A DNA stretch of 64,000 nucleotides. It comes from Gemmatimonadota bacterium. GTDB lineage: Bacteria; JAAXHH01. The stretch's first letter is position 1. Each line of letters starts with the position of its first letter. A model generated the notes under the pieces. It was given only the letters and a program-made list of their open reading frames with translations. It did no database searches and had not been told where the DNA came from. The translations under genes were made by a program, and so were the position numbers. The stretch spans positions 1-64,000 of the forward strand of contig VXRC01000039.1 of the NCBI GenBank assembly GCA_009838645.1. Reading direction: 5' to 3'. This document shows positions 1 through 64,000 of this stretch, piece after piece.

Positions 1-487
1 CCGGCCCCTCCCACCCCGGCCTTCTGAACTTGCCCGACCTGCCGCCTTCCTTCTCCACCAGCAGGATGGAGGCGATCTCCATGGTCCGGTCCACGGCCTT
101 GCACATGTCGTAGAGGGTCAGGGCGGCCACGGAGACGGCCGTCAGGGCCTCCATTTCCACGCCGGTCCTGCCGGACGCGACGGCCGTGGCCAGGAGTCCG
201 ATCCTGCCCGCGTCCTCGTTCAGGGTGATGTCGATCTCCACGTGGGTCAGCGGGATGGGATGGCACATGGGGATGAGGTCGCCCGTCCGCTTGGCCGCCG
301 AGATGCCCGCGATCTTCGCCGTGGTCAGCACGTCGCCCTTGCCCATCTCGTCGGCGGAGATCTTCCGGATCGTATCCGTCGCGGATCGGACTTCCCCGTA
401 GGCCACAGCGCGCCTTTCCGTCACCGGTTTTTCCGTCACGTCCACCATGCGGACGCGTCCTTTTTCATCGAGGTGCGAGAGGTCCAT
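1..487 (-). CDS. moaC: Cyclic pyranopterin monophosphate synthase MoaC (3' end just outside the window)
   Basis: MoaC converts 3',8-cyclo-GTP into cyclic pyranopterin monophosphate, the second step of molybdenum cofactor synthesis in the cytoplasm. The 162 visible codons carry the family hallmarks: an MCHPIPLTH segment and, near the C-terminus, RTGVEMEALTAVSVAALTLY followed by DMCKAVD. The ATG at 487 opens MDLSHLDEKGRVRMVDV, the usual MoaC beginning. Family members are about 160 residues, so only a few C-terminal codons should be missing beyond base 1. The gene overlaps the end of the ECF S-component gene by 23 bp and is the last visible gene of a minus-strand run that starts near 2861. No other Mo-cofactor gene is visible. 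Identification is firm; its placement with haem genes is unexplained. Confidence 0.95.
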   Translation of the reverse strand, partial: MDLSHLDEKGRVRMVDVTEKPVTERRAVAYGEVRSATDTIRKISADEMGKGDVLTTAKIAGISAAKRTGDLIPMCHPIPLTHVEIDITLNEDAGRIGLLATAVASGRTGVEMEALTAVSVAALTLYDMCKAVDRTMEIASILLVEKEGGRSGKFRRPGWEGP

Positions 488-1073
488 AATCACTCCGTTT
501 CAAGGCGTTTCTCAACAGGACGGACAGGGGCAGGGCCACCACGACCGCCACGCCGCCCTGAACCAGGTTGCCCGGTATCTCCGTCAGCGCGGCGATGCCG
601 CCGAACAGGACCGATCCGGCCAGGTAGTAACCGGTAACCATCCAGGCGCCGCCCACCAGCACGGCTGCGAAGGCCGCGATCCGGCCCGGATGGCGACCGC
701 CCCGGATGCCCCCAGCATCCGATGTGCCCCGTCCGCCCTGGTCGTCCAGTCCGCCCTCGGTGTCCCGACCGCCCCGCACGCCCCAGAACGCGATTGTTCC
801 GACCAGGATCCCTTCGATCCCCTTGATGACGAGCGTCCAGGGCGCCCAGATGAAGTAGCCGCCCAGTGCGTCGGCCAGGGCGGAACCGACCCCGCCCGCG
901 AGACCGCCGATGCGCCATCCGAAGACGAGGGCGAGGGTGAACAGCAGCCCGTCGCCGAGATTGATGTATCCCTGCGTGGCCGGATTGGGGATGCGTATGA
1001 CAAAGGTCGCCAGCGTCACGAGCGCGATCGAGAGCGCGGCCAGCGTCAACCTGCGTACCGGAACAGCGGCCAT
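465..1073 (-). CDS. ECF transporter S component (substrate-binding membrane subunit, substrate unknown)
   Basis: A 202-residue hydrophobic protein with about five or six membrane segments and the pattern NPATQGYINLGDGLLF followed by GGVGSALADALGGY, typical of ECF S components such as the riboflavin/DUF1393-like group. S components bind a vitamin or metal and dock on an EcfA-EcfA-EcfT energizing module. Residues about 100-125 form a Gly/Asp/Arg-rich loop, one of several low-complexity insertions in this window. A GTG at 1082 could add three residues; the ATG at 1073 was preferred, though an AAGGA motif sits close to the GTG. It abuts the DUF420 gene and overlaps moaC. No EcfT lies nearby; a fused EcfA protein is encoded at 19166-20965. 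Substrate cannot be read from the sequence. Confidence 0.75.
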   Translation of the reverse strand: MAAVPVRRLTLAALSIALVTLATFVIRIPNPATQGYINLGDGLLFTLALVFGWRIGGLAGGVGSALADALGGYFIWAPWTLVIKGIEGILVGTIAFWGVRGGRDTEGGLDDQGGRGTSDAGGIRGGRHPGRIAAFAAVLVGGAWMVTGYYLAGSVLFGGIAALTEIPGNLVQGGVAVVVALPLSVLLRNALKRSDYGPLAPR

Positions 1074-1082
1074 ATCAGGCAC

Positions 1083-1505
1083 CTATCCTTGCCATTGGTA
1101 CAGCATCAGGTACACCAGCACGCCGGTGACGGACACGTACAGCCAGATCGGCAGGGTCCACCGTGCCAGTGGCGCGTGGCGTTCGAAACGCCCCTTCAGC
1201 GCGTGGCGCAGCGTCAGCACGACCATGGGCACGATGGCCGTGGCCAGGATCGTGTGGCTGATGAGGATGGTGAAATAGACGTAACGTGTCCATCCCTCGC
1301 CGGTGAAGGGCGTGCTTCCGTGGTTGAAGTGGTAAATCAGATAGGTGGTGAGGAACAGAACAGACGCCGCGACCGCGCCCAGCATGCACGTCCTGTGCGC
1401 GGCGATGTTCCGTTTCCTGATGTTGATGTAGCCCGCGACCAGGAAAGCCGCGCTGGTCGAGTTCAGACAGGCGTTCACCAGGGGCAGGTCTGTGATCTCC
1501 AGCAT
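1083..1505 (-). CDS. DUF420 family membrane protein (YozB/CtaM-like, cytochrome oxidase associated)
   Basis: A 140-residue protein with four predicted membrane helices. It has the DUF420 pattern: NACLNSTSAAFLVAGYINI, then HRTCMLGA, then LIYHFNHGSTPFTGEG, and a terminal segment LPIWLYVSVTGVLVYLML. Family members in Bacillota (YozB, CtaM) are needed for assembly or activity of haem-copper oxidases, and the conserved histidines fit a haem or copper handling role. It lies 3 bp downstream of ctaB, which supports that role here. The function is taken from the family; the substrate is not visible in the sequence. Confidence 0.85.
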   Translation of the reverse strand: MLEITDLPLVNACLNSTSAAFLVAGYINIRKRNIAAHRTCMLGAVAASVLFLTTYLIYHFNHGSTPFTGEGWTRYVYFTILISHTILATAIVPMVVLTLRHALKGRFERHAPLARWTLPIWLYVSVTGVLVYLMLYQWQG

Positions 1506-1508
1506 GCG

Positions 1509-2354
1509 TTACACCTTGTCATAGGCCATCACGGAGAACTGGACCAGCAGGAACACCAGCGACGCAAAAAACAGGTTCCTTGCCGACGCCTGGGTCCGGG
1601 TCACGGTCAGGTGGATGGCGAAAGCGAGCAGTCCCAGTCCGGCCGCGAAAGCCGCGTAGAAATAGACGACCCCCGAGATGCCCAGTATGGTCGGGACCAG
1701 GCTGAAGGCGGTCAGGGCCAGGCAGTTGATCAGGATCTGCACGCTCGTGAACCGGCCGTCGGGATCGACTGCGGGCAGCAGCTGAAACCCGGCGCGGGCG
1801 TAGTCTTCGCGGAAGAGCCAGGCCAGCGCGAGGGCGTGGGGCATCTGCCAGAGAAAGAGGATGGCGAACAGGACGCCGGCCTCCAGCCCCAGTTCGTTTC
1901 GGGCGGCCGCCCAACCGGTCACCGGGGGCAACGCGCCCGGGACGGCGCCGAACACGGTCGACAGCGTAGTCCGGTGCTTGAGCGGCGTATAGAGAAACAG
2001 GTAGGTGACGGTGATCAGCGCGGTGACCGCGCAGCTCAGGACGTTGACCACCAGCGCCAGGTACAACAGGCCCGCCACCGTGATGGCCACGCCGAACCCG
2101 AGCGCCTGCGCGGGCCGCAACTTCCCGGCGGGGAGCGGACGCTTCCGGGTCCGCCGCATCATGGCGTCCCGGTCTCGCTCCATGAACTGGTTCAGGGCGA
2201 GTGTGCCCCCGGCCGCCAGGGCGGTTCCGGCCAGCGTGTGCAGCAAGCGCAGCCAGTCCACCGGCCCGTCGGACCCCAGGTAGAACCCGACGCAGGTGGT
2301 CAGCACCAGCATGATGACCAGGCCGGGCTTGGTCAGGGCGATGAAATCCTTCAT
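1509..2354 (-). CDS. ctaB: Protohaem IX farnesyltransferase (haem O synthase)
   Basis: A UbiA-family prenyltransferase that adds a farnesyl group to haem B to make haem O for terminal oxidases. The protein has 281 residues and multiple membrane helices. The first Asp-rich prenyl-diphosphate motif is seen as LNQFMERDRDAMMRRTRKRP, and the family segments YTPLKHRTTLSTVFGAVPGALPP and LWQMPHAL are present. Length matches bacterial CtaB/CyoE (about 280-300). The start at 2354 lies 9 bp after the stop of the CopD-like gene, so these genes form one transcript. No haem A synthase or oxidase subunit is visible, so the oxidase is encoded elsewhere. Confidence 0.95.
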   Translation of the reverse strand: MKDFIALTKPGLVIMLVLTTCVGFYLGSDGPVDWLRLLHTLAGTALAAGGTLALNQFMERDRDAMMRRTRKRPLPAGKLRPAQALGFGVAITVAGLLYLALVVNVLSCAVTALITVTYLFLYTPLKHRTTLSTVFGAVPGALPPVTGWAAARNELGLEAGVLFAILFLWQMPHALALAWLFREDYARAGFQLLPAVDPDGRFTSVQILINCLALTAFSLVPTILGISGVVYFYAAFAAGLGLLAFAIHLTVTRTQASARNLFFASLVFLLVQFSVMAYDKV

Positions 2355-2363
2355 GGGGCCGAA

Positions 2364-2861
2364 TCAGACAGAGACGTTCATGGTCAGCAGGATCAGGCCC
2401 AGCAGCACCGCCGCCGCGAAGAGCACGGCGCCCACGATGCCCGAAGCCCTGGACTTGAACCCGATGCTGCCGTCTTCGAGGACCCGGGGTTCCAGGAGCC
2501 GGACCGCATGGTGCACGATCAACGCGATCACGATCAGCAGCTTGACGGTCATCAGGGCTTCGTAGCCCGGCGGAAGCAGCGGGTACAGCTCGGGCTGGGA
2601 CGACATCGCCCGGGCGGCCACCCCATCCATGATCCGGTTGTACAGGCTGAACGAACCGCTCACGACCAGTATGACGATCGCCGTCCAGGATACCCGGCGG
2701 AATATGGCGCCGGTCCGGCGCATGATCTCCACGCGTTCCTCCGACGCCCTGCCCGACCGTAGCGCCGGGGTGAGCGCGACCAGGACGTAGAAGAAACCGC
2801 CCGCCCACAGTACGACGCCCAGTACATGCAGCCACATCCACAGAATCTTGGTGTCCAACAT
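2364..2861 (-). CDS. CopD/DUF2269-like integral membrane protein
   Basis: A 165-residue protein with four membrane helices. The N-terminus ILWMWLHVLGVVLWAGGFFY resembles the CopD-type H-x-x-x-x-x-W-x-G pattern, and a second histidine pair lies in LIVHHAVRLLEPR. Such proteins are implicated in copper or haem handling beside oxidase assembly genes. The ATG at 2861 is chosen because a GGAGGAGG Shine-Dalgarno sequence sits about 7 bp upstream; the open frame continues further but without such a site. It is the first gene of the CopD-like/ctaB/DUF420/ECF-S/moaC run. The exact family assignment is moderate; the membrane topology and context are clear. Confidence 0.7.
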   Translation of the reverse strand: MLDTKILWMWLHVLGVVLWAGGFFYVLVALTPALRSGRASEERVEIMRRTGAIFRRVSWTAIVILVVSGSFSLYNRIMDGVAARAMSSQPELYPLLPPGYEALMTVKLLIVIALIVHHAVRLLEPRVLEDGSIGFKSRASGIVGAVLFAAAVLLGLILLTMNVSV

Positions 2862-2969
2862 TTGCCGTCCTCCTCCCCTTCTCCCGGCGGGCCGTGGAAC
2901 GGCCTTTAGGATCCGCGCGCCAAAGGCCAGAGCCGCCCAGGATGGGAAGCGGCCGTTTCGACTCCTGCA

Positions 2970-2999
2970 AAAATGCCCGGGCCGGACGGTCGCTGTCAA
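2970..2999 (-). promoter_or_regulatory. Probable sigma-70 promoter of the haem/ECF/moaC run
   Basis: Reading the minus strand, TTGACA (2994-2999) is followed after 18 bp by CATTTT (2970-2975). The -35 is perfect and the -10 is weak. It would leave a leader of about 100 nt before the CopD-like ATG at 2861. Confidence 0.4.
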
Positions 3000-3046
3000 T
3001 CAGTTTTTGGCGGACCGGAACGGCATCGAGGCCCGGCTGAAAGCAG

Positions 3047-3074
3047 TTGACACGACCCGCCCGCGGACTATAAT
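3047..3074 (+). promoter_or_regulatory. Consensus sigma-70 promoter for the ROK kinase gene
   Basis: TTGACA (3047-3052) and TATAAT (3069-3074) are both perfect matches to the housekeeping sigma-70 consensus with a 16-bp spacer. Transcription would start near 3081, about 100 nt before the ROK start codon. It is likely to drive the kinase and the M20 peptidase that follows it. Confidence 0.8.
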
Positions 3075-3131
3075 AACTGCATGAATTTTGGATAGCCGGA
3101 AAGCGTCTGCGAAGCCCCGGGATTCATGCGC

Positions 3132-3202
3132 CGACCCGCGACGATGCCCAGCCAGGATGAACGCTTCGACCCGCGACTATGTCCCAGCCAGACCGGAACG
3201 CC
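3132..3202. repeat. Imperfect 35-36 bp tandem duplication over the ROK start codon
   Basis: The stretch starting CGACCCGCGAC at 3132 recurs at 3167 with a few substitutions and a one-base insertion. Each copy contains an ATG; only the second one (3179) is in frame with the ROK kinase. The duplication therefore created or displaced a start region. Confidence 0.75.
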
Positions 3203-4177
3203 CCGTACTTCCTGGGCCATGACATCGGCGGCACCAAGCTCGCCGTGACCGTCGCCGACCGGAACGGGAAGATCCTGCGCAAGATCCGGCGGCCGACCAA
3301 AGTCGATCGGGGTCCGAGGGCCGTGGTGGCGTCGCTGGTGGAAATGTCTCGCGAAGCCATGGCGCGCGCCGCGCTCTCCCCGGCGGAGCTGGTCGGCGTC
3401 GGCGTCAGTTGCGGCGGTCCCCTGGACACGGAAACCGGGGTGGTCTACGCACCGCCCAATCTGCCGGGCTGGGACGAGGTCCCGCTGAAGGCATGGCTGG
3501 AAAGCGCGCTTTCGCTGCCGGTTTTCGTCGAAAACGATGCCAACGCCAGTGCCCTGGCGGAGTGGTCTTTCGGGGCCGGGCGGGGCTGCCGGCACATGGT
3601 GTACATGACCATGAGCACTGGTATCGGCGGCGGCGTCATACTCGACGGCCGACTTTACCGCGGCCCGAACGACACGGCCGGCGAAGTGGGGCACATGACC
3701 ATCGTCGATAACGGGCCGGCCTGCGGTTGCGGAAAGCGCGGCTGCCTGGAAGCCCTGTGTTCGGGGCCGTCGATCGCCAGGCGGGCCCGGGAGAAAGCGC
3801 AGAAGGTACCCGGTTCGATTATGGTCGATCTGGCCGGGGGCGATCCGGCAAGCATTACGGCGGAGGCCGTCATGGACGCGGCCAGGCAGGACGACCTGGC
3901 CGCCCGGGAAATCGTGGACGAGACGGCGCGGTACATGGCCGTCGGACTGGGGAACATCGTGAATGTCCTGAACCCGGAGGTCATCGTCATCGGAACCATC
4001 CTGGTCAAGGCGCAGGATCTGTTGTTGGAACCTATCCGCGCGTACCTCCGGCACGAAACCTGGCCGCGGGTCTACGACACGGTGCGGGTCGTGCCCGCCG
4101 GACTGGGAGACGAAGTAGGCGATCTCGCCGCTATCGCCGTGATCCGGCAGGCGGTACAATCCGAAGGGAGTATTTAG
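3179..4177 (+). CDS. ROK family sugar kinase (glucokinase-like)
   Basis: A 332-residue cytoplasmic kinase that phosphorylates a hexose or amino-sugar using ATP. The phosphate-binding loop is seen as LGHDIGGTKLAV near the N-terminus. The sugar-binding segment has ENDANASALAEW, and the zinc-binding ROK motif CGCGKRGCLE is intact. No helix-turn-helix precedes the kinase domain, so this is an enzyme rather than a NagC/Xyl-type repressor. The start at 3179 has only a weak, distant AGGA-like site and lies in the second copy of a short tandem duplication. It is followed 4 bp later by an M20 peptidase gene. Substrate (glucose, fructose, N-acetyl sugar) is not determined. Confidence 0.9.
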   Translation: MSQPDRNAPYFLGHDIGGTKLAVTVADRNGKILRKIRRPTKVDRGPRAVVASLVEMSREAMARAALSPAELVGVGVSCGGPLDTETGVVYAPPNLPGWDEVPLKAWLESALSLPVFVENDANASALAEWSFGAGRGCRHMVYMTMSTGIGGGVILDGRLYRGPNDTAGEVGHMTIVDNGPACGCGKRGCLEALCSGPSIARRAREKAQKVPGSIMVDLAGGDPASITAEAVMDAARQDDLAAREIVDETARYMAVGLGNIVNVLNPEVIVIGTILVKAQDLLLEPIRAYLRHETWPRVYDTVRVVPAGLGDEVGDLAAIAVIRQAVQSEGSI

Positions 4178-4181
4178 GGCA

Positions 4182-5495
4182 TTGGACTGGAACGCGTTGG
4201 GGCGGGAAGCCGTACAACTGCTGGGCGAGTACCTGCGCATCGACACGACGAATCCCCCCGGGAACGAGGATCGCGCGACCGCCTTCCTCAGCCGCATCCT
4301 CTCCGAGGAAGGCATAGATTGCCAGGTTCACGAGTCCGCCCCGGGACGCTCCAATCTCTACGCGAGACTGGAAGGGGACGGTTCGAAGCGGGCCGTGGTG
4401 CTGCTGAGTCACAGCGACGTGGTACCCGCCGAACGCCGTTACTGGTCGGTCGATCCCTTCGGCGGCGAGGTCAGGGACGGTTACATCTGGGGGCGGGGCG
4501 CCCTCGACATGAAGAACCTGGGCATTGCGGAGCTGGTGGTCTTCCTCGCGCTGCATCGGAACCGATTTCCGTTGAAAAGGGACGTGATCTTTCTCGTCAC
4601 CGCCGACGAAGAGGCCGGCGGATCGGCCGGCGCGCGGTGGATCACCCGGAACCGCCCGGAACTCGTCTCGGACGCGGAATTCCTGATCAACGAGAGCGGC
4701 AAGGGACGCCTGGAGAACGGCAGGGCCGTCTATTCCATCGACATCACCGAAAAGTCGCCCTGCTGGGTCCGCCTGGTCGCCCGCGGCGAACCCGGCCACG
4801 GCTCCCGTCCAAAGCCCCATTCCGCCGTGAACCGGCTCATCCGCGCCTTGAGCGCCATCATGGCGTACACGCCTCCTATCAAGGTGACGGACGCGGCCGA
4901 ACGGTACTTCGAAGGCATCGCCCACCTGCAGAAAGAAGGATACCGCAAGCGATTCGCGAATATCCGGGAGTCCGTCCGGGACCGCCGTTTCCTGACGGAC
5001 CTGCTGCGCAACCAGCATCACGCCGCGATTCTGCGCAATACCATCTCCATAACCATGTTGCAGGGCAGCGACAAAATCAATATCATACCTCAGGCGGCGA
5101 CGGCCGAACTGGACTGCAGGCTGCTTCCGGGCGAAGAGCCCAGGCACTTCGTCCAGGAGCTGAAACAGGTGGTCGGAGACGACGGGATCGAAATCGAGAC
5201 CATACTGAACTTCGGGAACACGTCATCGCCTTTCGATTCGCCCCTGGTCGAGACGGTTCGAGAGGTCGTTTCCCGGCACCACGAGCGCGCGGAGGTCGTA
5301 CCGAACATTCTGTCCGGCTTCACGGACAGCCACTACTTCCGCGAGCTGGGGATCCACTGCTACGGCTTCATGCCCTTTATACTGATCGACGAAGAGCTCA
5401 GACGTATCCACGGCAACGACGAACGGATCTCCTTGGAGAACATGGAACGGGGTCCGAAAATCCTCTACGAAGTCATCGAAAAACTCTGCGGCTGA
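4182..5495 (+). CDS. M20 family metallopeptidase (ArgE/DapE/carboxypeptidase-like)
   Basis: A 437-residue di-zinc hydrolase. Visible ligands and catalytic residues are H77 and D79 in SHSDVVP, D109 in GRGALDMKN, and the E143-E144 pair in TADEEAGG. A dimerisation/lid domain follows, including GHGSRPKPHSAVNRL. There is no signal peptide, so it acts in the cytoplasm on N-acyl amino acids or short peptides. The start is a TTG at 4182 with GAAGGGAG about 11 bp upstream, inside the end of the ROK gene. The two genes are probably translated from one transcript. The family is certain; the substrate is not. Confidence 0.88.
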   Translation: MDWNALGREAVQLLGEYLRIDTTNPPGNEDRATAFLSRILSEEGIDCQVHESAPGRSNLYARLEGDGSKRAVVLLSHSDVVPAERRYWSVDPFGGEVRDGYIWGRGALDMKNLGIAELVVFLALHRNRFPLKRDVIFLVTADEEAGGSAGARWITRNRPELVSDAEFLINESGKGRLENGRAVYSIDITEKSPCWVRLVARGEPGHGSRPKPHSAVNRLIRALSAIMAYTPPIKVTDAAERYFEGIAHLQKEGYRKRFANIRESVRDRRFLTDLLRNQHHAAILRNTISITMLQGSDKINIIPQAATAELDCRLLPGEEPRHFVQELKQVVGDDGIEIETILNFGNTSSPFDSPLVETVREVVSRHHERAEVVPNILSGFTDSHYFRELGIHCYGFMPFILIDEELRRIHGNDERISLENMERGPKILYEVIEKLCG

Positions 5496-5517
5496 TTTCA
5501 GCATCGAGGAGACGCAA

Positions 5518-6480
5518 ATGGAAGCGATTCGCATTCACGAATTCGGCGGTCCCGAGGTAATGAATCTCGAAACCGGCGCGGATCTGCAGGCAGGTCCCGG
5601 ACAGATCCTGGTCGACATACGGGCCGCCGGCGTGAACCCGGTGGACACCTACATCCGGGCGGGCACCTATGCCATGAAACCCGATCTGCCCTTCACTCCG
5701 GGCATGGACGGCGCCGGAACGGTCGCCGATGTGGGCGACGGCGGGGCCCATGTTTCCGTCGGAGACCGGGTGTACCTGGCCGGCACCCTTACCGGTTCCT
5801 ATGCGTCGCAGGCCCTGTGCTCGCCCGACCAGGTGTATCCACTGCCCGGCAACGTTTCCTTCACGCAGGGCGCGGGGATATACGTCCCTTACGCGACGGC
5901 GTGGAGAGGGCTGTTCCAGCGTGCCGGGGGAAAGCCGGGCGAAACCGTCCTGGTGCACGGCGCGAGCGGCGGCGTGGGGACCGCGGCCGTACAGATGGCC
6001 CGGGCCGCGGGCATGACGGTCATCGGCACCGCCGGGTCGGAACAGGGCGCCGCGCTGGTGGAGGAACAGGGCGCCCATCACGTGGTGGACCACAACGTTC
6101 CCGGCTATACGGACAAGATCATGGAGCTCACCGGCGGCCTGGGCGTCGACGTGATCATGGAGATGCTGGCCAACGTCAATCTGGACAAGGACCTGAACAT
6201 GCTGGCCTATGGCGGGCGGGTCGTCGTCATCGGCAACCGGGGCGTTATCGAGATCAATCCGAGGGACGCCATGGCGCGGGACGCCAGCATCCTCGGCATG
6301 GTCCTGCTGCTCGCGTCTCCAGAAGATCTGGTCGGCATCCACGCCGGAATGTTCGCCGGACTGCAAAACGGCACGCTCAACCCGGTGGTCGGTAAAGAGT
6401 TCCCGCTGGAAGACGCGGCGAAGGGCCATATCGCCGTCATGGAACCCGGCGCTTATGGAAAGATCGTACTGATACCCTGA
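5518..6480 (+). CDS. NADPH:quinone reductase-like MDR family oxidoreductase
   Basis: A 320-residue medium-chain dehydrogenase/reductase of the zeta-crystallin/QOR type. It opens MEAIRIHEFGGPEVMNLE, has the substrate-domain segment AAGVNPVDTYIRAGTY, and the nucleotide-binding loop HGASGGVGTAAVQMARAAG. The cysteines and histidines of the zinc alcohol dehydrogenases are absent, so it should be zinc-free and NADPH-dependent, reducing quinones or enals. An AGGAG site sits just before the ATG at 5518. It follows the M20 gene by 22 bp and precedes the pentose-phosphate genes. Confidence 0.88.
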   Translation: MEAIRIHEFGGPEVMNLETGADLQAGPGQILVDIRAAGVNPVDTYIRAGTYAMKPDLPFTPGMDGAGTVADVGDGGAHVSVGDRVYLAGTLTGSYASQALCSPDQVYPLPGNVSFTQGAGIYVPYATAWRGLFQRAGGKPGETVLVHGASGGVGTAAVQMARAAGMTVIGTAGSEQGAALVEEQGAHHVVDHNVPGYTDKIMELTGGLGVDVIMEMLANVNLDKDLNMLAYGGRVVVIGNRGVIEINPRDAMARDASILGMVLLLASPEDLVGIHAGMFAGLQNGTLNPVVGKEFPLEDAAKGHIAVMEPGAYGKIVLIP

Positions 6481-6584
6481 AGTCCGCGGCACGGACCACG
6501 CGAAGTAAACGGCCGGAATGGGAAGAAAATGACGGTATCGGCCGCCGCACTTCACGCAACGGCCGACCGGTAAAGGAATTCGAC

Positions 6585-7721
6585 ATGGCAAATCCGCTCA
6601 ACCTGCTCGAACGGCACGGCCAGAGCTTCTGGCTGGACAGCATCAGCCGGGAACTGATGTACTCCGGCCGGTTGAGGAAACTGATCGAGGAAGACGGCCT
6701 GAAAGGCATGACCTCGAACCCGGCCATCTTCGAGAAAGCCATTGCGGGAAGTACGGACTACGACGCCGATATCGAGCGGCTTGCGGCAGCGAACCGGACG
6801 GCTTTGGAGATCTATGAGATCCTGGCCATCTCGGATATCCGGGAAGCCGCCGACCACCTGGGCGGCGTATACGAAGCGACCGGCGGCGCCGACGGTTTCG
6901 TGAGCCTGGAGGTGTCCCCTGAACTGGCGGACGACACCGCGGGTACGATCGAGGAGGCCCGGCGGCTGTGGAAGGCCGTGGACCGCCCGAACGTCATGAT
7001 CAAGGTGCCGGCGACGGAGGCCGGCGTACCGGCCGTGCGCCAACTGATCTGCGAAGGGCTGAACATCAACGTGACGCTGATGTTCTCGCGGGCAGTCTAC
7101 GAGGCCGTGGCCGACGCCTATATCAGCGGGTTGGAGGACCGTCTTGTCGCGGGTGGAGACATCAGCGGCATAGCGAGCGTATCCAGCTTCTTCATCAGCC
7201 GCATCGACACCCTCGTCGACGCGTTGCTTGCCGAACGGGCGAAACGGGTCGGCGATCCCGGTGAACGGGCCGCGGTACTGGACCTGACCGGCCGAACGGC
7301 CATCGCAAACGGCAAGACGACCTACCAGCGGTACAAGACGATTTACGCGTCATCGCGCTGGTCCGCGCTGGCCGAACGGGGCGCGAGGAAGCAGCGGCTG
7401 CTGTGGGCCAGCACGAGCACCAAGAACCCCGAGTACCGGGACGTGCTGTACGTCGAGGAACTGATCGGAAAGAACACCATCAACACCCTGCCCGATGAAA
7501 CGCTTGTTGCTTTCCGCGATCACGGGCACCTGGCCGATACCCTCGAGGCCGGTATCGACGAAGCCTGGTCGATCATGGCCGGTGTGGGAAAAGCCGGGAT
7601 TTCGATGGACCGGGTCGCGGAGCAACTCGTCGAAGAAGGGGTGCAGAAATTCGTGGATCCCTTCGTGAAGCTGATCGAAGCCATCGAACGGAAACGGCTG
7701 CAGCCGGTCCGCCTCGCCTGA
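6585..7721 (+). CDS. tal: Transaldolase
   Basis: Transaldolase moves a dihydroxyacetone unit between sedoheptulose-7-phosphate and glyceraldehyde-3-phosphate in the non-oxidative pentose phosphate pathway. The 378-residue length fits the long actinobacterial/cyanobacterial-type enzyme. Diagnostic segments are [13 protein letters not shown] near residue 45, [10 protein letters not shown], the Schiff-base lysine region [15 protein letters not shown], and [27 protein letters not shown] follows towards the C-terminus. The ATG at 6585 is preceded by GGTAAAGGAATTCGAC. It is followed within 25 bp by 6-phosphogluconate dehydrogenase, so the pathway steps are clustered. Confidence 0.95.
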
Positions 7722-7744
7722 TCGCCGGTTTCGGGGAGCATCGA

Positions 7745-8725
7745 ATGCAACTGGGCATGGTCGGACTCGGCCGGATGGGTGGCAACATGACGCGGCGGCT
7801 GTTGCGCGGCGGTCACGAAGTCGTCGTTTACGACCACAGCGGCGAAGCGGTCGGTCAGGCGGAGCAAGCAGGCGCCGTGGGCACCTCGTCGCTGCGCGGT
7901 CTCGTGACCGCGCTCCACCCGCCGCGTTCGGTCTGGGTCATGGTCCCGGCCGGCGACGCCACGGAACGGGCCGTCAATGAACTGTCCGGACTGTTGTCTC
8001 CGGGCGATACCGTCATCGACGGAGGGAACACCTACTTCAAGGACGACGTGACCCGATCGGAACGGCTGTCCGCCAGGGGCCTGCACTATGTCGACGTGGG
8101 TACGAGCGGCGGCGTATGGGGCCTCGAGCGGGGGTATTGCATGACCATCGGGGGCCCCGCGGAGATCGTCGAGCGCCTGGACCCGTTGTTCGATACGCTG
8201 GCGCCCGGTCCCGGGCAAGACGCCGGCGACGCTTTCCTCTCGACGGCCCGCAGGGGCTACGTGCACGTGGGACCGGCAGGCGCGGGACACTTCGTCAAGA
8301 TGATCCACAACGGAATCGAATACGGCATGATGCAGGCCTTTGCCGAAGGGCTGGAAATCCTGCGCGAATCGGGTTCCGACCGCGTGGATCCGCGTCATCG
8401 GTACGACCTGGACCTGCATGACATCGCCGAAGTCTGGCGCCACGGAAGTGTGGTCGGTTCCTGGCTGCTCGACCTCCTGGAGATCGCGTTGCGGGAAGAC
8501 CGGGACCTGTCCGCCTACTCCGGTTACGTGCAGGATTCGGGCGAGGGCCGGTGGACGGTGCAGACGGCCATCGAGGAAGACGTGCCCGCCCACGTGCTCA
8601 CGGCTTCGCTCTTCACGCGGTTCCAGTCGCGGCAGGAGCAATCCTACGCCATGCGGGTGCTTTCCGCCCTTCGACACCAGTTCGGCGGTCACGTGGAGCA
8701 GAAGAAAAGCGGGGGAGGGCCATGA
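7745..8725 (+). CDS. gnd: 6-phosphogluconate dehydrogenase, decarboxylating (short type)
   Basis: Oxidatively decarboxylates 6-phosphogluconate to ribulose-5-phosphate. The 326-residue length is that of the short, often NAD-dependent GndA-like group rather than the 470-residue enzyme. It begins with the dinucleotide-binding pattern [20 protein letters not shown]. The substrate loop is [21 protein letters not shown], and the catalytic region is [18 protein letters not shown] with Lys and Asn in the expected order. Its stop overlaps the rpe ATG as ATGA, which implies translational coupling with the epimerase that uses its product. Glucose-6-phosphate dehydrogenase is not in the window. Confidence 0.94.
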
Positions 8726-9375
8726 TCCAGATCGCTCCATCCATCCTGTCGGCGGATTTCACCCGCCTGGCCGATGAGGTCCGTACCGTGGAGCGCGCGG
8801 GCGCGGACCGGATCCATATCGACGTCATGGACGGACGGTTCGTCCCGAACATCTCCATGGGCCCCTTCATCGTCGAGGCCATCGACTCGCTGACGGAACT
8901 GCCCCTGGAAGCCCACCTGATGATCGAGGAACCGGACCGGTACATCGACGCCTTCATGGAAGCCGGAGCCGACGTGATCATCGTGCACCAGGAGAATACG
9001 GCCCACCTGCACCGCGTGGTGCAGTCCGTACGGGAGCGGGGCAAACAGGCCGGCGTGGCCCTGAACCCGGCGACACCCGCCCAGGTTCTCGACGGGATCA
9101 TCGACGATCTCGACCTCGTCCTGGTCATGTCCGTCAACCCGGGTTTCTCAGGCCAGCGGTTCATCCCATCCGTCCTCCCGAAGATCCGCGAGATCCGAAA
9201 GACCCTGGCGGACCGGGAGATCGCGTGCGACCTGGAGGTGGACGGCGGCGTGAATGCCGATACCGCGCCGACCGCCGCGTCCGCGGGCGCGAACGTCCTG
9301 GTGGCCGCCACGGCCGTGTTCAAGCATCCGGACGGCGCCGCCGAAGGCATCCGAACGCTGCGCGGCCGGGACTGA
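8722..9375 (+). CDS. rpe: Ribulose-phosphate 3-epimerase
   Basis: Interconverts ribulose-5-phosphate and xylulose-5-phosphate. It is a 217-residue TIM barrel with [10 protein letters not shown] at the N-terminus and the metal ligands in [12 protein letters not shown] and EAHLMI. Further marks are [14 protein letters not shown] and [11 protein letters not shown]. The ATG at 8722 overlaps the gnd stop and has GGGGGAGGG just upstream; the longer in-frame reading further upstream was rejected because it runs into gnd coding sequence and lacks homology to the family. It ends the plus-strand run, facing the MATE gene. Confidence 0.95.
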
Positions 9376-9455
9376 CCTCCGGGATTCGGACCGCGACGTC
9401 GACCGCGGTACTGGCCTGCGCCCCCGGACACCGCATCGCCCTCAGAACACCGCCC

Positions 9456-10841
9456 TCAGACCACTGCCCTTTTCCAGGTCCCCTTGAAGAAGCGCCTGAG
9501 CGTGAGCAGGCCCTGCAGCACCGCCGCGGCGAGCCAGGCGATCCAGATGCCTGTAACGTCCAGTCCAAGCGGGAAGGCGAGGACGTAGGAGAACACGAGC
9601 ATGATGCCCCACTGGGAGAAGAGCGTGTAGTACAGCGATGGACGGGTCTCGCCGCCGCCGGCCAGCACGCCGCTGGCCACGATGGACAGCGCGGAAAAGA
9701 CCTGGGCGATGGCGAAGAAGCGCAGCATGACCGAACTGATGCCCAGGACCGTCTCGTCCGTCGTGAATACGGCCGCGATCCCCTGGGCGAAAATCCAGAT
9801 CAAGAACGAGCCGGCCCCGATCACGATCATGCAGAGCAGGATCGTCTGCCCGCCGTACTGCCCGGCCGACCGGACCTGCCGGCCACCCAGCCGCTGCCCC
9901 ACCAGGGAGGTCGCCGCGACCGAGAAGGCCAGGGCGGGCATAATCGCGAAGAGACGTATCTGGAAACCCACGGTCAGCGCCGCTATGGCGGCCGTGGGAC
10001 GGCTTACGCCCGATATGACGCGGTACAGGAGCACGCGCGCGCCGTTGCGGAAGAAGCCGGACGCGCCGGAGGGCAGGCCGATGTCGAGCATGCGGGACAT
10101 GATGGTCCAGTCCGGTTTGATGCGCCAGTTCCTCGAGAGACGCACCTGGCCGTGGCCCCGGACCAGGATCGCCAGCCCGATGACACATCCCGCCAGCCGG
10201 GAGATGATCATGCCCACGGCCGCGCCGGCGACGCCCAGCGCGGGCACTACCCAGGCGCCGAAGATAAACGCGTAGGAGGTCACGCATTTCACGATGATGA
10301 CGATTACGGAGATCTTCAGCGGCGTGCGGGTGTCGCCCACGCCGCCGAAGATGGCGCTCATCACGTAGTTGAGAATCATGAAGACCATGCCGGCGAAGTA
10401 GAGCCTCAGGAAGAGCATGCCGTGGGTAATGACCTCTTCCGGGGCGCCGAGCAGGACCAGCGCGGGCCGCGTGAGCACGATACTGACGGCGGCAAGACCC
10501 AGGGCCAGGTAGGTGCCCATCAGGATCGCCTGCTGGCCGGTCCGGCTCACGTCGCCGTGCCTGCCCGCCCCGTAGTACTGGGCCACCAGCGTCCGCGTCC
10601 CCCCGGTGATCGAAATGGCCATGACCATGACGATGAACACGATCTGCCGGCTCATTCCGATGGCGGAGATCGCCGCGGGACCCAGGAATCCCACGAAGTA
10701 GATGTCTACGAGACCTTCTGTGGCGTCGATCAGCGAAGCGACAACGACGGGCCAGGCAATGGCCCAGACGTGACGGAGGACCTGGGAAGGCGGGACCTCG
10801 TTGTCAGCCGGTTTCGGGGAATCGGCGGTATGGTCGGGCAT
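9456..10841 (-). CDS. MATE family multidrug/metabolite exporter
   Basis: A 461-residue inner-membrane antiporter with twelve hydrophobic segments in two related halves. Family marks include IDATEGLVDIYFVGFLGPAA in the first half, GGTRTLVAQYYGAG after it, and the second-half equivalent ATSLVGQRLGGRQ. The ATG at 10841 was chosen because its product starts about 30 residues before the first helix, as is normal; an upstream TTG reading exists but has no good ribosome site. It is transcribed away from the LivK-like lipoprotein gene and converges on rpe. Substrate unknown. Confidence 0.9.
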   Translation of the reverse strand: MPDHTADSPKPADNEVPPSQVLRHVWAIAWPVVVASLIDATEGLVDIYFVGFLGPAAISAIGMSRQIVFIVMVMAISITGGTRTLVAQYYGAGRHGDVSRTGQQAILMGTYLALGLAAVSIVLTRPALVLLGAPEEVITHGMLFLRLYFAGMVFMILNYVMSAIFGGVGDTRTPLKISVIVIIVKCVTSYAFIFGAWVVPALGVAGAAVGMIISRLAGCVIGLAILVRGHGQVRLSRNWRIKPDWTIMSRMLDIGLPSGASGFFRNGARVLLYRVISGVSRPTAAIAALTVGFQIRLFAIMPALAFSVAATSLVGQRLGGRQVRSAGQYGGQTILLCMIVIGAGSFLIWIFAQGIAAVFTTDETVLGISSVMLRFFAIAQVFSALSIVASGVLAGGGETRPSLYYTLFSQWGIMLVFSYVLAFPLGLDVTGIWIAWLAAAVLQGLLTLRRFFKGTWKRAVV

Positions 10842-10939
10842 GGGATGGAATGTATCCTGCCGGCGGCGAACCGGCAAGGCAATTCAGCCGGTGCCCGATG
10901 TCACCCAAGTTGTTGATGGCGCAATAGATAAGAAAAGGG

Positions 10940-10968
10940 ATGACAGCGAAATCGGTACGCAGTATATC
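10940..10968 (+). promoter_or_regulatory. Candidate promoter for the LivK-like lipoprotein gene
   Basis: ATGACA (10940-10945) and TATATC (10963-10968) are separated by 17 bp, matching 5 of 6 and 4 of 6 consensus bases. It lies about 80 bp before the lipoprotein start in the divergent region shared with the MATE gene. Confidence 0.35.
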
Positions 10969-11049
10969 TACATGGTCACGGATTCGAAACCCGCAACTGG
11001 ACATGGACATACCCGACGGAATGCGCCGCGATGCGCGGGAGGCATGAAG

Positions 11050-12336
11050 ATGCATGGAATGCGAGGATCGATTTTCTCCTGGGGACCCTGGCTGTCGATT
11101 GTCCTGATGATCTCCTTTCTGTTATCGTGCGGCAGCGAGGATCCGGTATCGCCCGAGCCGCCGGAACCGCCTGAGCCGGTCGATCAACCCGCGCTGAAAA
11201 TCGGGCTGTTGATCGATCTGTCGGCAGGAGGTTCGGAACACGGCGTCCTCATGCGGCGGGGATTCGAAATGGCGATCGAACATGTCAACGAGGTGGGTGT
11301 GCTCGGGGAACCGGTCGAAGGCGTGGTGGCCGATACGGAGTTGGACGCCGAAACCGCGGTATCCGAGGCAATGGACCTTATCGAGGACAAAGGGGTCCAC
11401 GGGATCGTGGGCGCCTGGGCGAGTTCCTCGACGCTTGCCGTCGTGGACGAAGTGGTCGCGGATGCCGGCATTCCAATGATCTCTCCGGCCTCTTCTTCTC
11501 CCATGCTCACGACCGCCATGGATAACGATTTCCTGTTTCGCACCACGCTGTCCGATCTCGACCAGGGGCCGGTCCTCGCGAAGATCACGCTGGAATCGGG
11601 ATACGGCAACGTGGGCATGATCTACCGGGACGACGTCTGGGGCCGGGGTATCGCGGACGCATTCGAGCATGCCTGGGAGGGCAAGCTCATCCGGGTCGCG
11701 GCGGATCCCGAAAAGACGACCCTCGTGGCGGAGCTCAGAGAAAGCAAGGGCGTCCTTGAAGACACGCAGGCACTGATCGTCCTTGCCTTTCAACCCCAGC
11801 AGGAAACCATCGTGCGCGAAGCGCTGGATCTCGGCCTCTACGATGTGTTTGTCTTCGGTCCCACCGGACGCAGCCTGGACCTGATCCGGTCAATCGGTCC
11901 CGAGCACCTCGCCGGAATGATCGGCACTTCGCCCGGCTCCGCGCAGGACACGCCCTCGGCGCTTGCCTGGGATAACGGGTACAACAGCCTCTACGGCAGC
12001 AACCCTCCGCCTTTCCCCTACGTGAAACAGACCTATGACGCAACCGTGGCGCTGGCCCTGGCGGCCCAGGCGGCGGGCAGGCTGGAAGGAGCGGCCATCC
12101 GGGACCAGCTGCGAACGATCGGAAGGCCGCCCGGCGAACTCGTGATTGCCGAGGCGGGCAGCATCGCGAACGGGTTGCGCGTCCTGGCCGACGGCGGCAC
12201 AATCAACTACGAAGGCGCGGCCATGCCTCTGGACTGGGACGAGAACGGCGATCTTGCCACGGGTTTCGTCGCGGTCTGGCAATTCACCCAGACCGGGACC
12301 ATCGAAGTCATCCGGGTCGTTCCCTTCGACCATTGA
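11050..12336 (+). CDS. Branched-chain amino acid ABC-type substrate-binding lipoprotein (LivK-like), orphan
   Basis: A 428-residue type I periplasmic binding protein. The signal sequence ends in a lipobox FLLSC with the lipid-bearing cysteine at residue 27, followed by a Pro/Glu linker (PEPPEPPEP). The fold starts at LKIGLLIDLSAGGSEHG, with the ligand-binding loop HGIVGAWASSSTLAVVDEV and GIPMISPASSSP. GMIYRDDVWGRGIADAFE opens the second lobe. The ATG at 11050 has GGGAGG 7 bp upstream; the in-frame ATG at 11044 is only one base from that site. No permease or ATPase genes adjoin it, so it may serve a distant transporter or act as a sensor. The ligand is unknown. Confidence 0.85.
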   Translation: MHGMRGSIFSWGPWLSIVLMISFLLSCGSEDPVSPEPPEPPEPVDQPALKIGLLIDLSAGGSEHGVLMRRGFEMAIEHVNEVGVLGEPVEGVVADTELDAETAVSEAMDLIEDKGVHGIVGAWASSSTLAVVDEVVADAGIPMISPASSSPMLTTAMDNDFLFRTTLSDLDQGPVLAKITLESGYGNVGMIYRDDVWGRGIADAFEHAWEGKLIRVAADPEKTTLVAELRESKGVLEDTQALIVLAFQPQQETIVREALDLGLYDVFVFGPTGRSLDLIRSIGPEHLAGMIGTSPGSAQDTPSALAWDNGYNSLYGSNPPPFPYVKQTYDATVALALAAQAAGRLEGAAIRDQLRTIGRPPGELVIAEAGSIANGLRVLADGGTINYEGAAMPLDWDENGDLATGFVAVWQFTQTGTIEVIRVVPFDH

Positions 12337-12360
12337 CTCCGGCGGATGGCACAACAAGCG

Positions 12361-12390
12361 AAAAGGGGACTGCGCATGCACGCAACCCCC
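12361..12390 (-). terminator. Rho-independent terminator of the tRNA-Glu gene
   Basis: On the minus strand the hairpin has an outer GGGG/CCCC stem and an inner TGCG/CGCA stem around a six-base loop, and ends in TTTT (12361-12364). It begins about 25 bp beyond the tRNA 3' end. Confidence 0.6.
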
Positions 12391-12414
12391 TCTGCCATTT
12401 CCGGTTATGTGATA

Positions 12415-12489
12415 TGACCCCAACGGGATTTGAACCCGTGTTGCCGCCGTGAAAGGGCGGTGTCCTTGGCCAGGCTAGACGATGGGGTC
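12415..12489 (-). tRNA. tRNA-Glu (anticodon UUC)
   Basis: A 75-nt cloverleaf on the minus strand. The acceptor stem GACCCCA pairs with TGGGGTC and is followed by discriminator A; no CCA is encoded. The anticodon stem CCGCC/GGCGG holds loop CTTTCAC with anticodon TTC, and the T-arm contains GGGTTCAAATCCC. It stands alone, with its own promoter-like and terminator-like sequences. Confidence 0.97.
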
Positions 12490-12510
12490 GCGTTCCTCCA
12501 GAGCCGTCCT

Positions 12511-12539
12511 AAAATACCCGACGGACCCTCGAAACGCAA
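12511..12539 (-). promoter_or_regulatory. Candidate tRNA-Glu promoter
   Basis: On the minus strand TTGCGT (12534-12539) is followed after 17 bp by TATTTT (12511-12516), which places the start of transcription about 15 nt before the tRNA 5' end. Matches to consensus are partial (3 of 6 and 4 of 6). Confidence 0.35.
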
Positions 12540-12546
12540 GCCTTTT

Positions 12547-13788
12547 TTACCCTTCGTAACCCATATCCTTCCATAGGCGCAGGGCGTACGGGACGTGCTC
12601 CGGATCCGGCTCGCGACGGCCCAGAATGCTGGGCGGAGGCTGGCCCGGTCCGGCATGTTTCGGCCAGGGCGACCAGTGGTCGTTTTCCCAGGGTTTCCGG
12701 GCGGTCTCGTCCCTGAAATCGGGCACGTCGAAGGGACGGCCGTCCTCCAGCGCGCTCCTCCAGGCCAGGATGCCCACCGACGACATGGCCACGCCGCGGT
12801 ACACGTCCAGGAATGGCTGTACGCCCGAACGGATGGCCCGGGCGAAATGGAAACTGGTCCAGAAGTCGCCGCCGCCGTGGCCGGCCTTGCGGGCGAGATC
12901 GCCGTGCTCCGGCCAGTCCGGCTTGTAGACCCGCTCCGCTTCCTGGCCGGGTTCCAGGTGCCACGGCTCATGCCACACCCGCACCTCTCCCGGTCCGAAG
13001 TACCCCGGTCCCCGGGTGATCTCCATGGCGCCGCGCTCTCCGTGCAGGCGGTACCAGTTGCTGTGGCCGGGCAGGCCGAGTCCGAAGAGCCGGAAGACCG
13101 CGCCGTTGTCCATGCGGCAGAGGATGACGGACCCGGGATCTCCCCTCCTGAGGGTGAGGGTGCGCTCGGGCCGGGCGATGGCCAGGGCGTTCACGCCGAC
13201 CGGCCGCGTGTCGGTGATATATACCAGGGGCGCGAGGGCGTGGGTGCAGTAGTAGGTGGAGGGGATCCACGCCCGCCAGTGGTCGAATCCCGGTGAAATG
13301 CGCAGGCTCGCGTCCCGGGACATGGGGTGGTTGTATTCTCCCTCGGCGTAAGTGACTTCGCCGATCTCTCCCTCGCGGTAGAGCCTGTGCATTTCCTGGT
13401 TGAACACGGTGTAGGGGTAATTCTCGGCCAGCATGTAGATCCGGCCGGACGCCTCCACGGCTCGACAGAGGGCGACGCCCTCCGCCAGCGTGCCGTTGCA
13501 GGCGGTCTCGCTCATGACGTGCTTGCCCGCCCGAAGGGCCTTTACGGCAAACGGCGCGTGTTCGTGGAAGTAGTTGGCCAGGACCACGGCGTCCATGTCA
13601 TGGGCGAGGAATGCGTCGTAATCGGTGTACGCGGCGACGGAAAGTTCGCCGGCCAACTCGTGCAACCGCTCCTCCCAGATATCGCACAGCGCGACGAGTT
13701 CCATGCCCACGGCGCCGGACGCGCTCTGTGCGAAACTCTTCCCGCGTCCCACGCCGACCACGCCGACGCGGATCGGTTGGTTGCTCAT
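12547..13788 (-). CDS. Gfo/Idh/MocA family oxidoreductase
   Basis: A 413-residue NAD(P)-dependent sugar or inositol oxidoreductase. The Rossmann domain begins IRVGVVGVGRGKSFAQSA and continues to DAVVLANYFHEHAPFAVKAL. The hallmark lysine segment is ALRAGKHVMSETACNGTLAEG, which replaces the common EKP triad by SET. That is seen in some family members and leaves the cofactor domain otherwise typical. The C-terminal beta-sheet domain includes HGERGAMEITRGPGYFG. There is no signal peptide. It is followed by an isolated tRNA and preceded 31 bp upstream by a HAD phosphatase gene. The substrate cannot be read from the sequence. Confidence 0.88.
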   Translation of the reverse strand: MSNQPIRVGVVGVGRGKSFAQSASGAVGMELVALCDIWEERLHELAGELSVAAYTDYDAFLAHDMDAVVLANYFHEHAPFAVKALRAGKHVMSETACNGTLAEGVALCRAVEASGRIYMLAENYPYTVFNQEMHRLYREGEIGEVTYAEGEYNHPMSRDASLRISPGFDHWRAWIPSTYYCTHALAPLVYITDTRPVGVNALAIARPERTLTLRRGDPGSVILCRMDNGAVFRLFGLGLPGHSNWYRLHGERGAMEITRGPGYFGPGEVRVWHEPWHLEPGQEAERVYKPDWPEHGDLARKAGHGGGDFWTSFHFARAIRSGVQPFLDVYRGVAMSSVGILAWRSALEDGRPFDVPDFRDETARKPWENDHWSPWPKHAGPGQPPPSILGRREPDPEHVPYALRLWKDMGYEG

Positions 13789-13819
13789 GGTTCGTCCTCG
13801 TTCACGACGCGTCCCCGAA

Positions 13820-14524
13820 TCATGCTATGCCCAGCAGCCCGGGGACGTCCGTCAGCTGCCGGATGGAGGGCAGGCGATAGCGGCCGTACTTCTCGTACCG
13901 GTCGATGAGCAGGGCGTCCAGGCCGACGCGTTCGGCAGGCAGGATGTCCTCCTCCGGATAGTCCCCGATGTAGAGAATCCGGTCGACCGGTGCTTCCGCG
14001 CGATCTATGGCCATGCGGAAGATCCGCTCGTCGGGCTTTTCGCAACCCGCTACGGCGGAAACCACGAGAAAGGAGAAGTACCGGTCCAGGTCATGCCGCT
14101 TGAGCACGAGGGAGAGGTGTTCCGACCAGTTCGAAAGCACGCCGAGGCGCACGCCGCGGTCCTTCAGTTTTTCCAGCGTGGGCCGGACGTCGCCGTACAC
14201 CTCGAGATACCTGCCGTCCTGAAACCGGTCGTAGTACTGCTGCAACCCGGGCACCAGGTCGCCCTCGATACCCGCCGTATCGAAGACGTGGGCGTAGAGA
14301 TCGACAAAGTACCGCCGCGTCTGCTCCGGCGTGCTCATGCGGCCGTCGCGCTTGTGGAACCGGGGTTCCTCCATGGCCTTTGAAAGCGCCGCCTTTACCT
14401 GTTCGAGCGTGATCGCGGCGCCGAGTTCACCGGCCGCGACGACGAAGAACTCCTCGAAGAAATCGGGGGAATCCCGGCCGAACAGCGTACCCGCCGCGTC
14501 GAAGATCACGGTGTCGTAGAACAT
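13820..14524 (-). CDS. HAD superfamily hydrolase
   Basis: A 234-residue phosphatase-like protein. Motif I is FDAAGTLFG, in which the second Asp of DxD is Ala, as in some HAD dehalogenase-like and HDHD3-like members. Motif II is VLSNWS, the motif III lysine is in CEKPDERIF, and motif IV is YIGDYPEEDILPA. A helical cap lies between motifs I and II. The ATG at 14524 places motif I within the first dozen residues, as usual; longer readings add unrelated residues. It lies between a hydroxyacid dehydrogenase and a Gfo/Idh oxidoreductase on the same strand. The missing second Asp makes a classical phosphatase reaction less certain. Confidence 0.82.
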   Translation of the reverse strand: MFYDTVIFDAAGTLFGRDSPDFFEEFFVVAAGELGAAITLEQVKAALSKAMEEPRFHKRDGRMSTPEQTRRYFVDLYAHVFDTAGIEGDLVPGLQQYYDRFQDGRYLEVYGDVRPTLEKLKDRGVRLGVLSNWSEHLSLVLKRHDLDRYFSFLVVSAVAGCEKPDERIFRMAIDRAEAPVDRILYIGDYPEEDILPAERVGLDALLIDRYEKYGRYRLPSIRQLTDVPGLLGIA

Positions 14525-14586
14525 GGCGGATCCAGACCTTCGCCCCATTGCGTGTCCGACGCCAGTCACCGACGCCGTTCACCCGT

Positions 14587-15597
14587 TTACTCGGCGGGCA
14601 TGCCCCATTTTTCGGCGGCGAGCGGCTTCACGGCGGGATTTACGAGGCCGTCTTCGGGCCACTGGCCGCTGAGGATGGTGACCAGTTGCCTGCCGGCCTT
14701 TTTAAAACGCTCTACGCCGCCCCTTTCCGACGCCGAAGCGTAGTGCGGCGTGAGGACCACCTGCTCCATCGACCGCAGCGGATTGTCCGGGGCGGGCGGT
14801 TCCTGTTCCTGCACGTCCAGCCCCGCGCCGGCGAGCCACCCTTCCCGCAGAGCCCGGATCAGCGCCTTCTCGTCCACGACCTTGCCCCGGCCCGTGTTGA
14901 TGAAGTAGGCGGAAGGCTTCATGTTCCGGAAATCCCGCTCCCCGATGAGATGATAGGTTCCCGGTCCCAGGGGCACGTGGCAGGAGACGAAGTCCGATTC
15001 CCTGAACAGCGTTTCCTGGTCCACCATGGTCACGCCCCAGTGGTCGGCGTCGGCCTGGGTGACGAAGGGGTCGCAGGCGATGACGCGGAGATCGAATCCG
15101 GCGGCGATCTTCGCCATGGCCCGACCGATGTTCCCGAAGGAAACCAGGCCGAGGGTCTGGTCGTACAGCGGCTGGATGGTGCCGCGGCTGACGGGAGTAC
15201 CCGCCATCATGGACCGGTTGATAATCATCAGCCGCCGGGCGCAGGCAAGCAGCAGCATCATGGCGTGCTGGGCGACTTCCCGTTCGAATACCCGCTGTAT
15301 GTTGTAGACGATGATGCCCCGTTCCGTGGCCGCCTCCACGTCAATGAAATCCACGCCGATCCCACCTGCGCCGACCACGCGGATGCGCTCGGGCAGTTGC
15401 GCCACGACCTCTCTGTTATACGTGAGCCCGCCCTGGGTGAACCCGTCCACGTCCCGGGCTTCCTCGAGCATCTCATCGAGGGTGCTGTAGGGCCGGATCT
15501 TGAGCTCGGCGCCAATGGTTTTCAATTCGTCGCGTATGTATTGATTGGGACCGGGGTTATCCGGGTTTCCAGGCGAAAGTATGGTGAAACCGGCCAT
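14587..15597 (-). CDS. D-isomer-specific 2-hydroxyacid dehydrogenase
   Basis: A 336-residue NAD-dependent dehydrogenase of the D-lactate/phosphoglycerate/CtBP superfamily. The cofactor loop is LGLVSFGNIGRAMAKIAAGF. The catalytic Arg is in YFINTGRGKVVDE, the Glu region is WLAGAGLDVQEQEP, and LTPHYASASERG supplies the catalytic His. The ATG at 15597 is preceded by AAGGAGTCCGC. The likely role is interconversion of a 2-oxo and a D-2-hydroxy acid; the substrate is unknown. It is the first gene of the leftward group with the HAD and Gfo/Idh genes, and is transcribed away from the dipeptidase-larBC run. Confidence 0.9.
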   Translation of the reverse strand: MAGFTILSPGNPDNPGPNQYIRDELKTIGAELKIRPYSTLDEMLEEARDVDGFTQGGLTYNREVVAQLPERIRVVGAGGIGVDFIDVEAATERGIIVYNIQRVFEREVAQHAMMLLLACARRLMIINRSMMAGTPVSRGTIQPLYDQTLGLVSFGNIGRAMAKIAAGFDLRVIACDPFVTQADADHWGVTMVDQETLFRESDFVSCHVPLGPGTYHLIGERDFRNMKPSAYFINTGRGKVVDEKALIRALREGWLAGAGLDVQEQEPPAPDNPLRSMEQVVLTPHYASASERGGVERFKKAGRQLVTILSGQWPEDGLVNPAVKPLAAEKWGMPAE

Positions 15598-15931
15598 GCG
15601 GACTCCTTCGGATGGGGATATCGAGTGATTGCGACCAGTGAAAAGTAAACCGGGGCAGCGGGATTGGCAATATGAGAATTCGATGGTGGTTCGAGGCGAG
15701 TCCGATTCCGTCCGGGCAAGACATCGCGGACCCCGAAGCCTGCGGGATTCCCCAGGCCGGATCGCCCAAATATCCCTTGCCCTGACCCGAATATCGTTGA
15801 TTTTAGAGGAGACCGGCTACATGAGGACTGCATCCACATTTCTAGTTGCAAATGCCTTCCATCTCGGGAATCCGATCTGCTGCCTGTTACCGCCAGAAAC
15901 CAGATATGAATGGCTTCACCCCGGAGGAACC
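15598..15931. other. Divergent intergenic region between hydroxyacid dehydrogenase and dipeptidase
   Basis: This 334-bp stretch contains a leftward promoter candidate (15642-15670). On the plus strand a second start for the dipeptidase frame exists at 15821 with GAGGAG 9 bp upstream; it would add 37 residues before the lipoprotein signal. No RNA gene or strong hairpin was recognised. Confidence 0.5.
15642..15670 (-). promoter_or_regulatory. Candidate promoter of the hydroxyacid dehydrogenase group
   Basis: On the minus strand TTGCCA (15665-15670) and TACTTT (15642-15647) are separated by 17 bp. The -35 matches 5 of 6 bases and the -10 matches 3 of 6. The leader would be about 40 nt. Confidence 0.38.
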
Positions 15932-17200
15932 ATGTATCCCTTCGCTCTGCTCCTGACCAGCATCTGTTTCATCGCGCTGACCGCCGCGTGCGCTCCGGCT
16001 GCAGCACCCATGCCTGAAGATCCCGTCGAACGCGCGAAGGCACTGCACGCGAAGGTCCCGCTGATCGACGGGCACAACGACCTGCCCTGGCAGATCCGCA
16101 GGAACGCGAACCGGGACGTATGGTCGATCGATATCGACCAGCCCCAGCCCGATTTCCATACCGACATCCCCCGTCTGCGCGAGGGCATGCTGGGAGCCCA
16201 GTTCTGGTCGGTCTACGTACCCGCGTCCATGCAGGGCAAGGAGGCGACGCGTGCCACCATGGAAGAAATCGACATCGTGTACGAGATGATCGAGCGGTAC
16301 CCGGACACGTTTCAGCTGGCCACCACGGCCGACGAAGTGGAAGCAGCCTTCGCGGCCGGCAGGATCGCCTCCATGATGGGCATTGAAGGCGGCCATTCCA
16401 TCGATTCATCCCTGGGCGCGCTCCGCATGTTCCACAAGCTGGGCGTCGGCTACATGACGCTGACCCATAGCCGCAACATACCGTGGGCCGATTCGGCCAC
16501 GGACACCGTAGGAGTCGACGGGCTGTCGGAATTCGGGAAAGAAGTGGTCCGGGAAATGAACCGCCTGGGCATGCTGGTGGACCTGTCCCACGTTTCCCCG
16601 GCGACCATGGGGGACGCCCTGGACGTGACAGAGGCCCCGGTCATCTTCAGCCATTCCTCCTCCTTCGCCATGTGCAACCACGTGCGCAACGTCCCCGACG
16701 ACATCCTGCTAAGCCTGGCCGAAAACAACGGCGTGATCATGGTCACCTTCGTCCCGGGCTACATCTCGGAAGAAACGCGCCTGCACGGCGTGAAGCGCAA
16801 CGAGGAACGCGATCGGCTCGCGGCGATGCCGGAGGCCACGGATGAATCGGTGGCGGAAGGCATAGCCGCCTGGAACGAGGCCAATCCCACGCCGCCCGCC
16901 ACCCTCGCCCAGGTGGCCGACCATATCGACTACATCCGGCAGGTGATCGGTATCGACTATATCGGCATTGGCGGGGATTACGACGGCATTTCCTCGTTAC
17001 CGGTGGGACTGGAGGACGTCTCTACCTATCCCATGCTGACGGCCGAACTGGTCCGGCGGGGATATTCGGACGAGGACATCATGAAGATCCTCGGACGCAA
17101 TGTGCTGCGCGTGATGCGCGAAGCGGAAGCGGTGGCAGCCCGTCTGCAGCAGGAGCGCCATGCCTCGGGCGCACGCATCGAAGTCCTGGACGGTGAATAG
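15932..17200 (+). CDS. Secreted M19 membrane dipeptidase (lipoprotein)
   Basis: A 422-residue di-zinc dipeptidase related to renal dipeptidase, cleaving L-Xaa-(D/L)-Xaa dipeptides. The signal sequence ends in a lipobox LTAAC with cysteine at residue 20. Metal ligands are visible: H48 and D50 in IDGHNDLPW, E152 in GIEGGHS, H220 in DLSHVSP and H241 in FSHSSS. A late GIGGDYDG segment supplies the conserved Asp. The ATG at 15932 has GGAGG 5 bp upstream; an alternative start at 15821 is possible. It is 3 bp from larB, an unusual pairing that may reflect peptidoglycan D-Ala-containing peptide or D-lactate metabolism (inference). Confidence 0.92.
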   Translation: MYPFALLLTSICFIALTAACAPAAAPMPEDPVERAKALHAKVPLIDGHNDLPWQIRRNANRDVWSIDIDQPQPDFHTDIPRLREGMLGAQFWSVYVPASMQGKEATRATMEEIDIVYEMIERYPDTFQLATTADEVEAAFAAGRIASMMGIEGGHSIDSSLGALRMFHKLGVGYMTLTHSRNIPWADSATDTVGVDGLSEFGKEVVREMNRLGMLVDLSHVSPATMGDALDVTEAPVIFSHSSSFAMCNHVRNVPDDILLSLAENNGVIMVTFVPGYISEETRLHGVKRNEERDRLAAMPEATDESVAEGIAAWNEANPTPPATLAQVADHIDYIRQVIGIDYIGIGGDYDGISSLPVGLEDVSTYPMLTAELVRRGYSDEDIMKILGRNVLRVMREAEAVAARLQQERHASGARIEVLDGE

Positions 17201-17203
17201 CCC

Positions 17204-17956
17204 GTGAACGAATCGCAGATCAAAGCGTTGCTCGAACAGGTCCGATCGGGGGAACTGCCGGTGGACGAGGCTTCCACGCGGCTGCGATCCATGCCATTCG
17301 AGGACCTCGGGTTCGCGCGGGTGGACCACCACAGGGCGCTGCGATGCGGGTTTCCCGAGGTGATCTTCTGCCAGGGAAAGACCGAAGAACAGGTAGCCGC
17401 GATCGCGGAGCGCATCGTCGCCTCGGGCAGCGACCTGCTCGCCACGCGGGCGACCCCGGCCATGCACGAAGCCGTGACGGCGCGGTGTGCTTCGGCAGAA
17501 TACCACCATGCGGCCCGGACGATCGTGATCCAGGATGACTGGCAGGACCGGGGCATCGGCGAGGTCCTAGTCGTCTCTGCGGGTACGAGCGACATCCCCG
17601 TGGCCGAAGAAGCCGCGGTGACCGCCCGGGTCCTGGGCAACCGGGTCGAACGCGTCTTCGACGTGGGCGTGGCCGGCATTCACCGCCTGTTTTCCCATCG
17701 AGAGGCCATCATGAACGCATCGGTGCTCATCGTCGTGGCGGGCATGGAAGGCGCCCTGCCCAGCGTGGTCGGGGGGATGGTCTCCCGGCCGGTAATCGCC
17801 GTGCCGACCAGCGTGGGATACGGAGCGAGCTTCCACGGATTGGCGGCACTCCTGGCCATGCTGAACAGCTGCGCTTCGGGCGTCACGGTGGTGAATATCG
17901 ACGGTGGGTTCAACGCCGGTTACGCTGCGGGCCTCATCAACCGGAAGCACGAATAG
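17204..17956 (+). CDS. larB: Nickel-pincer cofactor biosynthesis protein LarB
   Basis: LarB carboxylates and hydrolyses nicotinic acid adenine dinucleotide, the first step of the nickel-pincer nucleotide cofactor used by lactate racemase LarA and related racemases. The 250-residue length and the AIR-carboxylase-like domain match the family: [19 protein letters not shown], then [19 protein letters not shown], then [31 protein letters not shown] and [16 protein letters not shown] follow. The start is GTG at 17204, 3 bp after the dipeptidase stop, with no strong ribosome site, which suggests coupled translation. larC follows within 14 bp; larA and larE are not in the window. Confidence 0.94.
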
Positions 17957-17969
17957 GACGGTGGGGCCA

Positions 17970-19169
17970 ATGGCGGTGACGGATCCAATGGCGGTGGCGG
18001 GTTATTTCGACCAGTTATCCGGCTTCGGCGCGGACATGCTGCTCGGGGCGCTGATCGACGCGGGTTCGGACCGCGAGGAGATCGAAGCGGCCTTGAAACG
18101 CCACCATGGCGTGGACTGCGAGATCAACGTCACCAGGGAGCGGGGCGGCGGGACGCAGGTGACGTACGCCTCCCTGTCCTGCGTCGAGGCGACCGTTCCC
18201 GAAACCTACCGGGCCATCCCGGATGGGGGAGCGGGCACGCCGGCCGGCACGCTCTTAGGCCGTGTAACGGGCCACCTCGAGCAGAAGGTAAACGAACTCT
18301 GGGGGGCACAGGACCAGGCGCCGGACCTCACACCGGGCCACGCGCCGCCGGTGGAAACACTGGGCGGCCGCCACGCGGCAGTGCGCATCCTCGTCCTCTG
18401 CAACGCCCTGCATCTTCTCGGGATCGATGCCCTCTACCACGAGGCGCTGCCCTTCGCCGCGGGCATCGATGCCACGCCTCCCCTGCTCGCCGCCCTGATG
18501 CGGGGCGTAACCGTACGGCCCGTCGACCACGCACCCGTCGACCTGGCGGGATGCGCCGTGCTGACCGCGCTTTCCGCGGGATCGATGCACGGGTCCGGCT
18601 TTACGCTGCGGTCGGTGGGCTGTGGGGGCAACGACACCGACCGTGGTGATGGAAACAGGGTACGGCTCTGCCTGGGGGAAGTCGCCCACATGGAGGGTAT
18701 TGCCCAGGCCATCGACCGTGAGACCGTGCAGGTCCTGGAAACGCAGATCGACGATATGAATCCGCAGTTCTACGGCCATGTCCTGGACCTGCTGCTCGAT
18801 GCCGGCGCACTGGACGCCTTTCTCACGCCCGTAATCATGAAAAAAAGCAGGCCGGGCGTGCTTCTAACCGTGCTGGCGCCAATCGCCCAGGCCGGCAGGC
18901 TGACCGAGTTGATTCTCAAGGAAACGACAACCATCGGTCTCAGAAGCTACCCCGTCACCCGGAGCGTGCTACCCCGTCGCGAGGCCAGGGCGGAGACCCC
19001 CTTCGGCGCGATTCGGATTAAAGTCGTTCGGCAGGGGAACGCCACACGGTACACCCCCGAATACGAGGACTGTCATCAAGCCGCGCTGAAGGGGGGTATC
19101 CCCCTCGCCGAGGTGTACGCGGCCGTCCACGAGGCCGCCGGCCGCATGGACCTGGACAGTCTGCTGTGA
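17970..19169 (+). CDS. larC: Nickel insertion protein LarC (CTP-dependent cyclometallase)
   Basis: LarC inserts nickel into the bis-thiolated pyridinium intermediate to complete the nickel-pincer cofactor. It has 399 residues, the family's usual size. The N-terminal block FDQLSGFGADMLLGALIDAG corresponds to the family's GISGDM region but reads SGFGADM, so it is somewhat diverged. Later segments VQVLETQIDDMNPQFYGHVL and LDAFLTPVIMKKSRPG, and the R-x-E pattern in VTRSVLPRREARAETPFGAIR, are typical. The histidine-rich mid-region of many LarC proteins is not seen. The ATG at 17970 is preceded by AGGACGGTGGGG. Its stop overlaps the start of the fused ECF ATPase (GTGA). Confidence 0.9.
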   Translation: MAVTDPMAVAGYFDQLSGFGADMLLGALIDAGSDREEIEAALKRHHGVDCEINVTRERGGGTQVTYASLSCVEATVPETYRAIPDGGAGTPAGTLLGRVTGHLEQKVNELWGAQDQAPDLTPGHAPPVETLGGRHAAVRILVLCNALHLLGIDALYHEALPFAAGIDATPPLLAALMRGVTVRPVDHAPVDLAGCAVLTALSAGSMHGSGFTLRSVGCGGNDTDRGDGNRVRLCLGEVAHMEGIAQAIDRETVQVLETQIDDMNPQFYGHVLDLLLDAGALDAFLTPVIMKKSRPGVLLTVLAPIAQAGRLTELILKETTTIGLRSYPVTRSVLPRREARAETPFGAIRIKVVRQGNATRYTPEYEDCHQAALKGGIPLAEVYAAVHEAAGRMDLDSLL

Positions 19170-20965
19170 TCGTCGCCGAAGATGTATCCTTCAGCTACCA
19201 TCTCCCGTCGGGGAACGAGGTTCCGACGCTGAAGGGCTTGTCCCTGGAGATCAGCGATTCCGGAAGTCTGGCCGTGATCGGACCCAACGGTTCGGGCAAG
19301 AGCACGCTCGCCCGTTGCCTGAACGGATTGATCGTGCCCCGGTCCGGCCGGATCCTGGTGGACGGCCTGGACACGGCGGATCCGGAGAACAAGTGGCCGG
19401 TCCATCAACGGGCCGGCATGATATTCCAGAACCCGGACAATCAACTGGTCTCCACCACGGTGGAACGGGAAGTGGCCTTTGGACTGGAAAACATCGGCCT
19501 GCCTTCCCCGGAGATCCACGACCGCGTCGCGTGGGCCCTCAACCGGTTCAACCTGGAAAAGTACCGCCATTACCCTCCCCACCGGCTTTCCGGCGGCGAG
19601 AAGCAGCGCCTGGCCATCGCCGCCGTGGCGTCCATGCGTCCCCGCTACCTCATTTGCGACGAGCCCACCTCGTCGCTGGACCCGGGAGACCGGCGGGACA
19701 TACTCGGCCTGCTCCTGTCGATCGTGGACGAATACCGGTTGAGCGTGGTCTTCATTACGCAGTCGCCCGAGGAAGCCGTCCGGATGGACCGCATCGCGCT
19801 GGTGGTGGACGGGGACGTCGCCGCCGAGGGAACGCCGGAGGAGGTATACCGGGAATCCGGCCGGCTCGCGGCGCACGGGCTCGACGCGCCGCTGGCCACA
19901 CGGCTGGCGGACGCCCTGCGCACGCGCGGCGTCGCGGTGCCGGCCGGCATCGTCCATCCGAAGCCCCTGGTACAGTGGCTGGCCGACAGGGCATCCGAGT
20001 CACCCAGCGCGCCCGAGTCGCCCAGAGCATCCGAGTCACCCAGCGCGCCCGTGTCACCAACCACGCCGCCCATTATCGCTTTCGACCGGGTGTGCCATAC
20101 CTACTCCCCCGGCACTTCCCTGGAGATCCCCGCCCTGCGCGATGTGAGCACCCTGGTGTTCCCCGGGGAATGCGTCGCGCTGACCGGGCCGAACGGTTCA
20201 GGAAAGTCCACGATGATTCAGCATCTCAATAGTTTGCTGAAGGCGGATTCGGGCACGGTTCGGGTCGAGGGGGCGGATGTATCGTCCCCGGAGACCGACT
20301 TGCGGAAGCTGCGTCAGAAAGTGGGACTGGTCTTTCAGTTCCCCGAGGCCCAGTTGTTCGAGGAAACCGTATTCGACGACGTGGCCTTCGGTCCCCGGCA
20401 AACGGGCGTTGCAGCATCGGAAATTACGGAAATGGTCAACCGGGCGCTCGAGCGGGTCGGCCTGGATCCCGGCCGTTTCTCACACCGGCATCCCCTGTCG
20501 CTGAGCGGCGGGGAAAAACGCCGGGCCGCAATTGCCGGGATCCTGGCCATGGAGCCTTCCGTCCTCGCACTCGACGAGCCTACGTCCGGACTCGATCCGC
20601 AGAGCGTACGGCAAGTAGAGGCGATTTTCAGGGGCTGCAAGGCAAAAGGGACGACCCTTTTCCTGATCACCCATGACATGGACCTGATCTCCCGCCTGGC
20701 GGACCGGATCCTGGTCATGGAAAACGGCGGCATCGCGGCGGATACCACGCCGGTCCACCTGTTCGGGCGGCAGCACGGCGTCGACGCGCGGCCGCGGGGA
20801 CGGCCCGGACGACCCGGGCTGTGCGACCTGCTGGCCGCCGTCTGCGAAGCCGGGATCCCCGTCGATCCCGCCTGTTTCGACCTGGAAGAAGCCGCGGACA
20901 TGATCCGCGCGTGCGTATTCGACGACAACCATCACGCCAGCCCCGGGGAAAGCCATCCATGCTAG
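19166..20965 (+). CDS. Fused two-headed ECF transporter ATPase (EcfA-EcfA)
   Basis: A 599-residue protein with two complete ABC ATPase domains, normally two separate subunits (EcfA1 and EcfA2 or a CbiO pair). Half 1 has Walker A GPNGSGKST (39-47), LSGGE (141-145) and Walker B YLICDEPTS (D165, E166). Its H-loop reads ITQSPEEA, with Gln199 in place of the catalytic His. Half 2 has Walker A GPNGSGKST, LSLSGGEKRR, VLALDEPTSGLD and a normal ITHDMD H-loop. The halves are joined by a Ser/Pro/Glu linker encoded by 18-bp tandem repeats. The GTG start overlaps the larC stop. No EcfT or S component adjoins; coupling with larBC suggests nickel uptake, but this is inference. Confidence 0.9.
   Translation: MIVAEDVSFSYHLPSGNEVPTLKGLSLEISDSGSLAVIGPNGSGKSTLARCLNGLIVPRSGRILVDGLDTADPENKWPVHQRAGMIFQNPDNQLVSTTVEREVAFGLENIGLPSPEIHDRVAWALNRFNLEKYRHYPPHRLSGGEKQRLAIAAVASMRPRYLICDEPTSSLDPGDRRDILGLLLSIVDEYRLSVVFITQSPEEAVRMDRIALVVDGDVAAEGTPEEVYRESGRLAAHGLDAPLATRLADALRTRGVAVPAGIVHPKPLVQWLADRASESPSAPESPRASESPSAPVSPTTPPIIAFDRVCHTYSPGTSLEIPALRDVSTLVFPGECVALTGPNGSGKSTMIQHLNSLLKADSGTVRVEGADVSSPETDLRKLRQKVGLVFQFPEAQLFEETVFDDVAFGPRQTGVAASEITEMVNRALERVGLDPGRFSHRHPLSLSGGEKRRAAIAGILAMEPSVLALDEPTSGLDPQSVRQVEAIFRGCKAKGTTLFLITHDMDLISRLADRILVMENGGIAADTTPVHLFGRQHGVDARPRGRPGRPGLCDLLAAVCEAGIPVDPACFDLEEAADMIRACVFDDNHHASPGESHPC
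19991..20062. repeat. 18-bp tandem repeat encoding the ECF ATPase linker
   Basis: Four 18-bp units, alternately beginning GCATCCGAG and GCGCCCGAG, encode a Ser-Pro-Ala-Glu linker between the two ATPase domains. Units 1 and 3 are identical, so the repeat has a 36-bp higher-order period. It keeps the reading frame. Confidence 0.85.
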
Positions 20966-21852
20966 TCGACATCCATACCAACCTGATGTGGTACCCTGAC
21001 CATATGTCCGATGAGTTCGTGGAATTCGCCTACGCCGCCAAGAAGGCCAAGATGCGGCTGTCCGAGGACGTGTACTACGCCGGCCACGAGGACCGGTACA
21101 AGAATGCCTTCGATTCCACGCCCGAAACGCTGCTGAAGGCGACCGAAGACTGCGACAGGGTGGTAGTGTTCGGTCTGAAAGCGCCCTACTGCGGGGTGGA
21201 CGTGCCCCAGGAACTCGTCGCCGGCTTCGTGGCGGAACACGCGGACCGGTTCATCGGATGGTGTTCCGTCGACCCGAACGACGAAGACGCCGTCGAACAA
21301 CTCGAATACAACGTCGACGTGCTCGGTCTGCGCGGACTGAAGGTCGCGCCGATCTACCAGCACTTCGATCCGCAGGACCCGGCCCATCTTCCCCTGTTCA
21401 AGAAGGCGGAAGCGCTGGACATCCCCGTGATCTGGCACCAGGGCACTTCCTTCGTGCGGCCGGGCCCGCTCAAGTGGGCCAATCCGATACAACTGGAGGA
21501 CATCGCGGTGGCCTGCCCGGACCTCCGGATGATGATCGCCCACATGGGGCATCCGTGGGAGGACGAATGCGTGGTGCTGATCCGGAAGCATCCGAATCTC
21601 TACGCGGACATATCGGCCCTGCACTACCGTCCGCTTCGCCATTACATGGCTTTCATGTCCGCCCTGGAGTACGGCGTGGAGCACAAGCTGATCTTCGGTT
21701 CCGACTTTCCCTCCGCCACGCCGGCGCAGGTCATAGCCGGCCAGTGGAAGGTAAACGACGTCGTACGGAATACGTCCCTGCCCGTATTTCCGGAAGAGGC
21801 CATCCACAACATGATCTATGAAAACTGGAAACCGTTTCTCGGGGAGCCATAA
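20959..21852 (+). CDS. Amidohydrolase-2 family protein (ACMSD/TIM-barrel type)
   Basis: A 297-residue TIM-barrel hydrolase or decarboxylase of the amidohydrolase_2 group. It begins MLVDIHTNLMWYPDH; the usual HxH metal motif reads H-T-N here, so one metal ligand is altered. Later conserved parts are present: FIGWCSVDPNDEDAVEQLE, then LRGLKVAPIYQHFDP, VIWHQGTS, MMIAHMGHPWED and the catalytic Asp in IFGSDFPSATPAQ. The ATG at 20959 overlaps the end of the ECF ATPase gene by 7 bp and has GGGGAAAG upstream. It is the last gene of the rightward run that starts with the dipeptidase. Substrate unknown. Confidence 0.85.
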   Translation: MLVDIHTNLMWYPDHMSDEFVEFAYAAKKAKMRLSEDVYYAGHEDRYKNAFDSTPETLLKATEDCDRVVVFGLKAPYCGVDVPQELVAGFVAEHADRFIGWCSVDPNDEDAVEQLEYNVDVLGLRGLKVAPIYQHFDPQDPAHLPLFKKAEALDIPVIWHQGTSFVRPGPLKWANPIQLEDIAVACPDLRMMIAHMGHPWEDECVVLIRKHPNLYADISALHYRPLRHYMAFMSALEYGVEHKLIFGSDFPSATPAQVIAGQWKVNDVVRNTSLPVFPEEAIHNMIYENWKPFLGEP

Positions 21853-21884
21853 AAAAACAGGGGCGACCTGATTGGCCGCCCCTG
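21851..21884 (-). terminator. Rho-independent terminator of the tol-pal locus
   Basis: On the minus strand an 8-bp perfect stem CAGGGGCG/CGCCCCTG with an 11-base loop is followed by seven Ts (21851-21857). It lies 32 bp past the stop of the last pal gene and ends against the amidohydrolase stop codon. Confidence 0.88.
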
Positions 21885-21915
21885 CCTGTAACGTTACGGG
21901 TGATGCGGGGAAAAC

Positions 21916-22569
21916 CTACTGGCGCTTCAACTCCACGCGCCGGTTCTGCGCCAGGGCGCTCTCGTCGCTGCCCATGACCGCCTGCCGCTCTTCACCCAAA
22001 CTGACGGTTTCGATGCGGTCTTCCGCCACGCCGGCATTCACGAGGTACGCCTTGACCGCCTGTGCGCGCCGTTCACCCAGCGCCAGGTTGTATTCGATCG
22101 TGCCCCGTACATCGGTGTGGCCCTCGACCACCACCCTGTCTTCGGGCTGGTATTCTTGCAGCTTGCGGACGTTTTCGTCCATGACCGAACGCTGGTCCTC
22201 CCGGACGTCCGACCGGTCGTAATTGAAGTAGATGGTGGCCAGGGACATCATCTCCTGGTGCAGGGCTTCGGCCTCGGCGGCCCTTCGGGCTTCCTCTTCG
22301 GCCATGCGCCGGGCTTCCGCCTCGACCGCCAGACGGGCTTCCTCCTCGGCTATGCGCCGGGCTTCCGCCTCGGCCGCCAGGCGGGCTTCCTCTTCAGCTT
22401 GTACTGCCCTGATCGAATCCGCGATCGCCTGTTGACGCGCCGCCTCCATCGCGGCCAGTTCCTCCGCGGAAGGTCCCCGGGTAACGGCGCAGCAGGCGCC
22501 CATCCACACGGGCGCGGCAACCAGCACACAGAGCGCCAGGGCCGATGCCGTATTGCTCCATCGCTTCAT
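21916..22569 (-). CDS. Pal-like OmpA-domain lipoprotein, diverged second copy
   Basis: A 217-residue protein: signal sequence ending near WMGACCA, an Ala/Glu/Arg helical region (residues about 36-108) and an OmpA-type peptidoglycan-binding domain (about 113-217). The domain has IYFNYDRSDV, EGHTDVRGTIEYN and NRRVELK. The canonical Pal motif GHCDERGT is changed to GHTDVRGT, so this looks like the diverged paralogue of its upstream neighbour. The helix is made of EEEARLAAEAEARR-type units resembling the TolA stalk. The ATG at 22569 has AAAGGAG about 6 bp upstream. It has its own strong promoter and terminator, so it can be expressed apart from the rest of the tol genes. Confidence 0.9.
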   Translation of the reverse strand: MKRWSNTASALALCVLVAAPVWMGACCAVTRGPSAEELAAMEAARQQAIADSIRAVQAEEEARLAAEAEARRIAEEEARLAVEAEARRMAEEEARRAAEAEALHQEMMSLATIYFNYDRSDVREDQRSVMDENVRKLQEYQPEDRVVVEGHTDVRGTIEYNLALGERRAQAVKAYLVNAGVAEDRIETVSLGEERQAVMGSDESALAQNRRVELKRQ

Positions 22570-22630
22570 GCAGAACTCCTTTCCCACTAAGTTGGCGTTT
22601 CTTCCAGTATTTATCCGGAGGGTCTGGCCC

Positions 22631-22667
22631 TTTTCCGCTTAACATCTGTTCCATCCTGAGCGGAAAA
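22631..22667. repeat. 9-bp inverted repeat at the transcription start of the second pal gene
   Basis: TTTTCCGCT (22631-22639) and its exact complement AGCGGAAAA (22659-22667) flank a 19-bp spacer immediately downstream of the -10 box. It could be an operator or a 5' leader stem-loop. Confidence 0.5.
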
Positions 22668-22695
22668 GTATATGTATTTCTGCTCCATCTTTCAA
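22667..22695 (-). promoter_or_regulatory. Strong sigma-70 promoter of the second pal gene
   Basis: On the minus strand TTGAAA (22690-22695) and TATACT (22667-22672) are separated by 17 bp, each matching 5 of 6 consensus bases. The predicted leader is about 90 nt and includes the inverted repeat 22631-22667. Confidence 0.7.
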
Positions 22696-22775
22696 TGTTT
22701 TTTTACAATACGCCGGTCTGTCCCATGCATCCACGTGACTTATTAAAACGGGAAACTGTTTCCCGGGGACAGACG

Positions 22776-22802
22776 AAAAAGGGGCGACCATAGGGCCGCC
22801 CC
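22776..22802 (-). terminator. Terminator of the first pal gene
   Basis: On the minus strand the stem GGGGCG/CGCCCC is followed by five Ts (22776-22780). Its stem sequence is closely similar to the terminator after the second pal gene, so the duplication seems to have included gene plus terminator. Confidence 0.75.
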
Positions 22803-22836
22803 AGTCCTGCTTCGGTACGGGTGAAACCTATAACGC

Positions 22837-23478
22837 TTACTTGCGCTTCAACTCGGCGCGCCGGTTCTGCGACCAGGCGCTTTCGTCGCCGCCCATGACC
22901 GCCGGCTGCTCTTCACCGTAACTTACGGTCTCGATGCGGCCATCCTCCACGCCGGCATCCGTGAGGTACGTCTTGACCGCCTGGGCACGCTGCTCTCCCA
23001 GCGCCAGGTTGTATTCGATCGTACCCCGTTCATCGCAGTGGCCCTCGACCACCACCATGTCTTCGGGCTGGTACTCCCGCAATTTGCGGGCGTTCTCGTC
23101 CAGGGCCGAACGCTGGTCTTCCCGGATGTTCGACATGTCGTAATCGAAGTAGATGGTGGACAGGGACATCATCTCCTGGTGCCGGGCTTCGGCAGCCCTG
23201 CGGGCTTCCTCTTCGGCCGCGAGACGGGCTGCTTCCTCGGCCGCGAGACGGGCTTCTTCCTCGGCCATGCGCCGGGCTTCTTCCTCGGCCGCGAGACGGG
23301 CTTCCTCTTCAGCGCGTACCGCTCTGAGTGAATCCGCTATGGCCTGTTGACGCGCGGCTTCCATCGCGGCCAGTTCCTCCGCGGAAGGGCCCCTGGCACA
23401 AGCGGCACCCATCCACGCGGGAGCGGTGACCATCACACAGAGCGCCAGGATCGAATACGTGCTACGCCATCTTTTCAT
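22837..23478 (-). CDS. pal: Peptidoglycan-associated lipoprotein Pal, with TolA-like helix
   Basis: Pal anchors the outer membrane to peptidoglycan and receives TolB in the Tol system. The 213-residue precursor has a lipobox-like GAAC with Cys28 and a helical stretch of EEEARxAA units (about 55-100). Its OmpA domain carries the canonical Pal motif EGHCDERGTIEYN and QNRRAELK. E. coli Pal has no such long charged helix, so the anchor here is extended. The ATG at 23478 has AAAGGAG upstream. It is about 70% similar by eye to the next gene, showing tandem duplication. It is separated from cpoB by 165 bp. Confidence 0.93.
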   Translation of the reverse strand: MKRWRSTYSILALCVMVTAPAWMGAACARGPSAEELAAMEAARQQAIADSLRAVRAEEEARLAAEEEARRMAEEEARLAAEEAARLAAEEEARRAAEARHQEMMSLSTIYFDYDMSNIREDQRSALDENARKLREYQPEDMVVVEGHCDERGTIEYNLALGEQRAQAVKTYLTDAGVEDGRIETVSYGEEQPAVMGGDESAWSQNRRAELKRK

Positions 23479-23643
23479 TACAGCACTCCTTTCACATGGG
23501 TGCGTTACTCATCCATCACTGAGTGACAGGTATATGGACACATGCTCGACTTCACCGTATTTTTGCGATGCGTGGATCAAACGGCACATCCACAGTTAAA
23601 ATCCCCATTTGTTTGTGAAAGTAAAGCGAAAAGTCCGTCCTTC

Positions 23644-24447
23644 TCAGTCTTCCGGCATCAGATCCAGTCTCATCCTCGCGAGCTGGGCCTCCTCCGCATC
23701 GGGAAATTCACCGATTACCCGTTCCAGGTAGGACCGCGCCTCGGACGGTTCCTTCCGGGCCACCTTGATGAAGGCGATTTTCAACAGGGTGGCCGGCACC
23801 TTGTTCCCATCCGGATACGTGTCCAACAGCATCTCGTAGGCATCGAGCGCCTGGGTGTACAGGCTCTGGGTATAGTAGCTGTCGCCGATATAGAACTGCG
23901 CGTCGTCGGCCAGGTCCGAATCCGGGAAGTACTCGATGTACTGGGTAAACTGCCGGACCGCCACGTCGTAGCTGCCCCGCTGGTAATCCCTCAGCGCCAG
24001 GTCGTACAGTTCGCCCGGATCGTAGGACATGTTTTGTGCCGCGGACGTATCCGGACTCGCCGGCGCGCTCAGCTGGACCTGAAGGCTCTCCAGCCTGCGC
24101 ACCAGGGCCGAAAACTGGCGGTCGCTTTCCGTGATGCGCGTGGTAAGGATCTGCAACTGGCTTTCGAGGGCGCCGACCCGCTGCCCCATATCCGCCCGCA
24201 TGCGCAGCAACTCGTCCATCTGGTCCCGTACGAGGGCTTCCAGCCGCACGATGTCCACTTTCAGGGAGTCTATGTCCGCCTGAAGGGCGACCTCCTCGCG
24301 CAAGACCTGCATCTGTGCCCGCAGATGCGTCGTGTCGTTCTTCAGGTTGGTCAGGTCGGACTGGACGCCGCATGCGCCGGTAACGACCAGGACGAAAATT
24401 GCCGGCAGCAGGCACCGGCCTGGGGGTTTCAGGAACCTTTCCTTCAT
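23644..24447 (-). CDS. cpoB: Tol-Pal system TPR protein CpoB/YbgF (lipoprotein-like)
   Basis: CpoB links the Tol machine with peptidoglycan synthesis at division. The 267-residue protein has a signal sequence ending at VTGAC, a predicted coiled coil (about residues 30-120, with leucines in heptads), and C-terminal tetratricopeptide repeats (about 145-267). These include YDLALRDYQRGSYDVAVRQF and QFYIGDSYYTQ, the usual YbgF signature. The E. coli protein is soluble; the cysteine at residue 26 here suggests a lipid anchor. It sits between tolB and pal, the standard order. Confidence 0.92.
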   Translation of the reverse strand: MKERFLKPPGRCLLPAIFVLVVTGACGVQSDLTNLKNDTTHLRAQMQVLREEVALQADIDSLKVDIVRLEALVRDQMDELLRMRADMGQRVGALESQLQILTTRITESDRQFSALVRRLESLQVQLSAPASPDTSAAQNMSYDPGELYDLALRDYQRGSYDVAVRQFTQYIEYFPDSDLADDAQFYIGDSYYTQSLYTQALDAYEMLLDTYPDGNKVPATLLKIAFIKVARKEPSEARSYLERVIGEFPDAEEAQLARMRLDLMPED

Positions 24448-24469
24448 TTACGCTCGATCCGCTTCGATT

Positions 24470-25891
24470 TCATTCGGGCCTGGGTCCCCAGCCGGGTTGC
24501 CGGTTGTTGCCCTCCGTGATGACGGGATGGACGTCGGTTCCGTTCCAGGACATCCGGTAGATTTGGTACACACCGCTGCGGGCGCGGTCGGAACTGAAGA
24601 GAATATGCAGTCCGTCCGGGGACCAGGTCGGGTTCACGTTGTCTCCTTCCGGTCCGCGGACGCCCGTGAGTTTCACCAGGTTGCTGCCGTTGACGTCGCA
24701 GGTGTAGATATTGAATACCCGCCGGGATCCTCCCCGCCTCCCCTGCGCCAGATCACCGCCCACGAAGGCGATGCGGTCGCCCCGCGGGGACCACGCCGGC
24801 GATCCGTTGTAACCGCCCTCGAAGGTGATGCGATGATCGTTCGAGCCATCTATATTTATAACGTACAGGTGCTTCTGTGTCAATCGGTCCGACATGTAGA
24901 CCAACTGGTCGCCCCGCGGTGACCAGGATGGTGAAACGTTGATCCCGTAACCGGTCGCCAGCGGTACCAGACCGCTCCCGTCCAGCGTGCTGATGAACAG
25001 CCTGGAAATCCCCTCCGTGACCAGGCTCAGGACCAGGTGGCGCCCGTCCGGCGACCAACGCGGCGAAAGCACCGTTCTCCCCCTGAAAGCGACCTTGCTG
25101 GTCTCCCCGCTCTGCAGGTCGAGGATATACAGTTCGTGGGGGCCGTCCCGGTAGGACGTGTAGGCGATCCTGGTGCCGTCCGGCGACCAGTTCGGCGAAT
25201 ATTTCCGTGCGCCGTCCCGGGTCAGCTGGCGGACGTTGAAACCGTCGTAGTCCGAGATGTACAGTTCCGGGGCGCCGCTGCGCTGGGAAATAAAGACGAC
25301 GCGGGTCTGGGCGGTGCCCCGGTCCCCGGTCAGCTGGAACACGATATCGTCGGCCATGAGATGCACGATCCGCCTCAGGGTAAGGTCGAAGGCGGCGTAC
25401 CCCTTTTCCATGATCGTCCGCCGGGTGCCCAGGTCGGTAAGACGCACGGAGATTTCCACCCGGGATCCCGATACTTCGTACGTTCCCGACACCATGACCT
25501 GTACGGACAGCTTGCGAAGCAGCTCGAGGTCCACCTCTCCGGCGGCGTCCAGAAACACGTAGGTGGTGTCGCCGGCGCTGCCCGTCAGCACCGGGGCGCC
25601 ATCGTCCGATCCGGGCCGGGCCGGGATGGAAAGGTCCCGCACGGCGAATACGCCGGAGAACGACAGGTCGCGCATCAGCACCAGGTTGACGGTGTCCTGC
25701 ACGGCGGCGTCGAAGGCCGTTCCGTCCCTGGGGACAAAGGGCTTGAAGGCGATCGGGATGCGGGGGGAGACGCGGGCTTGCACGCTGAGATTGACCTCGT
25801 CCTGGCCCGACGCGGACCGCGCGCCGAGCAGGGACACGACGCAGGCCGCCAGCAGGATCCTCAACGTCCAGGCACTCCGCTGTTTTCTCAT
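24470..25891 (-). CDS. tolB: Tol-Pal system beta-propeller protein TolB
   Basis: TolB is a periplasmic protein with an N-terminal alpha/beta domain and a six-bladed propeller that cycles between Pal and TolA. The 473-residue precursor starts at the ATG at 25891 (GGAAGG 7 bp upstream), followed by a signal peptide. The N-domain contains VFAVRD and VMVSGTYEV. The propeller carries repeated PD40 motifs such as SPNWSPDGTRIAYTSYRDG, SPRWSPDGRHLVLS and NPTWSPDGLHILFSSDR. Length is slightly above the E. coli protein (430). It follows tolA by 67 bp. Confidence 0.95.
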   Translation of the reverse strand: MRKQRSAWTLRILLAACVVSLLGARSASGQDEVNLSVQARVSPRIPIAFKPFVPRDGTAFDAAVQDTVNLVLMRDLSFSGVFAVRDLSIPARPGSDDGAPVLTGSAGDTTYVFLDAAGEVDLELLRKLSVQVMVSGTYEVSGSRVEISVRLTDLGTRRTIMEKGYAAFDLTLRRIVHLMADDIVFQLTGDRGTAQTRVVFISQRSGAPELYISDYDGFNVRQLTRDGARKYSPNWSPDGTRIAYTSYRDGPHELYILDLQSGETSKVAFRGRTVLSPRWSPDGRHLVLSLVTEGISRLFISTLDGSGLVPLATGYGINVSPSWSPRGDQLVYMSDRLTQKHLYVINIDGSNDHRITFEGGYNGSPAWSPRGDRIAFVGGDLAQGRRGGSRRVFNIYTCDVNGSNLVKLTGVRGPEGDNVNPTWSPDGLHILFSSDRARSGVYQIYRMSWNGTDVHPVITEGNNRQPGWGPRPE

Positions 25892-25958
25892 TTCAGGCCT
25901 TCCGTGCTGTAATCCATTCATGGCAACAGGTTTGGTACCCCGTGCGTTCGTTGCTGCT

Positions 25959-26582
25959 TCACAACACGTACTGGAAGGCGAAGTGCACGCCCAGGTAGGA
26001 CTTCCTGTAACCTTCCGGAAGCGGCGGCAGCGGATCGGCCGCGTTCAGCGCCCTTTGCGCCGCCAGGTCGAAGACCGGGTTGGAAGACGAACGCTCCATG
26101 ACGACGCCGGTAATCCGGCCGGACCGTACCACGCGGAAATAGATGACCGTCTCGAGCCGGGTTACGCCGAGCATCCTGGGCACGTTGAAATGCTGCTGGA
26201 TCTTCCGCTGCATCATGCCCAGGTAGTACGGGTATTCGAAGTTTCGCTCGTCCAGTCTGATTTCCGGGGAATCGGTCTCGAAGGTCTGCGGCGCTTCCGG
26301 TGCGAGGTCCGGTTCTTCGGAGACCAGGCGCGGCGTCCGTTCCAGTGCCAGGGCCGCCTCCTCCTGCGGCGCGGCGGCCTCCTTCTTCGAGACGACTTCG
26401 TACACCTCGTCGATCGCGGGCGGACGTTGAATCGGCGGGCTTTCGTTCAGCGTTACCAGATCGACCCGGTAGACCTGCTGGTCCAGCGACGACGCCGGCG
26501 CGGACCACCAGGTATTCAAACCGATCAGTCCGGCAAACACCGCGATATGCAGGAATCCGGAAGCCCAGATCATGCGTGCCAT
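25959..26582 (-). CDS. tolA: Short TolA/TonB-like energy transducer
   Basis: The 207-residue protein has one N-terminal membrane helix (about residues 5-27), a short Pro/Glu-rich spacer (about 45-110), and a TonB/TolA C-terminal domain (about 115-207). The last contains QHFNVPR, ETVIYFRVVRSGRITGV and NPVFDLAAQRALN. E. coli TolA is 421 residues with a long helical stalk; here that stalk is missing. Its position between tolR and tolB argues for TolA rather than TonB, but it might also energise the TonB receptors. The ATG overlaps the tolR stop by one base. Confidence 0.88.
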   Translation of the reverse strand: MARMIWASGFLHIAVFAGLIGLNTWWSAPASSLDQQVYRVDLVTLNESPPIQRPPAIDEVYEVVSKKEAAAPQEEAALALERTPRLVSEEPDLAPEAPQTFETDSPEIRLDERNFEYPYYLGMMQRKIQQHFNVPRMLGVTRLETVIYFRVVRSGRITGVVMERSSSNPVFDLAAQRALNAADPLPPLPEGYRKSYLGVHFAFQYVL

Positions 26583-27001
26583 TATCGTGAAGGCCTCAGA
26601 CTGGTCGCCAGGCCTATCTGCGTTACGCCGTGCTGCTTGAGTTTATCCAGCACGCCAATGACGGCGCCGTAGGGCACCTGTTCGTCTCCGCGGATAAACA
26701 CCGGCTTATCCTGCTGATCCTCGAAGATCTCCCCGAACACCCCGTCGAACTGGGCGATCGAGAGCAGCCGGTCTTCGAGGTAGAGCGACCCTTCGCTCGT
26801 AATCGTGATGACGAGGCCCTCGCCGAGATCCGGCGCGGCCGCGCTCGCCCTGGGCAGATCCACCTGGACGCCGCTCTGGATCATCGGCGTGGTGATCATG
26901 AAGATGATCAGGAGCACGGTCATGACGTCGACCAGTGCCGTGACCCTGATTTCCGACAGGACGCGGGGCGAACCCGCGCTATTGAAATCAAAGGAATTCA
27001 T
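26582..27001 (-). CDS. tolR: Biopolymer transport protein TolR/ExbD
   Basis: A 139-residue inner-membrane protein with one helix and a periplasmic domain. The proton-path Asp lies in VTALVDVMTVLLIIFMITTP, and the C-terminal part holds VFIRGDEQVPYGAVIGVLDKL. Length and motifs fit the ExbD/TolR family. Its ATG overlaps the tolQ stop (ATGA) and its stop overlaps tolA, so these three are translationally coupled. With TolQ it forms the proton-driven motor of the Tol system. Confidence 0.95.
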   Translation of the reverse strand: MNSFDFNSAGSPRVLSEIRVTALVDVMTVLLIIFMITTPMIQSGVQVDLPRASAAAPDLGEGLVITITSEGSLYLEDRLLSIAQFDGVFGEIFEDQQDKPVFIRGDEQVPYGAVIGVLDKLKQHGVTQIGLATSLRPSR

Positions 27002-27759
27002 GGCCTCCCCGCGATGGTCCGCAGCTGGAGGATGTTCAGGACCGCGGTGGCCAGGTCCTCGAGTTCCAGGCCCAGCACCCGCGACCGCTGCACGAAGTAA
27101 TTATACGCCACCATGGCCGGGATCGCCACGGCCAGGCCCGCGATCGTCGTAATCAGGGCTTCCGCGATCCCGGGCGCCACGACCACGATGTTGGTGGAGC
27201 CCTGGGTACTGATGTCCAGAAAGGCGGTCATAACACCCCACACCGTTCCGAACAGGCCGAGAAAGGGGCACACGCTTCCGGCGGTGGCCAGCAGGGGAAG
27301 CCGTTGCTCGAACCGGGCCAGTTCCCGGTGGGCGGCAAGCCGCAGGTCGCGATAGACGGATTCCACCAAGTCCTGGCCGGCTTCCTTCGGCCGGCCCGCC
27401 TGGTCCACCTGACCCGCCTGGCCCGCCTGGCCCGCCTGGCCCACCTGGCCCGCCTGGCCCGCGGCGCCGGCAGGAAGCGGAAACGCCGGCGCGTGCTTCT
27501 CGTAGACCTCGCGGTACACCGCGGCGGCGGGACTGTACGGCCACTTCGAGGCGGCGGTGTAAACCTGGTTGTAGTTGCGCTCCGACCGGAAGAACGCGAG
27601 GAATTCCCCCGACTGCGTCTGAGCCCGGCGAAAGTACCGCCAGCGCTCCGCCATGATCGCCCATGTAACGATGGAGAATATCAGGAGAACGGCAATGACG
27701 GTCTTGGCGACGACGCCCGAATCCAGAATCAGATTCAGGATACTGATTTCGGATGACAA
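26998..27759 (-). CDS. tolQ: TolQ/ExbB proton channel with a Gly-Gln-Ala repeat insertion
   Basis: The 253-residue protein has helix 1 at about 17-37 and helices 2 and 3 at about 158-182 and 195-220. It carries family segments LPLLATAGSVCPFLGLFGTV, GIAEALITTIAGLAVAIPAM and YNYFVQR. Residues about 99-122, in the cytoplasmic loop, are GQAGQV-type repeats encoded by a 9-bp tandem array and absent from ordinary TolQ. The start appears to be TTG at 27759, about 13 bp after a GGAC site, so the start is less certain than the frame. It is the first gene of the tol locus. Confidence 0.93.
   Translation of the reverse strand: MSSEISILNLILDSGVVAKTVIAVLLIFSIVTWAIMAERWRYFRRAQTQSGEFLAFFRSERNYNQVYTAASKWPYSPAAAVYREVYEKHAPAFPLPAGAAGQAGQVGQAGQAGQAGQVDQAGRPKEAGQDLVESVYRDLRLAAHRELARFEQRLPLLATAGSVCPFLGLFGTVWGVMTAFLDISTQGSTNIVVVAPGIAEALITTIAGLAVAIPAMVAYNYFVQRSRVLGLELEDLATAVLNILQLRTIAGRP
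27395..27457. repeat. 9-bp minisatellite inside tolQ
   Basis: Seven tandem 9-bp units with consensus CCCGCCTGG, two of them with substitutions, encode the GQA repeat in the cytoplasmic loop of TolQ. Length changes in multiples of one unit would keep the frame. Confidence 0.9.
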
Positions 27760-27834
27760 AGTGCGTTCAAGTCCTTTCGACAGATCTCATGACCCTTTAC
27801 CTGCGGCTTGAAAGTTGGAACACGGAAGCGTACG

Positions 27835-27840
27835 TGTCAA
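27835..27840 (-). promoter_or_regulatory. Possible -35 box upstream of tolQ
   Basis: The minus strand carries GCTTGACA, the same extended -35 sequence seen before two other leftward genes in the window, 75 bp before the tolQ start. No good -10 box was found at the expected distance, so this is tentative. Confidence 0.28.
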
Positions 27841-27869
27841 GCACTACAGGACGCTGATCCTGTCGATCC

Positions 27870-28844
27870 CTACCCCCAGATCAGTGCGACTTCGACAGCC
27901 AGGTCAGGGTGGCCGTCGATCAGTTCGAGTGCTTCTGCGGCGCGATGGGCGGGGAATACGTGGGTCAGCAGGGGACGCAGCCTGACGGCGCCGATGCCCA
28001 CGAGTTTCAGCCCCCGGTCCACCAGGTAGGGGGTTTCGCCGGGCTGTTCGCGTCCCATGATCAACTGCAGAGATCGCGACGACCATTCCCGCATGTCGAT
28101 GGATACGGAGTGGGAATCGGCTTTCAGGACGACGAGCTTCCCGCCCGGCCGCAGAACCGCCGCGCACTGGGCAAAGGATGCCTCGCTGCCGGCGCACTCG
28201 AGGCTGACGTCCACACCCTGGCCGCCGGTCCGGTCCATGACACGGCGATGGACGTCCTCCGTGGAGGCATTGATCAGGGTGTCCGCGCCAGTATCCGCCG
28301 CCCGCTGCAGGCGTTTCGCGTGCAGATCCGACGCGATCACGGCCGCTGCACCCGATATGGACGCCACCTGCGTACCCAGCAACCCGGTGGTCCCCACGCC
28401 GCATACGAAAACGGTGCTGCCCTTCACCTCGGCCCGTTCCATGCCCTTCAGTACCGTCGGCATCAGGCCGGCGATAGCGCCTTCTTCGTAACTGACGTCT
28501 TGCGGCAACTTTACGACCTGGTTCGCAGGCACGCTTCGATATTCCGAAAAGCCGCCGTCGGTATGGCAGGCAACGACCCGGTCGCCCTGGCCGAGCGAAT
28601 CCACGCGCCGTCCAGGCGAACCCACAAGCCGGCCGGTGGACTCGATGACGCCCGTGAAGCTCCGACTGATGGTCCCGTGGGCTCCGTTGGCGGTTGATGG
28701 CGGATCGGCGCCGTTATCGGAGGTACTCCGGCGCGACAGCACGCATGCACGGACCTTGACCAGTACGTCCTCGTCGTTGCAGGCAGGCACAGGCCCGCTG
28801 GATACCTCTGGATTGCCCTCCGCATCCAGCGTCAGTGTTTGCAT
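27870..28844 (-). CDS. MDR family alcohol dehydrogenase-like oxidoreductase
   Basis: A 324-residue medium-chain dehydrogenase. It has the GroES-like N-domain with SFTGVIESTGRLV and GDRVVACHTDGGFSEY, and the cofactor domain with STVFVCGVGTTGLLGTQVAS. DVSLECAGSEASFAQCAAVL follows. The GHE zinc motif of classic alcohol dehydrogenases is absent and the N-domain is short, so zinc catalysis is doubtful. The ATG at 28844 is preceded by GAAGAGG. It follows the ferredoxin-NADP reductase gene by 49 bp on the same strand. Substrate unknown. Confidence 0.82.
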   Translation of the reverse strand: MQTLTLDAEGNPEVSSGPVPACNDEDVLVKVRACVLSRRSTSDNGADPPSTANGAHGTISRSFTGVIESTGRLVGSPGRRVDSLGQGDRVVACHTDGGFSEYRSVPANQVVKLPQDVSYEEGAIAGLMPTVLKGMERAEVKGSTVFVCGVGTTGLLGTQVASISGAAAVIASDLHAKRLQRAADTGADTLINASTEDVHRRVMDRTGGQGVDVSLECAGSEASFAQCAAVLRPGGKLVVLKADSHSVSIDMREWSSRSLQLIMGREQPGETPYLVDRGLKLVGIGAVRLRPLLTHVFPAHRAAEALELIDGHPDLAVEVALIWG

Positions 28845-28893
28845 GGCGGCCTCTTCGTCATTCAGGATGCGACCCGACGAGCCGGACCGTGGA

Positions 28894-29826
28894 CTACCAG
28901 TATTCCTCGAAGTGAATATTGCCCTTGTCCCTGCGATGATCCGCCTTGAATCCACGGGATTCGAGCAGCTCCACCATGCCGGTGGGCGAGGGGTACGACT
29001 TGTCGCCCTCCCTGGTATAGTTGGGCACGCCGATCATGTCGGGGTTTCCGCAGATGTACACGTGGGTCCTTTCAGGATCCAGGATGATACCGGTCTGCTC
29101 CTCCAGTTCCCCGGTCCTTACCAGATCCTGTATATACACCTTGCGGTCGAGGTTGTGGGTTTCCCGGGTGGTCAGCGTAATGTAATGGTAGTTCGGATGC
29201 AGGGGCGCAAGGCGCTCGTTGGTTGACTGGTAACCCAGGTCCCGGGCGTATCGCACGCACACCACCGAAATGATCTCCGGTCCGTGGCCGTTGCGCATCA
29301 GTTCGGCGATCATGCAGTTGTGGGGCGCCTCGCCGGTGCCGGTCGCGGCGAAGATGACCTGGTCGTCCGGACCAACGTGTTCCAGGGTGTAATGGCCGGT
29401 CACCTTCGGCCCCATCCAGATCCGGTCGCCTTCGTTCAGCATCCACAGCCTCGGCGTGAGGGAGGGGTCCTGGCCTTCCTCTCCGTCGCGGGCCACGAGC
29501 GTGATGTAGAACTCGTAGTAGTCCATGTCCGCCGGATCCATCAATTGCCGGGGATCGTCCTCGTACATGGGAAAGGACATGGAGTAGGCGCGGCGGACGA
29601 GTTTCGTCTTGAGGTTCTCATTGACGTCTTCGTTATGTTCGGGATCGTTGGTGGGTTCCCAGTCGCCCAGGCCGAGCGTGGTGTACTGTCCGGGCTTGTA
29701 CGGCGGAAGTTCTTCGTCCGGTTTCACCCGGATGATCCAGAGTTCGGGGTTCAATTCCTGGATTTCGGTCAGTGTGGCGTTATAGTGTTGCTCCCTTAAG
29801 GCCCTGATCTCTTCTGACGTATGCAT
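28894..29826 (-). CDS. Ferredoxin/flavodoxin-NADP+ reductase-like flavoprotein
   Basis: A 310-residue FAD-binding reductase. It has the FAD motif RRAYSMSF (RxYS), the pyrophosphate/NADP segments IFAATGTGEAPHNCMIAEL and VVCVRYARDLGYQ, and THVYICGNPDMIGV near the C-terminus, ending EEYW. The aromatic C-terminus stacks on FAD in plant-type and bacterial FNRs. The ATG at 29826 has AGGTATAC upstream. It likely passes electrons between NADPH and ferredoxin or a similar carrier. No ferredoxin gene adjoins; the neighbouring MDR dehydrogenase may share the transcript. Confidence 0.88.
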   Translation of the reverse strand: MHTSEEIRALREQHYNATLTEIQELNPELWIIRVKPDEELPPYKPGQYTTLGLGDWEPTNDPEHNEDVNENLKTKLVRRAYSMSFPMYEDDPRQLMDPADMDYYEFYITLVARDGEEGQDPSLTPRLWMLNEGDRIWMGPKVTGHYTLEHVGPDDQVIFAATGTGEAPHNCMIAELMRNGHGPEIISVVCVRYARDLGYQSTNERLAPLHPNYHYITLTTRETHNLDRKVYIQDLVRTGELEEQTGIILDPERTHVYICGNPDMIGVPNYTREGDKSYPSPTGMVELLESRGFKADHRRDKGNIHFEEYW

Positions 29827-29910
29827 GTATACCTGCCGTATCTCCGCGTTCAGGCAAAGGTGAACCAACGAGGGATGAACCGGCCGGCCGGCCGGTAAGC
29901 GAGGAGCGTC

Positions 29911-32900
29911 CTAGAAATCGGCTCCGATCGTAAAGAAGAACTGGGTGTCGTTCAGCGCATTCCTCAGCCGGTACGAACGCGTGCCCGGGAACTCGGATTC
30001 AAGCCCACGGGGAACGTTGGCCAGGTTTTCGTTGTTGTACCATGCAGGCCGCCTTCCCAGGTCGAACTGGCGGGCGATATCGAACTTCAGGATCAGGAAG
30101 CCGACACGCGAGCGCATGCCGATGCCGTAGGCCACCGCGAGCGGCCCGCCCGACAGTTCTTCCATCGTGCGCGGCCCCAGGCCGTTGTCCCGCACCAGGT
30201 TGCCGTCGACGAATTGGCCTACGTTGGGATAGCCGGCGTACTGGTTGGCCTGGGTGGAACTGGTGGTCTGGTCCCAGGCGGCGCCCGCGTCCACGAACAG
30301 CGAACCACGGATCTGCTGGAAGGCCAGCGGCAGCGGCCAGCCGAAGGCGAGGACCTCGATCAGGGGGAACCGAAACTCGGCGTTGACCAGCGCGACTTTG
30401 CTCCCCCAGACGGACCAGTAATCCGCCCCGCGGAAGTTGAAAGGACCGCCGAATGGATACAGTTCCTGGTCCCGCCCGTCGCTGCTGAGTCCGTACAGGC
30501 GGAAGGCGAAGGCGTAACGCTGCAGGACGTTGTAGTAGGCGCGGTAGTCGACGAAGACCCGCGTGAACTGCAGCTCACCGAACGTCGGCGTCACTTCGAC
30601 ACGGCCCCGGGCGCCGGCGATCGGGCCGGTCAACCCGTACAGCGTGTGATCCGTGACCAGGGCGGCGGTGGGCTGGATGAAGTTGACGCTTCCCAGGCTT
30701 CCCCGCCTCGTACGCCGAATGCCGAAGTAATTGAAACTGACGTCCACCAGTTCACGGGAACGGTTGACGCCCTGGACCCCCAGTTCGAACCGGTTGAACT
30801 TGCTGAAAGGACGGCTCAGGTAGAACTGGACGCCGCGGTTTATCTGGGTCGTCACCTGGGAAACCCAGGGACTCTGGTAGCCGCGGAACAGGTCGTAGCT
30901 GTACTGGAATGCCGCCACGCTCCAGTTGACGCGCCGTGTCAGATTGGTGTACTGAACCAGCAGGTTCGCGTCCGTCAGGGATCCGAAAACGTTGGCGCCG
31001 ACGAGTATCTTGTGGTTGTTCAATATGTCGCTGAAGGAAAGGACGGAACTGCCCACGAGTCCGACGTGCGTGGAGTACCCGGCATTCCCCCCCAGGTAGT
31101 CCAATCCGAATTTGGGGGAGTATTTCCGCTTCGTGAACGTACCGTCGGTCCAGGCGGTCGTATCCGGCAACTCGCCCGCCGGACCGATACCTCCGGCGAT
31201 GGGCCCGAAGGGGAACTGCGGCGTCTCCAGAAGGCCGGAACCCGTTGACGGTTCGGGCATCTCTCCGGGCGCGGCCGACTCACTGACGGACTCCGCGGCG
31301 GACGTCGTGTCCGGCGGCGCGGTAAGCACGGTCTGGATCGTGGTTACCTTTTCCCGTTCCGGGGTCCCGGACGGTGGTCCCGCCTCGGATGCGGTGTCCG
31401 GCGCAGGGGCCGGCGTGGCGTCCTCCGTCGCTGCCGGCGAAGATCCTTCCGCGTCCCCGGAGACGGTTTCTTCCGATGTTCCTTCCTCGTCCCCGGAGGC
31501 GGTTTCTTCCGAAGATCCTTCCGCGTCCCCGGAGGCGAGGGGTTCATCCGGTGGTTCGGTTCTCAGGGGCGGCGCCAGTTGCTGCGCATCGGGCGACGCA
31601 CCGGGCGTCGCCGCCTTTTCGTGGTCGTAGGGTTCCTTCATCAACGACACCGGGTCGCTGATGGCAAACAGGTCGAATCCCCCCCAGGAAAGGGCGGAGA
31701 AGACCATGCGGTCCGACTTTTGCGCCCAGCTGATGGCGGGTCCGGCGGCCGTTACGTTGGTCACACCGGTCAGTACGTTGGTAATCTGGTAGGTCTCGCC
31801 GTTCTCCATGTCCCGGATGAATATGTTGGACACGCCGGTGCGATTGGAAATGAACGCGATTTTGCTGCCGTCCGCCGACCACTGCGGCGAAATGCTCTTG
31901 CCGATCTGGTCCGGGATCTTTTCGACCTCTCCCGTTTCCAGGTCATACAGCGCCAGCTGCTGGTATCCGAAGGTGAGCGTCCGGAAATTGGTCACGTCGC
32001 CCCGGTCCGTGGAAAAGGCGATCGTCTTGCCGTCCGGCGACCACACGGGGTCCCGGTCCGTGTACCGGTCCCGGGTAAGGGCCTTCAGGTTCCCGCCCGC
32101 GGCATCCACGACGTACAGGTCGGACTGCCCTCCCTGGAGACCGACGAAGACCAGCTTTTCACCGTCCGGCGACCAGCTCGGCGACGTGGCGCCGTCGAGA
32201 TTGACCCTGATGCGCCGGATCACCTTCTTCCTTCTGACGTCCATGATATACAGGGCGTCCCGCGCCCCCACCTTGGCCGGGAAGGCGATGTACTGCTCAT
32301 CGGGCGACCAGGAAATAGACGTGGAAAAGAACCGGAGGGACTCGAAATCGGCCGAGCGCTCGCCTTCGACCAGCTTGGAAATGACCTCGCCGTTGATGGC
32401 GGAGGCCAGGTAGATATCGTTGTACAGGCTTCGGTTGGAAATGAAGACCAGCTTGTCGCCCCGCGGTGAAATCGCCGGGGCGAGGTGCAGGCCCGCCCTG
32501 GATTCCCGGACGTCGGTCAGTTGCCGGGCGAAGGCCTGCGGCTTTTCGTAGTCCTCGATCTGCGGCAGGTAGGTCTTGCGCACATGCTCGTTCCACTCGT
32601 CGGACAGCTTCTCGATGTCCTTGCCGATGGACGAGCGGAAGGCTTCGTTCACGTTTCGCATGCGGGCCGTCTTGCGGAGTATCTCGCCGATCTTCCGATC
32701 TCCGTACCGGTCGCCGATGTAGGCGAACAGCGCCTGGCCGAAACGGTAGACGCCGAAACTATAGTCCATGGCGGGGATGGACGGCGGCAGATAGCCCTGC
32801 AGCGCCGCATCGCGCAGCCACATGTGGGTATAGGCGTCGATGCGGCCCAGGGACAGGTATTCGGCCATGCCCTCCATGAACCACAGCGGGGCGACGAAGG

Positions 32901-33390
32901 CCATGGGATTCAGGATGGAGACCCCCGGACCCGCGCCGTAGATCACGTCTCCCTGGAAGGCGTGAACGAGTTCGTGGGTGAGTACGTGTTCCAGTTCCGC
33001 GTAGGATCCCGTGAAGGGCAGCAGTATGCGGTTCTTGTTGAACTCCGTCACACCGCCGGTGCCCTCGCTGATAAAGCCGGGCAGGACGTTGGTCTGCTGG
33101 AAATCGGTATGGGAGGCGTACAGGATGATCGGGATCTTGTCGCTGAACCGGTGCTGCAGGATACGGCTCAGGCGGTTATACGAACGCTCCGCCATCCTGG
33201 CGGCATCGTAGGCGGCCTCTTCCTCTCCCTGGTAGTAGTAGATTTCGAAGTGGGGCGTGGAGATGATTTCCCACTGGAAGTCGCGGTACTGGACCTTGTT
33301 CCGACCGAAGTATTCACCCTGCGCGAACACGTCCGCAGGCGTGGCCAGCAGGCACAGAATCGCCAGTATATACCGCAACCGATGTGGCAT
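29911..33390 (-). CDS. Outer-membrane metalloprotease-like/PD40 propeller/beta-barrel protein
   Basis: A 1159-residue protein. It has a signal peptide (about 1-23), then a gluzincin-type metalloprotease-like domain with HELVH (H139, E140, H143) and the downstream glutamate in WFMEGMAEYLS (E173). A TolB-like propeller follows with many PD40 motifs such as SPSWSPDGEKLVFV. A Gly/Ser/Glu-rich linker encoded by 36-bp repeats leads into a C-terminal beta-barrel (about 800-1159) ending in alternating residues with a terminal Phe (FFFTIGADF). The barrel resembles the surface-antigen/Omp85 type. The ATG at 33390 has AAGGAG 7 bp upstream. It is probably anchored in the outer membrane with the protease and propeller in the periplasm; function unknown. 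Confidence 0.85.
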   Translation of the reverse strand: MPHRLRYILAILCLLATPADVFAQGEYFGRNKVQYRDFQWEIISTPHFEIYYYQGEEEAAYDAARMAERSYNRLSRILQHRFSDKIPIILYASHTDFQQTNVLPGFISEGTGGVTEFNKNRILLPFTGSYAELEHVLTHELVHAFQGDVIYGAGPGVSILNPMAFVAPLWFMEGMAEYLSLGRIDAYTHMWLRDAALQGYLPPSIPAMDYSFGVYRFGQALFAYIGDRYGDRKIGEILRKTARMRNVNEAFRSSIGKDIEKLSDEWNEHVRKTYLPQIEDYEKPQAFARQLTDVRESRAGLHLAPAISPRGDKLVFISNRSLYNDIYLASAINGEVISKLVEGERSADFESLRFFSTSISWSPDEQYIAFPAKVGARDALYIMDVRRKKVIRRIRVNLDGATSPSWSPDGEKLVFVGLQGGQSDLYVVDAAGGNLKALTRDRYTDRDPVWSPDGKTIAFSTDRGDVTNFRTLTFGYQQLALYDLETGEVEKIPDQIGKSISPQWSADGSKIAFISNRTGVSNIFIRDMENGETYQITNVLTGVTNVTAAGPAISWAQKSDRMVFSALSWGGFDLFAISDPVSLMKEPYDHEKAATPGASPDAQQLAPPLRTEPPDEPLASGDAEGSSEETASGDEEGTSEETVSGDAEGSSPAATEDATPAPAPDTASEAGPPSGTPEREKVTTIQTVLTAPPDTTSAAESVSESAAPGEMPEPSTGSGLLETPQFPFGPIAGGIGPAGELPDTTAWTDGTFTKRKYSPKFGLDYLGGNAGYSTHVGLVGSSVLSFSDILNNHKILVGANVFGSLTDANLLVQYTNLTRRVNWSVAAFQYSYDLFRGYQSPWVSQVTTQINRGVQFYLSRPFSKFNRFELGVQGVNRSRELVDVSFNYFGIRRTRRGSLGSVNFIQPTAALVTDHTLYGLTGPIAGARGRVEVTPTFGELQFTRVFVDYRAYYNVLQRYAFAFRLYGLSSDGRDQELYPFGGPFNFRGADYWSVWGSKVALVNAEFRFPLIEVLAFGWPLPLAFQQIRGSLFVDAGAAWDQTTSSTQANQYAGYPNVGQFVDGNLVRDNGLGPRTMEELSGGPLAVAYGIGMRSRVGFLILKFDIARQFDLGRRPAWYNNENLANVPRGLESEFPGTRSYRLRNALNDTQFFFTIGADF
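31451..31540. repeat. 36-bp tandem repeat in the linker of the protease/PD40/barrel protein
   Basis: Two full 36-bp units (31451-31486 and 31487-31522) and a partial third share the core TCCCCGGAG-GCGGTTTCTTCC. They encode Ser-Gly-Asp-Glu-Gly-Ser-Glu-Glu-Thr-type repeats between propeller and barrel. The frame is preserved. Confidence 0.85.
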
Positions 33391-33415
33391 TTTCGGTCTC
33401 CTTGAGGATGGACAC

Positions 33416-33444
33416 ATCATACGGTCGGCCGCACTCCGTGTCAA
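33416..33444 (-). promoter_or_regulatory. Near-consensus sigma-70 promoter of the protease/PD40/barrel gene
   Basis: On the minus strand TTGACA (33439-33444) and TATGAT (33416-33421) are separated by 17 bp, matching 6 of 6 and 5 of 6 bases. The start of transcription would lie about 20 nt before the ATG at 33390. The rest of the 283-bp gap up to the TonB receptor stop shows nothing else. Confidence 0.8.
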
Positions 33445-33673
33445 GCCAATATTGGACCGGGCCCTGTGTCCCGCACACAGAACGAAGCCCTTTTCGCGCG
33501 CGCCCATAGTCCATATCGGATTGCACGAAAAACCCCGGATATGGTTTCGATTAAATGGAAGCCGCGATGGATCCGCCAGGCGCCGGTACGTGGCATTCTA
33601 TCCATCAGACTTGTGAAGGGAGTTCCTTATTTCCGGAAACCGGGCAAATGAAAAACGGACCCAGGCAGGTCCG

Positions 33674-36448
33674 TCAGAACCGCACGGCCACGCCCGCGGA
33701 AAGCAGCCGACCGATTTCCGGGGCGCCTACGAAGGCGCGGTACTTCGTGTTCAGCAGGTTGCTGGCTTCCACGCTGAAGGTGATCGCTGATATCTGGTAG
33801 GCGGCGTTGGCGTCCACCACGGCGTAGGCGTCGACAGGGCCCGCGTACACGCCGTCCAGCATTGGGAAGGAACCGCGGTAACTGATCTTGCCGCCCAGGG
33901 TCAGAGGCATCCCGGAGGGGCGGTACATAACGCCTCCGCTGAGCTTGTGCTTCGGGGAATTCAAGGGGACGTCGCCGAGGTTCTCCACGTTCTCGAACAG
34001 GTTCCGGTGTATATACGAGTAACTGCCCGTTATGTGCCACGACCGGTTGGGGAACCAGGATAACCCCAGGTCGGCGCCATAGACCGTGACGTCGCCGAAA
34101 TTCCGGTAGGTCAGGGCGACCGCGGTCGGGTCGGATGCCTGCTCGGGCGTTACGGTACCGAAGGGAATCATTGCGGCGCCATCCGCGATCTGGTCGACGT
34201 ATCCGTTCATTTCATCTGCGTGGTCGCCGTTCCCGTTGCCGCCGAGCGCGGGCTGGTCGAGCAAGGTGACCAGGCCGGCCAGTTGCGCGTTTGCGGGGTC
34301 CGCCAGGTAATCGGCGATACCCTGGTTCAAGGCACTTCGGAGGGTACCTTCGTCGAGAAACACCGAGGGCGTGAAGATCCAGAGCGGCAGGGTATAGTCG
34401 TTCATCTGCGTGCGGTAGAAATCGGCCGCGAGCACCAGCTTGTTCCGGACAATGCCCTTGTACCCGAACTCGAGGGTCTGCGAGATGGTCGGCCGGATCT
34501 TGTCGATGTCCTGGACCGCCGAGACGTCGTACGGATCGAATCCCTGCGTTTCGGGGTTGAGCAGTTGCAGGCTGTTCGTCAGGCCGTGGAGACGCTCGGG
34601 TATCACGCCGGTGAACTGGGCAGCAAGCTCGGGGGTGACGAGACCGCCGCTGTCGTTACCCAGTTGCTGGATCAACTCGGCGACCACGAGTTCCCTTGCG
34701 GCGCTCCACAGCAGGTTGTTGGCTTCCGGATCGTCGAGCCGCAGATAGGATTCCCTGGAAAGCCCGGCCGCGGTGGCGAAGGGCGAACGGTACATGGGCC
34801 GGCCTCTCTCGTCGCGGCGGAAGGTAAAGGGATTGCGCGCGCCGTACGACCGGATGTCGATGGAGTTGTCCGGACCCAGGCCCAGCCCTCCGAAAAGGTC
34901 GCCGAATCCGAACGCGTCGATAACTGCCCTGATGTCCAGCGACAACGTAGTCACCGTGGGTGTGTTGAACGCCCGGTTGTAGGTGACCCTGAACGTGTTC
35001 TCCGGATTGGGCTTCATCACTACGGCCGCGCGCGGCGAAAATACAGGGTCATCCAGCCTGCTGTGCCGGTCGAGGCGGCCGGCGAGCATCAGGCTCACCT
35101 GGTCGGTGAACCGGGTCTCGCTCTGGAGGTAGGCCCCGAATTCGTCGGTGTCGTCATCGTCCTCGTAGGTGCCGTGGATGGTCCCTTCGGTCCGTGGACG
35201 GGTAAGCAGCAGGTCCACGCCGTAGATGAACTGCTGGCGCAGGCCGATATCCGAGGTGTTCTGCAGCTGCATCACGGTCAACGACGACTTGTCCACCACG
35301 CCGTCGCCGGTGCGCAGCAACTGGGTTTCCCCCGCGTCGCTCTTGTTGTAGAAGAACTGGCCGAACCAGCCCCTGTACTGCATGCGGCCCTGGAGATAGC
35401 TGTACACCCAGTCCCTGCCCTGGGCCGAGCCCTGTCCCGTCATCTGGATGCTGGAGCTCTTGGAATACCCCGCCGAACCGATGAACGTCAGGTCCTCCGA
35501 AGGACGGACGTCGAGCCTGATTTCCCCGTACTGGCCGTCTATGTCGAGATTGCGCGGCACGACCTCGGCGGGATCGTGGTGCTCCCAGTCCCGGGCCTTC
35601 AGGTACTTCCCCGAAATCTTGAGCCCGATCATGTCGTTTACGCTGCTGGCATGGCGGAAGGACGCCTTCCGCAGGCCGCGTTCCCCTCCGGAGAGGGACA
35701 CGAAGTTGCCTTCCGATCCGAAGGGGGACCGGGATATGATGTGCATCACGCCGTTGGAGCTGTTGGGGCCGTAGAGCGCCGAACCGGGACCGCGGACGAT
35801 CTCTATCCGTTCGATGTCCTCGCTGGTGATGGGAATGATGTGGAAGGAATTGATCCGCAGCGACGGGATCCGCGCGATCCGGTTGTCCACCATAGTGAGG
35901 AGAAGGCCCGACAGCACTTTGTTGAAGCCGCGAATCACCGTACTGGCCTGCATGACGCCCGTCTTCGCGTGGTCCACGCCGCTCAGGTTCTTGATGTGTT
36001 CGTCGACGGACAGCGCCTGGGAGTTCCGGATATCCTTCATCTCGACCACTTCGACGGATGCCGGGGCGTCCAGCGCTTTTTCCTGCTTTCGGGAAGCCGA
36101 AACCACGACCTCCTGGCCCACGAGCACCGTAGCGGCCAGTACGAAATCCCGTTCCGTGGGCGCGCCGCCCTGAACCATGATCCCGGTCGCGGTGTCCGAC
36201 ACGTAACCCAGGTAAGTAACGGTGACCTCGTACTCCCCGGCGGGAAGTCCTTCTACGCGGTATATGCCCCGGCTGTCGCTCGTCGAACCCCGCAGCCCTA
36301 CGATCGCAGGGCTCTTGACCACGATGTTGGCGCCGAAGAGCGACGCCCCGCTCTCCGAAGCGATCCTGCCGGTCAGGATGCCCGTATCCTGCGCCGCCGC
36401 CGGGATCGCCGTCATGATGACGGCCAGAACAACGCCTGCCAGTCGCAT
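33674..36448 (-). CDS. TonB-dependent receptor (copy 1)
   Basis: A 924-residue outer-membrane active transporter. After a signal peptide ending in AAAQDT comes a carboxypeptidase-regulatory-like beta-sandwich (about 22-110). The plug follows, with EVVVSASRKQEKALDAPASV, SVDEHIKNLSGVDH and IEIVRGPGSALYGPNSSNGV. A 22-strand barrel ends in GRLLSAGVAVRF with terminal Phe. The ATG at 36448 has AAGGAA upstream. It is closely related to the next gene in the same order, so the pair arose by duplication. The ligand is not indicated; no SusD partner is present. Confidence 0.95.
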   Translation of the reverse strand: MRLAGVVLAVIMTAIPAAAQDTGILTGRIASESGASLFGANIVVKSPAIVGLRGSTSDSRGIYRVEGLPAGEYEVTVTYLGYVSDTATGIMVQGGAPTERDFVLAATVLVGQEVVVSASRKQEKALDAPASVEVVEMKDIRNSQALSVDEHIKNLSGVDHAKTGVMQASTVIRGFNKVLSGLLLTMVDNRIARIPSLRINSFHIIPITSEDIERIEIVRGPGSALYGPNSSNGVMHIISRSPFGSEGNFVSLSGGERGLRKASFRHASSVNDMIGLKISGKYLKARDWEHHDPAEVVPRNLDIDGQYGEIRLDVRPSEDLTFIGSAGYSKSSSIQMTGQGSAQGRDWVYSYLQGRMQYRGWFGQFFYNKSDAGETQLLRTGDGVVDKSSLTVMQLQNTSDIGLRQQFIYGVDLLLTRPRTEGTIHGTYEDDDDTDEFGAYLQSETRFTDQVSLMLAGRLDRHSRLDDPVFSPRAAVVMKPNPENTFRVTYNRAFNTPTVTTLSLDIRAVIDAFGFGDLFGGLGLGPDNSIDIRSYGARNPFTFRRDERGRPMYRSPFATAAGLSRESYLRLDDPEANNLLWSAARELVVAELIQQLGNDSGGLVTPELAAQFTGVIPERLHGLTNSLQLLNPETQGFDPYDVSAVQDIDKIRPTISQTLEFGYKGIVRNKLVLAADFYRTQMNDYTLPLWIFTPSVFLDEGTLRSALNQGIADYLADPANAQLAGLVTLLDQPALGGNGNGDHADEMNGYVDQIADGAAMIPFGTVTPEQASDPTAVALTYRNFGDVTVYGADLGLSWFPNRSWHITGSYSYIHRNLFENVENLGDVPLNSPKHKLSGGVMYRPSGMPLTLGGKISYRGSFPMLDGVYAGPVDAYAVVDANAAYQISAITFSVEASNLLNTKYRAFVGAPEIGRLLSAGVAVRF

Positions 36449-36567
36449 CGGAACGGTTCCTTCCTGCCGGTCAGGGCCGTGGGTATTACAGACTCCGCGC
36501 CGGTGCGGTTTCGACTTCCGTTTCGCGTCGGCGCGGCCAGTCTTTTCTTGTGTGCGTAATTACTTAT

Positions 36568-36595
36568 AGAATAAGAAAATACGCGGATTTGTCAA
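36568..36595 (-). promoter_or_regulatory. Promoter of TonB receptor copy 1
   Basis: On the minus strand GCTTGACA (TTGACA at 36590-36595) and TATTCT (36568-36573) are separated by 16 bp, matching 6 of 6 and 4 of 6 bases. It lies between the stop of copy 2 and the start of copy 1, in an AT-rich patch, so copy 1 can be expressed independently. Confidence 0.6.
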
Positions 36596-36617
36596 GCGAA
36601 TTATCGGCCGAATGCGG

Positions 36618-39452
36618 TTAGAATCGCAACGCGAGACCCGCCATGACCAGGCGCCCGATCATCGGCGCTCCGACGAAGGCCTGGTATTCCTTGTCGAGCA
36701 GATTGCTGGCCTCCACGCTGAACGTGACCTTCGAGAAATCATAGGAAGCGCTCACGTCCACGACGGTATGGGATTCCACGTCGCCGACGTAGACCCCGTC
36801 GGCCATTTCAAAAGCGCCGCGATAACGCATGCGTGCGCCGAGGTTGAGCGGCAGGCCGGACGGCTTCAGGCCGATGGCCAGGGACAGCTTGTGCTTTGGC
36901 GCGTTCAATGGAATGTCGTCGATGCCGTCCACTTTCTCGAACAGGTTCTCGTTGATGAAGGAATAGCTGCCCGACAGGTTCCAGGTATCGCTGGGATAAT
37001 AGGAGAACCCGAGGTCCGCGCCGTAGTACGAAACTTCACCGAAGTTGCGGTAGGTCAGCATCACGGCATTGGGGTCGGTGGCTTCCTCCGGGGTCACCGT
37101 GCCATAGGGGATCGCAGCCGCCGTGCCCACGAAGATCCGGGTCAGCTCGTCTACCGGCGACCCGTTTCCGTCGCCGCCCACGCCCGTGGCCGGATCATCG
37201 ATCACCGCGAGCGCCCCGGCCAGCTGCGCGTTCTCCGGCAGGGCCAGTTGCTGCGCGATACCCGCGCCAAGGGCCGAGGCCAGCGGACCGGGATCCAGGA
37301 ACACGTTGGGGGTCACGATGTGTATGGAACTGATGAAATCGTGAATCTTGTTCCGGTAGAAATCCGCGGTCAGCACCAGCTTGTTGCCGACGACGCCCTT
37401 GTAACCCACTTCAAACGTCTCGGTAATGGACGGTCTCATCGGGTCGACGTCCCTGACCGATGCCGGATCGACGGGATTGAAGGAACCCGTCCCCGTGTCC
37501 AGTACGCCCAGCGAATTCGTGAGCCCCGGCAGGGCGGACGGGATGACGCCCGGGAACGCGGCGGCCAGTTGCGCCGCCTGCTGGGCCGCCAGCTGCGCGG
37601 CGTTCGGAGCCGGAAGACCGAGCGAAATCAGGTACTGCGTGATGATGGGGACCGCAAGCCCCTGGAGCTGCGGCGTAAGTTGCGCCAGCACGGCCCCGCG
37701 TGCCACGCCCCAGAGGAGATTGGTACTGGCCGGATCGTTCATGGGCAGATAGGTGTCCGCGGGCAGCCCCGCGACGGGGGCGAAGGGCGACCGGTACATG
37801 GGCAGGCCGTTGTCTCCGCGCCGGAACGTGAACTGCGAGTTGACGCCCTGCGTGCGCAGGTCGATGGTGCGGTCCGGACCCAGACCCAGGGCGGCGAAGT
37901 TCGCGCCCAGGCCGAACGGATCGGAACCCGCGATCAGATCGAGGAAGTAATGCACGGAACTGGGTGTGCCGAAGGCCCGGTTGTACGTCAGCCGAAGCGT
38001 GCTCTCCGTCGAAGGCTTGTAGACCAGGGCCGCCCGGGGCGAGAACACCGGGTCTTCGATCTTGCTGTGTTCGTCCAGCCGGCCGGCCAGCATCAGGCTG
38101 ACCTGGTCGTTCAGGGTCGTTTCGCTTTGCACGTACAGCCCGTATTCGTCCAGGTTGTCGCGGTCTTCGAACTGACCGTGGGTCGTGTTCCCGGTGTTGG
38201 GCCGGGTCAGCAGCACGTCGGCGCCGTAAGTGAACTGCTGACGGCCGCCCACTGCAAGGTTGTGCTGGAGCTGCATCACGGTCAGCCGCGAGGTATCCAC
38301 GATCGGCTGGGTGGTACGCAGGAGCTTGGTATCGCCCGCGTCGTTCATGTTGAGAAAGATCTGCGCGAACCATCCCTTGTACTGCGAGCGGGCCTGAAAG
38401 AACCGGGTAGACCAGTCGACGGCCTGGGCCGCGCCCTGCCCGGTCATCTGAACGGCCTTGATCCGGGAATACCCCGCCGACCCGATGATGGACAGGTCGT
38501 CGGTCGGACGCAGGTCGACCCGGACTTCGCCGAGCAGGCGTTCGTTGTCGTTGTCCCGGGGGATGACCTCCGCGGGGTCTTCGTATGCCCACTCCCGGGC
38601 CTTCGAGTACTCGCCGGAAACCTTGAACCCCATTTTCCCGTCGACGCTGCTGGCGTGCCGGAAGGTCGCCTTGCGCAGACTGCGTTCGCCGCCGTACAGG
38701 GAAAAGGCGTTGCCCTCCGAACCGATGGGCGACCGGGTCACGATGTGCATGACCCCGTTGGCGCTGTTGGGGCCGTAAAGGGCTGACCCCGGACCGCGGA
38801 CGACTTCGATGCGCTGGATGTCCTCGCTCGTGAGGGGTATGGAACTGCCCATGTTGAGCCGGAGCGAGGCGATGCGCGCGATCCGGTTGTCCACCATCTG
38901 CAGAAGGGATCCGGTGAAGGTGCGGTTGAATCCCCGTATCACGGTGGAACTCTGGGAAACGCCGACCTTGGCCTGGTCCACGCCGCTCAGGTCCTTGATG
39001 TAGTCGGTAACCGACAGGACCGGCCGGTCCATGATCTCGTCCAGCTCCACCACGGATATGGAAGCCGGCGCGTCGAGCAGCTTCTCCTGCTTGCGCGACG
39101 CGGAAACCACGACCTGCTCGCCGATCAGCGTCGTAGCCGCCAGGCCGACGTCCAGCGTGGTGGTCTGGCCGCCGCTGATCATTACGCCGGCCGTGGTGAC
39201 CGATTCGTAACCGAGGAAGGAAGCGGTCACTTCATAGACGCCGGGCGGCAGGCCGTCGATGCGGAACGCCCCCTCGCCGTCGGTCGTCGTTCCCCGCAGT
39301 CCTTCGATCGCGTCGCCCGCGACAGTGATATTGGCGCCGAACAACGCCATGCCGTCATCGGTGGCGACTCTGCCGGCCAGGCTGCCGGTTTCCTGGGCCG
39401 CCGCCGGCCATACACTGAACAGCAAGAGCAGAACCACGCTCGTAATGCGCAT
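36618..39452 (-). CDS. TonB-dependent receptor (copy 2)
   Basis: A 944-residue paralogue of the preceding receptor with the same layout: signal peptide ending AAAQET, a carboxypeptidase-regulatory-like domain and a plug. The plug contains EQVVVSASRKQEKLLDAPAS, VTDYIKDLSGVDQ and IEVVRGPGSALYGPNSANGV. The barrel ends in GRLVMAGLALRF. Compared with copy 1 it has an extra Ala/Gln-rich external loop (AAQLAAQQAAQLAAAFPGV region). The ATG at 39452 has GGGGAGG about 8 bp upstream. It follows the NCS2 permease gene by 67 bp and may be co-transcribed with it. Ligand unknown. Confidence 0.95.
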   Translation of the reverse strand: MRITSVVLLLLFSVWPAAAQETGSLAGRVATDDGMALFGANITVAGDAIEGLRGTTTDGEGAFRIDGLPPGVYEVTASFLGYESVTTAGVMISGGQTTTLDVGLAATTLIGEQVVVSASRKQEKLLDAPASISVVELDEIMDRPVLSVTDYIKDLSGVDQAKVGVSQSSTVIRGFNRTFTGSLLQMVDNRIARIASLRLNMGSSIPLTSEDIQRIEVVRGPGSALYGPNSANGVMHIVTRSPIGSEGNAFSLYGGERSLRKATFRHASSVDGKMGFKVSGEYSKAREWAYEDPAEVIPRDNDNERLLGEVRVDLRPTDDLSIIGSAGYSRIKAVQMTGQGAAQAVDWSTRFFQARSQYKGWFAQIFLNMNDAGDTKLLRTTQPIVDTSRLTVMQLQHNLAVGGRQQFTYGADVLLTRPNTGNTTHGQFEDRDNLDEYGLYVQSETTLNDQVSLMLAGRLDEHSKIEDPVFSPRAALVYKPSTESTLRLTYNRAFGTPSSVHYFLDLIAGSDPFGLGANFAALGLGPDRTIDLRTQGVNSQFTFRRGDNGLPMYRSPFAPVAGLPADTYLPMNDPASTNLLWGVARGAVLAQLTPQLQGLAVPIITQYLISLGLPAPNAAQLAAQQAAQLAAAFPGVIPSALPGLTNSLGVLDTGTGSFNPVDPASVRDVDPMRPSITETFEVGYKGVVGNKLVLTADFYRNKIHDFISSIHIVTPNVFLDPGPLASALGAGIAQQLALPENAQLAGALAVIDDPATGVGGDGNGSPVDELTRIFVGTAAAIPYGTVTPEEATDPNAVMLTYRNFGEVSYYGADLGFSYYPSDTWNLSGSYSFINENLFEKVDGIDDIPLNAPKHKLSLAIGLKPSGLPLNLGARMRYRGAFEMADGVYVGDVESHTVVDVSASYDFSKVTFSVEASNLLDKEYQAFVGAPMIGRLVMAGLALRF

Positions 39453-39519
39453 GATGAATACCTCCCCACGGTAGCTGGTGGTGAATGGAGGCCACTGGAA
39501 CAGGCCCGTAAACTTCAGA

Positions 39520-40833
39520 TCACTCCATGAAAACGTAACGTGCGATAAACACAAGCGCCAGGACGTCGACGAGTGGATGCACGTCCGCGCCTTTGCCGCT
39601 CAGTCTCTTGATGACCGGATAGGCGACGAAACCCACGGCCAGCCCGTCGGCGATGCTGAAGGTCAACGGGATCGAAATCAACGTCAGGAACACGGGGACC
39701 GCTTCCGTCGCGTCGCTCCAGTTCACCCGCGCCGCCGCGGCCATCATCAGCACGCCCGTTACGATCAGGGCCGGCGCGGTGGCGAAAACCGGTATGGATT
39801 CGACCAGCGGGGCCACGAACAACGTGCCGAGGAACAGGATGGCGACGACCAGGCTGGCGAATCCCGTACGCGCCCCGGAAGATATGCCGGTGGCGCTCTC
39901 GATGTAGGTGGTCACGGTCGACGAGCCCAGCACGCTGCCGAAAACCGTTCCGACAGAGTCCGCCAGCAGCGCGCGGTTGGCCCGGGGAAGCCGGCCCTGG
40001 CGGTCCAGGAAACCCGAGCGCTCCGAGAGACCGACCAGCGTGCCCATGGTATCGAACAGGTCCACGAACAGGAAGGCGAAGACGAGATGGAGAAACATCG
40101 TGTCCAGGGTGTACGGCAGGTGGACGATCGCCTCCCCGAAGAGGGTTGCGGGCCAGGCGGGCAGGCTGACCACGCCGGCCGGCCAGGGAACCACGCCGAT
40201 GATCATGGCCAGGAAAGCGACTCCTGCGACACCCAGCAGGATCGCGCCTCGAATGCCCCGGGCAAGCATGACGCCGATACCCGCCAGACCGACAAGCGTC
40301 AGCACGAATGGCCAGGAACGTACGTCCCCCAGGTCGACCAGGGTGACCGGATCGTCCACGATGATGCCGGCGTTCCTGAGACCGATGAACGCGATGAACA
40401 GCCCGATCCCCCCGGCCGTCGCGCGTTTGAGCGGTTCGGGCACCGCGGTGATGATGGCTTCCCTTACGCGCAGTACGGTCAACAACAGGAACAGGAGACC
40501 CGACGCCAGCACCACGGCGAGCGCGATACGCCAGCCCACTTCCATGCCCAGTACGATGGTATAGGTGAAAAAAGCGTTCAGCCCCATGCCGGGCGCGAGG
40601 GCGAAGGGGTAGTTCGCCAGCAGCGCCATCAAAAGCGTGCCGATGGCGGCGGACGCGCACGTGGCGAACAGGAGTTCTCCGAACAACGCCTGGCCCATCG
40701 CCTCCGACAGCATGGCGGGGTTTACCGCCACGATGTAGGCCATCGTCATGAAGGTGGTCAGGCCGCCGGTGGCCTCGGTCCGCCAGTCCGTGTTGTGTTC
40801 GTCGAACCTGAAGAATGACGCGATACGGTTCAT
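39520..40833 (-). CDS. NCS2 family purine permease (AzgA/PbuG-like)
   Basis: A 437-residue inner-membrane carrier with 13-14 helices, of the hypoxanthine/guanine/adenine subgroup. It starts MNRIASFFRFDEHNTDWRTE and has the family's TFMTMAYIVAVNPAML near the N-terminus. LAPGMGLNAFFTYTIV, LFVDLFDTMGTLVGLSERSG and SSTVTTYIESATGISSGART follow. The ATG at 40833 overlaps the tsaD stop (ATGA), so the two are coupled; longer readings over tsaD were rejected. Its substrate is probably a nucleobase, imported with protons. Confidence 0.92.
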   Translation of the reverse strand: MNRIASFFRFDEHNTDWRTEATGGLTTFMTMAYIVAVNPAMLSEAMGQALFGELLFATCASAAIGTLLMALLANYPFALAPGMGLNAFFTYTIVLGMEVGWRIALAVVLASGLLFLLLTVLRVREAIITAVPEPLKRATAGGIGLFIAFIGLRNAGIIVDDPVTLVDLGDVRSWPFVLTLVGLAGIGVMLARGIRGAILLGVAGVAFLAMIIGVVPWPAGVVSLPAWPATLFGEAIVHLPYTLDTMFLHLVFAFLFVDLFDTMGTLVGLSERSGFLDRQGRLPRANRALLADSVGTVFGSVLGSSTVTTYIESATGISSGARTGFASLVVAILFLGTLFVAPLVESIPVFATAPALIVTGVLMMAAAARVNWSDATEAVPVFLTLISIPLTFSIADGLAVGFVAYPVIKRLSGKGADVHPLVDVLALVFIARYVFME

Positions 40834-41873
40834 GGCCGCGCTGTCCCACCGTTCATCCCGGCGCCGGTTAGATCCGCCAGGCGCGCGCGGGGCTGGACGG
40901 AAAGCGAAAGTCCGTCCCGCTGCCCGTTGCGAAACCGGTAAGCTCCGGCCGCCGCGATCATGGCGCCGTTGTCCGTGCACAGAATGGGTGGGGGATAGAC
41001 TACCCGGAGCCCCGATTCGGCGCCTTTTTCCGTCATCCGCTCGCGCAGCCGGCTGTTGCACGCCACGCCTCCCGTGATCAGAATGGCGTCCACTCCGGCG
41101 GCCGAAGCGGCGGCCACGGACTTGTCGACCAGCACGTCTACGACGGCTTCCTGGAAGGACGCGGCGATGTGGGCGCGGTCGCGGTCGATCTCCGCTTCGG
41201 TCTGTCCCGAAAGATACATGCGTATGGCGTTCTTCAGACCACTGAAACTGAACTCGAAGCCGTCGGGATCGAGGTAGGTCCGGGGAAAATCCAGGAACCC
41301 GGGATCTCCTTCGCGCGACAACCGGTCGATGACGGGACCGCCGGGATACCCGATCCGCATCAGCCTGGCGACCTTGTCGAAGGCCTCGCCGGCCGCATCA
41401 TCGCGCGTATTGCCCAGGATGTTGTAACGGCCCCAGTCCTCGACGAGCACCAACTGCGTGTGTCCGCCCGATACGACAAGCGCGATGAAGGGAGGGGCGA
41501 GTTCCCCGTCCGCCAGGCGCCCCGCGTACACGTGGCCTTCGATGTGGTTCACGCCGACCAGGGGTTTGCCCATGGCCATCGCGATGGATTTGACCGTGGA
41601 AAGTCCGATCAGCAGACAGCCCGCCAGTCCGGGGCCGTAGGTCACGGCGATTGCGTCCAGGCCATCGGGTTCGCAGGAAGCCAGTTGCAGGGCCGATTCG
41701 ATCGCGGGCAGCAGAAGGGCCAGGTGGGCCCGGGAGGCCAGTTCCGGCACGACGCCCCCGTATTCGACGTGTATGCCCTGCGAGGAGATTACGTTGGACA
41801 GGACCGTCGTTTCATCGCGAACGACAGCGGCCGCGGTTTCATCGCAGGAGGTATCGATTCCGAGGATGAGCAT
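40830..41873 (-). CDS. tsaD: tRNA N6-adenosine threonylcarbamoyltransferase TsaD
   Basis: TsaD transfers threonylcarbamoyl to A37 of tRNAs reading ANN codons. The 347-residue ASKHA-fold protein begins LILGIDTSCDETAAAVV and has the metal-binding HxxxH in VNHIEGHVYAG. ALVVSGGHTQLVLV, GEAFDKVARLM, FEFSFSGLKNAIR, ITGGVACNSRLRE and LCTDNGAMIAAAG are all in the expected order. The ATG at 41873 is the only good start. It is coupled to the NCS2 permease by a 4-bp overlap; TsaB and TsaE are not in the window. Confidence 0.97.
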   Translation of the reverse strand: MLILGIDTSCDETAAAVVRDETTVLSNVISSQGIHVEYGGVVPELASRAHLALLLPAIESALQLASCEPDGLDAIAVTYGPGLAGCLLIGLSTVKSIAMAMGKPLVGVNHIEGHVYAGRLADGELAPPFIALVVSGGHTQLVLVEDWGRYNILGNTRDDAAGEAFDKVARLMRIGYPGGPVIDRLSREGDPGFLDFPRTYLDPDGFEFSFSGLKNAIRMYLSGQTEAEIDRDRAHIAASFQEAVVDVLVDKSVAAASAAGVDAILITGGVACNSRLRERMTEKGAESGLRVVYPPPILCTDNGAMIAAAGAYRFRNGQRDGLSLSVQPRARLADLTGAGMNGGTARP

Positions 41874-42250
41874 GGCCCCTCGATCGGTTCACTTCCGAGA
41901 CTGCGCCATGGGTCTGCCGAAACGGGTATCGCTGTTGTCGATGCGGATGTTGAATCCGCGGGTCAGACTGGTACACGTCCTGGACTGGTGCACGCCCAGG
42001 CCTTGTACTCGATCGTCACGCCATATGTTAAGGCCGTGAATGGTTTACAATTTATATGGTATTACGGCCGCGGCGTTGTCAATGATTATACCGCAGAAAT
42101 GGTGCACGAGCCTCGGCGTGCCCCAGGAAGGCAGACCCGTATCGTCTCGCGGGAGCGGGTCAGGGAGCGGTGCCGCGGGCACGCCGCTCCCGGTCGAGGT
42201 ACCGGGACGGCGTGCTGAGGGGTCATGGTGGAGGGCGTCTATGATCCGGA
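41874..42250. other. Intergenic region upstream of tsaD with repeats and hairpins
   Basis: This 377-bp stretch holds a 17-bp imperfect tandem repeat at 41966-41999 (GACTGGTACACGTCCTG-like). A possible tsaD promoter has TTGACA at 42077-42082, with a TATAAA at an over-long 20-bp spacing. Two adjacent GC-rich hairpins lie at 42163-42206. No gene was recognised. Confidence 0.5.
42163..42206 (-). other. Two adjacent strong hairpins downstream of the DUF4097-like gene
   Basis: Stem GGGAGCG/CGCTCCC with an inner GTGCC/GGCAC stem (42163-42191) adjoins a second stem CCCGGT/ACCGGG (42189-42206). They lie 45-88 bp past the DUF4097-like stop. No T-run follows on either strand, so a classical intrinsic terminator is not shown. 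Confidence 0.4.
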
Positions 42251-43120
42251 TTACGGATCGCTTCTTCTCAATCGGAATCTGGTATGGTCGCCGCGAAGTT
42301 CGAGCAACGCGCCACCCCCGTTGATCGTGCCGGCGATGATGCCTTCGTCGCGTTTTGACACCCGGGTCGATATCTCGAAATCGGAATCCAGGTCGCTTTG
42401 GTGGCTGACGTCGGAGTAGAGGTCGAGTCCCTGATGGCGGGGAAGGTACAGTACCGTCCGGCCCCGGTGCGCGCGTATCCGCGTATCGCCGCTGAGTTGC
42501 GTTGCTTCCATGCGCACATCCGCGTGTCTCGCGTCCAGTTCGACGGCGCCTTCCAACTCCGTCAGCCGAAGCGTGCCGTGATCCAGGTCCAGGCGCGACA
42601 AGCCCGTCCAGTCCGTTCCCGATACCTCGCTGTAGTGCGCATTGATGCGAATCGCGCCTTCCACGTCCTGGATCCTCGTGTCCGTATGGCGGACGTCCAA
42701 ATCCAGATGGATACGACGCGGCGTTCGAATTTCGTAATGGACATAGGGGATATGGCGGATGCTGATGAACCATCGTTTGTAACTGGGAATATCGTCATAG
42801 TCGGACCGGATCCGCAACGATCGTCCGGATCCCTCCACTTCGATGCTCAACGCCGATACGATCTTACTCGCGTAGTCGGGGTTGATTTCGAAGGGTGACT
42901 CGATACGGGCGACGATTTCCACCTCGTTACGATCCCATGACGACAGTTCAAGGCTGCCCCTGCCGATTTCTATGTCCAGGTGGCCGCCCGGTTCGAATGC
43001 GACCGTTTTAGCGTAATGCCTGACTTCTGCGAATGCGTCCCGGTGAAAACCCGTCAGGTCGCCGGGCAGCAGGATGAGTACGGCGGCAACAGCAAGAACT
43101 CTATACGCGAGCGTAAACAT
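42251..43120 (-). CDS. Exported DUF4097-like beta-strand repeat protein
   Basis: A 289-residue protein with an N-terminal signal sequence (about 1-30). A series of short beta-strand repeats follows, typical of the DUF4097/putative adhesin group: GHLDIEIGRGSLELSSWDRNE early, then RIHLDLDVRHTDTRI, SRLDLDHGTLRLTELEG and VELDARHADVRMEA. These would form a right-handed beta-helix or sandwich on the outside of the inner membrane. The ATG at 43120 has GGGAGGTGC upstream. It stands between tsaD and proline dehydrogenase genes on the same strand. Biological role unknown. Confidence 0.7.
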   Translation of the reverse strand: MFTLAYRVLAVAAVLILLPGDLTGFHRDAFAEVRHYAKTVAFEPGGHLDIEIGRGSLELSSWDRNEVEIVARIESPFEINPDYASKIVSALSIEVEGSGRSLRIRSDYDDIPSYKRWFISIRHIPYVHYEIRTPRRIHLDLDVRHTDTRIQDVEGAIRINAHYSEVSGTDWTGLSRLDLDHGTLRLTELEGAVELDARHADVRMEATQLSGDTRIRAHRGRTVLYLPRHQGLDLYSDVSHQSDLDSDFEISTRVSKRDEGIIAGTINGGGALLELRGDHTRFRLRRSDP

Positions 43121-43242
43121 AATGCACCTCCCATCCGGTAAGCTGAAGGTTTATCGCGAAGAACCCCGGAATGAATAACGTGAGGTCATCGCGCCTACCT
43201 GCTTAGACCTCGAATGGAAAGTGTAAGTTGCCGCAATCGGCC

Positions 43243-44091
43243 TCAGCTTCGGACCAGGTTCCGCAGGACGAACCATACGTTCTCCTTGCGCTCCCTGAGC
43301 CTGCGGTAGAAGTAGGGCATCCACTCCGTTCCGAAGGGCACGTAGACGCGCATGTGGAAGCCCCTTGCGCGCATTTCCTTCTGGAACCCCGGTCGCAGGC
43401 CGTAGAGCATCTGGAACTCGAAGCCGTCCCGCGGGACCTCCAGTTGCTCGGCATACCGTATCACGCCCTCGATCAGGTAATCGTCGTGCGTCGCGAATGC
43501 GGGATAGTGGCCGTCCCGCAGGAGCTGCTCCGTCATGGAAAGAAACGCGCCGCGGATGTTGGGCATCCGCTGAAGGGCCAGGTCGGAGGGCTCCCGGTAG
43601 GATCCCTTGCACAGCCGCACACGGGCTCCGATCTTGTTGAGCACGAAGATGTCGTGGGGGCTGCGCAGCAGCATGGCCTGGATCACCACGCCGGAGTTCC
43701 TGTGACGGTCGTACAGATTGTAGAAGGTATCCAGCGTCTGCTGCGTATAGGGCGAGCCTTCCATGTCCAGCCGGACGAAGATGTCCCGTTCACCGGCGGC
43801 TTCCAGGATCCGGCCCAGGTTGTCTACGCAGTACGCTTCGTCTATATCCAGTCCCAGGTGGGTGAGCTTGACGGAGATATTGGCCTGGAGCGCGCCGTCA
43901 CGGATCAGGTCCAGCATGACGAGATACTGGCGGACGGCCTCGTCCGCCTCTTCCCGTTCACGGGTCGCTTCGCCGAGCATGTTCAGGGTCACGTCGAGCC
44001 CGTCGTCGTTTAACGACCGGACGACGTCGACCGCGGCCTCGAGGGATTCTCCCGCGACGAATCTCCTGGCGAGGAAGAAAAACCGGCTCAT
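43243..44091 (-). CDS. Proline dehydrogenase (stand-alone PutA-type PRODH)
   Basis: An FAD enzyme that oxidises proline to pyrroline-5-carboxylate. The 282-residue length fits the monofunctional bacterial PRODH. Conserved parts are GLDVTLNMLGE, SVKLTHLGLDID, FVRLDMEGSPYT and ARVRLCKGSYREP with the conserved Lys/Arg. FEFQMLYGLRP and VYVPFGTEWMPYFYRRLRER carry the substrate-binding arginines near the C-terminus. The pyrroline-5-carboxylate dehydrogenase is not in the window. A 9-bp minisatellite fills the gap to the sulfatase gene upstream. Confidence 0.95.
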   Translation of the reverse strand: MSRFFFLARRFVAGESLEAAVDVVRSLNDDGLDVTLNMLGEATREREEADEAVRQYLVMLDLIRDGALQANISVKLTHLGLDIDEAYCVDNLGRILEAAGERDIFVRLDMEGSPYTQQTLDTFYNLYDRHRNSGVVIQAMLLRSPHDIFVLNKIGARVRLCKGSYREPSDLALQRMPNIRGAFLSMTEQLLRDGHYPAFATHDDYLIEGVIRYAEQLEVPRDGFEFQMLYGLRPGFQKEMRARGFHMRVYVPFGTEWMPYFYRRLRERKENVWFVLRNLVRS

Positions 44092-44111
44092 ATCGGCTCC
44101 GTAACCTATGC

Positions 44112-44183
44112 GGCAGACCAGGCAGACCAGGCGGACCAGGCAGACCGGGCAGACCAGGCGGATCGGACGGACCAGCAGGACCG
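44112..44183. repeat. Intergenic 9-bp minisatellite between sulfatase and proline dehydrogenase
   Basis: Eight tandem 9-bp units with consensus GGCAGACCA occupy almost the whole gap between the sulfatase stop (44185) and the PRODH start (44091). Copies diverge towards 44183. It is non-coding on the minus strand unless read through. Confidence 0.9.
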
Positions 44184-44184
44184 C

Positions 44185-45798
44185 TTACGCCGTGAAGGGA
44201 TCGCGCCCGAATCCGGGGCGGCGCGCATAGGTCCACGCGACCCGGCTCACGTCCTCGTTGGACATGCGCCAGTCCAGCAGTCTCACGCGCAGGTCCCGGA
44301 CCGCGTCAGCGTAACGCGGATCTTCGGCCACGTTACGTAGTTCGCCGGGATCCCGTGCCAGGTCGAAGAGCACGTCCGGCATGCCGTTGAAGTGCCAGTA
44401 CTTGAACCGGTCGTTCCGCACCATCCATCCCCGGCATTTCTCGGGCGGGATGCCGAGTTTCTTCGGCGTCCAGTAGAACCGGAAATCCCAGTCCGCGAAG
44501 ACCGCTTCGCGCCAGTCGGCCGGGCGTTCGCCCCGCAGCAGGGGAACGAGGGACCGGCCCTGCAGGGCGGGCGGCATGCCCGGTGCGCCCGGTGCGCTGT
44601 GTCCGCCCGGTGCGCCCGGTGCGCCCGCTCCGCCCGGTGCGCCCGGTGCGTTGGGTCCGCCGGCACCGCCATGACCATCCGTTCCGCCAATTCCACAGAC
44701 TTCCAGGCAGGTCGGCAGGACGTCCAGGGACTCGACGAACTCGTTCATCGTCCTCCCGCGCGTGGCGTCCGCGCAGGGCCGGGGATCGCGGACGATGAAG
44801 GGCACGTTGTACGCCTCGTCGTAGAAGAGCTCCTTCTCGAACATCCAGTGGTCGCCCACGTATTCGCCGTGATCGGACGTGAAGACGATCAGCGTGTCCT
44901 CCCAGAGACCCCGGTCCTTCATGAAACCGAACAGCCTGCCCAGGTGGTCGTCGATCTCCGTAATCAACCCGTAGTAGGTCGCCCTTCGCTGCCGCCACAC
45001 GTCTTCGTCGTCGTAGGCCACGCCGCCCCTTTCGATCCGGTAGGGGACGTGGAAGGGATGGGGATGCTCCAATTCCTCCGGAGACCGGTTCGGCGCGGGG
45101 GAATCGGCGGGGTCGTACAGCGCGTTGTAAGGATAGGGCGCCACGATGGGCAGGTGGGGCTTGAAGTAGGAGAGGTGCAGAAACCAAGGCGAATCCCCGG
45201 CGTCGTCCATGAAGGCCATGGCCCGGTCCGTCATGAAGGCGGTATCGCTGTCCTCCCGCCTGAATCGCGTGGGGTAGGCGGAACGATCCCGGTCGGCATT
45301 TGCGGGCATTTCCACCGCGAAAGGATCGGCGACGACGTCGGCGGCGTACCCCTTGCTTCTTAGATGGGCCAGCCAGCCCTCCCCCCTGGATTCGTTCAGC
45401 TCCCAGGTTTCCAGCCCGGCCAGGGCCGCGCGGCGGATCCCCTGTTCAGGCTGCGCCCCGGGATCGCCGAAGGGATCGGGAGTGTAGTGCGTCTTGCCGC
45501 AGAGCGCCGCCCGGTAACCCGCCTCGCCGAAGAAGTGGCCCATGGTCTTCTCGTCCACGGGCAGGGGCACTTCGTTCCAGGGAGACCGGTTGGCGTGGGG
45601 ATACCGGCCGGTGTAAAAGCACATGCGGCTGGGACCGCAGACCGCCGACTGCACGTAGGCCCGCCGGAAGAGGACGCCTTCAGAAGCGAGATGGTCGAGG
45701 TGGGGCGTCCGGACCACGGGGTGGCCGACGCCGGACATACAGTCCGCCCGCATCTGGTCGGTCATGATGAAGAGTACGTTCGGTCGACCGGCGGGCAT
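44185..45798 (-). CDS. Cys-type sulfatase without signal peptide
   Basis: A 537-residue alkaline-phosphatase-fold sulfatase. D14-Q15 in FIMTDQ supplies metal ligands. The formylglycine motif is C54-G-P-S-R58 inside SAVCGPSRMCFYTGRYP. K102/H104 lie in GKTHY, H215 in KPHLP, and D309-H310 in FTSDHGEYVGDH. Residues about 371-408 are a collagen-like Gly-Ala-Pro insert encoded by 9-bp repeats. The ATG at 45798 has GGAGA 7 bp upstream and gives the usual start RPNVLFIMTDQ; no signal peptide is present, so it may be cytoplasmic. Substrate unknown; it needs a Cys-to-formylglycine maturase from elsewhere. Confidence 0.93.
   Translation of the reverse strand: MPAGRPNVLFIMTDQMRADCMSGVGHPVVRTPHLDHLASEGVLFRRAYVQSAVCGPSRMCFYTGRYPHANRSPWNEVPLPVDEKTMGHFFGEAGYRAALCGKTHYTPDPFGDPGAQPEQGIRRAALAGLETWELNESRGEGWLAHLRSKGYAADVVADPFAVEMPANADRDRSAYPTRFRREDSDTAFMTDRAMAFMDDAGDSPWFLHLSYFKPHLPIVAPYPYNALYDPADSPAPNRSPEELEHPHPFHVPYRIERGGVAYDDEDVWRQRRATYYGLITEIDDHLGRLFGFMKDRGLWEDTLIVFTSDHGEYVGDHWMFEKELFYDEAYNVPFIVRDPRPCADATRGRTMNEFVESLDVLPTCLEVCGIGGTDGHGGAGGPNAPGAPGGAGAPGAPGGHSAPGAPGMPPALQGRSLVPLLRGERPADWREAVFADWDFRFYWTPKKLGIPPEKCRGWMVRNDRFKYWHFNGMPDVLFDLARDPGELRNVAEDPRYADAVRDLRVRLLDWRMSNEDVSRVAWTYARRPGFGRDPFTA
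44578..44649. repeat. 9-bp minisatellite inside the sulfatase gene
   Basis: Eight tandem 9-bp units, consensus GCCCGGTGC with two variant copies, encode the Gly-Ala-Pro stretch of the sulfatase. The position is a surface loop between the catalytic region and the C-terminal subdomain. Confidence 0.9.
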
Positions 45799-46227
45799 GT
45801 GGGGTCTCCGCGTGCTGCTGGGTGCGGGGTGCAGCCGCGCGTAGCGGCGAAAGACCGCACGGCGCGACGGACGGCAATGGTGCCGCCTGAACGGTAATAT
45901 GCAGCCGTATTTCCCGATAGGCAAAAGCATATTCTGATATGGGCGCACGCGTGCGGGCACACGCCGTCGGCGAGGTGAACGGTCAAGTGTGTACACACAG
46001 GCGCACGCCGCCAGCCGTGTAGAGGCCGGAGAGAAATCACAAGTGCATCCGCGCAGGGGAAAATCGGACAGGTTTTGTGAATAGGATGGACCGAAAGAAT
46101 GTATGCAGTACGTCTCGCCGTTCGAAATCACCGCGTGAGACCCGGGGGCACGAAAAAACGCAACCATTCAGGTCGTTTCCCTGTCTTAGATGCAGCGCGT
46201 GAATCGATGGTCGGCGAGGACCCCAAA
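45799..46227. other. Divergent intergenic region between sulfatase and DUF5916 gene
   Basis: This 429-bp stretch holds a leftward promoter candidate at 45896-45924 and a short palindrome around TGTGTACACA near 45986-45995 that could be an operator. No convincing rightward promoter and no gene were found. Two in-frame upstream ATGs for the DUF5916 protein (46099, 46207) precede the preferred start. Confidence 0.45.
45896..45924 (-). promoter_or_regulatory. Candidate sulfatase promoter
   Basis: On the minus strand TTGCCT (45919-45924) and CATATT (45896-45901) are separated by 17 bp, each matching 4 of 6 bases. The leader would be about 90 nt. Confidence 0.35.
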
Positions 46228-48945
46228 ATGGTTGGAGGACATACCTTGTTTCTGAACAGACTGCATCGGTGGACGATCATCCTGTCCGCCCTGATCATAG
46301 TGGGACCCGCGGAATCCGAAGCGCGCCAACCGGCGCTGGAGAAACGGGTGTACAATACCCGGCACATCACGTCGCTGCCCCCGGACATCGACGGCAGGGG
46401 CGATGATCCGGCCTGGAACGACGTGGAGTGGTCCGGCGACTTTACCCAGCTGGATCCGGACGACGGCGGGGAACCCACACAGCAGACGGCCTTCAAGATC
46501 CTTTTCGACGATCACAACCTCTACGTGCTGATCCGGGCCTTCGATACCGAACCGGACCAGATTACCCACCGCGTAACCCGGCGCGACGATTGGGACAACG
46601 ACTGGGTGGAGATCCATTTCGACAGCTACCACGACAAACGCACGGCTTTTTCCTTCACGCTGACCGCTTCAGGCGGGCGGGGCGACGAGGCCATATCGAA
46701 CGACGGCAACGACTGGGACTCGAGCTGGGACCCCGTATGGTTCGGCGCGTCTACCATCGACGAAGAGGGATGGCTTGCCGAGATGCGCATACCCTTAAGC
46801 CAGCTGCGGTTCTCCGGCGAGGAGGGACAGATTTGGGGCCTTCAGGTACAAAGAAGGCTGTACCGCCGCGAGGAGCGTTCAGGTTGGCAGCACATCCACC
46901 GGAATTCGCCGGGCTGGGTCAGCCTGTTCGGGGAACTGCGCGGTCTTGAAGGGATCGAGTCTTCCCACCGGATCGAGATCCTGCCCTACATGGTAGGCGA
47001 CCTCAACCGGTTCCAGGCCGAAGCGCAGAACCCCTTCCGCGACGGCCAGCGCGCCGACGGGCGCATCGGACTGGACGGCAAGATCGGGCTCGCCGGGAAC
47101 ATTACCATGGACCTGGCCGTGAACCCCGACTTCGGCCAGGTCGAGGCGGATCCTTCGCGGGTCAACCTGTCGGCCTTCGAGCTGTTCTTCGAAGAGCGGC
47201 GGCCCCTCTTCGTCGAAGGGAAGAACATCACTGAATTCCAGGTCGGCGGCGGCGGTCCTTTCTGGAACGACCGGCTGTTCTACTCGCGGCGTATCGGCCG
47301 GTCTCCCCAGCGTAGCCCGGACCTCTCAGACGGTCAGACCATGGATAAGCCCCGGAATACGCCCATACTCGCCGCCGCGAAGATCACCGGCAAGACACCG
47401 GGGGGCCTGTCCATCGGCATCGTGGACGCGGTGACCGCGGAAACTGCCGCCCGGATAGACACGAAGGGCGCGCGGAGCGAGGAGTCGGTGGAACCGCTGA
47501 CCAACTACCTGATCGCGCGCCTTCAGCAGGACTTCAACGACGGGGGCTCGTCGCTGGGCACGATGCTCACGGCGACCAACCGGAACAACAACGAGGCCCA
47601 CTTCGATTTCCTCAACCAGGCGGCCTACACGGGCGGGATCGATTTCCGCCACCAGTGGAGCGACCGGACCTACTGGCTTAACGCGAGCATGTCGTTCAGC
47701 CACATCCGGGGCGAACCGGAGGCGATTACCCGCGTGCAGCGCAATTCCGCGCGGTACTACCAGCGCCCCGACGCCGACTATGTTGCCCTCGACTCCACGC
47801 TGACCACGCTGAGCGGCCATGGCGGCAGCTTCAGCGTGGGCCGGTCGGGCAACAGCCCGTGGAACATGGGCATCGGCGGCACCTGGCGGTCGCCGGGCCT
47901 CGAACTGAACGACGTGGGATTCCTGCGCCAGGCCGACGTATTCATGCAGAACAGCTGGTTCGGCTACCGGTCGGAAAAACCGAACCGGATCTTTCGCGAG
48001 TATAACCTGTTCCTGAACCAGTGGCAGGGCTTCACCTTCGGCGGGGATCGGAAGTTCCTGGGCGGCAACATCAACGGGGGCGGCCAGTTCAACAACTACT
48101 GGTGGGTATGGTTCAATGTGAACTCGGAGATCGAAGGTCTGTCCACCACCGCCCTGCGCGGCGGGCCGGCCCTGAAATCACCAGGCAACGTGGAATTCAA
48201 CTTCGACGTCGACACCGATGGACGCAAGCCGCTCAGTTTCGGCTTTGGCGGCGGCCAAAACTGGCGCCGAGATGACGCGGGAAGCTCGAGCTGGGTGTAC
48301 CTGTCCATGCGGTACCGGCCAAGTAACGCCATGAATATCCGCATCAACCCGTTTTTCGACACCGCCCGAAACGAATTGCAGTTCGTGTCCAATGAAACAT
48401 TCGACGACGACGGCTTTACGGGCCCGGCCTCACAGGTGGACCAGGCCTCCCTGGCTGACCGCTACCTGCTGGGCCGCGTCGACCAGAAGACGCTGGGGAT
48501 CGGTATCCGGATGAACTACAGCATCACCAACAACATGTCCATCCAATACTACGGACAGCCTTACATCTCGGCCGGACGCTACGACCGGTTCAAGCGGATA
48601 ACCAACCCGCGTGCCGACCGGTTCGCGGACCGTTTCGAACTGCTTTCGGACGGCCAGCTGGCCTATGACGATTCAGACGAAGCCTACCGCGTGGATGAGA
48701 ATGTGGACGGCCGGACGGACTACTCCTTCGACGATCCGGACTTCAACTTCCTACAGTTCCGATCGAACCTGGTGTTGCGGTGGGAGTATACGCCGGGCTC
48801 GACGCTGTTCCTCGTGTGGCAGCAGCAGCGCAGCCGCTCGGGCGGCACGGGCGATTTCGCCGCAGGGCAGGACCTGAACGACCTGTTCGACACCTATCCC
48901 TCGAACATCTTCCTCTTGAAGTTCAACTACTGGTTTTCGCTCTAG
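46228..48945 (+). CDS. DUF5916 family outer-membrane protein with CBM9-like domain
   Basis: A 905-residue exported protein. After a signal peptide ending near ESEARQ comes a carbohydrate-binding-family-9-like beta-sandwich (about 45-230). It includes DIDGRGDDPAWNDVEWSGDF, FKILFDDHNLYVLIRAFD and WLAEMRIPLSQLRF. A long DUF5916 region predicted to form a beta-barrel follows, with GNITMDLAVNPDFGQVEADP, FFEERRPLFVEGKNI and FYSRRIGRSP, ending in an aromatic FNYWFSL. The ATG at 46228 has GAGGA 8 bp upstream; earlier in-frame ATGs lack this. The role in sugar or polymer handling at the surface is inferred from the binding domain. Confidence 0.88.
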   Translation: MVGGHTLFLNRLHRWTIILSALIIVGPAESEARQPALEKRVYNTRHITSLPPDIDGRGDDPAWNDVEWSGDFTQLDPDDGGEPTQQTAFKILFDDHNLYVLIRAFDTEPDQITHRVTRRDDWDNDWVEIHFDSYHDKRTAFSFTLTASGGRGDEAISNDGNDWDSSWDPVWFGASTIDEEGWLAEMRIPLSQLRFSGEEGQIWGLQVQRRLYRREERSGWQHIHRNSPGWVSLFGELRGLEGIESSHRIEILPYMVGDLNRFQAEAQNPFRDGQRADGRIGLDGKIGLAGNITMDLAVNPDFGQVEADPSRVNLSAFELFFEERRPLFVEGKNITEFQVGGGGPFWNDRLFYSRRIGRSPQRSPDLSDGQTMDKPRNTPILAAAKITGKTPGGLSIGIVDAVTAETAARIDTKGARSEESVEPLTNYLIARLQQDFNDGGSSLGTMLTATNRNNNEAHFDFLNQAAYTGGIDFRHQWSDRTYWLNASMSFSHIRGEPEAITRVQRNSARYYQRPDADYVALDSTLTTLSGHGGSFSVGRSGNSPWNMGIGGTWRSPGLELNDVGFLRQADVFMQNSWFGYRSEKPNRIFREYNLFLNQWQGFTFGGDRKFLGGNINGGGQFNNYWWVWFNVNSEIEGLSTTALRGGPALKSPGNVEFNFDVDTDGRKPLSFGFGGGQNWRRDDAGSSSWVYLSMRYRPSNAMNIRINPFFDTARNELQFVSNETFDDDGFTGPASQVDQASLADRYLLGRVDQKTLGIGIRMNYSITNNMSIQYYGQPYISAGRYDRFKRITNPRADRFADRFELLSDGQLAYDDSDEAYRVDENVDGRTDYSFDDPDFNFLQFRSNLVLRWEYTPGSTLFLVWQQQRSRSGGTGDFAAGQDLNDLFDTYPSNIFLLKFNYWFSL

Positions 48946-48956
48946 GCGGGTGACGG

Positions 48957-49937
48957 CTAGGCGGGCCGCAGCTTGTTCACCATCTCCAGCATGGCCGTCA
49001 TGTAGCCGATGGCGTAGGCGCGCCCCCGGTGATGCCAGTCGGTGTCATCTACGAAACGGGGCACGTGGTCGGTGATCATGAACCCGGTGAACCCGACCTC
49101 CTTCAGGGTCCGCATGACCTCGTAGGGATCCACGTTCCCCTCGTTGATGAAGCACTCGTTGAAACAGGGCACGTTCCCCTGCACGTCGCGGAAATGGACG
49201 TAGATGATTTTTCCGGCGCCGCCGAAGTGCCGCACGGCCTTGATCACGTAGTCGTGACCTCCCATTTCCGACCAGCATCCCATGCAGAAATCCAGGCCGT
49301 GGTACGGACTGTCGAAGGTGTCCATGGCCAGCTTGAAGCCCTCGAAGCTGCTGAAGATCCGCGCCACGCCGCCCAGCATAGGGATGGGCGGGTCGTCGGG
49401 ATGCAGTGCGAGCTTGACGTTGCTTTCCTCGGCGACCGGCAAGATCCTCGACATGTAGTATGCGTAGTTGTCCCACATCTCGTCTGCCGTGAATATCCGG
49501 CCGAAGGTGGGTTCCGCGTCCCGGTGGGCCTCGAAATCGAACCGGGTGGCCGTAGCCCGGCCGCGAAGCACGGCGGGGTCCGGCGTCCGCCAGACGGAAC
49601 TGGGGATCCAGTGGTACCCAAGGATGGGAATGCCGGCCTTGCCCATGTTGCGGATGGTGTACTTCATGTGCTCGATCTGTTCGTCGCGGCCCGGCAGCCC
49701 CAGCATGGCCTTGTCGTAGAAGGGGATGGGGACGTTCTCCAGGGCCATCAGGCGCAGTTCGGCGTTGTCGGCCCGTTTCTTCAGGTCGACCAGGTCCTCC
49801 AGCTCCCAGCGCTTCTCGCCCGGCAGTTTCGGCGTGTTCATGAGGAAGTCGTCGGCGCCGAGCTGCTTGATGTAGGCCAGTTTCTCGTCGGTGAGCACAT
49901 TGAACTGCCCGAGTCCGATGCGCATTTCCAGGGTCAT
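48957..49937 (-). CDS. Mannonate dehydratase (UxuA)-like TIM-barrel enzyme
   Basis: A 326-residue protein related to UxuA, which dehydrates D-mannonate to 2-keto-3-deoxygluconate. Conserved parts are PILGYHWIPSSVWRT, VKLALHPDDPPIPMLGGVAR, LDFCMGCWSEMG, IIYVHFRDVQGNVPCFNECF and ITDHVPRF. These supply the expected metal-binding His, Cys and Asp residues. The ATG at 49937 has GAGGA 6 bp upstream, inside the last codons of parC. It is shorter than E. coli UxuA (394), as are many relatives in uncultivated lineages. It converges on the DUF5916 gene with only 11 bp between stops. True substrate may be another sugar acid. Confidence 0.85.
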   Translation of the reverse strand: MTLEMRIGLGQFNVLTDEKLAYIKQLGADDFLMNTPKLPGEKRWELEDLVDLKKRADNAELRLMALENVPIPFYDKAMLGLPGRDEQIEHMKYTIRNMGKAGIPILGYHWIPSSVWRTPDPAVLRGRATATRFDFEAHRDAEPTFGRIFTADEMWDNYAYYMSRILPVAEESNVKLALHPDDPPIPMLGGVARIFSSFEGFKLAMDTFDSPYHGLDFCMGCWSEMGGHDYVIKAVRHFGGAGKIIYVHFRDVQGNVPCFNECFINEGNVDPYEVMRTLKEVGFTGFMITDHVPRFVDDTDWHHRGRAYAIGYMTAMLEMVNKLRPA

Positions 49938-49938
49938 G

Positions 49939-51903
49939 TCAGTCCTCACCTTCCCCGGTGTCGGACGAAGTGGCCGGTGGTTCCGATGGACCCGACGGGT
50001 CAGGCTGCTCCGGCTTCCTGACCAGCCTCACACTCTTGAGCGCTTTCGGGGCCAGGCGGATGCCCCTGGCCCGGTTCCCCCGAACGGGAAAGAGCGAAAG
50101 GTCGAAGGCTTCCTCGAAGACTCGCATCCGCGGCGTGGGCTTGTAGGTGATATTCGCCATGACGTCGGTATCCGTGGTCAGTTGAAGGATGCGGCAACCC
50201 TCGGGCACGATCTCGTATCCCCGGTTCAGGATGAACTTGTCCAGCTTGCAGCGCTTGACGTAGGGATGGCCCTTCCGGTCGCGGTAGACGATGGTGAACA
50301 CCCGGTCGGGATCGACGAACCCGCAGTACAGCATGCCCTTGTCCACGAAAAGCCGTTCGATCTCGGCGTGGAGCGCATAGGCGCCGGTCTTGCGGATCAC
50401 GAGGACCCGGTCATAGGGCGATACGTCGAAGAGGGTGTCGCCGCCGCCCAGTCCATACCCCAGGTATCCGGTGCTCCGGTCGTACCTGAGCGCCAGGTTC
50501 CGTTGTGCCGCCTTCCGGGCGTCGACCCGCTTGAAAGCGGTGATGGTCGTCCTGCGGTGAAAAGCCTCGCGGTACCGCCCGATGAGCCCTTCCAGGAGGG
50601 TGATCGCGTAGGCCGACAGATGGCCCAGGTGATCCCTGATCTCCCGCAGGCGGCTGCGGATGGCCTTCATCTCCTCGTTGGCGCGGTTGATGTCGTACAG
50701 GGAAATCCGGCGGATCGGCACCTTGAGGAGGGTATCGATATCCTCGGAAGACAGTTCTTTCACCTTTGACTCAAAGGGTTCGAACCCCTGCCGGATCGCT
50801 TCGTGGATCTTATCCTGTTCCCGGACTTCCTCGATGCGCTTGTAGATCCGTTCCTTGATGAAGAGTTGCTCCAGCGTTTTCGCGCGCAGCTTTGCGTGAA
50901 GCTGCTTCCGTTCGATCTTCAGTTCCGCTTCCAGGACCTCCAGGAGCCGCCGCGTGTTGTGCCTGAGCACGTCGGTAACGGGCAGTATGCACGGGTGGCC
51001 CGACCGGATGACCAGCACGTTGGTGGAGATGGAGGACTCGCAGTCGGTGAAGGCGTAGAGGGCGTCCACGGTTTCCTCGGAATGGACGCCCCGGGCCAGG
51101 CGGATCTCGATTTCCACCTCGTCGGCCGTGAAGTCGGAGATGCCGGCGATCTTCAGCTTGTTCTTCTTCGCCGCCGCCTCGATGGAACCGATCAGGCTTT
51201 CGGTGGTCGAACCGAAGGGCAGCTGCCGTATGACGATGCGTTTGGGGTCCTTCACGTCCAGCTGGGCGCGGACCATCACCTTGCCGTTGCCGTCATTGTA
51301 TTCCGAGACGTCCACCAGGCCCCCGGTGGGGAAATCGGGCTGGACCTCGAAGGGCTCGTCCCGGAGGCAGGCGATCTGGGCTTCCATGAGTTCGATGAGG
51401 TTGTGCGGCAGGATCCGGGTCGCCATGCTCGAGGCGATGCCCTCGGCGCCCATGGCCAGGAGAACGGGGATCTTCGCAGGAAAGGCGACGGGTTCCCTGT
51501 TGCGGCCGTCGTAGGAATCCACGTACTCGGTGATCTCCGGATCGTACAGCACCTCCTTGGCCAGCGGCGTCAGGCGGCACTCGATATACCGGGCCGCCGA
51601 GGCGGGGTCGCCGGTGAGGGTCGAGCCGAAATTGCCCTGCTTCTCGATGAACATGTCCTTGTTGGCGAGATTGACCAGCGAGCCGAAGATGGACTGGTCC
51701 CCGTGGGGATGGTACCGCATGGTCTGGCCCACCACGTTGGCGACCTTGTGGAACTTCCCGTCGTCCATTTCGAAGAGGGTATGCAGAATGCGACGCTGCA
51801 CGGGCTTGAGTCCGTCGTCGATCTCCGGAATCGCCCGGTCCTTGATGAAATAGGAGGCGTACTTCAGGTAGTAGTCTTCGAAGAGGGTATCGGCGTAGGC
51901 CAT
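49939..51903 (-). CDS. parC: Type IIA topoisomerase subunit A (ParC/GyrA-like)
   Basis: A 654-residue DNA-cleaving subunit. The catalytic pair R105-Y106 lies in ASAARYIECRLTPLA. The N-terminal winged helix includes DGLKPVQRRILHTLFEM and YHPHGDQSIFGSLVNLAN, followed by the tower and a coiled-coil segment. The C-terminal part is short compared with E. coli ParC (752), so the DNA-wrapping domain is reduced, as in the Bacteroidetes-type enzyme. The C-terminal tail is Ser/Pro/Glu-rich. The ATG at 51903 is 5 bp past the parE stop. A longer open frame over parE in another phase was rejected. Confidence 0.93.
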   Translation of the reverse strand: MAYADTLFEDYYLKYASYFIKDRAIPEIDDGLKPVQRRILHTLFEMDDGKFHKVANVVGQTMRYHPHGDQSIFGSLVNLANKDMFIEKQGNFGSTLTGDPASAARYIECRLTPLAKEVLYDPEITEYVDSYDGRNREPVAFPAKIPVLLAMGAEGIASSMATRILPHNLIELMEAQIACLRDEPFEVQPDFPTGGLVDVSEYNDGNGKVMVRAQLDVKDPKRIVIRQLPFGSTTESLIGSIEAAAKKNKLKIAGISDFTADEVEIEIRLARGVHSEETVDALYAFTDCESSISTNVLVIRSGHPCILPVTDVLRHNTRRLLEVLEAELKIERKQLHAKLRAKTLEQLFIKERIYKRIEEVREQDKIHEAIRQGFEPFESKVKELSSEDIDTLLKVPIRRISLYDINRANEEMKAIRSRLREIRDHLGHLSAYAITLLEGLIGRYREAFHRRTTITAFKRVDARKAAQRNLALRYDRSTGYLGYGLGGGDTLFDVSPYDRVLVIRKTGAYALHAEIERLFVDKGMLYCGFVDPDRVFTIVYRDRKGHPYVKRCKLDKFILNRGYEIVPEGCRILQLTTDTDVMANITYKPTPRMRVFEEAFDLSLFPVRGNRARGIRLAPKALKSVRLVRKPEQPDPSGPSEPPATSSDTGEGED

Positions 51904-51908
51904 GGGTC

Positions 51909-53984
51909 CTATACTTCGTCCAGCAGGTTCTCCACGATGTAGTCCCTGCGCTCGGGCGTGTTCTTGCCCATGTAGAAGGTGAGGGTTTCCGGAATGCTGT
52001 GGATGGAACGGACGTTGACCTTCACGAGCCGCATGTCGGAACCGATGAACTGGCCGAATTCGCCGGGCGAGATCTCGCCCAGCCCCTTGAACCGGGTCAC
52101 TTCCGCCCCGCGAATCCGGTCCAGGGCCGCGTTGCGCTCCTTCTCGCTGTAGCAGTAGACGGTTTCCTTCGTGTTGCGCACCCGGAAGAGCGGCGTTTCG
52201 AGGATGTGGACGTGGCCCGCGAGCACCATCTCCTCGAAGTAGCTCAGGAAGAAGGTCATCAGGAGATTGCGGATATGGTAGCCGTCGTAATCGGCGTCGG
52301 TCGCGATGATCACCTTGTTGAACCGCAGGTTCGATATCCCGTCCTCGATGCCGAGGGCCATCATGAGATTGTAGAGCTCCTCGTTCTTGTAGATGGCCGC
52401 CCGCGTGCGGGAGAAGACGTTCAGCGGCACGCCCTTGAGTCCGAAGATCGCCTGGGTCAGCGGGTCCCGCGCCGAGACCATGGAACCGGCGGCCGAAGGC
52501 CCCTCGGTGATGAAGATCGAGGAATCCTCTCCGAACTTCGCGTGATCGAAGTGGTACTTGCAGTCCTTGAAATTGGGGATCTTGATGGCGATACGCCGGG
52601 CCGCTTCGCGGGCCTCCTTCTTGACCGCATTCAGTTCCTTCCGCAGACGCTCGTTCTGGGTGATCTTCTCCTGGATCCGCTGGGCGGACTCCTGGTTTTT
52701 GTGCAGGAAGTCCACCACGGCACTGCGGATCTCCGAGACGAGCCAGCCCCGGATATCGGTATTGCCCAGCTTGTTCTTGGTCTGGGATTCGAAAATGGGT
52801 TCCTTCAGCTTGATGGCGATGGCGCCCGCAATGGACTCGCGGACGTCCACTCCGCCGTAGCTTTTCTTGAAGTATTCGTTGACGCCCTTTAGAATGCCCT
52901 CGCGGAACGCGCTCTGGTGGGACCCGCCGTCCGCGGTGTACTGGCCGTTCACGAAGGAGAAGAGCGTCTCGCCGTAGTTGGTGGTGTGCGTGAAGGAAAA
53001 CTCGATGTACTGGCTTTTGTGGTACGAGGGCTCGTAGAGGACGTTCTCGCCCACCTCGGCCTTGAGGAAGTCCAGCAGTCCGTACCTGGAAACGAATCGC
53101 TTCTTGTTGAAGACCAGGCGAAGGCCGCTGTTCAGGCAGGCGTAGTTCCACATGCGGCTTTCGACGTAGTCCGGCTGGAAAGCGTATTCCCCGAAGATCT
53201 CCTCGTCGGGCAGGAATTCGACATAGGTGCCGTCCGGCTCGTCCGCGGCGCCCTCGTTCTGCCCGAGGAGTTGCCCCCGCTCGTACACCGCCTCCGCATA
53301 GCGCCCGTTCCGGTAGGCCACGACGCGGAAATCGACGGAGAGGGCGTTGACCGCCTTGGCGCCCACGCCGTTCAGTCCCACGCTGAACTGAAAGACCTCG
53401 TCGTTATACTTGGCGCCCGTGTTGATGATCGAAGTGCACTCCACGACCTTGCCGAGGGGAATCCCGCGGCCGAAGTCGCGGACGCGGACCCGGTCGTCTT
53501 CGATGGACACGTCGATCTGCCGGCCGTGGCCCATGATAAACTCGTCCACGGCGTTGTCGATCACTTCCTTGAGGAGGACGTAGATGCCGTCTTCCGGATC
53601 GCTGCCGTTCCCGAGCCGGCCGATATACATGCCTGTACGGAGCCGGATGTGTTCCAGCGACGAGAGGGTCTTGACCTTGCTTTCGTCGTAGACGGCGGCG
53701 TCCGTAGCGCCCTCTGCGGCCGCGGCGACTGGAGATCCGTTGCCGTCGACGGACCGTTCGGCCGGAGAACCGTTGTCGTCGGGCCGTGCGGACGGAGATC
53801 CGTTTCTTTCATCCGGTCGCGCGCCGTTTTCCGATTCGACCGGTTTTCGGTTGGTCGCGGCACCGCTGCCGCGCGAACCGTTCCCGTTGCCGGACCGGCC
53901 GTTCGCCCCTTCTTCCCGCGGCGTGAGCAGGTCGAGCTGGGTGTTCCGGTCCTCTCCGCTTCTCGAACCGTTCCGGGTCGCCAT
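51909..53984 (-). CDS. parE: Type IIA topoisomerase subunit B (ParE-like) with Asn/Gly/Ser-rich N-terminal extension
   Basis: A 691-residue ATPase subunit. Residues 1 to about 98 are a low-complexity extension rich in NGSP and GNGS units, not part of the family. The ATPase has KEVIDNAVDEF (E139, N143, D147), the GVGAKAVNALS loop and the QTK loop in SQTKNKLG (400-402). The Toprim domain has E493 in ITEGPSAAGS, where the common EGDSA reads EGPSA, and D562/D564 in TDADYDGYH. The ATG at 53984 has AAAGGA upstream. It is 5 bp from parC. The overall type resembles the Bacteroidetes topoisomerase IV pair. Confidence 0.92.
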   Translation of the reverse strand: MATRNGSRSGEDRNTQLDLLTPREEGANGRSGNGNGSRGSGAATNRKPVESENGARPDERNGSPSARPDDNGSPAERSVDGNGSPVAAAAEGATDAAVYDESKVKTLSSLEHIRLRTGMYIGRLGNGSDPEDGIYVLLKEVIDNAVDEFIMGHGRQIDVSIEDDRVRVRDFGRGIPLGKVVECTSIINTGAKYNDEVFQFSVGLNGVGAKAVNALSVDFRVVAYRNGRYAEAVYERGQLLGQNEGAADEPDGTYVEFLPDEEIFGEYAFQPDYVESRMWNYACLNSGLRLVFNKKRFVSRYGLLDFLKAEVGENVLYEPSYHKSQYIEFSFTHTTNYGETLFSFVNGQYTADGGSHQSAFREGILKGVNEYFKKSYGGVDVRESIAGAIAIKLKEPIFESQTKNKLGNTDIRGWLVSEIRSAVVDFLHKNQESAQRIQEKITQNERLRKELNAVKKEAREAARRIAIKIPNFKDCKYHFDHAKFGEDSSIFITEGPSAAGSMVSARDPLTQAIFGLKGVPLNVFSRTRAAIYKNEELYNLMMALGIEDGISNLRFNKVIIATDADYDGYHIRNLLMTFFLSYFEEMVLAGHVHILETPLFRVRNTKETVYCYSEKERNAALDRIRGAEVTRFKGLGEISPGEFGQFIGSDMRLVKVNVRSIHSIPETLTFYMGKNTPERRDYIVENLLDEV

Positions 53985-54112
53985 GGGTCCTTTCCCGATA
54001 GCAGATGACTGTAAAACACTACGTGGGCGGCCATCCTCCATGCCGCGCGGGCGGCCAATCCCTCCGAGGCGCGGACATTAGAACATGTCGTGTCAAGCCA
54101 TGCAGTTAGCAC

Positions 54113-54141
54113 AATATATGGCCGTATGCCGCACATGTCAA
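54113..54141 (-). promoter_or_regulatory. Strong promoter of parE-parC
   Basis: On the minus strand TTGACA (54136-54141) and TATATT (54113-54118) are separated by 17 bp, matching 6 of 6 and 5 of 6 bases. The leader to the parE ATG is about 120 nt. The adjacent repeat copy carries a decayed version (TTGTCA and TACAGC at the same spacing). Confidence 0.75.
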
Positions 54142-54184
54142 TATACGCTGTATGGCCGTATGCCGCGCATGACAATATACGCTA
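54117..54184. repeat. 34-bp tandem duplication at the parE promoter
   Basis: Units 54117-54150 and 54151-54184 both start TATGGCCGTATGCCGC and differ at three positions. The first unit contains the -35 box and spacer of the parE promoter. Confidence 0.9.
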
Positions 54185-54310
54185 CGTCTGTTTGGTAATT
54201 TGTCAAGGAAATCCATACCCGTGCGGGTACCATTGCGCGTGCCGGCTTGTAAGACTTGTGATGGGATCAGGGCGCATGGGACGGACGTCCCGGGACCAAC
54301 TGCCGGACGC

Positions 54311-54354
54311 CCTAGGACCCGGCACCGTCCGGTCTAGGACCCGGCGCCGTCCGA
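54311..54354. repeat. 22-bp tandem duplication over the acyl-CoA dehydrogenase stop codon
   Basis: Two units with the shared core CTAGGACCCGGC-CCGTCCG lie at 54311 and 54333. The second encodes the last residues and stop codon of the dehydrogenase; the first is a downstream copy that includes a second TAG. Confidence 0.85.
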
Positions 54355-55491
54355 CTTGAGGATGTTCCGCGAGATGACGATCTTCTGGGCTTCGGAGGTG
54401 CCTTCGTAGAGGGTGGTGATCCGTGCGTCGCGGTAGAAGCGTTCCACGTCGAAGTCGCGGATGTACCCGTAGCCGCCATGAATCTGAATGGCCTCGTTCG
54501 TGATCCGAATCGAGGCCTCGGACGCGTACAGCTTGGCCATGGACGACGCCGTGATGTAGTCCTGCCCGGCGTCCTTGAGCCACGCGGCCCGGTAGGTCAG
54601 CAGGCGCGCCGCCTCGAGTTCGGTCGCCATTTCCGCCAGCTTGAAGGCGATCGCCTGGAACTCGGCGATGGGCTTGCCGAACTGGGTCCGTTCCTTTGCG
54701 TACCGCACGGAAGCGTCGTAGGCTCCCTGCGCGATGCCCAGGGCCTGGGCCGCGATGCCGATGCGGCCGCCGTTTAGTATGGACAGCGCGATGTTCAGCC
54801 CCCGGCCTTCCTCGCCCAACAGATTAGTCTGCGGCACGCGGCAATCCTCGAATAGAAGCTCGCTGGTATCCGAACCCCGGATGCCGAGTTTCTGCTCCTG
54901 GCGGCCGACGGTGAAACCGGGGATTCCTTTCTCCACGAGGACCATGCTGAGGCCGAGATGGCCCGTGCCGGGTGCGGTGGTCACCAGCACGAGGAGGTAG
55001 TCGGCGAAACCGCCGTTGGTCACGAAGTGCTTCTTGCCGTTGATGACGTATTCCGTGCCGTCCTTCAGCGCCGACGTGACCGTCGAGCCGACGTCCGTCC
55101 CGGCGCCGGGCTCGGTCAGCGCGAGGCAGGCCTGGGCCTCGCCGCGCCCCAGGGGAGGCAGATACGCCTTCTTCTGGTTTTCGGTGCCGAAGGCGAAAAC
55201 GCCGTCGGCGAAAAGGGAGTTGTTCACCGAGACGCATACCCCGGTCGACGCGCATACCCGCGAGAACTCCTCCACGGCCAGCACGTAACTGAGCGTATCC
55301 AAGCCCGCGCCGCCGTACGCTTCGGGAACCATCATGGCCATGAAACCCATCTTGCCGAGTTCCCGGATCGTATCGTAATGCACGGCTTCGCGCTCGTCGA
55401 TTTCCCGGGCGTGGGGCTTCAGTTTCTCCTCGGCGATCCGGCGGGCGGTGTCCCGCATCATGGCCTGGTCGCCGCTCAAGGCGAATTCCAT
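54334..55491 (-). CDS. Acyl-CoA dehydrogenase (short-chain type)
   Basis: A 385-residue FAD enzyme that oxidises acyl-CoA to enoyl-CoA. Conserved segments are ACLALTEPGAGTDVGS (FAD/substrate), KHFVTNGGFADYLLV and KLGIRGSDTSELLFEDCRVP. The catalytic glutamate is in RITTLYEGTSEAQKIV, the position used by short- and medium-chain enzymes. IQIHGGYGYIRDFDVERFYR is also present. It is the last gene of a run with an aldolase and an M20 deacylase, and a short duplication covers its stop. The acyl chain is not determined. Confidence 0.95.
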   Translation of the reverse strand: MEFALSGDQAMMRDTARRIAEEKLKPHAREIDEREAVHYDTIRELGKMGFMAMMVPEAYGGAGLDTLSYVLAVEEFSRVCASTGVCVSVNNSLFADGVFAFGTENQKKAYLPPLGRGEAQACLALTEPGAGTDVGSTVTSALKDGTEYVINGKKHFVTNGGFADYLLVLVTTAPGTGHLGLSMVLVEKGIPGFTVGRQEQKLGIRGSDTSELLFEDCRVPQTNLLGEEGRGLNIALSILNGGRIGIAAQALGIAQGAYDASVRYAKERTQFGKPIAEFQAIAFKLAEMATELEAARLLTYRAAWLKDAGQDYITASSMAKLYASEASIRITNEAIQIHGGYGYIRDFDVERFYRDARITTLYEGTSEAQKIVISRNILKSDGAGS

Positions 55492-55504
55492 CGGTTCCCC
55501 CTCT

Positions 55505-56779
55505 TCAGTTCACGCCGAGCAACCGGGCCGCGGTGACCGCCATGACCTCGCAGCTCCGGACTAGATGCTCGATCTCACAGTACTCATCGGGCTGGTGGGC
55601 GAGATGGAGCAGTCCGGGGCCGTAGGCGATGCACTGCTTCACCCTTCCCGTGTTGTGGACGTGCTTGTGGTCGTAGGTGCCGGGGCTGGCCACGTGTTCC
55701 GCGGGAACGCCGGTCAGGTCCTCGATCGTGCGGGAAGCCGTACCGACCAGCTCGGCGTCCGGGTCGGTCTCGACCGGGCGAACGACCATCAGGTCGGTGA
55801 GCTCCGCTTTGAAGTCCCGGTCTTCCGCGGTCAGATGGGCGATCAGCGTCTCGATTTCTTTTTTTACGTCGTCGAAGGATTCCTCAATCAGAAAACGCCG
55901 GTCGAAGATGGCGGAGCACCGGTCGGCCACACAGGGCGAGCCCACGCTTCCGTCCGTCTGCCCGCCGGTTATGCCGTTCACGTTGATCGTGGCCCGGCGC
56001 GCTTCCGGCGGGTCCACGGGCATTTCCGTTTTGCGGGCGCGAAGGGCCGGCGCGAGGTCCGACGAGACCCGGCTCAGGAAACGCTCCATCTTGTTGATGG
56101 CGCTGACGCCCAGAAAGGGCATGCTGCCGTGGGCGGTCCGGCCGATGGTGTCGACCCGGAACCAGTAGACTCCTCGGTGACCCAGGCAGATGCGTCCCGG
56201 TCCGAAGGGTTCCGGTATGATCACGTACGAGGTCCGTTCGGGGGAAATGAGTCCCTCGCGGGCAAGGTAGTCCATGCCGGCGAACCCGCCGGTCTCCTCG
56301 TCGACCGTCGCGCTGAATTCGAGACTGCCGCGCAACGAGACGCCCGCCTCCCGCACCGCGGCCGCCGCGAAGAGCGCCGCGGCGATGCCGCCCTTCATGT
56401 CGCACGCGCCGCGGCCGTATATCCTGCCGTCCTTCACTTCCCCGCCGAAGGGATCGACCGTCCAGTGCTCGCCCGGCGGAACCACGTCGGTGTGGCCGTT
56501 GAAATGCAGCGTGGGCATCGGCGAACGGCCGGAAAGCCTGCCCACCACGTTGACCCGGGGGTGTTCTTCGGAATGGTCCGGATGACCGGCGGCGGTCACG
56601 TACCGGGTTTCGAAACCCAGCGCGCGCAACCGGTCGCCCACGAGCCGGGCGCAGTCCGGGTATCCGTCACCCGGCGGATTCACGGAGGGTATCTGGATCA
56701 ACGCCCTTAAAAAACCGATCATGTCGTCGCGGAGGACGCGTACCTGTTCCACGATGCGCTGTTCGAGCGGGGTTATCAT
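55505..56779 (-). CDS. M20 family deacylase (ArgE/DapE-like)
   Basis: A 424-residue di-zinc hydrolase with H96 and D98 in FNGHTDVVPPG, D127 in GRGACDMKGG and E161-E162 in ATVDEETGG. The lid domain includes HGSMPFLGVSAINKM, and the C-terminal histidine lies in GLLHLAHQPDEYCE. It matches acetylornithine deacetylase/succinyl-diaminopimelate desuccinylase relatives, which remove N-acyl groups in the cytoplasm. The ATG at 56779 gives a normal N-terminus, though the ribosome site is weak. It is followed 13 bp later by the acyl-CoA dehydrogenase gene. Substrate unknown; only distantly like the other M20 enzyme at 4182. Confidence 0.9.
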   Translation of the reverse strand: MITPLEQRIVEQVRVLRDDMIGFLRALIQIPSVNPPGDGYPDCARLVGDRLRALGFETRYVTAAGHPDHSEEHPRVNVVGRLSGRSPMPTLHFNGHTDVVPPGEHWTVDPFGGEVKDGRIYGRGACDMKGGIAAALFAAAAVREAGVSLRGSLEFSATVDEETGGFAGMDYLAREGLISPERTSYVIIPEPFGPGRICLGHRGVYWFRVDTIGRTAHGSMPFLGVSAINKMERFLSRVSSDLAPALRARKTEMPVDPPEARRATINVNGITGGQTDGSVGSPCVADRCSAIFDRRFLIEESFDDVKKEIETLIAHLTAEDRDFKAELTDLMVVRPVETDPDAELVGTASRTIEDLTGVPAEHVASPGTYDHKHVHNTGRVKQCIAYGPGLLHLAHQPDEYCEIEHLVRSCEVMAVTAARLLGVN

Positions 56780-56814
56780 GGGCTTGCAGGGGAGGCCGGG
56801 TTCCGGGCGCCGGG

Positions 56815-57810
56815 TCAGCCGGCGTCCTCCATCTCGTCGTAGAATCTGGCCATGCTGCCCCGTTCCTTCGCCGCGTTGAACCGCATGCCCGACCGGGGAT
56901 GCTGGTTCATGAGGCCCGTGATCATGTAGGGAATGTCGAACCCCCACATCAGTTCGTGCCGCATCGGCTCGACGTGGTACTGTATGCAGTCCAGCAGCGG
57001 ACGCAGGCGGAACTTCGGGTTGTGCAGGAATCCGACGATCAGTTCCATGGGGCAGTTGCCGGCGCCGCGGCCGAGACCGCCGAGGCTGGCGTCCAGGTAG
57101 TTCGCCCCGCGGATCAGCGCCTGAATCGTGTTGGCGAAGGCCAGTTGCTGGTTGTTGTGGGCGTGGATGCCCACCTCTTTGTCGGTAGACTGCAGGGCGT
57201 TCAGGAACTTGTCCACGAGCGCTTCGATCTGTTCGCTGTAAAGGGCGCCGAAGCTGTCCACCACATAGATGGCGTCCACCGGCGACTCGACGAGCATGGA
57301 GAGCGCCTCGTCCATTTCGCTTTCCGGAACCGTCGACGCCGCCATGAGGTTCAACGTGGTCTCGTAGCCCTTCTCGTGGGCGTCCTGGATCATGTCCAGC
57401 GCCAGCGGAATCTGGTGGATGTAGGTGGCGATCCGGATCATGTCCAGCACGCTTTCCGCGGCCGGCAGGATATCGGTCTTGTAGTCCGACTTCTCCGCGT
57501 CGGCCATCGCCGCCAGCTTGACGGGCGAGTCATTGTCGCCCACGACGCCGCGGATATCCTCTTCGGCACTGAACTTCCAGGGTCCGTGTTCATCGGGGGA
57601 GAAGATCTGTCGCGAGTTGATGTACCCGATTTCCATGTAGTCGATCCCGCCGGCGACGCAGGCCTGGTAGACCGCCTTGACGGTATCCGCGTCGAAACGG
57701 TGGTCGTTCATCAGGCCGCCGTCCCGTATGGTGCAATCGATGAGCTTGATCTCCGGCCGGTAGGTCAGCCACTTACGCGTGGGTGCTTCGTTGAGTGCCG
57801 ATTGGTCCAT
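56815..57810 (-). CDS. DRE-TIM/HMGL-like aldolase
   Basis: A 331-residue TIM-barrel metal-dependent aldolase. The signature is LIDCTIRDGGLMNDHRF, a DxTxRDG-type metal and substrate site. Further family segments are GGIDYMEIGYIN, IYVVDSFGALYSEQIEALV, VGIHAHNNQQLAFANTIQA with the metal-binding HxH, and LDASLGGLGRGAGNCPMELI. It resembles 4-hydroxy-2-oxovalerate aldolases and the aldolases found in polysaccharide clusters rather than isopropylmalate synthase, because the C-terminal regulatory domain is missing. The ATG at 57810 has AGGATC just upstream. It heads the run with the M20 deacylase and acyl-CoA dehydrogenase. The reaction is unknown. Confidence 0.87.
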   Translation of the reverse strand: MDQSALNEAPTRKWLTYRPEIKLIDCTIRDGGLMNDHRFDADTVKAVYQACVAGGIDYMEIGYINSRQIFSPDEHGPWKFSAEEDIRGVVGDNDSPVKLAAMADAEKSDYKTDILPAAESVLDMIRIATYIHQIPLALDMIQDAHEKGYETTLNLMAASTVPESEMDEALSMLVESPVDAIYVVDSFGALYSEQIEALVDKFLNALQSTDKEVGIHAHNNQQLAFANTIQALIRGANYLDASLGGLGRGAGNCPMELIVGFLHNPKFRLRPLLDCIQYHVEPMRHELMWGFDIPYMITGLMNQHPRSGMRFNAAKERGSMARFYDEMEDAG

Positions 57811-57895
57811 GATCCTGTTCACTTCACTCCTGTTTACCGGTGAATCCGCCTGGTTTGCCTTGACGGCCGGGAATAACGGGGCCGTTCCGCGACAG

Positions 57896-57924
57896 AACAT
57901 ATACGACACCCGCACGCGGGACAA
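57896..57924 (-). promoter_or_regulatory. Weak candidate promoter of the aldolase gene
   Basis: On the minus strand TTGTCC (57919-57924) and TATGTT (57896-57901) are separated by 17 bp, each matching 4 of 6 bases. It lies about 85 bp before the aldolase ATG. Confidence 0.3.
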
Positions 57925-57985
57925 GGTATTTCAAGCGGCGCGCGGAAGTCAGGCGCATCGGTTCGACGTATCCGGCTGAATGCCC

Positions 57986-58013
57986 TTGACTAATACGCCT
58001 TCCCGCTTATCAT
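57986..58013 (+). promoter_or_regulatory. Strong promoter of methionine aminopeptidase
   Basis: TTGACT (57986-57991) and TATCAT (58008-58013) are separated by 16 bp, each matching 5 of 6 bases. The leader to the ATG at 58094 is about 75 nt. Confidence 0.68.
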
Positions 58014-58093
58014 GCAAGTTGCGTTGCGGGCCGTGCCGGTCAGGTGCGCAACCGGACGCGCGGGGCATTAGACGATTGCGGGCAGGACTTCGC

Positions 58094-58906
58094 ATGGCAA
58101 GGGCTATGGGTATCATTCTCAAGACCGAAAAGCAGATCGAGACCATCCGCCGCAGCGGCCAGGCCGCGACCGCGACGCTGCAGCGCATGGGCGAAGCCGT
58201 CAGGCCGGGCGTCGCGACCTCAGAACTGGACCGGATCGCCCGCAAAATGATCCGGGACTACGGAGGCACCTCCTCTTTCCTCGGGTACCGGCCCAGCTAC
58301 CATCCGCCCTTTCCCGCCACCATCTGCGCGTCCATCAACGATGAGATCGTGCACGGCATCCCCAGTCCGCGACGCAAAGTCGAGGAGGGGGACATCCTCA
58401 GCCTCGATTTCGCCATGATCATCGACGGATACCACGGCGATACGGCCTTCACCTTCCCCGTCGGCCGAATTTCACCGGAAGCGCGGCGGTTGCTGGACGT
58501 CACGCGGGCATCGGTGTTCAAGGGGATCGAGGAAGCGAAGCCGGGGAACCGCATCGGCGATATCGGGCACGCCGTGCAGCAATACGCGGAATCTCACGGA
58601 TACTCGGTGGTGCGGGACCTGTGCGGCCACGGGATCGGCCGCAGTCTCTGGGAGGAACCGCAGGTCCCCAATCACGGCAGGCCGCAACGCGGCATCCGGC
58701 TCAAACCGGGCATGGTCATCGCCATCGAACCCATGGTGTGCGCGGGCGCGCACCGGATCCGGGTCCTCGACGACGAATGGACGACCTCCACCGCCGACGG
58801 ACGGCTGTCCGCCCATTTCGAACACACGGTAGCGATCCTGTCCGACGGTCCCGAGATCCTGACGGAGAACACCGACCTCTGGGGTTCGAACGGCCTGCCG
58901 GGATGA
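58094..58906 (+). CDS. map: Methionine aminopeptidase type I
   Basis: Removes initiator methionine from new proteins. The pita-bread fold shows all five metal ligands in order: LDFAMIIDGYHGDTAFTF (two Asp), DLCGHGIGRSLWEEP (His), VIAIEPMV (Glu) and AHFEHTVAIL (Glu). ASINDEIVHGIP is the usual substrate-side His segment. The product is 270 residues from ATG 58094, which has AGGA 8 bp upstream; the ATG at 58106 is an alternative. No N-terminal zinc finger, so it is the bacterial MetAP-Ia form. It stands alone, converging on the GNAT fusion gene. Confidence 0.96.
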   Translation: MARAMGIILKTEKQIETIRRSGQAATATLQRMGEAVRPGVATSELDRIARKMIRDYGGTSSFLGYRPSYHPPFPATICASINDEIVHGIPSPRRKVEEGDILSLDFAMIIDGYHGDTAFTFPVGRISPEARRLLDVTRASVFKGIEEAKPGNRIGDIGHAVQQYAESHGYSVVRDLCGHGIGRSLWEEPQVPNHGRPQRGIRLKPGMVIAIEPMVCAGAHRIRVLDDEWTTSTADGRLSAHFEHTVAILSDGPEILTENTDLWGSNGLPG

Positions 58907-58977
58907 CGTGATTCGGCTGGTACGGTCGGTCCGGTCGGCCCGGTTCTACTTTTCGGGCCTCCCCGGCTGTGCAGGTA

Positions 58978-61900
58978 TCATCGCAGATCCTTCAACACCG
59001 TGTATCGCCGCGCTTCTTCTCGCGATCCGGCCAAGACCAGGTAAGCGGTATCCTCGCTGACTCCGCGGGCGGCCACCTCGTGACCCCGCATGAGCTTCAG
59101 GTGGCCTCCGTCGGCGCCCCAACTGTCCATCCGGACGCCGCTCCCCGGCGAAACGAGTACGAATGTCCGCCCGGTGCGCGGGTTGGCGGCGGCGGCCCAG
59201 TGTCCGCCATCCTGTTCGACATACCACGGGCGCCGCTTCCGCTCGCCGTCCGCCGAGAACAGAACGGTGTCGGCCATCTCGCCGTCGGGCTTCAGGAACA
59301 GATGCCATCCGCCCCTCAGCCGCCGGTGCGCGGCGCTCTCGTTCAGCAGCCTCCATACCAGTTTGATTACCGGACCGCCCCCCAGGGTCAGAGTATCGAG
59401 TTCCAGGGTCAGGCCGCGGGACGCCTCATTGGACAACGCCACCCGCTGGCGCAGGCCCGTCCATTCGAGACCCCGGGCGCGATAGGAGACCGGCTCCGCG
59501 GCGAACGTCTCGTCCTCGAGAGACGCCGTCCAGGACATGCGGTCCGATACGATCTCGGGCTGCAGCCCGCCATACCAGGGGTAGCTCCATCCGAAGGCTT
59601 CGGGTTGGGGAAAGGCGGTAGCAAGGTGGTTGCATTCGCCGCCGGCATCCCGGATGGCGCTCACGGATCCGAGGAAGGAGGGAGCCACGTCGATTTCGAG
59701 CCGCTGGTTTCGAATGGTATACACCCTGTGACCCCCGGATTCGACCTCATCGACTTCCACGGCCGATCCGTCCGTCATCCGGACGAGGGGCAGCTCGACC
59801 TCCGCGCCGCGCTCCCCGCTGTCCAGCACCATGCGGCCGGTGTAGACGCCGGGCGGCCGCGACGTGGAAAGGCGCACCGAACCATCGAAGGGTTGCCGCC
59901 AGTCGATCTCGGAGAACGAAACCCACGGCGGGTCGCACCGCCACCCGTCGGGCATGACGAAGGAAACGGTCCCGCTGGCCTTACGGGACTTCCACTGCGC
60001 AATCCGGAAACGGAGGTCGGTCTCGTCTCCGCTTACCACGGCTACGGGCGGATCGGTCGTCGCCTCGAATTCGTCCAGGATCCGCGGGGCGGACTCGCCT
60101 TCTCCGACCGGTTCCCCCCGGATACGCCGCCACAGCCGGCGCACGCCTTGCCAGCCGCCGTCCCCGACGCGCAGTCTCAGGGCGCCGAAGGAGACGCGGG
60201 ACTGGGGCGCGCAGGTCGTCTCCACGCTCACCGACTGGAATTCAAAACCGTTCCATTCGACCTCGTCCAGGCCGTCGGGCCACAGAACCCCCATCGTTCC
60301 GTGGGGCATTTCGTAAGCGCCCCACGATTCCGCGTAGCTGTCGCCCATCTTGAAATCGTAATCGTCCGGCGCGGACCGATCGCTGCAACGGGCCTTGAGG
60401 ATTCCTTCCCGAAGCGGCAGCGTCAGCGCCGCCTGATCCGCGCCACCGTTCGTGACGAACTGGTAGAGGTGGGAGGTGCGGGGGTCGAAGCCGGTATTCT
60501 CCAGCGTGTGCTCCACGGTGATGACCGGCCCGGCGTTCAACCGGATGATCCGGCTGAAGACGAGGCCGGGGGCCCTTCGGGGTGCATAGGTTGCCGTGAG
60601 GACCACGCCGTTCCCATCCCCTTCGGCTTTCAGCTTGAAGTCCGACTCGCTGTATTCGCTGGGCCACTTCGGCGGTATGGGACGCCCGCCTTCCGTTCCC
60701 AGATGCCTCCCAGTGGCCCGGTCGCTGATCTTCAGTTGGCCGCCCTCGGCCTCCAGGTTTGCCCGGAAGATCTCGTTCTCGAACCGTATCGCGCCGTCCT
60801 GGTGGTACAACATTCCGCCCGGCGCCAAAGCGAAGACGGCGTGTTTCGCATCCGCCAGGTCGACCGGTCCGCCCTCCCGTTCCAGTCGGCCCGACAGGGT
60901 AAGTCCGAACACGCCCGGGCGGTCCGCCTCGAGGACGATTTCGAATCCTCCGTATCCCCGGGCGGGCACCGCGACGGATCGTGCGGTCCGGTCCACCAAG
61001 AGGCCGTCCGATGCCGTGATGCGGACCTGCGCTTCGACGTCTTCGGCCAACTGGCTGTGCAGGTTTACGCGCACCGGACGCGGCGCGCCGGGAGCCAGGG
61101 TGATCTCCCCGGGATCGATGGAAACAGACATCTCGACCCGCGGCCGGATACCGGTGGCGAGGTCGATGAGAAGATCGTCCCAACGTATGCTGGTGCGCAC
61201 CCTCGGCGCAGTCTTTTTAACGTCCACGGTTTCGGCTTTGGCCGACACACTCACCGGCGCTTCCAGGGAGATATTCTCGCCGGGTCCCAGCGTCTTCCGG
61301 CAGTGGTAGTCGATGGACAGGTCGCCCGTCTCTTTCGCCGTTAACGCGACGGAGGCGGGAACGTCCTTCCGGTTCTCCAGTTTCCACCGAAGGACCGTCT
61401 GCCCGCCCCGCACCGGCTCGATGTCGTCCACCGTCGCCCAGGCGGACAAATCCGCCGTCTCCACCGCGGTCACGTGCCGGGCTTCGCGGTCCACCCGGAC
61501 CGTCAGTCCCTCCCGGTCCCCGGCGGACCCGGCTTTATCGGATGGCGGCGTCCGTTCGGCAGATGCGGCTACATCCGCGCCAGACCCGGTACCGCCGACA
61601 GAGGCCGCCGTCCCCCCGGCCGTAAACCGGTAGGTAAAAACCCGCAGCCCTTCCCAGGTTTCGTCGTCGGGATACTGGTCGATCCGCCGCTCCAGGGATT
61701 CGTACCAGTCGTGCCGGTCGAAGAAGTACCGCGTACAGGGCATCTCGAGGATGGCGGGCATGTAGTTGCGCATTATCGGCCAGCCTCCGGCGTCCCAGAA
61801 GAAGCCCGTCCGCTTGTAAGGCGCCATCGCCTTCACGTTCCCCGACCAGGTATCGAGGTCGAGATGGTACTTCTTGTCTTCGATGGCCTTCTCCACCGAG

Positions 61901-62214
61901 CGGACGAGCAGCCGCCGGCCGATGCTCCTGCCCTGGAAGCGCGGGGAGACGTTCAACAGCGCGAGGTAGAGGGCCTCGCCGTCGTCCTTGTCGTATACCA
62001 GGGAACAGTACCCGCCGATCTTCTCCCCTTCGGCCCAGACGAAGACCGCGGTGTATTCCTCCTTTTCGTGCCAGTCCCGGATGTCCCGCGCCGTCGTGGG
62101 CACGCCGCTGTTCCAGGTGCCGGGCCATTCGCCGTCGCTTTCGTTCCACATTTCGGCGATCGCGACGGCATCCCGCACGGGGTCGATCAACCTCAGATTG
62201 GCTTGTTCCGCCAT
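58978..62214 (-). CDS. GNAT acetyltransferase fused to duplicated Ig-like/mutarotase-like beta-sandwich modules
   Basis: A 1078-residue protein without signal peptide. Residues 1-165 are a GNAT N-acetyltransferase, with the acetyl-CoA loop in LYLALLNVSPRFQGRSIGRR; the loop QGRSIG spans 94-99. A Gly/Ala/Ser linker (about 199-236) follows. The remaining 840 residues contain no enzyme motif I can name. They look like two related pairs: an Ig-like strand domain (about 365-450 and 715-812, both with a PGV(F/Y) turn) and a larger sugar-mutarotase/glycoside-hydrolase-like beta-sandwich (about 470-700 and 817-1078). The ATG at 62214 has GGAG 7 bp upstream. It lies 28 bp after the sulfatase gene in the same run. 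The beta-sandwich assignments are by eye. Confidence 0.72.
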   Translation of the reverse strand: MAEQANLRLIDPVRDAVAIAEMWNESDGEWPGTWNSGVPTTARDIRDWHEKEEYTAVFVWAEGEKIGGYCSLVYDKDDGEALYLALLNVSPRFQGRSIGRRLLVRSVEKAIEDKKYHLDLDTWSGNVKAMAPYKRTGFFWDAGGWPIMRNYMPAILEMPCTRYFFDRHDWYESLERRIDQYPDDETWEGLRVFTYRFTAGGTAASVGGTGSGADVAASAERTPPSDKAGSAGDREGLTVRVDREARHVTAVETADLSAWATVDDIEPVRGGQTVLRWKLENRKDVPASVALTAKETGDLSIDYHCRKTLGPGENISLEAPVSVSAKAETVDVKKTAPRVRTSIRWDDLLIDLATGIRPRVEMSVSIDPGEITLAPGAPRPVRVNLHSQLAEDVEAQVRITASDGLLVDRTARSVAVPARGYGGFEIVLEADRPGVFGLTLSGRLEREGGPVDLADAKHAVFALAPGGMLYHQDGAIRFENEIFRANLEAEGGQLKISDRATGRHLGTEGGRPIPPKWPSEYSESDFKLKAEGDGNGVVLTATYAPRRAPGLVFSRIIRLNAGPVITVEHTLENTGFDPRTSHLYQFVTNGGADQAALTLPLREGILKARCSDRSAPDDYDFKMGDSYAESWGAYEMPHGTMGVLWPDGLDEVEWNGFEFQSVSVETTCAPQSRVSFGALRLRVGDGGWQGVRRLWRRIRGEPVGEGESAPRILDEFEATTDPPVAVVSGDETDLRFRIAQWKSRKASGTVSFVMPDGWRCDPPWVSFSEIDWRQPFDGSVRLSTSRPPGVYTGRMVLDSGERGAEVELPLVRMTDGSAVEVDEVESGGHRVYTIRNQRLEIDVAPSFLGSVSAIRDAGGECNHLATAFPQPEAFGWSYPWYGGLQPEIVSDRMSWTASLEDETFAAEPVSYRARGLEWTGLRQRVALSNEASRGLTLELDTLTLGGGPVIKLVWRLLNESAAHRRLRGGWHLFLKPDGEMADTVLFSADGERKRRPWYVEQDGGHWAAAANPRTGRTFVLVSPGSGVRMDSWGADGGHLKLMRGHEVAARGVSEDTAYLVLAGSREEARRYTVLKDLR

Positions 62215-62242
62215 CGTCAACTCCTCACTATCTACTTTCTAT

Positions 62243-63691
62243 CTACTCACCATCACAAGTTGTCCCGCCATGTTCCGGCCTACTGCGTCGATCAGGCGGG
62301 GAAACCACATGGTCGTGGGGGATCGCTCCGGCTTCGTTCACTTCATAGCCGAACTTCTCCAGGTAATGGCCGGCGGGAAGCAGTGCGTCGCCCCGCCGAT
62401 CCATCTCTTTCTGTAACTGGCCGTCCAGCCGGCGCTGCAGGTCGGCGTGTTCCTCTCGGCCAGCCAGGTTTGACAGCTGGCAGGGATCCTCCCGGTTGTC
62501 GTACAGCAGCCAGGGCCCGTCGAGATTGCGTACATAGGTGTGTCCGGCGCTCCGGATGCCCCGCCAGGGCTGGCCCCGGTATTCCGAGAAGGGCGCGATG
62601 CTCATGATATAGGCGGCATCGTTGCCCGTAAAGGCCTCGCCCCGCACCGCCGGGGCGTGGTCCAGGCCCTCGCAGGTATCGGGGACGGGGATGCCCGCCA
62701 GGCCGAGGAGCGTCGGCATGATGTCCACCACGTTGAAGGGGGTGCCGATCCGGGGTCCCGCATGGGCCCGGTCCGACTGGTCCCGGTCCGACTGGTCCGG
62801 GCAACGCATGACGAAGGGAACGCGGATGGACTCGTCCCAGGGGTGCTGCTTGCGCTGGCGGCCCTGGGACCCAAGCATGTCGCCGTGGTCCGAAGTATAT
62901 ACGAAAACTGTTTCGTCCATCAGTCCCTGTTCTTCGAGGACGCCGCCGAGCCGCGCCAACTGGTCGTCGAGGGCCGTGATATGTGCGTAATATCCCGCCA
63001 GGTCGGTCCGGGCAGGATCGGGACAGTTGGGACGCACCTCCACTTCCTCCGGCGGGTACATGTCGAGGTAGCGGCCGGGCACGGCGTCGTAGGGATTATG
63101 CGGCGGCCCCCACGACAGCACCAGCGCAAAGGGCCGGTCCTGCTTCCGATCCTGGCTCCGATCCCGTCTCCGGTCCCGTCCCCGGGTGCGCAGGTATTCG
63201 ATGGCCAGGGAAGTCTGCGCCTCCGCATCGTACCCGTTCCAGTACAGCGGCGCTTCCGAATCCCGGTAGTACAGGGAGTGCATGTAGTCGTGGGTGCAGT
63301 TGCCCACGGCCCAGAAATCGAACCCCTGCCTGCGGGGTCCGGGCGGCGTGAATCCGCCCCGGGACGGACCGTCGAGATGCCATTTCCCGATGTAGGCCGT
63401 GTCGTAGCCCGCCGCGCGCAGGACCGTGCCCAGGGTCGGTCGGTCCGTCGGAAGCCGCACGTCGTTCATGAACATGCCGGTCGTCAACGGATACTGTCCG
63501 GTCAGAAAAGCCGCCCGCCAGGGCGTGCAGACCGGGATGTTGGCGACCGCCAGGTCGAAGACGACGCCCTCGTCGGCCATGCGGTCCATGAACGGCGTCC
63601 GCACCTGGCAGCTGCCGCCGAAGCCGGTGCTGCACCATCGGTGCTGATCGCTAAACACGAAAACGATATTCCTGGCACGGTGCTTGGACAT
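62243..63691 (-). CDS. Cys-type sulfatase without signal peptide, CTPWR active site
   Basis: A 482-residue sulfatase. D15-Q16 lies in VFVFSDQHRW and the formylglycine motif is C55-T-P-W-R59 in NIPVCTPWRAAFLTGQYP. The usual Ser at the fourth position is Trp, but the CxPxR core for maturation is kept. K103/H105 are in GKWHLDG, H198 in GPPHNP and D268-H269 in YTSDHGDMLG. Two Arg/Asp/Gln-rich stretches (about 169-186 and 298-310) are coded by short tandem repeats. There is no signal peptide. It is transcribed with the GNAT fusion downstream and a DUF4202 gene upstream. Substrate unknown. Confidence 0.93.
   Translation of the reverse strand: MSKHRARNIVFVFSDQHRWCSTGFGGSCQVRTPFMDRMADEGVVFDLAVANIPVCTPWRAAFLTGQYPLTTGMFMNDVRLPTDRPTLGTVLRAAGYDTAYIGKWHLDGPSRGGFTPPGPRRQGFDFWAVGNCTHDYMHSLYYRDSEAPLYWNGYDAEAQTSLAIEYLRTRGRDRRRDRSQDRKQDRPFALVLSWGPPHNPYDAVPGRYLDMYPPEEVEVRPNCPDPARTDLAGYYAHITALDDQLARLGGVLEEQGLMDETVFVYTSDHGDMLGSQGRQRKQHPWDESIRVPFVMRCPDQSDRDQSDRAHAGPRIGTPFNVVDIMPTLLGLAGIPVPDTCEGLDHAPAVRGEAFTGNDAAYIMSIAPFSEYRGQPWRGIRSAGHTYVRNLDGPWLLYDNREDPCQLSNLAGREEHADLQRRLDGQLQKEMDRRGDALLPAGHYLEKFGYEVNEAGAIPHDHVVSPPDRRSRPEHGGTTCDGE
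62771..62800. repeat. 15-bp tandem repeat in the second sulfatase gene
   Basis: Two near-identical 15-bp units beginning GTCCGACTGGTCC encode a DQSDR-type repeat near residue 300. Confidence 0.8.
63140..63187. repeat. 12-bp tandem repeat in the second sulfatase gene
   Basis: Four degenerate 12-bp units (first two CTGCTTCCGATC and CTGGCTCCGATC) encode the Arg/Asp/Gln-rich loop near residues 169-186. Confidence 0.75.
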
Positions 63692-63735
63692 GGATCGCTA
63701 CCTCCGTGTTACGCGGTTACGCTACCCGGCCGCCG

Positions 63736-64000
63736 TTACGTGCGCCGGCCCGTCCGGGCGACCCGGACCGCCCGGTCCAGCAACGACTTCAACGCGGGAG
63801 TAAAGTCGATATCCCGCACCGCCTCCCGACCCGCGGAGGACATCTTCTTCCAGGTCTTCGCCAGGATTTCGACCAGTTTTTCTTCTCTGTGCTTCTTCGA
63901 AAACGCGGGCAGATAGTGCCGGAGAAACACCAGGCAGGCGACGTCCTCGAGGGCCTGCGCCTCGGGGTCCGACTTGAAGCGTTCTTTCCGGACGAGGGCC
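63736..64000 (-). CDS. DUF4202 family protein, C-terminal part (5' end outside the window)
   Basis: The last 88 codons of a leftward gene that enters from beyond base 64000. The visible part, with QALEDVACLVFLRHYLPAFS and the later KLVEILAKTWKKMSSAGREA, matches the C-terminal end of the DUF4202 family, including its LEDVACLVFL and KTWxKMS signatures. Family proteins are about 190-200 residues and of unknown biochemical role; the conserved charged residues suggest an enzyme. It ends 45 bp before the start of the second sulfatase and is probably in the same transcript. A TAA at 63736-63738 ends it. Confidence 0.85.
   Translation of the reverse strand, partial: ALVRKERFKSDPEAQALEDVACLVFLRHYLPAFSKKHREEKLVEILAKTWKKMSSAGREAVRDIDFTPALKSLLDRAVRVARTGRRT

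Follow-up and report, generated by a model that had tools for sequence, protein, structure and literature searches.

The locus and the N-terminal acetyltransferase

The window analysed here is the whole stretch of 64,000 nucleotides at positions 1 to 64,000 of contig VXRC01000039.1. It comes from a 3.8-Mb, 97%-complete genome, in which the gene described below is present in a single copy. The deposited metagenome-assembled genomes of its relatives are labelled Candidatus Latescibacterota or Gemmatimonadetes. The source bacterium is presumably sponge-associated, to judge by isolate names (IRC1, for example) and by what has been published on sponge Latescibacterota. On the minus strand of the window, an intact open reading frame with its ATG at 62214 and its stop codon at 58978 encodes a protein of 1,078 aa (Table 1). 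A GAGGAG Shine-Dalgarno sequence (62226-62221) is situated 6 nt 5' of the ATG, and the gene starts 28 bp past the stop codon of an upstream sulfatase gene. No signal peptide was evident in the fusion protein when its sequence was read by eye. Both the spacing and the lack of a signal peptide had been noted in an earlier sequence-only reading of this DNA.

Table 1. Features of the fusion gene and of the neighbouring sulfatase gene (window positions; residues of the encoded protein).
Feature	Residues	Position	Strand	Basis
Neighbouring sulfatase, 482 aa		62243..63691	-	PF00884 E 2.5e-53; CTPWR formylglycine motif, residues 55-59
Whole fusion gene, multidomain GNAT protein	1-1078	58978..62214	-	Shine-Dalgarno sequence, intact orthologues in genus
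GNAT acetyltransferase domain	1-150	61765..62214	-	PF00583 E 6.1e-12; invariants over 9 members
Acetyl-CoA pyrophosphate loop QGRSIG	94-99	61918..61935	-	Alignment of members
Bridge with FF-x2-HDWY motif	151-200	61615..61764	-	Conservation over 9 members
Variable low-complexity linker	201-231	61522..61614	-	Alignment, dN/dS
First Ig-like region	232-358	61141..61521	-	Weak FixG_C matches
Second Ig-like region	359-466	60817..61140	-	Weak HYDIN/CFA65 Ig matches
Probable supersandwich domain 1	467-705	60100..60816	-	YidC_periplas match; hhalign against shuffles
Third Ig-like domain, predicted NEW3-type	712-815	59770..60081	-	AlphaFold, Foldseek, homology to L020
Predicted galactose-mutarotase-type supersandwich domain 2	816-1078	58981..59769	-	AlphaFold model and Foldseek

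The domain order is best described as GNAT-bridge-Ig-Ig-supersandwich-Ig-supersandwich, with approximately 850 beta-rich residues following the linker. The earlier proposal of a cytoplasmic protein composed of GNAT, Ig-like and mutarotase-like parts is largely borne out, but it had overlooked the Ig region 232-358 and the bridge 151-200.

The presence of a GNAT domain, with its acetyl-CoA loop where it had been placed, was confirmed. The Pfam match extends over residues 21-138 (46.3 bits against a cut-off of 20.7), and the profile is matched by all nine family members. Residues N126, A129, Y133, G137 and F138, which form the usual GNAT motif, and also G99 are invariant across the Latescibacterota and Bacillota members of this set. 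In the R/Q-x-x-G-x-G/A loop, Q94 and G99 are present and the last Gly is invariant; according to the alignment, the first (middle) Gly is replaced in the window protein, where it is Ser, in the relative from genome G013, and in that from Cytobacillus, where it is Lys. The GNAT domain is apparently competent. Its nearest solved relative in a profile search of PDB chains is PaiA (PDB 1tiq), given in the NCBIfam listing as spermidine/spermine acetyltransferase. The fusion protein shares with GNAT N-acetyltransferases the fold (Pfam, PDB-chain profile search) and the N-A-Y-GF motif, but those listed are mostly 150-300 aa in length, whereas here the approximately 850 beta residues and a conserved 50-residue bridge are added.

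The bridge is conserved to the same degree as the GNAT domain, with 24% invariant columns over the nine members, Bacillota included. The linker that follows, which the earlier reading had supposed, is real: it is absent in the G013 and Cytobacillus proteins, missing or scrambled in relatives, and fast-evolving (dN/dS approximately 1.2 in the pair with L002).

Predicted folds of the beta-rich region

Nothing above the cut-off was obtained for the C-terminal region in the Pfam, NCBIfam and PDB profile searches. AlphaFold was run on residues 712-1078 alone with six close sequences, the divergent G013 and Cytobacillus proteins being left out, and the resulting model had a moderate mean pLDDT of 62.5; only one of the five models reached 62. 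The Ig-like part had a pLDDT of approximately 80-90; elsewhere some stretches reached 65-80, and residues 125-191 of the fragment fell below 50. A full-length model, also built from six close sequences, had a pLDDT of 32 and was not used. Compared with the PDB by Foldseek, the model of residues 712-1078 gave 111 matches at E <= 0.001. Leading among them were GH2 beta-galactosidases, the mutarotase-like Slr1438, GH36 alpha-galactosidases, an aldose 1-epimerase, YidC and GH38 mannosidase, all of which carry supersandwich domains. The E values of these mainly supersandwich matches were 1e-8 to 1e-5, extending to 1e-4 over the GH2, GH36, GH38 and aldose epimerase domains, and Ig-like domains were matched as well. 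The model being partial, modest TM-scores were to be expected, and they came to 0.28-0.39 by query.

A supersandwich fold of residues 816-1078 can thus be predicted with moderate confidence. The predicted fold is that of the galactose-mutarotase-type domains of GH2, GH36 and GH38 enzymes and aldose epimerases, but the fusion protein has no glycosidase catalytic domain and no significant sequence similarity to these proteins. For residues 712-815, the model supports a NEW3/Ig-like fold. Residues 722-805 match a protein from the same order (L020, genome G015) with a blastp E of 4e-5, and its corresponding region matches NEW3 (NPCBM_assoc, PF10633), a domain of glycosidases and similar proteins, with an E of 3e-9; the fusion family's own PF10633 score, however, is below the cut-off (three of nine members, best E 0.073).

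Catalytic mutarotase-like proteins (3k25, 3ty1) are among the Foldseek matches, and H863, E902, D977 and the run R992-K993-R994 are invariant in the C-terminal supersandwich. One or both supersandwich domains might accordingly be catalytic themselves (epimerase, mutarotase or lyase-like); the protein would then be bifunctional, a sugar enzyme that also performs a GNAT step. This seems improbable. Aldose_epim (PF01263) had no Pfam match in the beta array even at E 10, hhalign to the aldose epimerases of the phylum itself was not significant (P 0.1 and 0.84), and neither method revealed a catalytic mutarotase signature in the fusion protein.

In the middle of the protein, residues 232-358 have weak FixG_C Ig-like matches in eight of the nine members (best E 2.3e-4) and residues 359-466 weak HYDIN/CFA65 Ig matches in seven (best E 5e-4), all below the cut-off. 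The sole match of residues 467-705, equally below the cut-off, is to YidC_periplas (5/9 members, best E 0.012). When this region was aligned by hhalign with the YidC domains of the phylum, the score was 24.6, whereas none of 60 shuffles scored above 20.2 and the reversed sequence scored 13.9. The periplasmic domain of YidC has a supersandwich fold, and the weak match is therefore a lead to that fold rather than a proof of it; a supersandwich fold of residues 467-705 is probable, if weakly supported. YidC also matches residues 816-1078 structurally, but the fusion protein has a cytosolic GNAT context and no membrane insertase domain.

The sequence-only reading had likened two successive halves of the beta-rich region to the NEW3-type Ig domain and mutarotase-like supersandwich of glycoside hydrolases. 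AlphaFold and Foldseek support this for residues 712-815 and 816-1078, and the structure search of 712-1078 against the PDB returned GH2, GH36 and GH38 domains; for residues 466-705 the match remains weak. The same reading had taken the two halves (about 365-700 and 715-1078) for an internal duplication, and here it is not upheld. The profile-profile score of residues 365-715 against 715-1078 was 18.8, within the range of the shuffles (mean 16.3, maximum 29.4) and below that of the reversed half (25.8), and duplication at the sequence level was rejected as no better than these controls. A duplicated Ig-plus-supersandwich module is plausible at most as a repeated fold that is undetectable by sequence.

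Relatives and gene context

The fusion gene is found in 11 further genomes of the genus. In 10 of these it is full-length on one open frame and in one it is cut by a contig end; identity to the full-length relatives across the genus is 72-92%. A full-length relative with 45-47% identity is present in G013, which belongs to another genus within the family. A tblastn search of plasmids revealed one further relative, the 1,026-aa protein WP_233811912.1 of Cytobacillus spongiae CY-G, encoded on a 690-kb plasmid and annotated only as "GNAT family N-acetyltransferase". It is approximately 24% identical to the window protein and collinear with it over the full length (blastp E 1e-42 over residues 16-648), and hhalign gave P values of 4e-7 for the middle block and 4e-5 for the C-terminal block. 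It differs in having no linker and no sulfatase neighbour. No more relatives were found in viral contigs and phages, and among the best matches listed in a plasmid search with the GNAT domain only, no other protein spanned GNAT and bridge.

For all folded domains, dN/dS (Nei-Gojobori, two close pairs) stayed far below 1, pointing to purifying selection. Over the nine members, invariant columns make up 11-13% of the supersandwich regions versus 3-5% of Ig1 and Ig2, and the invariant supersandwich residues include W, H, E and D and an R-K-R run. They comprise E629, W631, W645, E658, W688 and R692 in the first supersandwich region and H863, E902, W918, D977 and R992-R994 in the second. The intact orthologues in many genomes and the dN/dS below 1 rule out a pseudogene or an assembly fusion. 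By these sequence comparisons, this is a real enzyme family under functional constraint. Intact relatives in the genus, in G013 and in the remote Cytobacillus indicate that the fusion is an old and stable architecture, which, being common to Latescibacterota and Bacillota, either predates the split of these lineages or moved between them whole. The GNAT part is thus not always a separate gene in the homologues; the fusion is kept from Latescibacterota to a Bacillota plasmid. A remnant copy was observed in genome G001 (L027:131-1450), where GNAT and bridge are retained to approximately residue 280, the beta array is lost and about 180 unrelated residues stand at the N-terminus.

Throughout the genus the fusion gene lies in a syntenic block of genes for sigma-r4, DUF4202, sulfatase, fusion protein, M24 peptidase, HMGL-like protein, M20 peptidase and acyl-CoA dehydrogenase, which also includes two downstream topoisomerase-like genes. 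By a guess that goes back to the earlier reading, and that is still no more than a guess, sulfatase and fusion protein would be a pathway unit: a sugar would lose its sulfate to the former and then be N-acetylated by the latter in the cytoplasm. The two genes are on the same strand with 28 bp between them and stay adjacent throughout the genus, both proteins are without an evident signal peptide, and the sulfatase has the formylglycine motif, with one formylglycine-generating-enzyme family gene in the genome. However, since the whole block is syntenic in the genus, the adjacency counts as one inherited event and not as independent evidence, and the approximately 29 sulfatase genes of the source genome make it weak evidence in any case.

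Outside the genus the two genes are decoupled. In G013 the fusion gene has a SpoU methylase gene downstream and a divergent PcRGLX-like gene upstream; no sulfatase orthologue of the 72% type is present, the best sulfatase being 43% identical. Conversely, in G014, another member of the order, the sulfatase is present (74%) and the fusion gene missing. In G001 the genes for sigma-r4, DUF4202 and sulfatase are still grouped, and the 787 bp downstream of the sulfatase contain no part of the fusion gene; the truncated GNAT remnant of this genome is on another contig. In Cytobacillus a GMP reductase gene adjoins the fusion gene and no sulfatase is nearby. Among the genomes compared, the pair is kept together only within one genus, and the decoupling nearly refutes the pathway unit, which we regard as unlikely. 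The sulfatase-fusion pairing looks accidental, and the two genes are probably not functionally tied.

Several further observations concern the sulfatase and its surroundings. G001 and G014 appear to hold even more sulfatases than the source genome. The DUF4202 and small sigma-70 region 4 genes are located upstream of the sulfatase (window 63736-64000 and beyond; L031:7737-8876), and G001, which is not of this genus, has all three genes together as well. Two sulfatase loops are expanded by in-frame tandem repeats with 12-bp and 15-bp units (window 63134-63185 and 62763-62798); close relatives differ in the length of these insertions, and most have none. Many tandem repeats of period 9 to 48, nearly all multiples of three, also occur elsewhere in the window (19987-20067, 22263-22395, 23201-23304, 31438-31537, 44112-44175, 44578-44661 and 53731-53804). 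This suggests repeat-driven growth of linkers in the coding sequence of this genome. Near the G013 homologue, the PcRGLX-like gene (exo-rhamnogalacturonan lyase type) and an alpha-L-fucosidase gene (L026:5644-7194 and 9325-10782) form a weak carbohydrate context.

Putative function and significance of the family

We tentatively favour the view that the protein acts as an acetyltransferase in the cytosol and that its beta modules serve to hold the acceptor, a glycan or an amino sugar. The GNAT domain, fused via the conserved bridge to the Ig-Ig-supersandwich-Ig-supersandwich array, would move the acetyl group from acetyl-CoA to an amine of the held acceptor. The two supersandwich domains would bind this acceptor, a carbohydrate or glycoconjugate, and the Ig-like domains would space and orient them; the neighbouring sulfatase would not be needed. 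We infer here the fold of the first supersandwich domain, the class of substrate and the cooperation of the domains. The supersandwich domains may bind carbohydrate because most of their fold relatives do, and because their 11-13% of invariant columns is maintained down to Bacillota. Against a sugar acceptor, no conserved carbohydrate gene context was found, the flanking genes in the genus being mostly housekeeping ones, and the nearest solved GNAT is PaiA. Supersandwich domains are also found in non-sugar proteins such as YidC.

The main alternative is that the GNAT domain acts on a non-sugar small molecule or a protein (polyamine, amino acid or antibiotic), the supersandwich domains being inert and the beta array serving as a scaffold on which the protein oligomerises or binds a partner. 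Besides PaiA and the housekeeping flanks, the Foldseek match to YidC, whose supersandwich is inert, is consistent with such a role. Relations among distant GNATs are, however, poor predictors of substrate, and the stronger conservation of the supersandwich regions compared with Ig1 and Ig2, together with their invariant polar and aromatic residues, suggests a binding site. We consider this alternative only slightly less likely than a sugar acceptor.

Eukaryotic O-GlcNAcase also has a C-terminal GNAT-like domain joined to a sugar-processing protein. There the domain is considered inactive and its partner is a GH84 catalytic barrel; no homology is claimed. In a literature search that took in a minor part of the subscription literature, no paper on the fusion of a GNAT with mutarotase or Ig-like domains was found; the earlier reading, too, knew of no such system. 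One paper on Latescibacterota from sponges makes no mention of a sulfatase or an acetyltransferase. Public databases already list members of the family, as ordinary GNAT proteins; the new part is the unusual conserved array of beta domains.

It is conceivable, and we put it forward guardedly, that the proteins of Latescibacterota and Bacillota constitute a family of glycan-directed cytosolic acetyltransferases, with supersandwich and Ig domains of the glycosidase type as their substrate-holding arms. If so, they would represent an undescribed way to build a sugar N-acetyltransferase. The family also provides a case in which accessory domains of glycosidases are apparently put to use in the absence of a glycosidase. 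If the substrate is not a sugar, the gain would be a modest one in annotation. Approximately 850 residues belong to no Pfam family, so that a description of the protein would add a new conserved family to those already named. Few bacterial enzymes are as numerous as the GNAT enzymes, the majority of which have no known substrate. With its GNAT stably joined to domains that hint at a sugar acceptor, this family offers an unusually direct handle for substrate finding.
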